Made by a program: the position numbers and the translations under genes
In this document: in pieces, positions 1 to 40,878 of the stretch
Layout: every line of letters starts with the position of its first letter
Numbering within the stretch: position 1 is the stretch's first letter
Assembly: GCA_018649665.1 (NCBI GenBank)
Contig: JABIHL010000164.1
Coordinates: forward strand, 1 to 40,878
Length of the DNA: 40,878 bases
Source of the DNA: Chloroflexota bacterium
Lineage (GTDB): Bacteria; Chloroflexota; Dehalococcoidia; Lucifugimonadales; Lucifugimonadaceae
Direction: 5' to 3'
The notes under the pieces: generated by a model
Told to the model about the DNA's origin: nothing
What the model saw: only the letters and a program-made list of their open reading frames with translations
Databases searched by the model: none

Positions 1-476
1 GACTTAGCGCGCCACCACTGAATGTCGGCGTTCGCACCCGACTGCCACTCGCGAGCGCTTACGTCGTTACCGGCTGTATAGCCAAAAACGTAATCGAGAG
101 CATCAGCTTCAGAAACCTTGCTGGCTTCTTTTCCGATGATCGCAATTAGTTCCGACTCGCAAACAACAAGACCAGCATCAGCAGGAAGTTTGATCGGGTC
201 GCCAGGACCAATGATCGCATTGGTGTTCTTGTAGAACGGCTGTGGCCGTGTAGGTCGGTCAGCACCAAGAAGGTGAGAACCGTAGTTCAACGCCAGACAA
301 AGCATTTTGCTTGGGTTCGGGTTTGGAGCGAGGATCTTAACTTCGTTCAGGTCGTGCGTAGCTCCCGTCTCGGAGTAGTCCTGACCAATTGGCGAATTAG
401 AAATCTCTTTTACCGTGTCGCCATCGACAACACCGTAGGCAGCATTGCCGCCATTTGAAAATCGTACAAACTTCAT
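1..476 (-). CDS. Fumarylacetoacetate hydrolase family protein, N-terminal part
   Basis: The gene reads off the left edge: the ATG is at 476-474 and 158 codons are visible, with no stop. The translation starts MKFVRFSNGG and carries the order expected of the FAH superfamily. There is a short N-terminal beta domain, then ILAPNPNPSKMLCLALNYGSH (the usual Pro..Ile-Cys-xx-Leu-Asn-Tyr-xx-His entry to the catalytic domain), then the acidic metal-site stretch CESELIAIIGK and FGYTAGNDVSARE. Family members hydrolyse or isomerise C-C bonds in dicarboxylic products of aromatic ring cleavage (fumarylacetoacetate, 2-hydroxyhepta-2,4-diene-dioate, acylpyruvates). The exact substrate cannot be told from half a protein. 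It is divergent from the D-aminoacylase-like gene, with about 260 bp between them. Confidence 0.85.
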   Translation of the reverse strand, partial: MKFVRFSNGGNAAYGVVDGDTVKEISNSPIGQDYSETGATHDLNEVKILAPNPNPSKMLCLALNYGSHLLGADRPTRPQPFYKNTNAIIGPGDPIKLPADAGLVVCESELIAIIGKEASKVSEADALDYVFGYTAGNDVSAREWQSGANADIQWWRAK

Positions 477-737
477 ATTTTTGTTCTTTCCAGTGGCCGC
501 TTTCGATGTTCGAAACCGACTCCATAGCCGCCAGCGTGCAAATGTTCCGTCATCGAATGTCGACAGAATCAACGTGTCACCAGTGGCGAGATCTGATCGT
601 GAGCCGAAACATATTACTCCCGTATCCGCGGTATGCTCATGCCCATTCCAAAAATCCAGCCGCCTTAATCCCAGAATCTACAAATAAGACGATTGGATTT
701 ACACACCCGGGGCTTCATCACTCGCAGGAGAACAAAA
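477..737. other. Intergenic region between divergent genes
   Basis: About 260 bp separate the start of the FAH-family gene (minus) from the TTG start of the deacylase (plus), so it should hold both promoters. I see no convincing -35/-10 pair, hairpin or repeat. The open frames that cross it are short, overlap each other and resemble no family. The only clear signal is the AGGAG ribosome-binding site at 726-730 for the downstream gene. Confidence 0.4.
726..730 (+). promoter_or_regulatory. Ribosome-binding site fixing a TTG start
   Basis: AGGAG sits 7 bp before the TTG at 738. It is the reason to prefer this non-ATG start over the in-frame ATG at 693. Confidence 0.6.
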
Positions 738-2330
738 TTGTTCGATCTCATCATCAGGAACGGAACGGTAGTCGACGGAACTGGCTCAGCACGATTCAAT
801 GCCGACGTCGCAATCAAAGGCGATACCGTCGTATCGGTTGGTGAAATAACCGGCGAAGCAACACGAGAAATCGATGCCACAGGAAAAGTGGTCACTCCCG
901 GCTTTATCGATCTCCACACCCATTCCGACAATTCGTTCCTTATCGACCCCCACGCCGATTCAAAACTCACCCAAGGCGTTACTTTCGAGCTAATGGGTAA
1001 CTGCGGCATGAGCTACTGTGCGCCGCTGAACGAAAACACCATTCCCGGCTTCAAAGATCGAACCGACAAGTACGATCCCGACTTCCAACCCGGCTGGTCG
1101 ACTATGGACGGCTACCTGACCGCCCTCGAACAGGCTGGCTCGACAATAAATATCGCTGCCCAAGTCGGGCACGGAACAGTTCGCGGCGCGGTCATGGGCA
1201 TGGAAGCCCGCATGCCAACTCCCAACGAACTCAATCAAATGACCGCTTTATTCGCGGAATCACTCGATGCTGGGGCACTCGGGATGTCGACCGGGCTTTG
1301 GTACGGACCCGGCTCCTACTCTCTCGCCGACGAAATCATCGCGGTCACGCAACCGGCTGCCGATCGCGGCAAGCTCTACTCATCTCACATCAGGTCCGAA
1401 GCTGATGATCTAAGCGGACTCTTCCCGGCTCACGCTGAAGCCATCGAAATCGGTCGCCGCACTGGCGCTCGCATTCAAATTTCCCACGTCAAAGCCGTCG
1501 GACCTAAATTCTGGGGTCGTGGCTACGAGTTGATCGAAGGTATGGAACGAGCACGATCTGAAGGCATCGATGTTGCTGGCGACCAGTATCCGTACGAGTG
1601 GTCATCGACCGGTTTCTCGGGTGCGATGTTCGCTCGCTGGGCGCTGGAAGGCGGACGCCAAAAGACTCTCGACCGACTCTCTGACGCCGATACAAGGGCG
1701 CAAGTGCGAGCCGATGTCACCTACTACATCAACCGGAACCACTCGGCAGAGGGCTGCGTGATCGCAAGCTTCCCACCGGATCAATCTTTAGAAGGCCGAA
1801 GCCTGCAAGACATCGCTGATGAATGGGGCTGCGAGCCAGAGGAAGCTGCGCTACGCCTGTACGAACAGTCGGAAGGCTCGTACGTACTGCATTCGATGGA
1901 ACTCCAAGACATCGATTCGATCGCAAAATGGCCGCTGATGTCGATTGCTTCGGACGGTTCGTCGTTGCGAGATGAAGGTCCACTTTCGTCGGGCAAGCCA
2001 CACCCACGGAGCTACGCGACGAATTCGATAATCATTGAGCAATTTGTTGAACAGCGCGGGCTATTCACTCTCGAAGAAGCGATCTTCAAAATGACCGCCC
2101 TACCCGCTTCACGCCTAAACCTATCGAGGCGCGGGAGATTAGCTCTCGGACAAATCGCTGATGTACTGATTTTCGACCCAGCGAACGTCAAGCAGCACAA
2201 CGATTTCGTGAACCCGCACGTCTACTCATCAGGAATGGACTACGTCTTCGTCAACGGCAAGCCAGCTCTAGAAAACGGCAATCCAAACGGCGAGTTGCCG
2301 GGCAGAGTAATGCGCAAACTAAGCGACTAA
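738..2330 (+). CDS. D-aminoacylase / N-acyl-D-amino-acid deacylase family amidohydrolase
   Basis: A 530-residue amidohydrolase-superfamily enzyme predicted to remove the acyl group from N-acyl-D-amino acids or related amides in the cytoplasm. It opens with LFDLIIRNGTVVDGTG and has the metal-site motif GFIDLHTHSD (His-x-His at about residues 60-62), GNCGMS, SSHIRSEADD, QISHVKAVG and the late SDGSS Asp motif. It ends with the small beta domain GRLALGQIADVLIFDP typical of the family. I chose the TTG at 738 because AGGAG lies 7 bp upstream and the family sequence begins exactly there. An in-frame ATG at 693 adds 15 residues with no family similarity and no ribosome-binding site. The substrate within the family (D-aminoacylase, dihydroorotase-like, hydantoinase-like) is not decided by sequence. 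Confidence 0.88.
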   Translation: MFDLIIRNGTVVDGTGSARFNADVAIKGDTVVSVGEITGEATREIDATGKVVTPGFIDLHTHSDNSFLIDPHADSKLTQGVTFELMGNCGMSYCAPLNENTIPGFKDRTDKYDPDFQPGWSTMDGYLTALEQAGSTINIAAQVGHGTVRGAVMGMEARMPTPNELNQMTALFAESLDAGALGMSTGLWYGPGSYSLADEIIAVTQPAADRGKLYSSHIRSEADDLSGLFPAHAEAIEIGRRTGARIQISHVKAVGPKFWGRGYELIEGMERARSEGIDVAGDQYPYEWSSTGFSGAMFARWALEGGRQKTLDRLSDADTRAQVRADVTYYINRNHSAEGCVIASFPPDQSLEGRSLQDIADEWGCEPEEAALRLYEQSEGSYVLHSMELQDIDSIAKWPLMSIASDGSSLRDEGPLSSGKPHPRSYATNSIIIEQFVEQRGLFTLEEAIFKMTALPASRLNLSRRGRLALGQIADVLIFDPANVKQHNDFVNPHVYSSGMDYVFVNGKPALENGNPNGELPGRVMRKLSD

Positions 2331-2390
2331 CGCCTTCAGAGGGCAATAGCCCAATCCGATGTCACACCGTTCCAGCAACGTTTTTCAAAT

Positions 2391-2417
2391 GTCATCCTGA
2401 GCCAGTCGAAGGACGAC
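2391..2417. repeat. Dispersed short repeat, copy 1 (TCATCCTGAGCCAG type)
   Basis: A 27-bp unit beginning GTCATCCTGAGCCAG and ending AAGGACGAC. A second copy with one mismatch lies at 4956-4982, also just after the stop of an amidohydrolase gene. Its ends are partly complementary (GTCATCCT / AGGACGAC), so it could fold as a small hairpin. Units of this kind (TGTCATCCTGAG...) are widespread intergenic repeats in bacteria. Confidence 0.7.
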
Positions 2418-2441
2418 ACGCACAGCCAACAACGTCCCGCT

Positions 2442-2590
2442 CTGTCATCCTGAATTCATTTTCAGGATCTAACGTTAGCCGCCTAACGATTAACAACGCG
2501 TACCCCGCACCAGATCCCTCGGCGGCACTCGGGAAATCGATTGAGGGCTAATTCAAGCGACAGATACTGAAAATGAATTCAGCATGACAG
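2442..2590. repeat. 149-bp element bounded by 29-bp inverted repeats
   Basis: The left arm 2442-2470 (starts CTGTCATCCTGAATTC, ends TTTCAGGATCT) is matched in inverted orientation by 2562-2590, with 27 of 29 positions identical. Each arm is also partly self-complementary (TCCTGAA...TTCAGGA). The roughly 90 bp between the arms hold no gene. The layout is that of a miniature inverted-repeat element or REP/BIME-like structure. The related hairpin at 14706-14736 shares the CTGTCATnCTGAA edge. Confidence 0.65.
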
Positions 2591-2611
2591 GTTGGGCGAT
2601 TCTGAATCGAA

Positions 2612-3586
2612 CTAGCGTCGACCGGAGCGAGATGGTGCACTTCTGCCGCCGGAACCGCCTGAGCGGCCGCGTCCACCTGAACTACCACCGCGTCGTCCAC
2701 CCGGACGTCTTTTCGACTTCGAACCGGGCCTTCGCGAATCACCAGAATCGAACGTCGCTCGACGTTCACTCGAATCCTCTCGTCTCGCAGGGCGATTGGC
2801 AATAAATGCGAGCCGTCGGTCGTTACGCGTTTCGACTTCAGGCTTCTTCCAAGGAATCGGTGGGTTTGAGAGTTTTTTCGACTCAACCGCCAAGTCCATC
2901 AATGATTCAACTTCTTTACGACTAAGCTCTCGCACGCCACGCTTCGGCAAATCGTCCAACCGAACAGTGCCAAAACCTACACGTCGAAGACGAATTACCG
3001 GCGACTCCACTGAATCGAACATACGTCGAACGATCCTGTTCCGACCTTCATGAATCGTTATCTCAACCTTGCGTCGACGATTTGAAACGATCTTGATCTT
3101 GGCAGGAGAAGTTGGCCCATCTTCGAGCATGATGCCACGACTCAGCAGCGTTTCGCCCTCAGCCGTAAGCGGAACTGAAAGCTCGGCGAGATACGTCTTT
3201 TCGATCTCGAAACTCGGGTGTGCCATCTTCTGCGAGAAGTCACCATCGTTGGTCAGCAGCAGCAAACCTTCGGTATCAACATCCAAACGACCTATCGGGT
3301 AAATCCGCTCGCGAACATCAACCAAATCCATAACCGTAGGTCGGTCGTGCGGATCGGTAACTGTAGTCACGTAACCGGTTGGCTTGTTCAGCAGCAAATA
3401 GCGCTTTGTTTCAACCGAAACCTGGTTGCCGTCAGCAACAATATCGTCGGTTTCGATATCGGCAAAATCACCGATATGCGCAGTCTCGCCATTCACCGTG
3501 ATGCGACCTTCGGTAATCATCTGTTCCGATTTTCGAAGCGATGCGATTCCTGCGGCGGCGAGTATTTTGTGAAGTCGTTGTTTCAT
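2612..3586 (-). CDS. RsuA/RluB-family rRNA pseudouridine synthase with basic RGG-like tail
   Basis: Predicted pseudouridine synthase of 324 residues. An S4 RNA-binding domain spans about residues 1-60 (MKQRLHKILAAAG..., MITEGRITVNG). The RsuA-type catalytic domain follows with LLLNKPTGYVTT, IYPIGRLDVDTEG (catalytic Asp at 102), LLLLTNDG and HEGRNRIVRRMF. It isomerises a uridine in rRNA, probably in the large subunit as RluB does. I placed the start at the ATG at 3586, where the S4 domain begins; a GTG at 3607 in the same frame is possible. The last 70 or so residues are very rich in Arg, Gly and Ser (GGRRGGSSGGRGRSGGSGG), which is a disordered RNA-binding tail not needed for the fold. It is convergent with the upstream deacylase across the repeat element. 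Confidence 0.9.
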   Translation of the reverse strand: MKQRLHKILAAAGIASLRKSEQMITEGRITVNGETAHIGDFADIETDDIVADGNQVSVETKRYLLLNKPTGYVTTVTDPHDRPTVMDLVDVRERIYPIGRLDVDTEGLLLLTNDGDFSQKMAHPSFEIEKTYLAELSVPLTAEGETLLSRGIMLEDGPTSPAKIKIVSNRRRKVEITIHEGRNRIVRRMFDSVESPVIRLRRVGFGTVRLDDLPKRGVRELSRKEVESLMDLAVESKKLSNPPIPWKKPEVETRNDRRLAFIANRPARREDSSERRATFDSGDSRRPGSKSKRRPGGRRGGSSGGRGRSGGSGGRSAPSRSGRR

Positions 3587-3757
3587 ATCTACTAATGAGT
3601 CTCTCACAGCCTCTGTTAGCCAGCGTTAAATAACCGAGCCAACTGCCGTACCACTCGCAAGTTGTCGCAGCGAAGTTTAGTATCTCCGAATATCAGAGAC
3701 GTTCGGATGAACAAACGAACGGCGTCGCGCAATAAAACCAGACCGAAAGAGCCCAGA

Positions 3758-4930
3758 ATGACCTACGATCTCGTCATCAAAAACGGCACAGTTGTCGACC
3801 CCGCACAGGGCGTCCACGCCAAAAAAGATATTGCCGTCGCAGGCGGAAAAATAGCGGCTATCGAAGACTATGTTTCTGATGCCGACACGCACGACGTTAT
3901 CGAAGCAGAAGGACTGGTCGTTACACCCGGATTAGTCGATCTGCACGTTCACGTTTGGTGGGGAGTCGCGCATCTTGCCGTCGAAGCTGACCCCGCCTGT
4001 GTATACCGCGGGGTAACAACCGCAATCGACGCCGGATCGTCTGGTGCAAATACCATCGCTGGCTTCCACCGATACGTGATGGAGCAAGCATCAACCCGAG
4101 TACTCGCCTTCCTACACATATCAGGAATGGGTCAGCTCGACAACGACATTGGTGAGCTAGAAGACATTCGTTGGGCTCGCGTCGAAAAAGCAGTTGAAGC
4201 CGCCAAGCTTCACGCCGACCGCATCGTCGGCATCAAAGTTCGACTCACCGACAACATCGTGGGTCCTAACGATCTCGTAGCCCTAGATCGCGCGCTAGAA
4301 GCCGGTGAAGAGCTAAACAAGCCAGTGATGATCCACGTCGGCGGTTCCGTAAACCAGTTTGAACAGTTCATGGAAAAGCTTCGCCCCGGCGATATTGTTA
4401 CTCACTCGTTTACAGGGCGACCCCACGGAATACTCGACAACAACAACAAAGTCGTCGATGCCGCTTGGGACGCAATGAACAGAGGCATCATTTTCGATGT
4501 TGGGCACGGCGCTGGTTCGTTCTCGTTCCCGGTTGCGGAGGCATGCCTTGAACAAGGACTAGGACCAGGCACGGTTTCTTCAGACGTACATCGATACAAC
4601 ATTCGCGGGCCTGTTTTTGACCTCATGACCACATTGTCGAAATACATCCACCTCGGCTACTCGCTCGACGAAGCGATTGCTCTCGGTAGTTCAAAACCTG
4701 CTGCCGCTGTTGGTCTACCCGACCACATCGGCACATTGAAAGTTGGAGCCGATGCCGATATAGCGGTAATTCAACACCGAGAAGGCTCCGTGAAATTCAC
4801 CGACGCCGATGGCAATGAACGTGCAGGAAAACAGTTGCTTCTACCCGTCGAAACTCTCGCTAAAGGTCGTCGTTTCAACCCGCAACACTCAGCCCACCCA
4901 AAACTCGTAGGGCACCCACACAAGCATTGA
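3758..4930 (+). CDS. Amidohydrolase/deacetylase family metallohydrolase
   Basis: A 390-residue TIM-barrel metal hydrolase. Visible are MTYDLVIKNGTVVDPAQG (N-terminal beta domain), PGLVDLHVHVWWG (His63-x-His65 metal ligands), GIKVRLT (Lys160, expected to be carboxylated and to bridge two metals), MIHVGG, DIVTHSFTG and SSDVH (late Asp). The C-terminal beta strand is IGTLKVGADADIAV. The pattern matches the Atu3266/EF_0837-like group annotated as D-amino-acid-amide or acetyl-ester deacetylases. The start is set at the ATG at 3758, where the fold begins; an in-frame ATG at 3707 would add a basic, unconserved leader. The true substrate is unknown. A dispersed repeat follows the stop. Confidence 0.87.
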   Translation: MTYDLVIKNGTVVDPAQGVHAKKDIAVAGGKIAAIEDYVSDADTHDVIEAEGLVVTPGLVDLHVHVWWGVAHLAVEADPACVYRGVTTAIDAGSSGANTIAGFHRYVMEQASTRVLAFLHISGMGQLDNDIGELEDIRWARVEKAVEAAKLHADRIVGIKVRLTDNIVGPNDLVALDRALEAGEELNKPVMIHVGGSVNQFEQFMEKLRPGDIVTHSFTGRPHGILDNNNKVVDAAWDAMNRGIIFDVGHGAGSFSFPVAEACLEQGLGPGTVSSDVHRYNIRGPVFDLMTTLSKYIHLGYSLDEAIALGSSKPAAAVGLPDHIGTLKVGADADIAVIQHREGSVKFTDADGNERAGKQLLLPVETLAKGRRFNPQHSAHPKLVGHPHKH

Positions 4931-4955
4931 ATCAACCGCACCATACTTCCCGAGT

Positions 4956-4982
4956 GTCATCCTAAGCCAGTCGAAGGACGAC
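4956..4982. repeat. Dispersed short repeat, copy 2
   Basis: Same 27-bp unit as 2391-2417 with a single G-to-A change (GTCATCCTAAGCCAG). It lies 25 bp past the stop of the metallohydrolase and 21 bp before the end of the convergent alkylation-repair gene, so it may act in the 3' ends of both transcripts. Confidence 0.7.
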
Positions 4983-5003
4983 AAAGAGGCAGAATACCCG
5001 GGG

Positions 5004-5726
5004 TTACCGCGCCTTATACGCAGCTCGTAACTCGCTCTGTTCCGGCTCTGGCAGGTACTTAACTGCCTCACGAAACGTCGTTCCGGAAATCACAGGCATG
5101 TGCCGACGCACGAACGCTGCCACCGGATCAGGTCGGATTCTTGATAAATCACGCAATACCCAACCGATTGCCTTCCGAACGAAAAATTCTTTTTCTTCGA
5201 TCATCGAATCTGCGTACGTAACAAACCGACCCCATTGGCTATCGTCGCGTCTGAGCCCGCTCATCAACACAAGCAGCGAGAACCTTCGCAACCAGAAATT
5301 ATCGTCGACACTCCATGAATCGAGTATTACGCCCACCTCAGGTAATCCACGATCAACAAGAACTGAACCTGGTTTGCTCAACGGATCTACCAACGCCCAC
5401 GTGTTACACCTTCGTATAAGGTCGGCGATAATGTTGAGATCGTCTGGCACAAGTAAATGCGAATACTTATCGAGAAGAAGTACTCCAAATAACTGCATTT
5501 CAAAATGATTCCACTCGAAACACTGAAGCGACTTTCGAAGGAGTTCTGCCCGTTCGGTTATCGGGCTTTCCGCCATCGCACGCTTCAGTGCCGCTCGAAC
5601 AACTGGAACTGAAACTCCAAAGAAATCAAGATCAGATTTCAAATAGGATTTTTGGTTCGCTGCACGAATGACGGTGCCGTCAAGACCAAACCTAAAAGCA
5701 ATTTGGCCGAGATCAATTTCAGTCAT
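5004..5726 (-). CDS. DNA alkylation repair protein (AlkD-like, HEAT repeats)
   Basis: A 240-residue all-helical protein resembling the AlkC/AlkD family of DNA glycosylases, which remove alkylated bases without flipping them. Matching stretches are QKSYLKSDLDFFGVSV near the N-terminus, CNTWALVDPLS in the middle (the family's Trp-x-Leu-Val-Asp), DDNFWLRRFSLLVLM and EKEFFVRKAIGWVLRDLS with PDPVAAFVRRH near the end. The order and length fit the family. The ATG at 5726 lies 4 bp after the stop of the upstream cyclase, so translation is probably coupled. A TTG at 5738 would overlap the cyclase. It is convergent with the metallohydrolase. Confidence 0.85.
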   Translation of the reverse strand: MTEIDLGQIAFRFGLDGTVIRAANQKSYLKSDLDFFGVSVPVVRAALKRAMAESPITERAELLRKSLQCFEWNHFEMQLFGVLLLDKYSHLLVPDDLNIIADLIRRCNTWALVDPLSKPGSVLVDRGLPEVGVILDSWSVDDNFWLRRFSLLVLMSGLRRDDSQWGRFVTYADSMIEEKEFFVRKAIGWVLRDLSRIRPDPVAAFVRRHMPVISGTTFREAVKYLPEPEQSELRAAYKAR

Positions 5727-5730
5727 AAAT

Positions 5731-6510
5731 CTAATCAAACGGCGCTATGACATGGACGCCGAATTTTTCTTCTTTGCCACGGACGTCGATATTTTGCACT
5801 GGCACGTTCGGATACTGAGTGATTATCTCACTGTAGATGCTCTCAGAAACTACGATCTGACCAGCCTTAGCCTCGCTCTGTAGCCTCGACGCCGTATTAA
5901 CGGTGTCGCCAAGTGCGGTGAAGTCGTTCACGTCGTCTGTACCGACTTTGCCGACATATGCTTTGCCATGATTGATACCGATTCCGACGGGCAACCAAGG
6001 TTCTTCGCCTGTGCCATATCCAACGCCTTTGAGAATCTTCATCGCAGCATCCATCGCTGCGTCCTGCATTGGAATTTTTGCAGCGGGCACGAAAAACGCC
6101 ATAACTTCATCACCAATCATCTTGTCGATGATCGCCCGTTTTGGAATTAGAGCGCTCATTGCGACTTCGTAGAATCGATTTAGTAGCCCAGCAAACTCGA
6201 CTGGCCCGACCTTCTCAGCGATCGTCGTAGAACCTCGCACATCGGCAAAAAGTACTGTTGTTTCGATTTCCGCACCACCGGTGGGTAATACGTCATCTCA
6301 GTAGTTACACATCTCCGGATTTTTACGAGACACTGTGCGATTTCTAAGCGCTTTCATCAGCGCCCCAGAAAGCCCATTCATCGGAACCAAACAGAATGAA
6401 CATCGGTGGCTACCCGGTAGAAGCGAAGACGGTCGATCTTCATGTCCTTCGACAAGCGTTTTACGCCATATCTCGGTGATTGCTGGATCATCATGACTAT
6501 GCAATGTCAT
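5731..6510 (-). CDS. Class III adenylate/guanylate cyclase interrupted by one in-frame TGA (possible selenocysteine or pseudogene)
   Basis: Read from the ATG at 6510 (ribosome-binding site AGGGA 5 bp upstream), the frame runs 70 codons, meets TGA at 6300-6298, then continues 188 codons in the same frame to TAG at 5731. The part before the TGA has RCSFC (Cys37, Cys40) and KNPEMCNY (Cys68). The TGA is codon 71, so it sits where the second Cys of a CxxC pair would be. After it come GGAEIETTVLFADVRGST (metal Asp90), DKMIGDEVMAFF (second metal Asp), FTALGDTVNTASRL (Asn and Arg of the transition-state site) and AKAGQIVVSESI, an intact class III cyclase domain making cAMP or cGMP. The first plausible restart is the GTG at 6240, which would lose Asp90 and so should be inactive. 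Choices are selenocysteine, readthrough, recent nonsense mutation or base error. The alkylation-repair gene follows 4 bp later. Confidence 0.75.
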
Positions 6511-6703
6511 CGATTTCCCTTGTTCGTTTCTTGAAAGTTAGAGTTCGTTGTGCGTGAGTCTATTCCGAAACACGAATATTCCACAATCGAATTACGTCAA
6601 TCTCACGCACATTCGGCACGCTTCGCATATTCTTGGATGCATACAAAATCCAAAAAGGCACATAATTCGGTCGAGCTACTGATAACGACCGGGAGAGCAT
6701 CGA
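6511..6703. promoter_or_regulatory. Divergent control region with spaced inverted repeat
   Basis: The region between the cyclase (minus) and phosphofructokinase (plus) holds GTGCGTGAG at 6550-6558 and its exact inverse CTCACGCAC at 6602-6610, 43 bp apart. This could be a looped operator or chance. A purine-rich ribosome-binding site (GGGAGAG) precedes the ATG at 6704. I see no clear -35/-10 pair. Confidence 0.3.
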
Positions 6704-7978
6704 ATGGCGAACAAGAACGGACGAATCGGAATTCTAGTTGGTGGCGGTCCCGCGCCAGGCATCAATAGCGTCATTTCTGCCGCAGTCATCGAAGCAGTTC
6801 ATTCCGGATACGAAGCCGTCGGCATAAAAAACGGCTACGAATATCTTGTAAAAGGCGACACTTCGCAAACAGTGAACCTCGACATCGACGACGTTGCTAC
6901 GATCCACACCCGCGGCGGTTCGATTCTTCACACCTCGCGAACGAACCCAACCAAGCGGGCTGAAGATCTCGAAACTTGTGTTGCCACTCTCAAGAAGCTC
7001 AACATCAACAACCTGATCACAATCGGTGGTGATGACACTTCATTCGGTGCGTCTGAAATTGCCCGAGCAGCACACGGCGAAATTCGAGTTGCTCACGTTC
7101 CTAAAACCATCGACAACGATCTCCCGCTCCCGGGTGGTATGCCGACGTTCGGATACGAAACCGCACGTCACGTTGGATCAGGAATCGTGATGAATCTCAA
7201 GGAAGACTCACGAACCACGAACCGTTGGTACTTCATCATCGCAATGGGTCGCCATGCAGGTCACTTAGCCCTCGGAATTGGAAAGTCGTCGGCATCGACC
7301 GTCACTCTCATCCCAGAAGAATTTCCTGGTGAAACCGTTAGCCTTTCCGAAGTTTGCGATGTCTTAGAAGGAGCAATTCTGAAGCGTCGTACTCTGGATC
7401 GACCCGACGGAATTGCAATCATCGCCGAAGGAGTCGCCAGCAAGCTCAACATCAAGGACCTTCGAAACATCTCCGGTGTCGAAATCCCCCGTGACGAATA
7501 CGGCAACATTCGACTAGCCGACCTGCCATTCGCTCGCATCTTGAGAGCCGAAGTAGAACGCCGCTTCTCCGAGCGCGGCGAAGCGATGAGCATTGTCGAT
7601 CTGACACTCGGATACGAGCTGCGATCTGCACCACCTATTCCTTTCGATATTGATTACACCCGAACACTCGGTCACGGCGCAGTTCGGTTCCTCCTCTCGG
7701 ACCCGGTAGAAAACGAAGGCACTGCTCAGGGAGCAATGATCTGTACAGTCGACAATCGGCTCCAACCCGTGCCGTTCGATGAAATGCGAGATGCAAAAAC
7801 TGGCAAGACCATCGTACGAATGGTCGACACCGACAACCTCTACTACGATGTGGCGCGTCGATACATGACTCGAATTGAACAAACCGATCTCGACGATGAA
7901 GATACCCTCGGGAAGCTCGCCGATTCCGCATCGATGCAACCCGCCGCCTTCAAAAATCGATTTGCGGTCAAGAGTTAA
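6704..7978 (+). CDS. 6-phosphofructokinase, PPi-dependent sequence type
   Basis: A 424-residue phosphofructokinase that phosphorylates fructose 6-phosphate to the 1,6-bisphosphate. The phosphoryl-donor loop reads GGDDT (108-112), with Asp111 where ATP enzymes have Gly. The catalytic loop reads PKTIDND (133-139), with Lys134 where ATP enzymes have Gly. These two residues are the known signature for pyrophosphate use. Other family parts are GILVGGGPAPGINS at the N-terminus, GGSILHTSRT, MGRHAGHLALGIG and LGYELRSAPPIPFD. The PPi type works near equilibrium and can run in glycolysis or gluconeogenesis. The ATG at 6704 has a GGGAGAG site upstream. The cytochrome maturation operon starts 14 bp after its stop, so the genes may be cotranscribed. 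Confidence 0.9.
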   Translation: MANKNGRIGILVGGGPAPGINSVISAAVIEAVHSGYEAVGIKNGYEYLVKGDTSQTVNLDIDDVATIHTRGGSILHTSRTNPTKRAEDLETCVATLKKLNINNLITIGGDDTSFGASEIARAAHGEIRVAHVPKTIDNDLPLPGGMPTFGYETARHVGSGIVMNLKEDSRTTNRWYFIIAMGRHAGHLALGIGKSSASTVTLIPEEFPGETVSLSEVCDVLEGAILKRRTLDRPDGIAIIAEGVASKLNIKDLRNISGVEIPRDEYGNIRLADLPFARILRAEVERRFSERGEAMSIVDLTLGYELRSAPPIPFDIDYTRTLGHGAVRFLLSDPVENEGTAQGAMICTVDNRLQPVPFDEMRDAKTGKTIVRMVDTDNLYYDVARRYMTRIEQTDLDDEDTLGKLADSASMQPAAFKNRFAVKS

Positions 7979-7992
7979 CGAGACACCGATCT

Positions 7993-8730
7993 GTGGTTAG
8001 CCAAGCAACACAATTAGCCGTCAAAGCGGAAGCTGTAGTTAAAAACTTCGGCGAAACGGCTGTTCTACGTGGGCTTAACCTTGAACTTCCAGCCGGTGAA
8101 GTCACCGTTCTGCTCGGTACCAATGGCGCAGGAAAATCGACGTTCTTACGTATCCTAGCGATGCTCACGCAGGTCGATTCAGGCAACATTTCTATGCTTG
8201 GCGCCGACATCGCCCAGCACGGACCCGCCGTCCGGTCCCTCACCGGATCGGTACTGCACTCCCCGATGCTCTACGGCGATATGTCGATACGAGAGAACCT
8301 GATGTTCTTCGCGGAGCTGTACCGGCTCGAAAACGTAGATGATCTTATCGCTACTGTCACCGCGAAGGTCGGTATCGAACCTCGCTTAGAACACCGAGTG
8401 CGAACGCTTTCACACGGTTTTCAAAAACGGGTAGCGTTGGCACGCGCACTAATGCACGCACCTCAACTACTGCTTCTAGACGAACCCGAATCAGGACTCG
8501 ATAGTCGATCGGTAGCCCGACTAGATCGCATAATCGATGAATATCGCTCGCAGGGTCGCACGGTCATCATGACCACCCACATCGTCGAGCATGCGCTAGA
8601 GATTTCCGACCGCGCTGTCGTGCTGAATAACGGGACCGTTGGTTTTACATCGACCAACCCATCGCAGGACAAGACCGAAATTATCGCAGCCTACTCGTCG
8701 CCCGACGAATCTGACGAAGGCGGCTTCTAA
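7993..8730 (+). CDS. ccmA: Heme exporter ATP-binding protein CcmA
   Basis: A 245-residue ABC-transporter ATPase. Walker A is LLGTNGAGKST, the signature is LSHGFQKR (a variant of LSGGQ, often seen in CcmA), Walker B is LLLLDEP, and the switch His is in MTTHIVEH. With the permease that follows, it is the CcmAB ATPase that drives release of holo-CcmE from CcmC in cytochrome c maturation System I. Translation begins at a GTG 14 bp after the phosphofructokinase stop. Its stop overlaps the ccmB start by one base (TAATG). The last 15 residues are acidic (SSPDESDEGGF). Confidence 0.85.
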   Translation: MVSQATQLAVKAEAVVKNFGETAVLRGLNLELPAGEVTVLLGTNGAGKSTFLRILAMLTQVDSGNISMLGADIAQHGPAVRSLTGSVLHSPMLYGDMSIRENLMFFAELYRLENVDDLIATVTAKVGIEPRLEHRVRTLSHGFQKRVALARALMHAPQLLLLDEPESGLDSRSVARLDRIIDEYRSQGRTVIMTTHIVEHALEISDRAVVLNNGTVGFTSTNPSQDKTEIIAAYSSPDESDEGGF

Positions 8731-9401
8731 TGGGCTCTCTCAGAATCATTTGGGCGATCGGTCGTAAAGACCTACTGCTAGAAATTCGCAACAAGGACGT
8801 AGTCGTTGCGGTCGCCGGATTCGCTTTGCTCGTTCTGGTGATATTCACTTTTGCAATCGATCTTAATCAAGGCAATGCGAAGTTAGTCGGACCCGGTGTT
8901 TTGTGGGCGGGAATCGCCTTTGCCGGTGTGACCGGTCTCAATCGGGCGTTCGCTCTTGAAGTTGAAGGCGACACCTTAGAAGCGTTGATGCTCGCTCCTA
9001 TCAGTCGTGATCTCATTTACCTCGGTAAGGCGCTCGGAAATTTCCTGTTCATCGCGGTCGCACAGATCATCGTAATTCCGGTTTTTGCCGTGCTCTTCAA
9101 TCTAGTCGTTTTCCGATGGGAGATGCTCGCGATCTCCTTGCTCACCACTATCGGTTTCAGTGCAGTCGGCACGCTGTTCGCTGCGATGTCGGTACGGGTG
9201 CGAGCCAGAGAAGTGATGCTTCCTCTCTTATTCTTGCCTGTTGTCACTCCGCTGCTTATGGCAGCTGTCGAATCGACCAGTCACATGGTCTACGGAAGAA
9301 GCTGGAGCGACATGGCACAGTGGTTACAACTTGCCGTTGCGTTCGACGTTGCGTTCGTGGTGGTGTCGGCATTTATCTTCCAACACATCCTCGAAGACTA
9401 G
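8730..9401 (+). CDS. ccmB: Heme exporter permease CcmB
   Basis: A 223-residue integral membrane protein with about six hydrophobic segments. It begins with the cytoplasmic IIWAIGRKDLLLEIRNKD typical of CcmB, followed by VLWAGIAFAGVTGLNRAFALE and DTLEALMLAPISRDLIYLGKALGNF, then MSVRVRAREVMLPLLFLPV. These are conserved landmarks of the family. It forms the membrane half of the CcmAB transporter. The start overlaps the ccmA stop by one base, which points to translational coupling. It ends in the membrane segment VAFDVAFVVVSAFIF. Confidence 0.88.
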   Translation: MGSLRIIWAIGRKDLLLEIRNKDVVVAVAGFALLVLVIFTFAIDLNQGNAKLVGPGVLWAGIAFAGVTGLNRAFALEVEGDTLEALMLAPISRDLIYLGKALGNFLFIAVAQIIVIPVFAVLFNLVVFRWEMLAISLLTTIGFSAVGTLFAAMSVRVRAREVMLPLLFLPVVTPLLMAAVESTSHMVYGRSWSDMAQWLQLAVAFDVAFVVVSAFIFQHILED

Positions 9402-9438
9402 TCGGTCGTAAATAGACACGAGATACACATACGAAGTT

Positions 9439-9468
9439 TTTACAGCAATAAACCGTGTTCGTGATAAA
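9439..9468 (+). promoter_or_regulatory. Possible promoter before ccmC
   Basis: In the 115-bp gap between ccmB and ccmC, TTTACA (9439-9444) and GATAAA (9463-9468) are 18 bp apart. TAAAAT at 9465-9470 is an alternative -10. The gap is unusually wide for this otherwise tight operon, which makes an internal promoter plausible. Confidence 0.35.
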
Positions 9469-9516
9469 ATTCTCTAAGTATTTGCTCGATAGAAATCGCC
9501 GGCACCCCACTATTCG

Positions 9517-10230
9517 ATGAACAAAATCCTCGATCTGCTCGATCCCTTGTTGATTCTCAGCGCCACCCTCATGGGTGTTGCGTTGTACCTAATCTTCATC
9601 TGGGTTCCCACCGAAACCAACCAGGGCGCAGTACAACGCATCCTCTACTTCCACGTACCAGTGGCATGGGGATCGATGCTCGGCATATTTGTCGTTAGCG
9701 GCAGTTCGTTCATGTACCTGCTCAAGAAAAACGAGAAGTGGGATCGACTCGCCGTTGCCTCGGCCGAAGTTGGATTAATTTTCGGCGGGATGATGCTTCT
9801 ATCAGGAATGATCTGGGCACGCCCAGTCTGGGCAGTTTGGTGGACCGGTGAAGCAAAACTCACCACAGCACTAATCTTGTTCTTTATCTACGTCGCCTAC
9901 CTAATGTTCCGTAGCTACTTCCCACCGGGAGCCCAGCGACAACGACTCGCAGCGATCATTGGCGTAATCGGTGCAATCGATACACCTATCATTTACTTCG
10001 CCGCCAACCTGTGGTCGCAGGCGCCCCCGCCGCTTATCACTGGTCCTGCCGCCGATGCTGAGTCGACTCTAGGTAGCGATCTTGGAACGGTGCTTCTAGT
10101 ATCGACTCTTGCATTTACATTCCTATTTATTTTCATGGTTCAGACCCGATACAAAATACGTAAGTCTGAAGACGATGTTGTCGAACTTAAAAGAGCCTCA
10201 TCTGCGTCAGCAATGACGGGAGTCAATTGA
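9517..10230 (+). CDS. ccmC: Cytochrome c maturation heme-handling protein CcmC, atypical
   Basis: A 237-residue membrane protein with six predicted helices and the order of the heme-handling (HHP/WWD) family. Near the start is RILYFHVPVAWG (His46, first axial heme ligand). Then comes the tryptophan-rich loop WARPVWAVWWTGEAKLT at 100-116, and then DTPIIYFAANLW. CcmC presents heme to CcmE outside the membrane. Two features are odd. The tryptophan loop lacks the usual Trp-Asp (WWTGE in place of WWxWD). The second axial His, normally about ten residues after the IIYF motif in a LHQP-like segment, is missing (SQAPPP), and His46 is the only histidine in the protein. The TTG of the next gene overlaps its stop (TTGA). 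Confidence 0.85.
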   Translation: MNKILDLLDPLLILSATLMGVALYLIFIWVPTETNQGAVQRILYFHVPVAWGSMLGIFVVSGSSFMYLLKKNEKWDRLAVASAEVGLIFGGMMLLSGMIWARPVWAVWWTGEAKLTTALILFFIYVAYLMFRSYFPPGAQRQRLAAIIGVIGAIDTPIIYFAANLWSQAPPPLITGPAADAESTLGSDLGTVLLVSTLAFTFLFIFMVQTRYKIRKSEDDVVELKRASSASAMTGVN

Positions 10231-10778
10231 AGTTGATGTCGAACGTGACCAATACCGCTATCCGAGTCGTGGCATTACGAATCGCCTTGGCGATGATCCT
10301 CGCATTCGCCGTTTCAATAAGCCTTACGCAGATATCTTCTGCCGAGCACACACCTCCCGTAAACGGCATCGTTGTAGGTGTCGAAACCGACGATGACGGG
10401 GCGCTAACCCGATTCGCTGTTTCAGATTCGACAGGAACGATCCACACGTTCACCATCTTCAAAGGCACCGAGTACGGCCTAGAAAATCAGGCTGGCGACC
10501 GTTGGGTTTCGATTCAGGAAGCAGAGCCTTCCGAAGCAGCTCGACGATTGCGAGATCACCGAGAGCGATTTGCACCAATCACCGTCACATCAGAAAACGG
10601 AACTGCCTTTTCTGTCGTAGAACGTGAAGAAGGAAAGCTAGAAACTAACCTCGGTTACCTCTTCGCAGTCTTCGCAGTAACGTGGGCGCTATTCTTCGCC
10701 TACGTTCTTTACCTAGGACGAAAACAACGAGTGCTTCAGCACGAGATTGCCCGACTCAAAGGCGCTTCAGGCAAGTAG
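10227..10778 (+). CDS. CcmD-like protein with an extra exported domain
   Basis: A 183-residue protein in the ccmD position between ccmC and ccmE. It has an N-terminal hydrophobic segment (about 14-38, ending near ISSAEH, likely a signal peptide or anchor). A soluble beta-rich domain follows at about 40-130 (VNGIVVGVETDDD, FAVSDSTGTIHTFTIF). Then there is a C-terminal transmembrane helix (LGYLFAVFAVTWALFFAYVLYLG) and a basic tail (RKQRVLQHEIARLKG). The helix plus basic, coiled tail is exactly the CcmD layout, but CcmD is usually only 40-70 residues. The TTG start at 10227 has GGGAG 4 bp upstream and overlaps the ccmC stop by 4 bp. An ATG at 10236 is the alternative. I do not recognise the soluble domain. 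Confidence 0.7.
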   Translation: MKLMSNVTNTAIRVVALRIALAMILAFAVSISLTQISSAEHTPPVNGIVVGVETDDDGALTRFAVSDSTGTIHTFTIFKGTEYGLENQAGDRWVSIQEAEPSEAARRLRDHRERFAPITVTSENGTAFSVVEREEGKLETNLGYLFAVFAVTWALFFAYVLYLGRKQRVLQHEIARLKGASGK

Positions 10779-10787
10779 ATAACGAAT

Positions 10788-11351
10788 ATGACTAACGAGC
10801 CACAACAAAACGACGACCAGCCGCAGCAAGCACCATTGATAGACACGGCAACCGCCCGTACATCCACGCTAATGGGTCCTCGTGCCAAACTAGGATTAGC
10901 GTTCGTGCTGGTCGCAGCAGCCCTCGCCTATTTCGCCTTCACAGCCTTCGAAGGTGCTACTGTCGACTATCTATCGGTGGCGGAAGTAAATGTAGTGTCG
11001 CCGACCGAAATAGACCGTCAAGTTGGAGTTACCGGCAAACTCGTGCAGGACTCGTATGTCCGAGACGCCGATGGTCTCACCGCACACTTCTCTATCAAGG
11101 ACGAAGACGGTATTGAGCAGCTAGACGTTGTCTACAAAGGTGAAATCGGTCAGGTCTTCTTCAACGATCATTCAGAGATCATTCTTCAAGGTCAAAAACT
11201 CGTCGATGGATCGTTCAATGCCGACAATCTAACGGTTCGATGCCCTTCGAAATATCTCACTGAATCTGAGCAGGCGGAAATCGACGCTCAGAACAATGGC
11301 GACCCACTCGCCCCGCCGTACCAGACCGACTACTTCGACCAAGAAGCCTAG
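10788..11351 (+). CDS. ccmE: Cytochrome c maturation heme chaperone CcmE, Cys (CxxxY) type
   Basis: A 187-residue heme chaperone. A long Gln/Asp-rich cytoplasmic N-terminus (1-30) precedes one transmembrane helix (about 34-54). The OB-fold domain carries DRQVGVTGKLVQDS, HFSIKDED, LDVVYKGEIGQVF and IILQGQKLVDGSFNADNLTV. At the heme-binding place the usual HxxxY is replaced by RCPSKY, with Cys152 and Tyr156. This is the CxxxY variant known from archaea and some sulfate reducers with a modified System I that often lacks CcmH. The gene ends the operon, and no CcmF, CcmG or CcmH is in the window. Its stop abuts the stop of the convergent MFS gene with no gap. Confidence 0.88.
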   Translation: MTNEPQQNDDQPQQAPLIDTATARTSTLMGPRAKLGLAFVLVAAALAYFAFTAFEGATVDYLSVAEVNVVSPTEIDRQVGVTGKLVQDSYVRDADGLTAHFSIKDEDGIEQLDVVYKGEIGQVFFNDHSEIILQGQKLVDGSFNADNLTVRCPSKYLTESEQAEIDAQNNGDPLAPPYQTDYFDQEA

Positions 11352-12617
11352 TTATTCGATTCGGCTCTGCCGGAAACGAGAACTGACGGATGCAACGACG
11401 ATCGTGAAGATGATTAGTCCCACCGCGAGTATCGTCAACGCGCTTCGTAGCCCAACAATCGCTGCCAACGATCCGCTGGCCAAACCACCGAGCGGGAATC
11501 CCGACCATGCGATCTCGTACGCGCCAATCACCCTGCCACGAACCTCTGCAGGCACGTTGAACTGAATCACCGCAATACCCAAAGCGACATGAACCGAGTT
11601 GAAGTAGCCCAGTAAAAATGCGAACGGCAGAGCAACAATCAAACTACTAGTGTGAGCCCAAATAATAACGAAGATCCCGAAGAGCAAATCGGTTATCAGC
11701 AGCGCCGGACCAGCCATGCGTACGCCACCGGTCCACGACATCGTCATCGCACCTGCGACAGCTCCAATACCAACGCCGGCGAACAGAACTCCAAGACCTC
11801 TCTCATCGATTTCAAAAATATCTTTGGCGAACGCCGGAATGATGAAAACCATCCCACCAAGCACAAGAGCATTAACGGCGGTGAACATCAGATTCATCCG
11901 AAGCAGTGGTCGCTCTCGAATCACCTTAACCACTTCAACCAAATCCGTAATCACGCCCTTCGATTTAGCCCGTACGACCTGCGATACCGGACGGAACGTC
12001 GTATAGATCAAGAACGCCATACCGAACAACCCAGCGATTACTCCATAAGCAGCACCTGGTCCGGCGGCTCCGAGCAGGAACCCACCGATCAGCGGCCCGA
12101 CTACCCGTGCGCCGTTGAACACCGATTGATCAAGAGATATTGATCGCACAAGAATCTTCTTTGGAACGACGTCAGGAAGCAGAGATAATCGTGAGATCCA
12201 ATCGATCGCCAAGCCCGATCCTTGAAATACGCCACCGACTACGATATGCCACGGTTCAAGCAGATCAGCCGAATAAAGAAGAGCGATTATCAGCATCGGC
12301 GAACCGGCTATGAACGCCCCTATCTTGAGCAACCTCGTCCGCGGCACCCGATCAGCGAGAACTCCGGCAAGAACACCGACTACCACGTTCGGAATACCAA
12401 CCGCCGCACCCAAGGCTGCGAGCCAGAGAGTCGAACCAGTAAGTTCGAATAGCAGGTAGCCCTGCGCCACATTGATTAGCTGGTGTCCGGTGCCCCAAAA
12501 CAACGTCGCCGCAACGAATCGCTGCAACGCTGAATTGTGTAATGAATCTAGAAGACCACCGTCTCGTTGTACTGGTGCGCTATTCGAATTAATATCCGTC
12601 TCGGAAATCTCAGGCAT
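11352..12617 (-). CDS. MFS transporter (EntS/MFS_3-like)
   Basis: A 421-residue major facilitator with about 12 hydrophobic helices. The landmarks are NVAQGYLLFELTGSTLWLA, VLAGVLADRVPRTRLLKIG (the loop 2-3 motif Gly-x-x-x-Asp-Arg) and ISLDQSVFNGARVVGPLIGG, all characteristic of the MFS_3/enterobactin-exporter-like group. Substrate is unknown; relatives export siderophores or drugs. It is convergent with ccmE and divergent from plsY, with no partner gene. No strong ribosome-binding site precedes the ATG at 12617. Confidence 0.85.
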   Translation of the reverse strand: MPEISETDINSNSAPVQRDGGLLDSLHNSALQRFVAATLFWGTGHQLINVAQGYLLFELTGSTLWLAALGAAVGIPNVVVGVLAGVLADRVPRTRLLKIGAFIAGSPMLIIALLYSADLLEPWHIVVGGVFQGSGLAIDWISRLSLLPDVVPKKILVRSISLDQSVFNGARVVGPLIGGFLLGAAGPGAAYGVIAGLFGMAFLIYTTFRPVSQVVRAKSKGVITDLVEVVKVIRERPLLRMNLMFTAVNALVLGGMVFIIPAFAKDIFEIDERGLGVLFAGVGIGAVAGAMTMSWTGGVRMAGPALLITDLLFGIFVIIWAHTSSLIVALPFAFLLGYFNSVHVALGIAVIQFNVPAEVRGRVIGAYEIAWSGFPLGGLASGSLAAIVGLRSALTILAVGLIIFTIVVASVSSRFRQSRIE

Positions 12618-12706
12618 AGCCGGTCATTGTGAACCCATCCCATCACCAACGGGTGGAGAATCATCACAAATACACACGCCACTAAATTAGGAGAATTTTC
12701 GAGCGC

Positions 12707-12715
12707 TGGTATAAT
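12707..12715 (+). promoter_or_regulatory. Extended -10 promoter of plsY, near-leaderless
   Basis: TGG-TATAAT (extended -10, TGn then a perfect TATAAT at 12710-12715) lies only 12 bp before the ATG at 12728. The -35 position has only TTAGGA, a weak match, as expected for extended -10 promoters. Transcription would start around 12722, leaving about 5-6 untranslated bases. Confidence 0.6.
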
Positions 12716-12727
12716 CAAATACACAAT

Positions 12728-13393
12728 ATGACCCCTGAAGTAACGTTCACCACATACCTGCTTGCCGCAGCGATTGCGTTCGGATTCGGCGCCGTTCCCG
12801 TCGCGTACACAATTGGGCGCCTAAACGGCATCAACGTGTTTGAAGTTGGCTCACGCCAGGCCGGTGCGACCAACGTGTGGCGAGAAGTTTCGCGTAAGCA
12901 GGGATTCATCGTCACGCTGATCGACACGATCAAAGGCGTCACAGCCATCATGATGGCGCGTCAGCTCGGACTCGATGGAGTTCAATTCCTCGTTCCTGTC
13001 ACCGCCGCAGTTGCAGGTCACTGGAACTCACCATTAACAAGGTTCAAGGGTGGTGACGGTGTCGTAACTTTGATGGGAACGTCGCTAGCGATAGCTCCCC
13101 TGGAAGTTTTCGTTTCGGCTGTGATCGGAACCACACTGGCGATTTCGTTAAACCGAAAATTGGCACACCCAAGCCTTTTGGGCGGAATCTTCGGCTACAT
13201 TGCGTTCATTTCACTGTCGTTTCGACCAACCTCGAACATCGACCCCAACATCGTTTACGGTCTTACCGCAATCGGGTTAGCCATCATGTTGCACAGCATG
13301 TACTTCCACAAACGCCACAGGAAATACTTTCATAACGGTTCCACTCTCGAAGATGAGACTGAACAAGCGCTCGGTCACGACAATATTAATTAG
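12728..13393 (+). CDS. plsY: Glycerol-3-phosphate acyltransferase PlsY
   Basis: A 221-residue membrane enzyme that transfers an acyl group from acyl-phosphate to glycerol 3-phosphate, the first step of phospholipid synthesis. The three PlsY loops are visible: VGSRQAGATNVWRE (usually SGNIGATN), AGHWNSPLTRFKGGDGVVT (usually GHxFPxFxxFKGGKGVAT) and the later membrane region HSMYFHKRHRKYF. The first loop departs somewhat from consensus, and an Asp replaces Lys in GGKG, so it is a divergent member. There is no ribosome-binding site; see the promoter entry. A bidirectional terminator follows. Confidence 0.85.
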   Translation: MTPEVTFTTYLLAAAIAFGFGAVPVAYTIGRLNGINVFEVGSRQAGATNVWREVSRKQGFIVTLIDTIKGVTAIMMARQLGLDGVQFLVPVTAAVAGHWNSPLTRFKGGDGVVTLMGTSLAIAPLEVFVSAVIGTTLAISLNRKLAHPSLLGGIFGYIAFISLSFRPTSNIDPNIVYGLTAIGLAIMLHSMYFHKRHRKYFHNGSTLEDETEQALGHDNIN

Positions 13394-13421
13394 CTCTCAA
13401 CAGCACGAAAAACAGACATAA

Positions 13422-13450
13422 AAAAAACGGCTAACAAATCGCCGTTTTTT
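13422..13450. terminator. Bidirectional intrinsic terminator
   Basis: Perfect inverted repeat: AAAAAACGGC at 13422-13431, a 9-base loop, and GCCGTTTTTT at 13441-13450. It lies between the convergent plsY and anti-sigma genes and has a T tract on both strands. Confidence 0.88.
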
Positions 13451-13474
13451 CATTTAACTATCAAACCAAAGATG

Positions 13475-13789
13475 CTAATCGTCAGTAAGGTTTTTGATCT
13501 TCTCTTTGAGAGAATCAGGAACGCTGTGCTGTGGAGTCTGTCTCACCAGACCAACCGTCTGAGCGAGGCTAGTCATCCAGCCATCACAATCATTGCAAAA
13601 GCCCAAATGGTGACGAATTCTCGATGTCAGAGGCATCGCAACCTCGCCGTCGATGAAATCAGACGCGTTATCGCGAACCTCACCGCAATCGCCCATGCCA
13701 TCTGCACAGGGATCGTCGGGAGAGTGTTTCTCGTCCCGTCCAATCAGTTTGTCTATCCACGACGTTGAGCCGTTCACAATGATCTCCAT
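13475..13789 (-). CDS. Zinc-finger anti-sigma factor (ZAS/zf-HC2 type)
   Basis: A 104-residue soluble protein. It has Cys35 followed by the motif His61-x3-Cys65-x2-Cys68 (HLGFCNDC), the zinc signature of ZAS-family anti-sigma factors, which hold an ECF sigma factor inactive and often release it on thiol oxidation. There is no transmembrane segment, so it would be cytoplasmic. The ATG at 13789 is chosen as the clearest start. The frame stays open to 13861 with codons that do not look conserved. It is divergent from the ECF sigma gene at 14093, its likely partner, about 300 bp away. Confidence 0.8.
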   Translation of the reverse strand: MEIIVNGSTSWIDKLIGRDEKHSPDDPCADGMGDCGEVRDNASDFIDGEVAMPLTSRIRHHLGFCNDCDGWMTSLAQTVGLVRQTPQHSVPDSLKEKIKNLTDD

Positions 13790-14092
13790 ACTGTCGACAA
13801 GGTTGGTATACCTCAATTGCCGAACAGTTAATAGGATGCAGTGTAATCCGAATCGATTCAAAGATCACTCGCATCCGATTCAAGTGCATCTACATTTTCA
13901 CAACAATCATAACGAACCATTGAATGATGACACACAAACCAGAGACCGGTTTATAACGTAAGGAAATGTATATACAACCTGAATAATAGGCTATTTCTGG
14001 TACAGTAATCGTACTGATCTTCAGTTGCGAATAGTGATTGCTGAGATCGTTTTGCCCAGCCACGCTACCCTGCACGATTCACACGACGGTAC
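13790..14092. promoter_or_regulatory. Shared control region of the sigma/anti-sigma pair
   Basis: About 300 AT-rich bases with no gene. On the plus strand TGG-TACAGT (TACAGT at 14001-14006) resembles an extended -10. Overlapping it is a small inverted repeat, CAGTA-ATCG-TACTG at 14003-14016, that could be an operator. No convincing -35 is seen. Confidence 0.3.
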
Positions 14093-14626
14093 ATGGACGC
14101 TCAAGAATTCACGGACATAGCTGAGAAGCACTCAGGATTCGTGTACAACGTTGCATACCGAATGATGGGCAATCCTCACGACGCTGAGGAAGTTGCGCAA
14201 GACGCTTTCGTTTCGGCGTACAAAGCACGCGATCGCTTTCGGGGCGATGCCCAGCCAACTACGTGGCTATATCGCATCACCGTAAACGCAGCCTTAATGC
14301 GGATTCGCAAAGACAAACGCGGTAAAGAGATGACCGTCTCCGAAGACAATCGACCAGACGTCGCTTCAAACAACTGGGCGGAATCTCCTGTAGCGGCGAC
14401 CATGAACAGTGAGCTTGGTGGTCGGATCGACGCAGCGATCGACGCCCTGCCCGAAGATCTGAAAGTAGCAGTGATTCTCCGTGATGTTCAGGGGCTTTCG
14501 AATCAAGAGGCAGCCGACACTCTCGATGTATCTCTCTCAGCCCTCAAAGCTCGACTCCACCGCGGGCGAATAGCCCTACGCGACTCACTTGAATCCTACG
14601 TAGCTGAGCGCGCCAAAGCCGACTAG
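14093..14626 (+). CDS. ECF-type RNA polymerase sigma factor
   Basis: A 177-residue sigma-70 family member containing only regions 2 and 4. Region 2 is at about 8-75 (FVYNVAYRMMGNPHDAEEVAQDAFVSAY, then PTTWLYRITVNAALMRIRK). An acidic linker follows, then region 4 at about 110-165 (IDALPEDLKVAVILRDVQGLSNQEAADTLDVSLSALKARLHRGR, with the helix-turn-helix). It directs RNA polymerase to a stress or envelope regulon, and the divergent zinc-finger protein at 13475-13789 is its likely inhibitor. The gene ends about 135 bp before a strong bidirectional terminator. Confidence 0.93.
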   Translation: MDAQEFTDIAEKHSGFVYNVAYRMMGNPHDAEEVAQDAFVSAYKARDRFRGDAQPTTWLYRITVNAALMRIRKDKRGKEMTVSEDNRPDVASNNWAESPVAATMNSELGGRIDAAIDALPEDLKVAVILRDVQGLSNQEAADTLDVSLSALKARLHRGRIALRDSLESYVAERAKAD

Positions 14627-14705
14627 GTCGCCGTTGAGAGGCTTCTGCCCTCTCCTACGCATTGCACACTGGCACTTCGGGTCACTAGCCGGTTCCAACG
14701 ATTCT

Positions 14706-14736
14706 CTGTCATTCTGAACCGAATTCAGAATGACAG
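14706..14736. repeat. Perfect 13-bp-arm hairpin repeat (CTGTCATTCTGAA type)
   Basis: CTGTCATTCTGAA, five bases, then the exact inverse TTCAGAATGACAG. The same CTGTCATnCTGAA edge forms the arms of the element at 2442-2590. This looks like one more copy of a dispersed palindromic repeat rather than a terminator, since no T tract follows. Confidence 0.65.
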
Positions 14737-14761
14737 CGCAAAGCTTGGCCCTGAAACGCGC

Positions 14762-14807
14762 ATAAACGAAAAAAGCCCCGCACATGTGCGGGGCTTTTTT
14801 CGTTTAT
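14762..14807. terminator. 46-bp perfect palindrome, bidirectional terminator
   Basis: Two exact 23-base arms centred between 14784 and 14785, with the core GCCCCGCACA/TGTGCGGGGC and A and T tracts on either side. It lies between the convergent ECF sigma gene and korB and should stop transcription from both sides. Confidence 0.92.
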
Positions 14808-14823
14808 CGATTTATTCGAACCT

Positions 14824-15690
14824 CTATTGAAGCAGGTATGAATCCAGCAGTTCGTCGTTCGTTCGCTTCGGAGCACGCGCCATCAAACCTTCATAGCGAT
14901 CCTGAAGCGTCTTGCCTTCCTTCTTGAAGATAACTCCAAGAGGAACACCAGGTCGGCTCAACAGATCGTTAGCGTCCTCGACACTGCTCGGGTCGTGGTC
15001 TTCAGGAATCTCAAAAGCCAGGCCCTTGATACCTTCCTTAGGCTTACCCTTCAGAATGTCGTAGGTGTCGTTGTACGTGGTACAAGGCGACTGAACGTGA
15101 ACGATGCTGAAGCCCTGATGATTCATAGCTTCCTGAATCATTTTCGCCAATACACGAGGCTTGCTCGAGTAGTACGAAGCGATGTAAGTGACACCGATCG
15201 ACATGTACAGCTTCAATGGTGAAACTGGAGTTTCGATCTTGCCTAATGGAGTTGAAGTTGTAACAGCTCCAAACTCACTCGTTGGCGACGACTGACCCTT
15301 CGTCAGACCGTACACACCGTTGTCCATGACAACAGCAGTGATGTTGGTATTTCGGTTCGCAGCTGGTCCCAGGTGCTCACCACCAATTGAAAGGAAGTCA
15401 CCGTCACCAGCAACCACAACCGTGTTCAACTTGGGGTTGCCCTGCTTCACGCCAAATGCGATCGGTAGAGACCGCCCGTGAATGCCGTGGATGCCGAATG
15501 GCTGGTCGCCTTCAACAAGGTGAACCATGTTTCCGGAACAACCGATACCGGCTACAACAACGTTGTTAGCCTGCGGCTCTTCGTGTTCTACCGAGTAACC
15601 CTCGAGTGCTACCTGAAGTGCTCGTCGCACTCCAAAGTCGCCACATCCCGGGCACCAGGCGAAATCATATTCAGGATTACGCTTGCTCAT
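14824..15690 (-). CDS. 2-oxoacid:ferredoxin oxidoreductase, beta subunit
   Basis: A 288-residue thiamine-diphosphate subunit. It shows FAWCPGCGDFG (Cys-x2-Cys start), GIGCSGNM, HGIHGRSLPIAFGVK and the ThDP/Mg motif VVVAGDGDFLSIGG followed by NITAVVMDNGVYGLTKGQ. The late SPCTTYND cysteine is also present, a cluster-binding position in this family. With the alpha subunit it oxidises a 2-oxoacid plus CoA to an acyl-CoA and CO2 and reduces ferredoxin. The layout fits KorB (2-oxoglutarate) but pyruvate or branched 2-oxoacids are possible. The ATG overlaps the end of the alpha gene by 4 bp. Confidence 0.9.
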   Translation of the reverse strand: MSKRNPEYDFAWCPGCGDFGVRRALQVALEGYSVEHEEPQANNVVVAGIGCSGNMVHLVEGDQPFGIHGIHGRSLPIAFGVKQGNPKLNTVVVAGDGDFLSIGGEHLGPAANRNTNITAVVMDNGVYGLTKGQSSPTSEFGAVTTSTPLGKIETPVSPLKLYMSIGVTYIASYYSSKPRVLAKMIQEAMNHQGFSIVHVQSPCTTYNDTYDILKGKPKEGIKGLAFEIPEDHDPSSVEDANDLLSRPGVPLGVIFKKEGKTLQDRYEGLMARAPKRTNDELLDSYLLQ

Positions 15691-17402
15691 GCTGTTACTC
15701 CAGCCCCGATTCGCTCGCTAATTCTCGTAACAAGATCTGCAGGCCTGAACGGCAAGCCCGTGTACTGAACCACTGATTCAGCGTTGTAGCCCTCCATACG
15801 GAGAAGCGCCGACCACTGACCTAAGTAGTTTAGCTCAGGAACAATGATCTTCTTTCCAGATTTTAAAACGTCCTTCACTTCTTCTGGCAGCGGATTGAGC
15901 GCTACCGAGTAAAGCCAACCAACGTTCTCGCCCTGTTCACGGAGCCTGTCGTACGCCTCGCGAGCCGGCCCCTTCGAGCTACCCCAAGGCATGATGATGA
16001 CATCAGCATCGGCGTTCTCGATTTCATAATGCGCTCCATTGAGAAGATCAAGCTTCTTGAAACGTCGCTCCATCAATCGCACGTGGTGTCGAGGCAAGTG
16101 AGTCGTGTCACCAATCTCGTCGTGCTCTGAACCGTTCGCAACATACGCTCCAGCGCCACCAGGAATCGGCATACCGCCAAGAGGCGTTGAGCCATCCCAC
16201 GAATCGTATCGCTTGCCAGTATCGCCTTCGCTTACTGTTGCTCGGCTTTCAGTGCTGACCTTAGAGAGGTCAGGACGTCGGATGTTCTCACCACGCTCGG
16301 CAAGACCGAACTCAGTCACGAGAATCACCGGACCCTGATATCGCTCGGCCCAGTTCGTAGCCAGCGCACCAGCGAAGAAGCATTCTTCGATTGTGCCCGG
16401 AGCCAGTACTGGCATCTTGATATCGCCGTGTGCAGGGTGCATACAGCTGAAAAGGTCAGATTGTTCAGATTTCGTTGGCAGTCCCGTAGCCGGGCCACCA
16501 CGCTGCACGTTCGTTACAACGAGAGGAATCTCTGCCATCCACGCCAATCCTAGGCCTTCGCTCATTAGCGAAAAGCCAGGACCCGCAGTAGCCGTCATCG
16601 CCTTCTTGCCAGCGAAACCGGCACCGATAAGGGCGTTGATTGCCTCGATCTCAGATGCGACCTGGTGAACGAATCGTCCCTCGCCCCACAAGTTGTTCTC
16701 CATCCAAACCAGAACCGTCGTGGCAGGAGAAATTGGATAACCAGCGTAGAAATCGAGGCCGGCAGCAACAGCACCCATTGAAAGCGCTGCATTCCCCGTT
16801 ATGACGATCTGCTTGTAGTCAGGAGCATTTGCAGATTCGAGCTGGCCAACTTTGAATCCGCTGGAAGCGGCGACTTCGACACCGAGGCGAACAGCCTTGA
16901 TGTTGGCTTCGATAATTTCTGCATCGCCATCACGCCCACGAGTAAATCGCTGTGTGATGAATGCATCGATCTCTTCAAGCTTGAAATCGATCAACTGTGC
17001 AACGGCGCCAATCGTAACCATGTTCGCTGCACGAGCGTTACCCGTCGATTTGGCAAGCTCGTCAGCCTTAATGCCAAAGTAGCTACCGCCTTCAGGCAGT
17101 TCGTACTCTTCCGCGTTGTAAACGGTTACGCCACCGGGAAGAATATCCTCATGGTGGTGGTCATATGCGTACTGGTTGAGAGCAACCAGTACATCGACAC
17201 CATCGCCCGAACTCAATACTGGCGTGGTCGAAATTCTTACCTGCGATGATGCTGGGCCACCCATGATTTGCGACGGGAACGTCGAGTGGGTCTGTACGAA
17301 ATACCCGGCATGAGCAGCTGCCCGTGCCAATGCATCTGCAGATGTGACCAGTCCCTGTCCGCCCTCTCCGGCGAATCGGATGACGAAGTCGTGCTTATCC
17401 AA
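15687..17402 (-). CDS. 2-oxoacid:acceptor oxidoreductase, fused gamma-alpha subunit
   Basis: A 571-residue fusion. The gamma domain is at about 1-190 (RFAGEGGQGLVTSADAL, THSTFPSQIMGGPASSQVRIS). The alpha pyrimidine-binding domain is at about 200-400 (ITGNAALSMGAVAAGLDFYAGYPISPATT, MTATAGPGFSLMSEGLGLA, VTNVQRGGPATGLPT). A C-terminal domain carries IIMPWGSSKGPAREAYDRL and ELNYLGQWSALLR. This arrangement is the usual KorA type of Chloroflexota, Actinobacteria and archaea. Translation starts at a TTG (17402) with GGAGAAGG upstream; no ATG nearby begins the fold. It overlaps korB by 4 bp. The gene is preceded by a leader with an intrinsic terminator. Confidence 0.92.
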   Translation of the reverse strand: MDKHDFVIRFAGEGGQGLVTSADALARAAAHAGYFVQTHSTFPSQIMGGPASSQVRISTTPVLSSGDGVDVLVALNQYAYDHHHEDILPGGVTVYNAEEYELPEGGSYFGIKADELAKSTGNARAANMVTIGAVAQLIDFKLEEIDAFITQRFTRGRDGDAEIIEANIKAVRLGVEVAASSGFKVGQLESANAPDYKQIVITGNAALSMGAVAAGLDFYAGYPISPATTVLVWMENNLWGEGRFVHQVASEIEAINALIGAGFAGKKAMTATAGPGFSLMSEGLGLAWMAEIPLVVTNVQRGGPATGLPTKSEQSDLFSCMHPAHGDIKMPVLAPGTIEECFFAGALATNWAERYQGPVILVTEFGLAERGENIRRPDLSKVSTESRATVSEGDTGKRYDSWDGSTPLGGMPIPGGAGAYVANGSEHDEIGDTTHLPRHHVRLMERRFKKLDLLNGAHYEIENADADVIIMPWGSSKGPAREAYDRLREQGENVGWLYSVALNPLPEEVKDVLKSGKKIIVPELNYLGQWSALLRMEGYNAESVVQYTGLPFRPADLVTRISERIGAGVTA

Positions 17403-17478
17403 TGTTTACTACCTTCTCCCGAACTGACTGTTCGGCGAACTGTTGAAAATTGCGCTTGAATGGTTCTGATTCAGGCGC

Positions 17479-17511
17479 AAAAAAACCGCATGCCTCGAAA
17501 GTTATGCGGTT
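17479..17511 (-). terminator. Intrinsic terminator inside the leader of the 2-oxoacid oxidoreductase operon
   Basis: On the minus strand AACCGCAT, a 12-base loop and ATGCGGTT are followed directly by a run of Ts (plus-strand A run at 17479-17485). It stands 77 bp before the TTG of the alpha gene and downstream of a good promoter at 17660-17688. It could therefore only end a short leader RNA of roughly 170 bases or act as an attenuator. Confidence 0.75.
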
Positions 17512-17659
17512 ACTTATTATCTGATGATTCCTGTGACCGACTCGAAAAATGAGAGAACACAATGCAAGCCACCGCTCTTGCCGAGCGAGGGCGAATAATA
17601 CTTGTTTGAATTAATCGTGTGTTGTGAACTGACATGTTCGTGCGTTTACCCAATCAACA
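17512..17659 (-). ncRNA. Candidate leader RNA / attenuator upstream of the 2-oxoacid oxidoreductase genes
   Basis: The transcribed stretch between promoter and terminator holds a hairpin CGCTC-GGCAA-GAGCG, enlarged by a flanking GCC/GGC pair. It also has a short open frame that starts ATGTCAGTTCAC on the minus strand, runs about 42 codons and stops right at the terminator stem. I do not recognise a known riboswitch or T-box core. It may be a leader peptide system, an unknown riboswitch or a small RNA. Confidence 0.35.
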
Positions 17660-17688
17660 ATTATCGAATTCGATCAGTTCAGTGTCAA
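17660..17688 (-). promoter_or_regulatory. Strong sigma-70-like promoter toward the korAB leader
   Basis: On the minus strand a perfect TTGACA (17688-17683) is followed by 17 bases and GATAAT (17665-17660). Transcription should begin near 17653, giving a leader of about 250 bases before the alpha-subunit start. Confidence 0.65.
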
Positions 17689-17845
17689 TTTATTTATGTG
17701 GTGAATTCGGTCTCGTTCGTCAGTTGTGTTGAAAGTTCAGCCGCTAGCGTTTGACCACTGGCACTACCAAACTTAGAATCCGCTCACACATATACTGTAC
17801 TCAATCTTACTTTCATACTCGCTCAGTCTCATAATTACCGTTTAA
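17689..17845. other. Rest of the divergent intergenic region
   Basis: This is the part of the 443-bp gap nearest the Nudix gene. It should hold the Nudix promoter. TATACT at 17791-17796 is a possible -10 without a good -35. No repeat, hairpin or ribosome-binding site stands out. Confidence 0.3.
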
Positions 17846-18355
17846 ATGAATCGTCAACGCACGACAGATCACTCAATCGACCGCTGGTCAGCCGGTGGGG
17901 TAGTGCTGCGCGCCGACGCAAATAACGACGGGAAATTATCAGTTGCCCTGTGCCACAGACGTGCAGAATCCCTATGGGCACTGCCAAAAGGCACACCGGA
18001 AGACGGAGAATCGGTGCCAGAAACCGCCGCCAGAGAAGTCACTGAAGAAACCGGACTCCAAGTCGAAACAGGCCCGGCTATCGACGATACGTACTATTCA
18101 TTCTTCCGCACAGCTGGCCAAACGCTCGGCGATCTGCCATTTGAGGAAAATAGTACGGTTCGAATCGATAAGACTGTCCACTGGTACCTAATGAAGTACA
18201 TTGGTGGCGATACATCCGATCACGACCATGAGTACGATGATGTCGAATGGATCGAGATCAACGAAGCATCACAGAGGCTTACCCATCGGAATGAAGCGCG
18301 AGTCCTGGAAAAAGCTGTGGCCTTTTATGAAGGGCGAGCAGGAAGCGACGACTGA
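17846..18355 (+). CDS. Nudix hydrolase
   Basis: A 169-residue protein with a complete Nudix box, Gly49-x5-Glu55-x7-Arg63-Glu64-x2-Glu67-Glu68-x-Gly70. The box follows LCHRRAESLWALPKGTPEDGE and precedes a domain ending DVEWIEINEASQRL. It cleaves a nucleoside-diphosphate-linked compound using Mg2+. The opening WSAGGVVLR and WALPKG are common in the ADP-ribose / dinucleoside-polyphosphate-like and housecleaning types, so substrate remains open. There is no clear ribosome-binding site. The next gene's likely start lies inside its last 29 bases. Confidence 0.9.
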   Translation: MNRQRTTDHSIDRWSAGGVVLRADANNDGKLSVALCHRRAESLWALPKGTPEDGESVPETAAREVTEETGLQVETGPAIDDTYYSFFRTAGQTLGDLPFEENSTVRIDKTVHWYLMKYIGGDTSDHDHEYDDVEWIEINEASQRLTHRNEARVLEKAVAFYEGRAGSDD

Positions 18356-18977
18356 GCTGCGCCTCGTCGGAAATAAAACTGTGCTCCGCACTAAGTCTAT
18401 GGACGACGCGGAAGCCGATTATTCATGGCGTATCGATCCCGAACTTGCCGGTCTCGACGCAACACGTCCGGTAACTCTTTCATTCACCGAATATCTCCGC
18501 TATCACCGTGACGATGTCGGTTATCCGTCCCCGTGGTCAGTACGCATGGCAATCGACACGCTCGACGGTCACCATATCGGCAACTGCATGTACTACGACA
18601 TTAATACAGAAAAGTCGCAGTGCGAATTAGGAATCATGATTGGCGACCGTAATTACTGGAGCCAGGGTTACGGCACCGATGTGGTCAAAACCGCTCTCGC
18701 TCACATCTTCACGACTACCGAACTTGATCGGGTCTATCTACATACACTCTCGACCAATTTCCGAGCGCAAAAGTCTTTTACGAAATCCGGTTTCAAACTA
18801 TTGCGTGACGTTCGGCGCGACGGCTACGAATTCATGATGATGGAAATTTGGCGAAAAGAATGGGAAGCCGCTAACCCAGTCGAATCCCGAGCACAATCCG
18901 GTAACTCCGCTTCATCCCCAGCGGCTCCGCAAACAGACGTTGACCCACTTATGGGTTCCGAACCCAAAGCTACTTAA
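18327..18977 (+). CDS. GNAT-family N-acetyltransferase
   Basis: A 216-residue acetyltransferase. After LRLVGNKTVLRTKSMDDAEAD come LAGLDATRPVTLSF, SVRMAIDTLDGHHIGNCMYYDIN (beta4), and the acetyl-CoA loop ELGIMIGDRNYWSQGYGTD, then LHTLSTNFRAQKSFTKSGFK, the usual C-terminal GNAT strand and helix. The overall form is like ribosomal-protein Ser/Ala acetyltransferases, but the substrate is unknown. The start is taken as the ATG at 18327, overlapping the Nudix gene by 29 bp. The frame is open further upstream but only in antisense-like, basic codons. The last 40 residues are Ser/Ala/Pro-rich and look disordered. It is probably in one operon with the Nudix gene. Confidence 0.82.
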   Translation: MKGEQEATTELRLVGNKTVLRTKSMDDAEADYSWRIDPELAGLDATRPVTLSFTEYLRYHRDDVGYPSPWSVRMAIDTLDGHHIGNCMYYDINTEKSQCELGIMIGDRNYWSQGYGTDVVKTALAHIFTTTELDRVYLHTLSTNFRAQKSFTKSGFKLLRDVRRDGYEFMMMEIWRKEWEAANPVESRAQSGNSASSPAAPQTDVDPLMGSEPKAT

Positions 18978-18996
18978 AAACTCAGGAGAATCCTTA

Positions 18997-19626
18997 ATGA
19001 ATCTACTTCTAATCACCGGTGGCAACCACCCGTACGAAGAATCGACGCCGGTTTTGCAGGAATTTCTTGAGGGAGCCGGACACTCGATTACTTTGTCGGA
19101 ATCAGCAGACGAGCTTTCTGGCGATCTATCGGCCTTTGACGCCATTGTGCTCAACACGCTTCGACAGGAAGCCACCGATAACGATCTCAGCGACGCACAA
19201 CGCTCCGGGTTCGAATCGTACGTTTCAGGCGGCGGTTCACTTCTTTCAATTCACATCTCGGCAGCATCATGCCCCGAATGGTCACAAACCAAGAAGATCA
19301 CCGGCGGCGGATGGGTTCTTGGCGAAAGCTGGCACCCGCCATTCGGTTGGTTCGAAGTAACGATCGATAATCCTGACCACCCGATTGCAGCCGGCGTAGC
19401 AACGAATTTCTGGACCTACGACGAGTGCTACTGCGGACTCGACATTCAGCCCGGTATCGATGTGTTCATGCACGGCGTAGTCGAAGGCGACATTAAGCCA
19501 CTCGGTTGGACTCACCAATTCGGTGAAGGAAAAGTAGCCAACATCGCGCTTGGTCACGCGGGATCGTCACAGCAACACCCGCAGTTCCAAAAACTAATCC
19601 TCAACGCCCTCAACTACTTGAGTTAG
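18997..19626 (+). CDS. ThuA-like domain protein
   Basis: A 209-residue protein with the class I glutamine-amidotransferase-like fold of ThuA. It begins MNLLLITGGNHPYEESTPV. Then follow FDAIVLNTL, FESYVSGGGSLLSIHISAA, GWFEVTIDNPDHPIAAGV, FWTYDECYC, PLGWTHQFGEGKVANIALGHAGSS and HPQFQKLILNALNYL, all standard ThuA landmarks. Related proteins take part in trehalose, sugar or other carbohydrate use, and the biochemical role is not settled. AGGAGA at 18984-18989 fixes the ATG at 18997. Only 19 bp separate it from the GNAT gene. Confidence 0.87.
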   Translation: MNLLLITGGNHPYEESTPVLQEFLEGAGHSITLSESADELSGDLSAFDAIVLNTLRQEATDNDLSDAQRSGFESYVSGGGSLLSIHISAASCPEWSQTKKITGGGWVLGESWHPPFGWFEVTIDNPDHPIAAGVATNFWTYDECYCGLDIQPGIDVFMHGVVEGDIKPLGWTHQFGEGKVANIALGHAGSSQQHPQFQKLILNALNYLS

Positions 19627-19640
19627 AGGTGAACGAATTC

Positions 19641-19748
19641 CTTCTCCCAGTGGGAGAAGGCTAGGTTGAGGGTGATATCGGCAATCTAAACAATCGCTGA
19701 GGTAGGAAATTTCACCCTCACCCCAACCCTCTCCCCGGGGAGAGGGAG
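19641..19748. repeat. Pair of C/G-rich palindromic repeats in opposite orientation
   Basis: CTTCTCCCA-G-TGGGAGAAG at 19641-19659 is followed by CTAGGTTGAGGGTGA. About 50 bp later the inverse arrangement appears: TCACCCTCACCCCAA, then the perfect palindrome CCCTCTCCCC-GGGGAGAGGG (19727-19746). This CCCTCACCC...CCCTCTCCC motif is a common dispersed intergenic repeat in bacteria. It fills the gap between ThuA and the sulfatase. Confidence 0.65.
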
Positions 19749-19793
19749 CCATAACCATCCGACCCTAAGTCTCCGGAAAGTACGATCAAAGCC

Positions 19794-21095
19794 ATGCCCT
19801 CCAACCGCCGACCCAACATCGTTCTCATCATGTCCGACGACCTCGGATACGAAGCCATCGGGGCCAACGGCGGCACGTCGTACGCAACGCCGGTTCTCGA
19901 CAATATGGCAGCCGCCGGGGCACGCTTCGAAAACGCTCACGTTCAACCGCTTTGCACCCCCACCCGCATCCAGCTCATGACGGGCAAGTACAACTTCCGA
20001 AACTACGTTGGATTCGGTCTAATCGACCCCAAAGAGGTCACTTTCGGGCACTTGTTCTCCGATGCCGGGTACAAAACCTGTATAGCTGGTAAATGGCAGC
20101 TTCACTCGTACAACCCGCCCGACGAAATGCCCGAAGCTCGATCCAAAGGTCAAACTATCGAAGATGCCGGGTTTGATGAATTCTGTGTTTGGCACCCACA
20201 CCACACTGAAGACAAAGGCTCCCGTTACAAGGACCCGATCATCTACGAAAACGGCAAATTTCTAGAGAACATGGACGGTAAGTACGGTGAGGACATCTTC
20301 GCCGATTACATCATGAATTTCATGGAGAAGAACCAAGACGATCCGTTCTTCGTCTACTTCCCGATGGCGCTGACCCACCGTCCGCTCGAACCAACTCCCG
20401 ATAGCCCTGAATACGACGATTTCATCCCGCCTTCCAATCAGACGCTTGGCGGACGTACTTGGGACGAACTCGAAGGCTGGGATGACGATGCCAAGTACTA
20501 CAAAGACATGGTCGAATACCACGACAAGGTGATCGGGCGTGTCAACGATAAGCTCGAAGAGCTCGGTATCGCCGATGACACGCTTGTTATCTACGTTGGC
20601 GACAACGGATCGCCGATCGAAGTCTGCTCAGTCATGCATTCACACACCGAGGTTTGCGGAGGCAAGGGCTTAACTGTCGACCGTGGTACTCACGTTCCAC
20701 TAATAGCCAGCTGGCCCGGCACTATCCCTGAGGGTCACATCGAAACCGATCTCGTTGATTCGTCGGACTTCCTACCGACAATCCTCGACGCCGCCGGAAT
20801 TACTCCCCCTGCCGACTACGTTATGGACGGTCGAACGTTCTTGCCGCAGCTTAAGGGCGAAGATGGCGATTCACGAGATTGGATGTACTTCCACTTCGAA
20901 CCAATGAGTGGTCGTGTTTACCGATTCGCCCGCTACATTCGTACGCATCAGTACAAGCTCTACGACGATGGAAACCTCTTCGACGTTAATGCCGACCCAG
21001 AAGAACAATCACCGTTCCTCGAAACAACCGATAACGAAGAACGCTCCACTGTCCGATCCCAACTACAACCAATCTTCGCCCAAATGGTGAAATAA
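19794..21095 (+). CDS. Type I sulfatase (arylsulfatase family)
   Basis: A 433-residue sulfatase. The N-terminus RPNIVLIMSDDLGYEAIG supplies the metal Asp pair (Asp15, Asp16). The active-site motif CTPTR (Cys54-x-Pro-x-Arg58) is the site where Cys is converted to formylglycine, and GKWQLH gives the Lys and His of the site. YVGDNGSPIE carries the late metal Asp-Asn. No signal peptide is visible, so it is cytoplasmic unless exported otherwise. It would remove sulfate from sulfated sugars or other esters. It is in the same direction as ThuA and the following amidohydrolase and may belong to a degradation cluster. No formylglycine-generating enzyme is in the window. Confidence 0.9.
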   Translation: MPSNRRPNIVLIMSDDLGYEAIGANGGTSYATPVLDNMAAAGARFENAHVQPLCTPTRIQLMTGKYNFRNYVGFGLIDPKEVTFGHLFSDAGYKTCIAGKWQLHSYNPPDEMPEARSKGQTIEDAGFDEFCVWHPHHTEDKGSRYKDPIIYENGKFLENMDGKYGEDIFADYIMNFMEKNQDDPFFVYFPMALTHRPLEPTPDSPEYDDFIPPSNQTLGGRTWDELEGWDDDAKYYKDMVEYHDKVIGRVNDKLEELGIADDTLVIYVGDNGSPIEVCSVMHSHTEVCGGKGLTVDRGTHVPLIASWPGTIPEGHIETDLVDSSDFLPTILDAAGITPPADYVMDGRTFLPQLKGEDGDSRDWMYFHFEPMSGRVYRFARYIRTHQYKLYDDGNLFDVNADPEEQSPFLETTDNEERSTVRSQLQPIFAQMVK

Positions 21096-21122
21096 CTGCA
21101 TCACCACCCGAAACCACTAGTC

Positions 21123-21142
21123 CTCCCTCCTTCGGGAGGGAG
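21123..21142. repeat. C/G-rich hairpin with TTCG loop
   Basis: CTCCCTCC-TTCG-GGAGGGAG, an 8-bp stem closed by a stable tetraloop, followed by AGCTAGAGCGAGGGT. It has no T tract, so it is more likely a dispersed repeat or RNA-stabilising structure than a terminator. It resembles the elements at 19641-19748 in composition. Confidence 0.6.
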
Positions 21143-21257
21143 CTAGAGCGAGGGTAAACTGCAGCTCGGAGCCGAGTTACAAAGTAACGAGAGCGACTAA
21201 CGAAGACTGCAGCTGCGACCAAGTCGTCCGACGACGCCCGAAGCAAAAGAAAACACC

Positions 21258-22268
21258 ATGACAACTCCACGCACCGACTGGCTATCCCTAACAACCGAAG
21301 AAGCGATCGAGCCTGATCTGCCGATATGCGATCCGCATCATCACTTCTGGGATCGACCCGACTTCCGCTACATGCTCGACGAACTTCTCGTCGATACCGG
21401 CGGCGGACACAACATCACCGAAACCGTCTTCGTTGAATGCACCGCTATGTACCGAAAAGGCGGCACCGAAAGCATGAGCCCCGTTGGGGAAGTCGAATTC
21501 GTCAACGGGATAGCGGCGCAAGCAGCGAGCGGAATCTACGGCGAAACGAACGTCGCCGCTGGAATCGTCGGCTATGCAGATCTATCGCTCGGAGCCGAAG
21601 TTCAAGAAGTGCTCGAAGCCCAGATCGCCGCAGCCCCCGAACGTTACCGCGGCATTCGAAACTCAACGTGTTGGGATGCCAATCCTGAAATCGGCGGATA
21701 CAAAAATCCCCCGAAGGGCTTGATGTCCGATCCTAAATTCCTTGAGGGCTTTTCGGTTCTCGACAAACTCGGACTAACCTTCGACGCATGGCACTACCAC
21801 ACCCAACTTCCTGAACTCGTCGAACTTGCGCAGGCGTTCCCGAACGTCACGATCATCCTCGATCATTTGGGCGGTCCAATCGGAATCGGACCTTACGTCA
21901 ACAAGCACGACGAAATGTTCCGTGACTGGCAAAACGGCATATCGGCTCTCGCATCTTGTGAGAACGTAAATGTGAAGCTCGGCGGAACCGGAATGCCGCT
22001 GGGCGGATACGGCTGGCATGAGCGTTCGACTCCGCCAACATCTGAAGACATCGCAACCGTAATGGCGCCCTACTACAACCACTGCATCGAAAAACTCGGC
22101 GTCGAACGTTGCATGTTCGAAAGCAACTTCCCTGTCGACAACCAATCGATGTCGTACACGGTCCTCTGGAACGCATTCAAACGAGTCGCCAAAGACTTCA
22201 CTGCCGGCGAGAAATCATCACTATTCCGAGACACAGCTCGACGTGCGTACCGGCTACCAGCGAACTAA
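21258..22268 (+). CDS. Amidohydrolase-2 family metal hydrolase (lactonase/decarboxylase type)
   Basis: A 336-residue TIM-barrel protein of the amidohydrolase_2 group. It has ICDPHHHFWDRPD near the N-terminus (His-x-His equivalent), RYRGIRNSTCWD, FDAWHYHTQLPEL (His), TIILDHLGGPIG (second His) and ERCMFESNFPVD near the end (late Asp). This is the fold of 2-pyrone-4,6-dicarboxylate lactonase, aldono-lactonases and some decarboxylases. The exact substrate is unknown. It is convergent with the flavoprotein that follows (stops 12 bp apart) and follows the sulfatase by 162 bp. Confidence 0.86.
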   Translation: MTTPRTDWLSLTTEEAIEPDLPICDPHHHFWDRPDFRYMLDELLVDTGGGHNITETVFVECTAMYRKGGTESMSPVGEVEFVNGIAAQAASGIYGETNVAAGIVGYADLSLGAEVQEVLEAQIAAAPERYRGIRNSTCWDANPEIGGYKNPPKGLMSDPKFLEGFSVLDKLGLTFDAWHYHTQLPELVELAQAFPNVTIILDHLGGPIGIGPYVNKHDEMFRDWQNGISALASCENVNVKLGGTGMPLGGYGWHERSTPPTSEDIATVMAPYYNHCIEKLGVERCMFESNFPVDNQSMSYTVLWNAFKRVAKDFTAGEKSSLFRDTARRAYRLPAN

Positions 22269-22280
22269 ATGCTCAACCGG

Positions 22281-23699
22281 TTACTTAGCCGGTCTGAAAC
22301 CTTCGTATTCTGGGTCGAGAACAGTCTGAACACCCAGCGCATAAGCACCAATCGCCTCGCCAACACCACCGTAAAAAGTAGGGAAGGCGTAGATCATGCT
22401 TCGCAGATCGTACAACTTCGCCTTTGTGTGAACAGCTAAAGTGAGAAGCCCTAGAATTTCGCTAGCGCGGGGACCTGATGCCATCGCGCCAAGCAAAACT
22501 CCCGATTCACGATCGGCGATTATCTTGATCGCTCCGTAACCCGCCATATCGAGCCATCCGCGGAACGTATATGGAGTTCGTTTCACCGCTACTTCGACAT
22601 CCAGCCCACGTGCCACGGCCTGAGCCTCGGTCAGCCCGACCGACCCCACTTCAGGATCAGTAAATACCGCTCTCGGTACAGCGTCATACCTAGCTGGCGC
22701 ATGATCGATCTTCAAAATATCGGCGGCAATAATCCCCGCTTGATGAACCGCTACGTACGTGAACATCGCCTTGCCAGTCATATCCCCCATAGCCCAAAGT
22801 CCAACGGCAGCGCGCATACGTTCGTCAACCTGAATAAATCCGTCGGTCGCCAGACCCACAGACTCAAGCCCAAGCCCGTTCAGATCGACTTTTCGGCCAG
22901 TCGCCACAAGAAGCTTTTCAGCGACAAATTCATCGCCGCCCGCCAACGAAACAGCGATCGATGAACCCTGTGATTTCACACTTGTGACTGAGTCACTAGA
23001 AACCACCGAAATTCCTTCAGCTTCGAATGCGCTCGTAACCGCTTCCGATGCCTCGGGTTCTTCGCTCGGAAGCAGTCGATCCCCGGCCTCGATTATCGTG
23101 ACCTTCACCCCAAACCGTGCCAGCACTTGTCCGAGTTCACATCCGATAGGACCACCGCCCATGACGATAAGCGACTCGGGAAGTTCTTCGGCAGAAATCA
23201 CATCGTGAGTGGTCCAGTACTCGACGTCTTGAAGCCCTTCGATACTGGGAATCGTTGGTTGCGAACCGGTAGCGATCACAACTCCAATTCGAGCCGTTAG
23301 AGTCTCACCGCCAACAGTCACCGACTTCGGCCCAGTCAGCTGTCCTCGCCCGTGAATCAAACGCCCGCCGCGTGATTCGAATCTCTCCACAGCGAATGAA
23401 TCATCGAATCCAGCCGTAGCTTCAGTTCGAATTCGATTGGCGACTGGAGCCCATTCTGAACGTATGTCAGCATGACCCGCGACGCCTTCCGTACGGCGCC
23501 CTTCCTGAAGAATGTTCGCCGCACGAATCATCATCTTCGATGGAATACACGCCCAATAAGCACACTCTCCGCCGACCAGCGATGCCTCGATTCCGATGAC
23601 ACTCACGCCTGCGTCGAGAAGTTGCAGTGAAAGATCTTCGCCACAGGTTCCGACACCCAAAACGATAACGTCAGCCTCGGTCATTTGTGCATCGGCCAT
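22281..23699 (-). CDS. FAD-dependent pyridine nucleotide-disulfide oxidoreductase (lipoamide-dehydrogenase-like)
   Basis: A 472-residue flavoprotein. FAD-binding is VIVLGVGTCGEDLSLQL (GxGxxG at 15-20). The redox disulfide is in GGECAYWACIPSK (Cys46 and Cys51). VMGGGPIGCELGQVLARFG is the NAD(P) Rossmann motif, and LWAMGDMTG and YVAVHQAG are the second FAD parts. The C-terminal dimer domain has FPTFYGGVGEA where dihydrolipoamide dehydrogenases have HPTxxE, so the catalytic His and Glu are absent. It is therefore probably not a normal lipoamide dehydrogenase; a quinone, mercuric or unknown disulfide reductase is possible. I took the ATG at 23699. A TTG at 23708 is the alternative. It follows the dehydrogenase gene in the same direction. 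Confidence 0.86.
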   Translation of the reverse strand: MADAQMTEADVIVLGVGTCGEDLSLQLLDAGVSVIGIEASLVGGECAYWACIPSKMMIRAANILQEGRRTEGVAGHADIRSEWAPVANRIRTEATAGFDDSFAVERFESRGGRLIHGRGQLTGPKSVTVGGETLTARIGVVIATGSQPTIPSIEGLQDVEYWTTHDVISAEELPESLIVMGGGPIGCELGQVLARFGVKVTIIEAGDRLLPSEEPEASEAVTSAFEAEGISVVSSDSVTSVKSQGSSIAVSLAGGDEFVAEKLLVATGRKVDLNGLGLESVGLATDGFIQVDERMRAAVGLWAMGDMTGKAMFTYVAVHQAGIIAADILKIDHAPARYDAVPRAVFTDPEVGSVGLTEAQAVARGLDVEVAVKRTPYTFRGWLDMAGYGAIKIIADRESGVLLGAMASGPRASEILGLLTLAVHTKAKLYDLRSMIYAFPTFYGGVGEAIGAYALGVQTVLDPEYEGFRPAK

Positions 23700-23829
23700 G
23701 GAGTTCAACCCTTACTGGCAAGAAGAATTCGAGCCAACTTAAAAGAAACGAATACACCAATGCTCAGACTGAATATTGGTGCGAGCCGCAAACGTAACAC
23801 ACCGGAACAATCGTTCCAGTCAGCACGAA

Positions 23830-25647
23830 CTAATCCTGAGGCGGCGCTGGATTCACTAGATCCATACCGATCGTCTCTGGGAACACGCCCGCAAGTTCTT
23901 CGACCGTCCAGCGACCTGCCTTGTGGATCGATCTTCCTTGTTCGGGTGAATTCATCAAACTGACACGATTTCCAACGGTGTGGAAAATTCGGCCTGTCAC
24001 GTCTGCTGCCTGATCTGATGCGAGCCACGCAATCATCGGTGCAACCTGCTCTGGCTCAGTCGTCAGCGTACCCTCGGGTGCGGGAAGGAATTCGCCCTTT
24101 CGCATATCTTTGGTCGAGTCGGGAATCGAATCGGTCATTCGAGTCTGTGCGCCCGGCGATATCGCGTTCGCCGTCACGCCGTGCCGCGCCAAATCCTTGG
24201 CGACCACCCGGGTAAACCCAGCGATAGCGTCCTTCGCTGCACCGTAGTTTGCTTGACCGCCGTATCCGTATAAACCGGAAACCGAGCTAAACGTTACTAT
24301 GCGACCGCTGCCCTGATCTTTGAAAATCTTCGATGCTGGCTGAACGACCGAGAACGTGCCTTTGAGGTGAACCCCCATCACATCGTCCCACTCCTGCTCG
24401 CTCATGTTGAACAGCATGCGATCTCGCAAGATTCCAGCTGCAGTCACAACAATATCGAGTCGACCAAACTCCTCCACCGCCGTCTTAACGATATTTTCGC
24501 CGCCCTCCATCGTTGCCACCGAGTGATACGAAGCAACTGCACGCCCACCAAGTTCTGATATCTCTTCAACGACCTTTGCGGCTGGCGTAGTGTCCTCACC
24601 GTCACCGTCCAGAGAAGCCCCGACGTCGGCGACGACCACGGCAGCTCCTTGCGATGCCAACAGCTTGGCAACGCCACGCCCTATGCCACGTCCAGCGCCC
24701 GTTACGACAGCAACCTTTCCTTCGAGTCGCTTGCTGGCGACAGGACCCTCCACAGAAGGATGACCCAGCAAGCTCGGTCCCACCTGTGCGTCCAACTGCT
24801 CCGGCTCCCAAGTAGCGGGCGGTGCAGAGTTGTAAATCGTCTTCACCCGCCTTGGCAGCGTCATGTGCACAACGTTTCCGCCGTACACGAGGAACGTCTG
24901 TCCATTTACTGGTGCTGAATAATCGGAAGCTAGGAACGCTACGAACGGCGCAACATCTTCAGGCTCCCATGACGCTTCGCCCTTGCCAGGAAAGAGTCCA
25001 TTGGCGGCGAGCTTTTCTCTTGTCGCCTGTGGAATCGACTCGACCATGCGAGTCTCCGCCCGAGGGGCGATCGAGTTGGCGGTCACGCCGTACTTCCCGA
25101 GATCTTTTGCGACTACTTTGGTAAATCCGTGAATACCCGACTTGGCTGCGCCGTAGTTCGCTTGACCGGGGAACCCAACTAGTCCCGATTCGGAAGTAAA
25201 CGTGATGACTCGCCCACCACGTAGTTTTCGAAACAGTGGTGCGGCGTGTCGCACAATGTTGAACGTGCCTTTGAGATGAACGTCGTATACGGCGTCCCAC
25301 TCTTCTTCCGACATGTTGTAGATCATGCGGTCGCGAAGAATTCCGGCAGCCGTAACGACAATATCCAAGTGCCCGAACGAATCGAGTGCGGCTTGAACGA
25401 TCCGCCCTCCACCATCGAAAGTGGAAACCGATTCAGCGATAGCAACAGCCTCGCCCCCGGCAGCTTTGATCGCAGCTACTACTTCATCAGCAGGACTCAG
25501 ACCCTCTGCTTCACCCGAAAGTGAAAGACCAGCGTCGTTGACCACAACCTTCGCACCGTTCGCCGCAAGTTCTATGGCGATACCGCGTCCGATTCCACGA
25601 CCTGCTCCGGTAACGATTGCTACTTTGCCTTCAAGCGCACCACTCAT
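23830..25647 (-). CDS. Tandem short-chain dehydrogenase fusion (3-hydroxyacyl-CoA dehydrogenase-like)
   Basis: A 605-residue protein with two full SDR domains of about 300 residues each. The first opens with VAIVTGAGRGIGRGIAIELA and has TESGLVGFPGQANYGAAKSG. The second begins near residue 306 with VAVVTGAGRGIGRGVAKLL and has SVSGLYGYGGQANYGAAKDA. Both keep TGxxxGxG, AAGILRDR and the Ser-Tyr-Lys catalytic set, so both look active. The two halves are clearly related to each other, an internal duplication. The domain type is that of peroxisomal multifunctional enzyme 2. MaoC hydratases lie directly upstream in the same operon, which supports a role in oxidising 3-hydroxyacyl-CoA (or bile-acid/sterol-like acyl-CoA) compounds. 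Confidence 0.88.
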   Translation of the reverse strand: MSGALEGKVAIVTGAGRGIGRGIAIELAANGAKVVVNDAGLSLSGEAEGLSPADEVVAAIKAAGGEAVAIAESVSTFDGGGRIVQAALDSFGHLDIVVTAAGILRDRMIYNMSEEEWDAVYDVHLKGTFNIVRHAAPLFRKLRGGRVITFTSESGLVGFPGQANYGAAKSGIHGFTKVVAKDLGKYGVTANSIAPRAETRMVESIPQATREKLAANGLFPGKGEASWEPEDVAPFVAFLASDYSAPVNGQTFLVYGGNVVHMTLPRRVKTIYNSAPPATWEPEQLDAQVGPSLLGHPSVEGPVASKRLEGKVAVVTGAGRGIGRGVAKLLASQGAAVVVADVGASLDGDGEDTTPAAKVVEEISELGGRAVASYHSVATMEGGENIVKTAVEEFGRLDIVVTAAGILRDRMLFNMSEQEWDDVMGVHLKGTFSVVQPASKIFKDQGSGRIVTFSSVSGLYGYGGQANYGAAKDAIAGFTRVVAKDLARHGVTANAISPGAQTRMTDSIPDSTKDMRKGEFLPAPEGTLTTEPEQVAPMIAWLASDQAADVTGRIFHTVGNRVSLMNSPEQGRSIHKAGRWTVEELAGVFPETIGMDLVNPAPPQD

Positions 25648-25710
25648 ATGTTCAAGTTCCTATTTGCTGAGTTTGGTTAAATTTTGAAAATGCGGAGCCA
25701 AATGAATCCG

Positions 25711-26133
25711 TTAGCTCACAGAACGAGTCGGAAGCGAAACTAATGCTCTACCCGGAGTGCTAATTGCACCTTCAGGATTACGAAGACCAATTTCGATCTC
25801 GACTAGGCCAACGCCATCTTCGATCCGAACGTCGGTGATCTTGCCGACGCACGTGGCAGTGTCGCCCGGATAATCGATTGCACGGTACGACACGTCGAGC
25901 TCCAGCAATCGACCTTCCGATCCGATCCATCCTGTGACCAGTTCACCTAGCCAAGCACTCTTCAACGCCCCATGAATAATCACGTTGGGGTGTCCTGCTT
26001 CTTTTGCGACGTTGAGATCATAGTGGATCGCTACAAAATCTTGCGAAGCACCTGCGTACATCACCAGCTGCCGATTGCCGGGCTGCTTCACCAGTTCAGG
26101 AAGTTCGTCCCCAACACTCACGTCTTCGAACAT
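25711..26133 (-). CDS. MaoC-type hot-dog dehydratase (C-terminal type)
   Basis: A 140-residue hot-dog-fold protein. It begins MFEDVSVGDELPEL, and the hydratase motif reads YAGASQDFVAIHYDLNVA followed by HPNVIIHGALKSAWLGEL, the Asp...His pair of (R)-specific enoyl-CoA hydratases. The ATG at 26133 lies 13 bp after the stop of the upstream MaoC gene. Longer frames would run back into that gene. The pair probably forms a heterodimer that hydrates enoyl-CoA for the dehydrogenase downstream. Confidence 0.85.
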   Translation of the reverse strand: MFEDVSVGDELPELVKQPGNRQLVMYAGASQDFVAIHYDLNVAKEAGHPNVIIHGALKSAWLGELVTGWIGSEGRLLELDVSYRAIDYPGDTATCVGKITDVRIEDGVGLVEIEIGLRNPEGAISTPGRALVSLPTRSVS

Positions 26134-26146
26134 CGGTGTTTGAGAT

Positions 26147-26650
26147 TTAGTGATCGCCAACGCCTGAGTCCTTTTCGCCAGTGCCGTAGGTAATCGTCGT
26201 GGTGGTCTGAGTAGCGACCAATCGCCCCTCTTGATTCGTGTAGCTAATCTCTGAAATCTTGAACAACATCGCACCCATTCGACCGTGCTTCTCGAATAGA
26301 TCGGTGATCTTCCGTACTACCGTAATCTGGTCGCCAACCCGAACTGGCTCGTTATATCGATACTTGCTGCCACCATCGAGAATATGTGCGAACGGCTCGG
26401 GATAAGGCATCGGGTAGTCGCCCGGCAATAACGACCGAAAGAACGTAGGGGGTGCGATCAATTTGCCGTAGGAACTCGACTCAGCGAATTCTCTGTTCGT
26501 ATACAGCGGGTTCGGATCACCGATAGCGCAAGCGAAACGCTCAACCGCGTGTCGTTCGATGTCGTAGGTGACAACGTTCGATTCCAGATCAATAAATGAT
26601 CGAAGTTCTTCCGAAATAACCGTGTCATCAGACGATACTGATGTCGTCAT
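26147..26650 (-). CDS. MaoC-like hot-dog dehydratase (N-terminal type)
   Basis: A 167-residue protein matching the MaoC_dehydrat_N/FAS1-like group. Landmarks are YDIERHAVERFACAIGDPNPLY, YGKLIAPPTFFRSL, DGGSKYRYNEPVRVGDQITVV and the strand RLVATQTTTTITY. Such subunits usually lack the catalytic His and bind the acyl chain, working with a catalytic MaoC partner like the next gene. The ATG at 26650 is preceded by GGGGATCG. A GTG 12 bp upstream is possible. Confidence 0.83.
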   Translation of the reverse strand: MTTSVSSDDTVISEELRSFIDLESNVVTYDIERHAVERFACAIGDPNPLYTNREFAESSSYGKLIAPPTFFRSLLPGDYPMPYPEPFAHILDGGSKYRYNEPVRVGDQITVVRKITDLFEKHGRMGAMLFKISEISYTNQEGRLVATQTTTTITYGTGEKDSGVGDH

Positions 26651-26735
26651 ATCGATCCCCACCGCTGCTAAAAGTTAGGCATGCAATCGATCACGTGTGA
26701 ACGTCGAACCGCTGCTTACTGAAATTAGCGCCAGT

Positions 26736-27203
26736 CTAACCCTTTTTGCGCCGACGTTTGCCACCGCCCAAACCTGATTTCGATTCACCTGGCGATTCAG
26801 CAAATATCGTTCGTTTACGCCGACGCACCTGCGAACCTACCGCTGCGGCAGTCATCAAAATTGCGGTTGGAAAGAACAGTATGCCGTTCACAAAGATGAA
26901 CAGAACAACGAATACGTAGATCAAGAATGTGGCGACCCACAGGTTGATCTTCGCCGCCCTGTCAGGGATGCCATCTTTGGGTATTACCCACAATGCGCTC
27001 CCTGTGAGAAATACGGGCAACATACTGATCAGTATCAGTTGGTACTGACCATCAGCAGCGAGCGTTTTTCTGACTATTTCGCCAGTTTCTGCATCGGTAA
27101 ATTCTACCAACGGCACGACGAACAACGACGCGAAGCTCAATGCGGCAAACGAGGTCGCCGAGAACACAAAGACATAAATTCGATCCCATCGACGCGTTTT
27201 CAT
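26736..27203 (-). CDS. Small multi-pass membrane protein of unknown function
   Basis: A 155-residue protein that I do not recognise. It has about four hydrophobic helices: residues 10-32, 55-75, 88-106 and 108-122 approximately. Between the first and second is a short polar loop (VEFTDAETGEIVRKTLAADG). The C-terminus is strongly basic (RRRKRTIF... GGGKRRRKKG) and likely cytoplasmic. It lies upstream of the MaoC genes in the same direction, 85 bp away. Confidence 0.6.
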   Translation of the reverse strand: MKTRRWDRIYVFVFSATSFAALSFASLFVVPLVEFTDAETGEIVRKTLAADGQYQLILISMLPVFLTGSALWVIPKDGIPDRAAKINLWVATFLIYVFVVLFIFVNGILFFPTAILMTAAAVGSQVRRRKRTIFAESPGESKSGLGGGKRRRKKG

Positions 27204-27304
27204 GGCAACCGATTGTATTAGGAGTTACACAGATTTAGAGCCGAGTAATGATCGTATTCGACACCAGCTTGCAACTCATCGCAGGAATTACGTGCCGGAA
27301 ACGA

Positions 27305-27994
27305 CTACACCGATATCATTCTGGTCAGCTCGCCGACCGATTCGATAACGACGTCAGGTTTGCTACCGCTGACCGCCCATTCCCTGCCGCTCGACACCCA
27401 TGCTGTCTTCATTCCAGCATCCGAAGCGCCTACTATATCGGCGGTAGGGTTGTCGCCAACAAACAGGAATTTACCAGCAGCAATCTCGCCAGCGACCAAC
27501 GACATCCCAAGTTCAAATATTCGCCTGTCCGGTTTTCGTAATTCGACCAAAGAAGAAACCACTACCGACGAAGCTACTTGATGTAACCCGAGGCTTTCTA
27601 TCACCGTTTGCTGAAGCGGACTGCCATTGGTCACAATTCCCCAAGGAATACTTATTTCAATTAGACCGCCGAGGGTTAGTCGGGTGGGTCGACCTAGTGA
27701 GAACGCCGCCGGATACTCTCGGTTCCACCAATCGAGCAGTTGATCCGCATCGTTTACGCGAGTCGAAAGTTCGCTCGCTACCGCTGTCATCTGCACCCGT
27801 TTGTCCGGAATCGTTCCACCAGCGTCAATTCGCACGAATTCAGCGACAAAGCTTTCTTCGGATATGGCTGAATCAGTCACCCCAACGCCCGTGTACATCT
27901 TGCGAGCGAGATTCCGAACTGCATCATCACGGTCAACGAGCGTGTTGTCCAAATCGAAAAGAACGGCTGCTATTTCAAGTCCAGATACAAGCAT
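27305..27994 (-). CDS. HAD-superfamily hydrolase (phosphatase-like)
   Basis: A 229-residue HAD protein. Motif I is AAVLFDLDNTLVDRD with nucleophile Asp14 and acid Asp16. Motif II is WGIVTNGS. The motif III Lys region is ELRKPDRRIFELGM, and motif IV is FVGDNPTADIVGASDAGMKTAWV. The cap is helical (C1). It is likely a small-molecule phosphatase, of the phosphoglycolate, 5'-nucleotide or haloacid dehalogenase type. The start is the ATG at 27994, 10 bp past the MOSC gene stop. Confidence 0.87.
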   Translation of the reverse strand: MLVSGLEIAAVLFDLDNTLVDRDDAVRNLARKMYTGVGVTDSAISEESFVAEFVRIDAGGTIPDKRVQMTAVASELSTRVNDADQLLDWWNREYPAAFSLGRPTRLTLGGLIEISIPWGIVTNGSPLQQTVIESLGLHQVASSVVVSSLVELRKPDRRIFELGMSLVAGEIAAGKFLFVGDNPTADIVGASDAGMKTAWVSSGREWAVSGSKPDVVIESVGELTRMISV

Positions 27995-28004
27995 TAGACA
28001 ATCT

Positions 28005-28547
28005 CTATATCGGTTGAAGCGGCAGGTGTTCGCCTTGGGGTAGTTCGACCGTGATTCGGTCGCTTGGCCGAACCTCACCGCCGCGAACAACAACGCTCAT
28101 GACACCGGTTTTACGGATCAATTCACCGTTCGCTTCACGGCCAAGAACAGCCTTCATTAATCCAGGGATGAGCCCGTCTAACTGGGCACAGGGGTTTCTC
28201 AACCCGGTGACCTTGACTACTGTCTGATCGCCGATTTTGAGCAATGTGCCCGTAGGAAGCGATAGTAGATCGATATCGACAGTCGTAATGTTCTCGCCCA
28301 TCATCCCGGGATGCACATCAAAACCCTTCAACCGCAATTCGTCGAACAGTTCCGAGTGAATCAAATGAACCTGTCGAAGATTCGGCTGCGTTGGATCTTT
28401 GGCGACTCGGCTTCGGTGCTTCACGGTCGCCCCATTATGCGCATCGCCCTGAACACCAAGACCAGCCACCAGCGTTATCGAATCGGCTGAAGGCTTCGAC
28501 ATTGTGTACGCAAGGCTCATATTTACCGCAACGACTTTTGGTGCCAT
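28005..28547 (-). CDS. MOSC-domain protein
   Basis: A 180-residue MOSC domain. Landmarks are VAGLGVQGDAHNGATVKHRSR, LRQVHLIHSE, GMMGENITT, LPTGTLLKIGDQTVVKVTGLRNPCAQLDG (the conserved Cys of the motif) and RKTGVMSVVVRGGEVRPSD. MOSC proteins bind a molybdenum cofactor or carry sulfur to it. This one is a stand-alone domain whose job is not known. AGGAG precedes the ATG at 28547, and the gene is probably cotranscribed with the HAD hydrolase. Confidence 0.85.
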   Translation of the reverse strand: MAPKVVAVNMSLAYTMSKPSADSITLVAGLGVQGDAHNGATVKHRSRVAKDPTQPNLRQVHLIHSELFDELRLKGFDVHPGMMGENITTVDIDLLSLPTGTLLKIGDQTVVKVTGLRNPCAQLDGLIPGLMKAVLGREANGELIRKTGVMSVVVRGGEVRPSDRITVELPQGEHLPLQPI

Positions 28548-28608
28548 TAGGTAGCTCTCCTAAACTCGACTCGTACATCCACCGTGGTCCCGCAAATCAC
28601 CAAATCGA

Positions 28609-30939
28609 CTATGGTGCGAAAAGCTCTGGATCCTGCATCTCGAAAGTATCTTCGTCCGGATCAAACTGCTGCTTCGATTCTTCCTCTACGACTTTTTCGA
28701 GAGGCGCAAAAGAAAGCATAAGCCTTTTTATGCCCTGCCCCGAGAACGCCACTGTTACCTGAGTATCGGAACCAACGCCCGATGAACTGACAACGACACC
28801 CTCACCAAACGCTTTGTGGCGAACTTTTTCGCCCGCAGTGTAGCCTTCGCCAGACTTCGAAGCCGGTCGAGGTCCGGGCGTCGACGCCATTCGCTTGGTC
28901 CACATCGGATCGGGCATACGATCGGCAACCCGATCGTGACCTCGAATATCTCGGGTCGTCACCAACGAATCGGGGATTTCAAGCAGGAATCGAGAAGCCA
29001 TCTGCGAACCAGACTGGCCGCGGAATCGACGTTGGAACGCCCTGAACATGTAAAGCCGCTTACGAGCACGTGTCATGCCTACATAAAGTAGTCGACGTTC
29101 TTCTTGTAGCTGTGTCGGATCGTCGACGCTTCGGGAGTGTGGCAACATCCCCTCTTCGAGTCCGACTAAGAACACCGCGTCGTACTCAAGCCCTTTGGCT
29201 TGGTGGAGAGTGATGAGAGTTATCGCTTCTTCATCGACGTCAGAACTATCGCCGCCTTGCAACCCATCGACATCCGAAACAAGCGCCACATTTTCTAGAA
29301 ATTCGGTCAGCTGCCCTCGCTCTTCGGAACCGGCGAACTGCTCTGCCGATGCCTTCAACTCCTGCAGGTTTTCCATTCGTTCTTCACCGCGCTCTTTGTC
29401 CTCACGGAGCATGGCTCCATAGCCGCTCCGCTCAACGATAAGGTCAATAAGTTCGTTCGTATCTAACGCAAGTGACTGCTCGATAAATCGAGCGATCATA
29501 TCGCCGAACGCCGTCACCGATTTAATAGCCCGTGTGTTCAGCTCTGCGTAGTAAGCAGGCGGGTCCTCATCGCCAGAGTTAACACGAGTGATATCGAGAA
29601 TCACGTCCAAAGCAGGAACGTTGTTCGCTATCGCAACCCTACGTAGTTCGGCGACAGAACGCGCAGAAATCCCACGGGCTGGAATGTTGATAATTCGCTC
29701 TAGTGCGGCGTCATCCGCAGGGTTCGAGACGACTCGTAAGAACGACAAAATATCTTTGACTTCTTTTCGATCGTAGAACTTCACGCCACCCACTAATCGA
29801 TACGGAATGCCCTCTCGATTGCACGCCACTTCAAACGCTCGCGACTGAGCGTTAACGCGATACATAATCGCCACTTCGTTCCGACCGATGCCATCTTTGC
29901 TCTTTAAATCTGTGGCAGCTTTGAGAACCAGGCTGGCCTCTTCCTCTTCGTTGTAAGCCTCGGCAACGGTTATACGGGTTCCACGGCTGTTCTCCGTCCA
30001 AAGCGTCTTTTTCATTCGACCATCGTTGTTGCTGATCACAGCATCGGCAGCTTCGAGAATGATCTGGGTCGAACGATAGCTCTGGTCGAGAGTCACAATC
30101 TTGGCGTTTTTAAACGTGCTCTGGAAATCAGTCAGGTTCGTAGGATCGGCGTGACGCCAAGAGTAGATCGACTGGTCAGGATCGCCAACGACACAAATAT
30201 TTCGACTTTTCATTGCCAGAAGTCGAGCAACCTGAAATTGCAGCGCGTTTGTGTCCTGAAACTCATCAACCAAGAGATGCTCAAATCGCTCTTGGTACTT
30301 CTCAAGCATCTCGGGATGACCTTCAAGAAGTTGGAAAGTCTTCAACAGCAAATCATCGAAATCGACCGCGTTGGCACGCTGAAGTGCACCTTCGTAGGCT
30401 TCATATACACGGGCAGCAATCTCGTCTCGATACGTCTCGGTTCGACGCGAAAGTTGAGCCGGACTTCGCATGTTGTTCTTAGCGTCGGAAATAACGCTCA
30501 GAAGCGCCCGAGGGGGGAACTGCTTTGGGTCGACATCGAAATCGTTGAGAATCCTTCGAGCCACTCGCGCCTGATCATCCGCATCGTAAATTGTGAATTC
30601 AGGTTTTAGACCAACTTTTTCACCATCAGTACGCAGCACACGCGAGCAGAATCCGTGAAATGTTCGAACTTGAAGTTCGTTCGATCCAACGCCAACCAAA
30701 CGCTCGCACCGCTCTCGAAGCTCACGAGCTGCTTTGTTGGTGAAAGTTACCGCAAGAATTTTCCACGGTGGAATGCCCTTTTCACCAACCAAATAGGCGA
30801 CACGGTGAGCCATAACTCGGGTTTTTCCCGAGCCGGGACCGGCGACGATTAGTAGTGGACCGTCCGTGTGTGTAACAGCCTCGCGCTGTCGGTCGGAAAG
30901 GTCGGCAAGTAGGTTCTCTGTGGATGAAATCGAAGACAT
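28609..30939 (-). CDS. ATP-dependent DNA helicase, UvrD/PcrA family
   Basis: A 776-residue superfamily 1A helicase. Motifs run in order: Walker A GPGSGKT (34-40), TFTNKAARELRER, Walker B LLVDEFQDTN, GDPDQSIYSWRHA, SYRSTQIILEAAD, TLHQAKGLEYDAVFLVGLEEG and RRLLYVGMTRAR. The C-terminal domain YTAGEKVRHKAFGEGVVV is the Tudor-like polymerase-binding tail of PcrA/UvrD. It unwinds DNA in nucleotide excision and mismatch repair and removes RecA or RNA polymerase. It stands alone. Its ATG is at 30939. Confidence 0.96.
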   Translation of the reverse strand: MSSISSTENLLADLSDRQREAVTHTDGPLLIVAGPGSGKTRVMAHRVAYLVGEKGIPPWKILAVTFTNKAARELRERCERLVGVGSNELQVRTFHGFCSRVLRTDGEKVGLKPEFTIYDADDQARVARRILNDFDVDPKQFPPRALLSVISDAKNNMRSPAQLSRRTETYRDEIAARVYEAYEGALQRANAVDFDDLLLKTFQLLEGHPEMLEKYQERFEHLLVDEFQDTNALQFQVARLLAMKSRNICVVGDPDQSIYSWRHADPTNLTDFQSTFKNAKIVTLDQSYRSTQIILEAADAVISNNDGRMKKTLWTENSRGTRITVAEAYNEEEEASLVLKAATDLKSKDGIGRNEVAIMYRVNAQSRAFEVACNREGIPYRLVGGVKFYDRKEVKDILSFLRVVSNPADDAALERIINIPARGISARSVAELRRVAIANNVPALDVILDITRVNSGDEDPPAYYAELNTRAIKSVTAFGDMIARFIEQSLALDTNELIDLIVERSGYGAMLREDKERGEERMENLQELKASAEQFAGSEERGQLTEFLENVALVSDVDGLQGGDSSDVDEEAITLITLHQAKGLEYDAVFLVGLEEGMLPHSRSVDDPTQLQEERRLLYVGMTRARKRLYMFRAFQRRFRGQSGSQMASRFLLEIPDSLVTTRDIRGHDRVADRMPDPMWTKRMASTPGPRPASKSGEGYTAGEKVRHKAFGEGVVVSSSGVGSDTQVTVAFSGQGIKRLMLSFAPLEKVVEEESKQQFDPDEDTFEMQDPELFAP

Positions 30940-31024
30940 CCAGCAATGTTAGCCGCCGCCCAAGAAAATCTCCGGACGACTGGCACTATTTTCGACGAAT
31001 CACAAAGATTCATCAATGAATCTG

Positions 31025-31462
31025 TTAGCAGCCGATGACAGGGTTAGTGGTTCGAACCCAAGGGTCTCGTGTAACTTCCAGCGTCTTATCATCGACACGC
31101 CAGTGATATCGAACGAAGTTGTAGTAAGCGTTCGCTCGCCACGATCCACGATCCAGATACTCAACGTTGAATTCAAGATCTTCAAACTCGCTCCAGCAAT
31201 TCACCGTCACGGAACGATCATGAAGCGACGGAACCTCGGATGCCATGAGAAATTCCTGAACCGGACTAAATATCTCCGATTCGACTCGCGTAGCCGGAAT
31301 CACCTCAAGTTCTCGATCCTTATCGAACAGCACGAAAGAAGTGAAAACGAATATTCCGGTCAAGACGACTCCGACGTAAAACGAAGTCTTCGCTAAAAAC
31401 ATAGGACCAAACCTGCGTTGGCCTGCCCCTTTTGATGGAGCGATTGTGTTGAGTAAGCTCAT
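31025..31462 (-). CDS. Membrane-anchored protein of unknown function
   Basis: A 145-residue protein not recognised. A short basic N-terminus precedes one transmembrane helix (about 26-48, with FLAKTSFYVGVVLTGIFVFTS). An outer or cytoplasmic domain then carries VIPATRVESEIFSPVQEFL and YLDRGSWRANAYYNFVRYHW. The ATG at 31462 has AGGA 6 bp upstream. A GTG at 31480 would add six residues. It stands between uvrD and the DRTGG protein without obvious partners. Confidence 0.6.
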   Translation of the reverse strand: MSLLNTIAPSKGAGQRRFGPMFLAKTSFYVGVVLTGIFVFTSFVLFDKDRELEVIPATRVESEIFSPVQEFLMASEVPSLHDRSVTVNCWSEFEDLEFNVEYLDRGSWRANAYYNFVRYHWRVDDKTLEVTRDPWVRTTNPVIGC

Positions 31463-31592
31463 GATAATTCCTGATTGCACGAAATAAGTCTATTACTGAG
31501 TGGCTTGCGCAAGGAAACCAATACGTTGGTTCTAACGTGGAAATAACTATGAATTAGCCGAGTCGATTCTAAATGGCGCGAATGCGCTATTT

Positions 31593-32552
31593 CTATCGAG
31601 TGGCAGGTTGAGCGAGCTGATCTTCGAGTACTGAAACGTCGACATTCTCAGCGATCAAATCAACCATGCGCGCCAACTTAGAGGCGTGATCGAATTCGAC
31701 TTTCGGCTGCAAACCTTCGATCTGTTCAGCAACGTCGTGCGTGTTGCCAGGAACTACCACCAATGGAATACCGCGTTGAGCAGCTTCGTACATCACGTAC
31801 TCGACTGGTCGCACACCCTTCGTGAGGATTAGTGCCTTGGTCGTATCGGTCTGAATCGCAGCGAGCTGAACGTCAGGACGATCACCACGAACGATCACAC
31901 CAGTATTGGTTCGATTCGAGAAGTAGAACGGTCCCCAGTCGAGAACCAATCCACCAATTAGGAAATTATCGAGAAGTCGTTCCGATTCATCTTCGCCGCT
32001 CAAGAACTGCCCGTCTAGGAATTCAGCAACTTGGGCAAGCTTCGGAGCGAGCATTCGTCGATCATCGGGAATCGCGCCAAGCAATTTCGTTCCAGCAGCT
32101 TCCATTTCATCGGCTAGAGCACCCGAAACTTCGCCCGCACGGTATTTAGGAACTCCGTTGATGATTACACCAGCGAGACGAGAACCGTATGCCTTGGCAA
32201 CACCAGCAACATCCTCACCAAATCGAGCAATCAGTAGCACCAGACCGTCGGTAGAGTTCGCCATGTCGACATTAGACTGGGCGTTGGATGATCCTTCGAC
32301 AATCGCAATCTTGCTCGATCCAGCGTTCGCTGAAATTGAGGAAGCAATATCAACTGCCGCACCGCTTACTGCCGGGTTAGCAGGCAACAAACTTGCGAAA
32401 ACAGCTGCGTCGTTATCGCTCGCCGGGCTATTTCCCAGAGCTTTGCCAACAGCCACTGGAGAATCGTCACTGCTCAGCTTTGAAGCGAGCGCGGCTGCGA
32501 TAGCCGTTTTTCCAGAACGATCCGAGATTGAAGCGATGATCAGAGTCGCCAT
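31593..32552 (-). CDS. P-loop (BioD-like) and DRTGG-domain protein
   Basis: A 319-residue protein of two parts. Residues 1-200 resemble the dethiobiotin-synthetase-like P-loop fold, with a P-loop near the start (SDRSGKTAIAAALA), IAIVEGSS and VIINGVPKYRAGEV. Residues 200-310 form a DRTGG domain (GVIVRGDRPDVQLAAI, ALILTKGVRPVEYVMYEAAQRGIPLVVV). The same arrangement forms the N-terminal regulatory part of long phosphotransacetylases, so it may be a stand-alone regulator of acetyl-phosphate or CoA metabolism. The partner enzyme is not in the window. GAGGAA precedes the ATG. Confidence 0.75.
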   Translation of the reverse strand: MATLIIASISDRSGKTAIAAALASKLSSDDSPVAVGKALGNSPASDNDAAVFASLLPANPAVSGAAVDIASSISANAGSSKIAIVEGSSNAQSNVDMANSTDGLVLLIARFGEDVAGVAKAYGSRLAGVIINGVPKYRAGEVSGALADEMEAAGTKLLGAIPDDRRMLAPKLAQVAEFLDGQFLSGEDESERLLDNFLIGGLVLDWGPFYFSNRTNTGVIVRGDRPDVQLAAIQTDTTKALILTKGVRPVEYVMYEAAQRGIPLVVVPGNTHDVAEQIEGLQPKVEFDHASKLARMVDLIAENVDVSVLEDQLAQPATR

Positions 32553-32827
32553 TAATTTCCTCTACGAACAAAACAGATTAGAAACCGCTGGAGTTCAAAC
32601 TACACCCGCACCGGTTCCAGTCAACAAACATACGTGCGTTAAGCAGGCGAAATTATAGCAGCGAGCACCACCAACAACGTTCAAATCGAAGTAAACATGG
32701 CGGGGAATCACCCGAACTGGCTCAGGCTCGTCGTAAGTTCTATTGCCTACGAACCACGCCGCGGCTACGATTGATTGCCGTGCAGTCGACCGAACTGGTC
32801 TTGATAGCACAGTAAGTGGATGCCAAT
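32553..32827. other. Intergenic region before tRNA-Phe
   Basis: About 275 bp with no gene I can support. A long minus-strand frame crosses it and the tRNA, but its middle part is an antisense translation of the tRNA. The region should carry the tRNA promoter; none is clear. Confidence 0.35.
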
Positions 32828-32903
32828 GCCGAGGTAGCTCAGTTGGTAGAGCAATGGATTGAAAATCCATGTGTCGGCGGTTCGAGTCCGCCCCTCGGCA
32901 CCA
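32828..32903 (+). tRNA. tRNA-Phe (anticodon GAA), CCA encoded
   Basis: Complete cloverleaf of 76 bases. The acceptor is GCCGAGG with CCTCGGC, and the D arm is GCTC...GAGC with AGTTGGTA. The anticodon arm is ATGGA-TTGAAAA-TCCAT with anticodon GAA. The T arm is GGCGG-TTCGAGT-CCGCC, followed by discriminator A and encoded CCA. It is isolated in the genome window. Confidence 0.98.
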
Positions 32904-33105
32904 TTTTATTAATATCGTCTTGGGTGTTTCGTTGAATACCCGAGTCTCGGTTGGCACCGAATCTGTAACCGTTTTGGGTTTCAAACGCCCAGTACTTCTC
33001 TTTCGAGATAGGTCAAACCGACTTCTTTCCTTGCCCACACAGCGAGAGCAAAGAATGATTTATCCCGAAATCACGGTATCTGACGAAGTGGCGGGCTTGG
33101 GTTGA

Positions 33106-33801
33106 TCACATCAATTCCCAAGTATCTCGATTTTTACTTTCTCGCGGATTCAGAATTTCGAACTTTATTAAACCCTGAACAAACCCCTTCGAAATCGCTT
33201 GAGCTCGATTTGCCGCCCCAAGTTTCCCGTATAGACGGCTCATGTAAGTACGAATGGTGGGCACAGCAATGTTTAGAAGCTCGCTAAGCTCCGATGTGGT
33301 CAACCCCATCGCCAACCCATTTAGTATTTCTGACTCACGAGTCGACAATTCGATGCTGTCGGATGAAATATCGCCATGTCGCGAGAATTTTTTCAATAAA
33401 TCGGGTGCAAGGGTCCTGACGCCTTGATCGGCTCGTCTGATGGCATCTAATAACTGAGATATTCCCGTCGTTTTATCGAGATACGCCATCGCCTCCAAGC
33501 GCATTGCCGAATAGATATGCGAAATGCCATAGTCACCTGTCAAGTAAATTACTTTTAGGTTTTCCTCGCCGTAAAGTTCCACTGCCTTCTCATGAAAAGA
33601 AAAGCCTTTGCCATCAGGGAGATGCACATCGAGCAGAATCAAATCTGGCCTTACTTCATTTAACGCAGATAACGACTCTCGAATTGTCCCAAAACTACCA
33701 ACAACCTTTACGTCTTCGACGGAAGACAGCAGTAGTTCGATTCCTTCACGAAATAATTTATGGTCATCTACGATAAAAATTCGTATGAATGTACTGCTCA
33801 A
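33106..33801 (-). CDS. NarL/FixJ-type response regulator (orphan)
   Basis: A 231-residue two-domain regulator. The receiver domain has the acidic pair IVDDH (Asp12, Asp13), phospho-acceptor Asp58 in LILLDVHLPDG, Thr88 in YLTGD and Lys110 in YLDK. The C-terminal LuxR helix-turn-helix is LSTRESEILNGLAMGLTTSELSELLNIAVPTIRTYMSRLYGKLG. It would bind DNA as a dimer when phosphorylated. No sensor kinase is nearby in the window. Translation starts at a TTG (33801) since no upstream ATG fits the receiver domain. The gene and its flanks look more AT-rich than the neighbours, which could mean transfer. Confidence 0.88.
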   Translation of the reverse strand: MSSTFIRIFIVDDHKLFREGIELLLSSVEDVKVVGSFGTIRESLSALNEVRPDLILLDVHLPDGKGFSFHEKAVELYGEENLKVIYLTGDYGISHIYSAMRLEAMAYLDKTTGISQLLDAIRRADQGVRTLAPDLLKKFSRHGDISSDSIELSTRESEILNGLAMGLTTSELSELLNIAVPTIRTYMSRLYGKLGAANRAQAISKGFVQGLIKFEILNPRESKNRDTWELM

Positions 33802-34413
33802 AAGAAAATGCCTGCCTATTAGGAGCGTTCGAAACTGAACTCAGATTCACCAAGATAGGCAAAACACATCACTTCTACTAATCCGATTGCCAAGATAGTC
33901 CCACAAACCCAATCAGATGGCATCATTCAGTTTGATGACATTTTCTGCGCATACCGCTTATTGCCCAGAATTCAACATTGGTATCAACTATGCCATAAAA
34001 CTGATTGCATCAGCGTGTCACCGGCTCACCGCCGGTATATGTCGATCCAGTGCGTCTTGAGACGCCAATCAACGGCTGAACGTGATGCATATTCATGCAC
34101 ATGAAATCCGTCTTGACAGAACTAGGACGTCCCGCTGCTGAGCCTGTTTTAATTCGATCAACTAAGAAGACATTTACAGGGACAGCATTTGAGATTGAAA
34201 TCCCATTTGCCGACAGTTGAGGTTCACCCGCGGCATACTTGCCTTCTCGCTGGCTGGACGGTCGGTTTTTTACAGCAACCCGCCCCCAACTACCTTGCCC
34301 TGTATCCAATTATGTTCTCTATCGTTGTGCCAACACTTTGAACAAACTGAACTCACCAGATCCACTAAACCAATGCGTTGTGTGAAGCTAATATTTTGTG
34401 CATAGGCAAACCC
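33802..34413. other. Gene-poor, relatively AT-rich stretch
   Basis: About 610 bp without a gene I can support. It contains several small palindromes: ACCGGC-TCACC-GCCGGT at 34020-34036 and GCGTCT-TG-AGACGC at 34052-34065. A minus-strand frame at 34010-34309 (99 codons) has no recognisable family and no good ribosome-binding site, and a shorter plus-strand frame overlaps it. The stretch may be a decayed gene or regulatory DNA for the response regulator and GNAT gene on either side. Confidence 0.4.
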
Positions 34414-34944
34414 ATGGCTGAAGTAACTCCAACACCCATCACAATACGATCTCTAGAACTTTCCGATTCGGATCGAGCACGTGAACTCTTCGTCGCAGGT
34501 ATGAATTCCCAACGACCGAACCTTCCGAACGAAACTGCAAAGGGCGATCTCGACGGATATCTGGCTCACTGCCTTGCTGACGATATGGCAAATCCGTACG
34601 AGCACTACGTGACAAGCGAATCAAAATCAGGTTTCTGGTTAGCGATCTCTGGTGATGAAATTGTAGGCACAGTCGCCGTCGCTCCTTCCGCCGATCGCCT
34701 CGATGTCGCCGAAGTGTTTCGTGTTTCTGTAGACGGTCGTTTCCGTAGGCAGGGAATCGCAGGGCTATTGATGGACACCGCAGAATCGTGGTCAATTCAG
34801 AACGATTACACAGGAATTATGCTGCAAACAACCGAGTACCTAGCTGCTGCACACCGGCTATATGAAAGTCGTGGCTACGAGCTAAGAAAGCGACTTCAGT
34901 TCGGCCAAATCAAGGGCCGTGAGTATCGTAAATTGCTGAGCTAG
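34414..34944 (+). CDS. GNAT-family N-acetyltransferase
   Basis: A 176-residue acetyltransferase. Landmarks are ITIRSLELSDSDRARELF at the start, FWLAISGDEIVGTVAV, the acetyl-CoA loop RVSVDGRFRRQGIAGLLMD (Arg-Arg-x-Gly-x-Ala) and TTEYLAAAHRLYESRGYELR. The substrate is unknown. The ATG at 34414 begins the conserved part. The frame is open to an ATG at 34378 but the extra 12 residues look non-coding. It is convergent with cobJ. Confidence 0.83.
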   Translation: MAEVTPTPITIRSLELSDSDRARELFVAGMNSQRPNLPNETAKGDLDGYLAHCLADDMANPYEHYVTSESKSGFWLAISGDEIVGTVAVAPSADRLDVAEVFRVSVDGRFRRQGIAGLLMDTAESWSIQNDYTGIMLQTTEYLAAAHRLYESRGYELRKRLQFGQIKGREYRKLLS

Positions 34945-34988
34945 ATCGTATCCAGACCGACCACAACAGGGCACCTAGCAACATCACA

Positions 34989-35759
34989 TCACCAAGCCCT
35001 CGGCGTAATCATCCAGCCGTCAATTGCCTTCGTTTTCGAATTGCCAACGATCACCACCGTCCGCTTGTCATGGGCGGATTCCGTGATCTTTTCGAGCGTA
35101 GTGATCGTGATTGTTTCCGCAGGATTACCCGCTTCCCGAACTACCGCAGCGGCAGTATCCGGATCACGATATCGAAGAATCACTTCTTGTGCCTTACCAA
35201 GCTGACCCGCCCGATGCTTGCTCGATGGCTCATAGAGCGCGACAACCATGTTGGCACCAGCGACGGCATCCAATCGACGCTCGATTTGCTCCCATGGCAC
35301 GAAGCGATCGCTCAGGCTGATTACGGCATGATCCTGCGCTAACGGTGAGCCGATCATTGATGCCGCCATACTCGCTGACGTAACTCCGGGAACGATCTCG
35401 ATGCCCAACATCAGCCGGTCGTCTGGTTCCATCTCGGCGAGCAGTTCTAGCACGGGCGATGCCATGTCGTAGATGCCCGGATCGCCACCGGTTACCAAGG
35501 CGACTTTCAAGCCCTCGGCTGCAAGACGCACGGCTTCCAGAGCCCGTTCTTGCTCCTTGCCCATTGGGAATTCTTGCACCCGTGCTTGGTCAACGAATTG
35601 TTCGACCTGGCGTAGATAGATTCCGTAGCCAATCACCGCGTCAGCTTGCGACAAAGCGTCGATTGCAGCCAAGGTGATGTTCTTTTCACCACCCGGTCCG
35701 ATTCCGACGACTGTCAATTTGCCTGTGGAGCCATCCTGAGAAATCTGATCTGCCGACAT
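34989..35759 (-). CDS. cobJ: Precorrin-3B C17-methyltransferase (CobJ/CbiH)
   Basis: A 256-residue SAM-dependent methyltransferase of the tetrapyrrole family. It opens with LTVVGIGPGGEKNITLAAIDAL. It has GYGIYLRQV, the SAM loop LVTGGDPGIYDMASPV, GIEIVPGVTSASMAAS, ISLSDRFVPWEQIERRL and VALYEPSSKHR, each characteristic of CobJ/CbiH. It methylates C17 with ring contraction in cobalamin synthesis. AGGAG lies before the ATG at 35759. No other cobalamin gene is in the window, so it is scattered from its pathway here. Confidence 0.93.
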   Translation of the reverse strand: MSADQISQDGSTGKLTVVGIGPGGEKNITLAAIDALSQADAVIGYGIYLRQVEQFVDQARVQEFPMGKEQERALEAVRLAAEGLKVALVTGGDPGIYDMASPVLELLAEMEPDDRLMLGIEIVPGVTSASMAASMIGSPLAQDHAVISLSDRFVPWEQIERRLDAVAGANMVVALYEPSSKHRAGQLGKAQEVILRYRDPDTAAAVVREAGNPAETITITTLEKITESAHDKRTVVIVGNSKTKAIDGWMITPRAW

Positions 35760-35933
35760 TGCGAACTCTCCTGAGTGTCGTAACTAAACGCAGATCATCC
35801 AGCGCCCACGTCGTGTTAATCAGGATCGCGGGCGAACACGAAGGAGTCGAAGAAATCCCATGTCGAAACCGTGGTGGTTTTATCGCGAAGAATTTGAGGA
35901 GATGGCGATCTTAGGAAGAACGATGCCAAGTAC

Positions 35934-36737
35934 TTACTTGCCCTGAAACTGCGGTTTCCGCTTTTCCATGAACGCCCGACGGCCCTCTTTGTAGTCGTCG
36001 CTATTGAAGCAAGCCTCGACCATCGCAGCGACTCGATCCAACTCTCGATCGTCTGGATTTTTCGTTCCCTCATTGATCGCAGCTTTGGCGGCTTTTACCG
36101 TCATCGGTGCGTTCTCGGCAATCGTGGTAGCGAGAACCGTTACCCGAGATTCCAGCTCAGCGACCGGCACTACTCGGTTCACTAACCCCATCGTCTCGGC
36201 GTCTGCGGCACTAAACCGCCCACCTGTAAAAAATATCTCTTTGGCGAACGACGGACCAACGATGTTCATTAATTCCTTGATACCACCGTACCCGTAGCCC
36301 AATCCGAGCTTCGCAGCAGGAACACCGAACTGGCCATCGTCGGCTGTCACTCGTAGATCGGCGGTCAGCGCTATCGCCATTCCACCACCAATGCAGAAAC
36401 CCCGAATCATCGCAATCAACGGCTTTTCGAGCGACTTCAGTGCGGCGTTTGCAGCCCCGGTCGCTGCTTCGTAAATCTCGACCTGCTCAGGCGTATTCCG
36501 AACCTCTTCGAACTCAGAAATATCGGCACCCGACACGAACGCTTTATCACCAGTGCCCTTCAGCACCACAACTCGTACATCATCGCTTGCTGCGAAATCT
36601 TCGATGATCTCCGGAATCGCTTGCCACATTGCGAACGAAACAGCATTTCGCTTATTCGGCTGGTTGAACGTTATCCATCCAACGCCATCCTCGACGTGCG
36701 CCAGCATCTTGTCGGTCCGCAGCTGCAGCTGCCTCAT
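35934..36737 (-). CDS. Enoyl-CoA hydratase/isomerase family protein
   Basis: A 267-residue crotonase-fold protein. It has HVEDGVGWITFNQPNKRNAVSF, KAFVSGADISEFEEV (oxyanion-hole part), KPLIAMIRGFCIGGGMAIALTADLRV (second oxyanion Gly) and FGVPAAKLGLGYGYGGIKEL. The residue equivalent to Glu144 of rat hydratase is Ala (about 141-142), while the Glu164 equivalent (Glu167 in AKEIFFTGG) is kept. Activity may be isomerase, lyase or a modified hydratase. It lies just downstream of the CoA-transferase with 67 bp between, so the two may act on the same acyl-CoA. Confidence 0.88.
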   Translation of the reverse strand: MRQLQLRTDKMLAHVEDGVGWITFNQPNKRNAVSFAMWQAIPEIIEDFAASDDVRVVVLKGTGDKAFVSGADISEFEEVRNTPEQVEIYEAATGAANAALKSLEKPLIAMIRGFCIGGGMAIALTADLRVTADDGQFGVPAAKLGLGYGYGGIKELMNIVGPSFAKEIFFTGGRFSAADAETMGLVNRVVPVAELESRVTVLATTIAENAPMTVKAAKAAINEGTKNPDDRELDRVAAMVEACFNSDDYKEGRRAFMEKRKPQFQGK

Positions 36738-36804
36738 ATTTATATTCCTTAGTATTTCGTTCCAAAATGATAAAAAGCTCAGTCATCACACAACATCGCA
36801 GGTG

Positions 36805-37986
36805 CTAAACGACGCCGCTTTCGTGCATCTGTGCGATCAGAGATTCTTCGTACCCAAGTTCAGCGAGAATAGCGTCAGTATGTTCGCCCTGATCTGGACT
36901 CGCCGTGCGAATTTCCGACGGTGTCCGACTCATCTTTATCGCCTGATTCACAACGCCGAATTTTCCGAGTCTTGGATGATCGACTTCAACTGCCATCTCC
37001 AAATGTTGCACCTGAGGATCGGCAAATACCTGATCCATCGAGTTAATCGGACCCGCCGGACATCCAACACCATTCAGCAGTTCAATCCAATGCTCGCTAG
37101 TGTTCGTCTTAGTCACTTCTGAAATGACAGCGTTCATCTCAACTCGATTTTTCGATCGTCCAGCCGAATTCGAAAATCGCTCATCATCGTTCCACTCGGG
37201 GTGACCAAGTGCCTTGCAGCACCGCTCGAACATGTTCGCTCCGGCGACAGCAATGTTGATGTGACCGTTCGTTGTCGGAAACACTCCGGTGGGAATATTC
37301 GTTGGGTGATCGTTTCCGGCTTGCCCCGGAACTTCACCCTCTTTGAGATAGCGCGCTGCCTGAAAATCGAGCATCTGCACCATCGCTTCGAGCAGTGAAG
37401 TACGCACCCACTGACCACGACCCGACGCCTCACGTTCCAATAACGCCAACATCGTCCCCTGCGCTGCAAACATTCCCGCACACAGATCGGCAACCGGTAT
37501 GCCGACTCGCATGGGGCCTTCTCCCGGTGCACCAGTAATCGACATTAGTCCGCCGGTACCCTGCGCAATTTGATCGAACCCGGGTCGATTTCCGTAAGGT
37601 CCGTCCTGACCAAATCCGGAAATGCTAACGAGAATGATTCGTTCGTTAATTTTCGAAAGAGTCTCGTAGTCGGCACCGAGTCGATTCTTTACGTCGGGAC
37701 GATAGTTCTCGACAACAACGTCGGCCTGCTCAACCAGCTTGTAAAAAACTTCTCGACCGGCTTCAGATTTCAGATTCAAAGTGAGCGACCGCTTATTGCG
37801 GTGCAAGTTCTGGAAATCAGAGTTATCTCGGTCGCCACCCAGTGCTTCCTTACCGTCGGGTGGAGCCTCGATTTTAATGACATCCGCTCCCCAATCGGCG
37901 AGTTGTCGAACGCAGGTCGGCCCGGCACGGACTCTAGTCAAATCGAGAACGTTGAAACGTGAAAGTGGCAAGCCTGGTGGCAACAT
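36805..37986 (-). CDS. CaiB/BaiF family (type III) CoA-transferase
   Basis: A 393-residue CoA-transferase that moves CoA between two organic acids. It starts LPLSRFNVLDLTRVRAGP, then WGADVIKIEAPPDGKEALGG, LHRNKRSLTLNLK, VVENYRPDVKNRLG, SISGFGQDGPYGNRPGFDQI and the catalytic Asp167 in GIPVADLCAG (equivalent to Asp169 of formyl-CoA transferase). The C-terminal domain ends with ILAELGYEESLIAQMHESGVV. The ATG at 37986 has GGGA upstream. The acid is unknown; relatives use oxalate, carnitine, succinate and itaconate-like acids. It is followed by an enoyl-CoA hydratase homologue. Confidence 0.93.
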   Translation of the reverse strand: MLPPGLPLSRFNVLDLTRVRAGPTCVRQLADWGADVIKIEAPPDGKEALGGDRDNSDFQNLHRNKRSLTLNLKSEAGREVFYKLVEQADVVVENYRPDVKNRLGADYETLSKINERIILVSISGFGQDGPYGNRPGFDQIAQGTGGLMSITGAPGEGPMRVGIPVADLCAGMFAAQGTMLALLEREASGRGQWVRTSLLEAMVQMLDFQAARYLKEGEVPGQAGNDHPTNIPTGVFPTTNGHINIAVAGANMFERCCKALGHPEWNDDERFSNSAGRSKNRVEMNAVISEVTKTNTSEHWIELLNGVGCPAGPINSMDQVFADPQVQHLEMAVEVDHPRLGKFGVVNQAIKMSRTPSEIRTASPDQGEHTDAILAELGYEESLIAQMHESGVV

Positions 37987-38092
37987 TTGCAAATTCCCTG
38001 AATAGAAACGGGGTGATCGTCGGAGTTGCCGCCCACCCTACTACGTTTCCGACCCAGTACGAAGCCCGCTACGACTTCCATTCAAGACAACT

Positions 38093-38695
38093 CTATGTAG
38101 TCGTATCGAACGACTCGACCCAACGCGCTATCTCGGCCGGTATATCGTCACGATTTTGCTGAGTGACCGTCCACAGAACCGAGTCGTCACGTTGCTTGAC
38201 ACGATCACTTAACTCACCCGACTTTTGCCGAACAATCGCAACTAGCGGAATCGTCGATTCTATCGCCCGTTCAACATACTCAACAAACCGCGACGACCAT
38301 CCACCAATGATGCCAATCTCGTCGATAAGCACCACATCCGAACGAACGTGCGACTCCGACTCAGCCGCAACACATCGGTCGAATAGCTCCATATCCACTC
38401 CATACGATCCCAATTGGCGGTCGCTCAGGATATCTCGACTTGCAACCACACCCGACACGCCGTTAAAGCCTTCGATGCTCCACCCTTGATCAACCCCACC
38501 AATGACATTACGCGGGCTCATAATTCCTGATATTCGACGCGGAAACAACTCTTCCGCTGCAGCAGCGAGTGCACCAGATTTGCCGATGCCCGATTCGCCG
38601 GTGATGAATAGATTGTTTGGCATCTCGAAATCGTATTCCCACTGACTCTGCTCGTGTTGCGTGAACTTTGACTCAGAGAGTAGTATCTCGCCCAT
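38093..38695 (-). CDS. P-loop NTPase resembling nucleoside-triphosphatase THEP1
   Basis: A 200-residue P-loop protein. Walker A is ITGESGIGKSGAL (Gly33-Lys39-Ser40), and Walker B is VVLIDEIGIIGGW followed by SRFVEYVERAIESTIPLVAIV. This arrangement and size agree with the NTPase_1/THEP1 family of nucleoside triphosphatases, which hydrolyse NTPs and may work with nucleic acids or tRNA modification. The function is uncertain. The ATG at 38695 faces the RraA-like gene, 90 bp away. Confidence 0.7.
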   Translation of the reverse strand: MGEILLSESKFTQHEQSQWEYDFEMPNNLFITGESGIGKSGALAAAAEELFPRRISGIMSPRNVIGGVDQGWSIEGFNGVSGVVASRDILSDRQLGSYGVDMELFDRCVAAESESHVRSDVVLIDEIGIIGGWSSRFVEYVERAIESTIPLVAIVRQKSGELSDRVKQRDDSVLWTVTQQNRDDIPAEIARWVESFDTTT

Positions 38696-38785
38696 TACTG
38701 CATGCTTTTCGAACTGTTGACTGCGGATAGTCAGCGAGCAAGCACAAACTGCGAATCACAATTTTGAAATGAGATATACGAACCG

Positions 38786-39532
38786 ATGTCTGACATGCCA
38801 ACTTTCGACATGAAGCAAGTTCACGTTCCCGACGAGGTTCTCGAAGGGTTTAAAAAGCTTCCGACAGCAACCGTCTACAACGCCGTTCGCTTCTTCGGAT
38901 CGACCTTGTGCGTATGTGAAGGTCTCGAAAACTTCACCATGGGTCGAAAACTCGCCGCACGTGCGCGCACGCTACGTTTCCTACCAAACCGCGCCGATCT
39001 ACTTGCCGAGAACCCAAACAGCGAAACCTCTCCCGAATACCGGGCAATGGGCAAATGTGGACCCGGTGACGTACTTGTCGCCGATATTGCTGGCGACGCA
39101 AAAACCGTTGTCGCTGGTGACGTAAAACTGCTCATGCTAAAGATGAACAACGCAGACGGCGTTGTGATCGATGGAGCAATCCGTGACCTCGACGTGCTTC
39201 GTGACGAAGACTACGACCTCGCGGTTTACGCAACTGCACGAAGCCTCCACGGCGGGCCAACAGCCGCCCCAGCTGAAGAAGGTATTCAGATCAATATCGG
39301 TGGTGCGCTTGTTCGACCCGGAGACGTTCTTGTCGGCGACGATGATGGAGTTATCGTCGTTCCGTCATGGATGGCAAAAGAAGTTCTTGAACACGCCACC
39401 GAGCACGAAGAAGTCGAGAACTACCTCAAGGAAAAGATCGAAGCCGAAGGTGTCGCACCCGGCAAGTACTACCCACCACGAGAAGCAGCATTCGAAGAAT
39501 GGCGCCGGGTGAAGAAAGAACGAGGACTCTAA
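38786..39532 (+). CDS. RraA-like / HMG aldolase family protein
   Basis: A 248-residue RraA-fold protein. Landmarks are LPTATVYNAVRFFGS, GPGDVLVADIAGDAKTVVAGDVKLL, GVVIDGAIRDLDVLRD (Arg and Asp of the metal site) and GALVRPGDVLVGDDDGVIVVP, followed by a helical C-terminal tail. Members include 4-hydroxy-4-methyl-2-oxoglutarate and 4-carboxy-4-hydroxy-2-oxoadipate aldolases and the RNase E regulator RraA. In catabolic gene sets such as this an aldolase or decarboxylase is likelier. It is followed after 6 bp by the metallo-hydrolase gene, so they form an operon. Confidence 0.87.
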   Translation: MSDMPTFDMKQVHVPDEVLEGFKKLPTATVYNAVRFFGSTLCVCEGLENFTMGRKLAARARTLRFLPNRADLLAENPNSETSPEYRAMGKCGPGDVLVADIAGDAKTVVAGDVKLLMLKMNNADGVVIDGAIRDLDVLRDEDYDLAVYATARSLHGGPTAAPAEEGIQINIGGALVRPGDVLVGDDDGVIVVPSWMAKEVLEHATEHEEVENYLKEKIEAEGVAPGKYYPPREAAFEEWRRVKKERGL

Positions 39533-39538
39533 AACCAT

Positions 39539-40381
39539 ATGACTACATCACTCGTTATCGGCGATTACGAAATCACGGCAGTTCTCGATGGGCCTTCGCT
39601 CCCTCGCGATCCATCGACGGTCTTCCCCGACGTTCCAGCAGAGGCATGGGAGCCATATCGTTCGATCGCCCTAACCGCCGAAGGCAAGTGGCACCCCGAC
39701 TGGCGCGGACACCTGATTCAGGCAACGAACGGTTCAGGCCCAACCATCCTCATCGATGCCGGAATGGGTGATGTGGTCAACGAACACACCGGAAAAAGCG
39801 GGCAGCTTCTCGAAAATCTCGCAGCACTTGGCGTGCAGCCAGAAGACATCGATATCGTCGTCACAACGCACTGCCACGGCGATCACATCGGCTGGAACGT
39901 AACGTACGACGGCGACACGCCGCGACTAACGTTCCCGAATGCAAAGCACTGGATTGCACAACGCGACTGGGAGCACTACTCGAAGCCCGAGAACGAAAAC
40001 GCAGCGTTCGACAAATCCGTGAAACCTCTTGAAGCACTCGGTGCACTCAAGCTAATAGGCGGAGTCGAGCAACTCGCCCCCGGCATATCCACTCTGCCCA
40101 CCAACGGTCACACTCCTGGTCACCAGTGCGTGTTGATCGAATCGGGCGGCAAAACCGGTGTGGTCACCGGCGATCTGTTCCACAGCGTCGCTCAGGTAAC
40201 CGAACAAAACTGGTGTCCGACCTTCGATTGGAACACCGCAATGTCGACCCAATCTCGTAAAGGAATCCTAATGCTTGCTGCAACGCAAGAATGGATCATT
40301 TTCACAGGTCATCTTGCAACAGGTCGCAGCATCGGGAACGTCGTTTCGGAAGGCGGAAAATCCGCTTGGAAGCCGATTTAG
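39539..40381 (+). CDS. Metallo-beta-lactamase-fold hydrolase
   Basis: A 280-residue metallo-beta-lactamase-fold enzyme. The zinc motif HCHGDH (His111-x-His113-x-Asp115-His116) is complete. It is preceded by TILIDAGMGDVV and followed by PTNGHTPGHQCVLI and VVTGDLFHS (third His and bridging Asp), with FTGHLATGR near the end. It is likely a lactonase or ester hydrolase; the quorum-quenching type has the same layout. It begins 6 bp after the RraA-like gene and may hydrolyse a related lactone. Confidence 0.9.
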   Translation: MTTSLVIGDYEITAVLDGPSLPRDPSTVFPDVPAEAWEPYRSIALTAEGKWHPDWRGHLIQATNGSGPTILIDAGMGDVVNEHTGKSGQLLENLAALGVQPEDIDIVVTTHCHGDHIGWNVTYDGDTPRLTFPNAKHWIAQRDWEHYSKPENENAAFDKSVKPLEALGALKLIGGVEQLAPGISTLPTNGHTPGHQCVLIESGGKTGVVTGDLFHSVAQVTEQNWCPTFDWNTAMSTQSRKGILMLAATQEWIIFTGHLATGRSIGNVVSEGGKSAWKPI

Positions 40382-40470
40382 ACAGCTACATTCTCACTGA
40401 CTCAACTGCCAACGCTATCGACTAATAATTAGCACATGCGACACGTCAGGCGAGCTATCATCGCCCGATC

Positions 40471-40878
40471 ATGACAACAGCCAATATCGATCCCATCAAG
40501 TTCGAAGTAATCCGCAACGCCCTAACGCAGGCAGCGGAGGAGATGGCGATCGCTTTGCGTCGGTCGGCGTACTCGACGAACGTGAAGACCCGACAAGACT
40601 TCTCCTGCGCCTTCTTCGATAAGGATCTTCGTTCGGTTGCTCAGGCGTTCACTCAGCCGGTTCACCTCGGATCGTTCGTGCGTCACGTGCCAATAGCCGT
40701 CCAACGCTACGGCCCGGAAAACCTAGGCCCCGGCGACATGATTCTGTCGAACGATCCCTACGGCGGCGGCGTTCACCTGAACGACATCTCGCTAATAGGA
40801 CCCGTCTACTACGGAGATCGATTGGTTGGATACACAGCCTGTCTCGCCCACCACGTCGATGTCGGCGGCGGCGCGCCA
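40471..40878 (+). CDS. Hydantoinase B / oxoprolinase family protein, N-terminal part
   Basis: Starts at the ATG at 40471 and runs off the right edge after 136 codons. The sequence DPIKFEVIRNALTQAAEEMAIALRRSAYSTN, then SQ-like DFSCAFFDKD, LGSFVRHVP, GDMILSNDPYGGGVHLNDI and LAHHVDVGGGAP is that of HyuB/hydantoinase B, the partner of HyuA in ATP-dependent opening of hydantoin or 5-oxoproline rings or acetone/acetophenone carboxylation. The A subunit is not in the window and may lie beyond. It follows the MBL gene by 89 bp. Confidence 0.92.
   Translation, partial: MTTANIDPIKFEVIRNALTQAAEEMAIALRRSAYSTNVKTRQDFSCAFFDKDLRSVAQAFTQPVHLGSFVRHVPIAVQRYGPENLGPGDMILSNDPYGGGVHLNDISLIGPVYYGDRLVGYTACLAHHVDVGGGAP

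Follow-up and report, generated by a model that had tools for sequence, protein, structure and literature searches.

A conserved in-frame UGA, almost certainly read as selenocysteine, in a class III nucleotide cyclase of SAR202-clade Chloroflexota

The cyclase gene described here is interrupted by a TGA triplet, and the question it raises is whether this codon is read as selenocysteine (Sec), is passed by occasional readthrough or marks a gene in decay. The gene lies in a window (the whole stretch of DNA analysed, 40,878 nucleotides) that is contig 49 of a 2.65-Mb draft genome of the SAR202 clade of Chloroflexota; the host and Candidatus Lucifugimonas marina fall in one genus-level group. Read on the minus strand from 6510 to 5731, the frame is M...RCSFC...KNPEMCNY*DDVLPTGGAEIETTVLFADVRGST...PFD*, with one internal stop and its true stop at the TAG at 5733-5731. 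Its features are as follows.

5731..6510, minus strand: class III nucleotide cyclase of 259 residues, predicted to contain Sec at position 71 (single frame; PF00211; seven intact same-TGA orthologues)
6391..6402, minus strand: Cys37-x2-Cys40, the first pair (invariant in alignments A1 and A4; missing in subfamily C)
6307..6309, minus strand: Cys68, partner in the CxxU pair (invariant in alignments A1 and A4)
6298..6300, minus strand: UGA codon 71, putatively read as Sec (TGA in 21 genes, Cys in 36 homologues)
6241..6243, minus strand: Asp90 (FADVRG), presumed first catalytic metal ligand (invariant in the alignment)

A first-pass annotation of this DNA had described a single in-frame TGA at codon 71 (6300-6298), preceded by Cys37, Cys40 and Cys68 and followed by an intact catalytic domain and, 4 bp further on, a repair gene. 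The translated frame agrees with this description throughout. Residues 1-70 contain RCSFC (Cys37, Cys40) and KNPEMC (Cys68), a domain search places an intact Guanylate_cyc domain (PF00211, E 2.4e-19) directly after the TGA, and the repair gene starts at an ATG at 5726. That annotation had also pointed out that a restart downstream of the TGA would cost the protein a metal-binding residue; the GTG at 6240 is indeed codon 91, and restart there was rejected because Asp90 would be dropped.

The same codon is TGA in 21 cyclase genes from 19 genomes, which fall into at least four divergent groups; such a recurrence lies far outside what chance would give. It is kept in the isolate genome CP046147 (Candidatus Lucifugimonas marina JH1073), a circularly closed PacBio assembly (PMC10444878). 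Six further intact orthologues with 52-79% identity have TGA at codon 71 (G013, G014, G017, G004, G007 and G021), and extending the search to the order and phylum gave 14 more TGA genes. Those from the subfamily of the window gene are in G069, G070, G071 and, truncated, G111; a second subfamily is represented in G199 and G205 (NPNLCTVU), and a third, subfamily C, which has no first CxxC, in G071, G069, G202, G158 and G030 (KMHF...NPNICNIU). The others are in G385 and in G268 and G530. G159 and G212 contain two further partial members of subfamily C with one TGA each, the site in G159 having been read directly, and in this subfamily the TGA and its CxxU are present in all seven listed genes and the first CxxC in none. 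We note separately that subfamily C (L164, L172, L173, L024, L222) has a conserved SDHCLID motif near the N-terminus, and that in some members His replaces Lys130 (IVDHFLGD), with altered substrate use as a possible consequence.

One explanation for the interrupted frame is a nonsense mutation or a sequencing error, the simplest alternative according to the first-pass annotation, or a pseudogene, with everything after the TGA being dead. Such decay does occur among relatives: the copies in the sister species G015, G009 and G018 have extra stops and frameshifts, with the TGA still kept beside these lesions where the region is present, and the gene is absent from other members of the genus. The cyclase has been lost or has decayed in several species of the genus and is therefore dispensable. 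A base error was nevertheless rejected, as 20 other genes, that of the closed isolate genome among them, have the same TGA, and a recent nonsense mutation was rejected because the frame is under purifying selection before as well as after the TGA. The seven intact orthologues give pN/pS values of 0.10-0.56 for the part before the TGA and 0.13-0.41 for the part after it, with synonymous sites near saturation, so the frame has long been translated through this codon; a dead tail would not be expected to show such values. In addition, the TGA coincides exactly with a Cys codon in several clades. With the TGA and an intact frame conserved across genera and classes, this explanation is already refuted and we give it next to no credence; the in-frame TGA is real and is neither decay nor a base error.

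In 36 other homologues codon 71 is TGC or TGT, so that Cys stands at this position in the related Cys-form cyclases. The closest of these have 49-52% identity and read NPNFCNLC or NPNMCNLC; the homologues include those of two groundwater Chloroflexota in which the sequence around the codon is almost unchanged (NPNFCNLCDDRLPRGGAEID, NPNMCNLCDDILPVGGAEVD). The maximum-likelihood tree needs five changes between Sec and Cys, at least four of which are forced by well-supported branches, and no bootstrap tree gives a history with a single change. One genome, G017, has both a Sec form (L108/L111, C100) and a Cys paralogue (L106/L117, C30), the latter with 47% identity to the window cyclase, and these constitute a natural pair in a single genome.

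If the UGA is decoded as Sec, a bacterial selenocysteine insertion element would be expected close to it, and the following feature was identified.

6267..6288, minus strand (nt 13-34 from the T of the TGA): bSECIS-type hairpin (synonymous constraint, covariation, absence in Cys homologues)

The first-pass annotation had seen here a weak stem, CCA-CCGG-TGG, and had considered it not to be a clear SECIS. This stem is the core of the conserved hairpin, which is of SECIS type and under selection. Its apical loop is GGU (6279-6277) at codon +7, and codons +5 to +10 (CCC ACC GGT GGT GCG GAA) have 85% synonymous identity compared with 40% over the post-TGA part, ranking top of 176 six-codon windows. 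On an ungapped, UGA-anchored register, used for the pair counts as MAFFT had shifted the subfamily C sequences by 8 nt, the apical GG is present in 14/14 distinct Sec sequences and the stem covaries between subfamilies, pair 19-27 being AU, GC or CG and pair 18-28 CG, GC or UG. When scored at a fixed register against synonymous shuffles, the hairpin has a mean z of -1.48 in the 21 Sec genes and -0.23 in the 36 Cys genes (Mann-Whitney p 7e-7, indicative only, as the rows are related and their independence is overstated), and no hairpin is present at the SECIS register in the 36 Cys homologues examined. The signal is weaker by other measures. A free hairpin scan gave a mean z of only -1.0 and single-sequence z-scores are modest; the best fold of the window's own 43-nt region is an alternative 9-bp stem with a CACC loop, more stable than the conserved hairpin; and G268 and G530 use a different stem, UUUCCUGC-CGUGGA-GCAGGAAA. 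In G004 (L112 4001-4786) two inner pairs are broken; this TGA form also has changed conserved residues (MIDDEV, TAPGD), and its cyclase has perhaps begun to decay.

Programmed readthrough would also be compatible with a structured element right behind the stop. Another possibility is that the UGA is a regulated stop which ordinary near-cognate tRNAs pass at a low level, the gene then yielding mostly a short zinc-binding peptide and a little full-length cyclase, without selenium. We regard this as very unlikely, given that the hairpin geometry fits that of a bacterial SECIS, that the position matches Cys and has TGA as the only stop seen there, and that the Sec machinery of this genome is complete and its SelD already has a UGA serving for Sec. 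The search for selA, selB, selC and selD found all four: SelA (529 bits), SelB (320 bits), a tRNA-Sec with a TCA anticodon, and SelD (366 bits), which is itself a selenoprotein with an in-frame TGA (G000:C168:19179-20105, L175; CAGUAGK), followed at 32 nt by a clear hairpin with a GGU loop, and thus provides an internal control for UGA as Sec in this genome. SelA is found in 15 of the 19 Sec-form genomes, the four without it being drafts of 56-90% completeness. It is also found in 21 of 28 Cys-only genomes, and because it is so widespread its presence is a necessary but non-discriminating check. The presence of tRNA-Sec(UCA) and SelB also speaks against a reassignment of UGA to Cys or Trp in this genome, for which no supporting evidence was found. 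Reassignment was rejected on the normal TGA stops in the window, where TGA terminates 5 of 27 long open reading frames and another stop follows within 1-43 codons, and its likelihood is negligible.

The Sec reading of the TGA is therefore the one favoured by every check that could be run, including those on the residue in related cyclases and on the codon in other species. In the absence of selenium-incorporation or readthrough data, the comparison of sequences gives strong support to the conclusion that codon 71 is almost certainly decoded as Sec. We propose that SelB and tRNA-Sec(UCA) would decode this UGA and that the hairpin immediately following it, with its GG-starting apical loop at codon +7, would direct the decoding. 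With high confidence, we consider the product to be a selenoprotein, a small soluble cyclase with a CxxC...CxxU module.

The genes around the cyclase are the following.

5004..5726, minus strand: AlkD-like DNA alkylation repair gene (PF08713; adjacent in G013, G014, G017 and G004)
6704..7978, plus strand: divergent phosphofructokinase gene, a conserved flank (PF00365; synteny)
3662..4930, plus strand: amidohydrolase gene, a conserved flank (PF01979/PF07969; synteny)

The grouping of phosphofructokinase, cyclase, AlkD and amidohydrolase is kept within the genus; outside it, none of these three neighbours was found near the cyclase. The AlkD-like gene and the cyclase are probably in the same operon. 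AlkD is missing or a remnant where the cyclase has decayed (G015, G009, G018 and G012; relatives L121, L021, L023 and L025), which suggests that the two share an operon and were lost together. There are exceptions to this link, as G007 keeps the cyclase without AlkD. A coupled alkylation-repair gene would fit a role in the stress response, yet the coupling is genus-specific.

As to the enzyme, the product is a class III nucleotide cyclase, IIIb-like and probably an adenylate cyclase, although there are no enzyme-activity data. The nearest solved structures are the class IIIb CyaC (1wc1) and Pseudomonas aeruginosa CyaB (3r5g). Asp90, Asp134, Lys130, Thr198 and Asn205 are invariant in alignment A1, and Arg209 is nearly so, being His in L. 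marina (NTAAHLQ; L110 4001-4777, CP046147). We take Asp90 and Asp134 to be the metal-binding aspartates, Lys130 a substrate residue, and Asn205 and Arg209 the transition-state residues; the Lys and Thr pair presumably indicates a IIIb adenylate cyclase, possibly responsive to bicarbonate.

The role of the Sec residue is less settled. The CxxC...CxxU module runs straight into the first catalytic-domain strand, and an AlphaFold model (pLDDT 90) has Cys68 and Sec71 at the beginning of a short helix (69-74) that leads up to this strand, where they are predicted to be well placed to influence the metal site. We propose that Cys68 and Sec71 may be redox-reactive as a pair, with reversible oxidation to a selenenylsulfide, or may alternatively, where the first CxxC is kept, belong to a redox-labile metal site. 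The state of the pair would then set cyclase activity and tie cyclic-nucleotide signalling to redox stress. A different explanation gives Sec71 a mainly structural role, as a zinc ligand in a four-residue CxxC/CxxU knuckle, with Sec kept by drift and no part in redox sensing. All four sulphur or selenium positions (CxxC and CxxU/C) are kept in the window gene and most of its relatives, most Sec forms among them, and in treble-clef-like zinc sites the second pair begins a helix, as the model has it here. On the other side, all seven subfamily C genes have CxxU although the first CxxC is gone, Sec is a costly residue that mostly serves in catalysis or redox reactions, and the sequence and fold matches in the PDB start at the catalytic domain, so that there is no solved template for the knuckle. 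The Sec subfamily without the first CxxC shows, as far as alignments alone can tell, that a four-ligand zinc site would not be obligatory; this subfamily does have a further conserved Cys and a His as potential metal ligands. The structural zinc site therefore stays a tenable, if less probable, reading. Subfamily C leads us to prefer the redox pair to a zinc site in which all four ligands are obligatory, and both remain possible. The fuller proposal is that in SAR202 and the Chloroflexota related to it the cyclase is gated directly by Cys68-Sec71 as a selenium-dependent redox switch, and that Sec has repeatedly been gained or lost at this residue; we would give it about even credence.

The latest inventory that could be consulted, of 119 prokaryotic selenoprotein families, includes no cyclase, and few of its families are regulatory, the FmdB-type being listed (PMC13188914). 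No NCBIfam selenoprotein model matches the cyclase, there being no such model, and searches of the open-licence literature yielded nothing relevant on a cyclase selenoprotein or on SAR202 selenoproteins. Within the limits of that literature, the cyclase is apparently an undescribed selenoprotein family. Under standard annotation these genes would end at codon 70 or be given a late start, and such a family is easily missed. If the proposed redox switch is correct, no selenoprotein nucleotide cyclase would have been known before this one, and cAMP/cGMP signalling would be coupled directly to redox or selenium status. Known selenoproteins are for the most part redox enzymes or metabolic catalysts, and a cyclase among them would carry the use of Sec into signal synthesis. 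The repeated exchange of Sec and Cys at a single regulatory residue would offer natural pairs for assessing what Sec contributes in an aerobic organism. The group to which the host belongs is abundant in deep-ocean waters and one of its members has been cultured, which makes the claim directly testable.

Comparison with known systems separates what is shared from what is particular to this protein. CyaC and CyaB match it in catalytic fold (Foldseek E 1e-15; profile E 8e-29) and the equivalents of Lys130 and Thr198 (window numbering) at the substrate positions, but they are only about 26-29% identical and have no Cys/Sec module. The four-Cys class III cyclases of Chloroflexota, the nearest at 43-52% identity, do share the CxxC...NPxxCxxC module together with the catalytic domain; they differ in having Cys for Sec and no hairpin in the SECIS register. 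The CxxU redox selenoproteins (AhpD-like, GrdA and SelW-like; PMC13188914), none of which is a cyclase, have the same CxxU motif and the same exchange of UGA and Cys between homologues. Finally, the SECIS of Escherichia coli fdhF belongs to an unrelated enzyme and has a different stem sequence, but like the hairpin of the window gene it directly follows its UGA and has GGU at codon +7.
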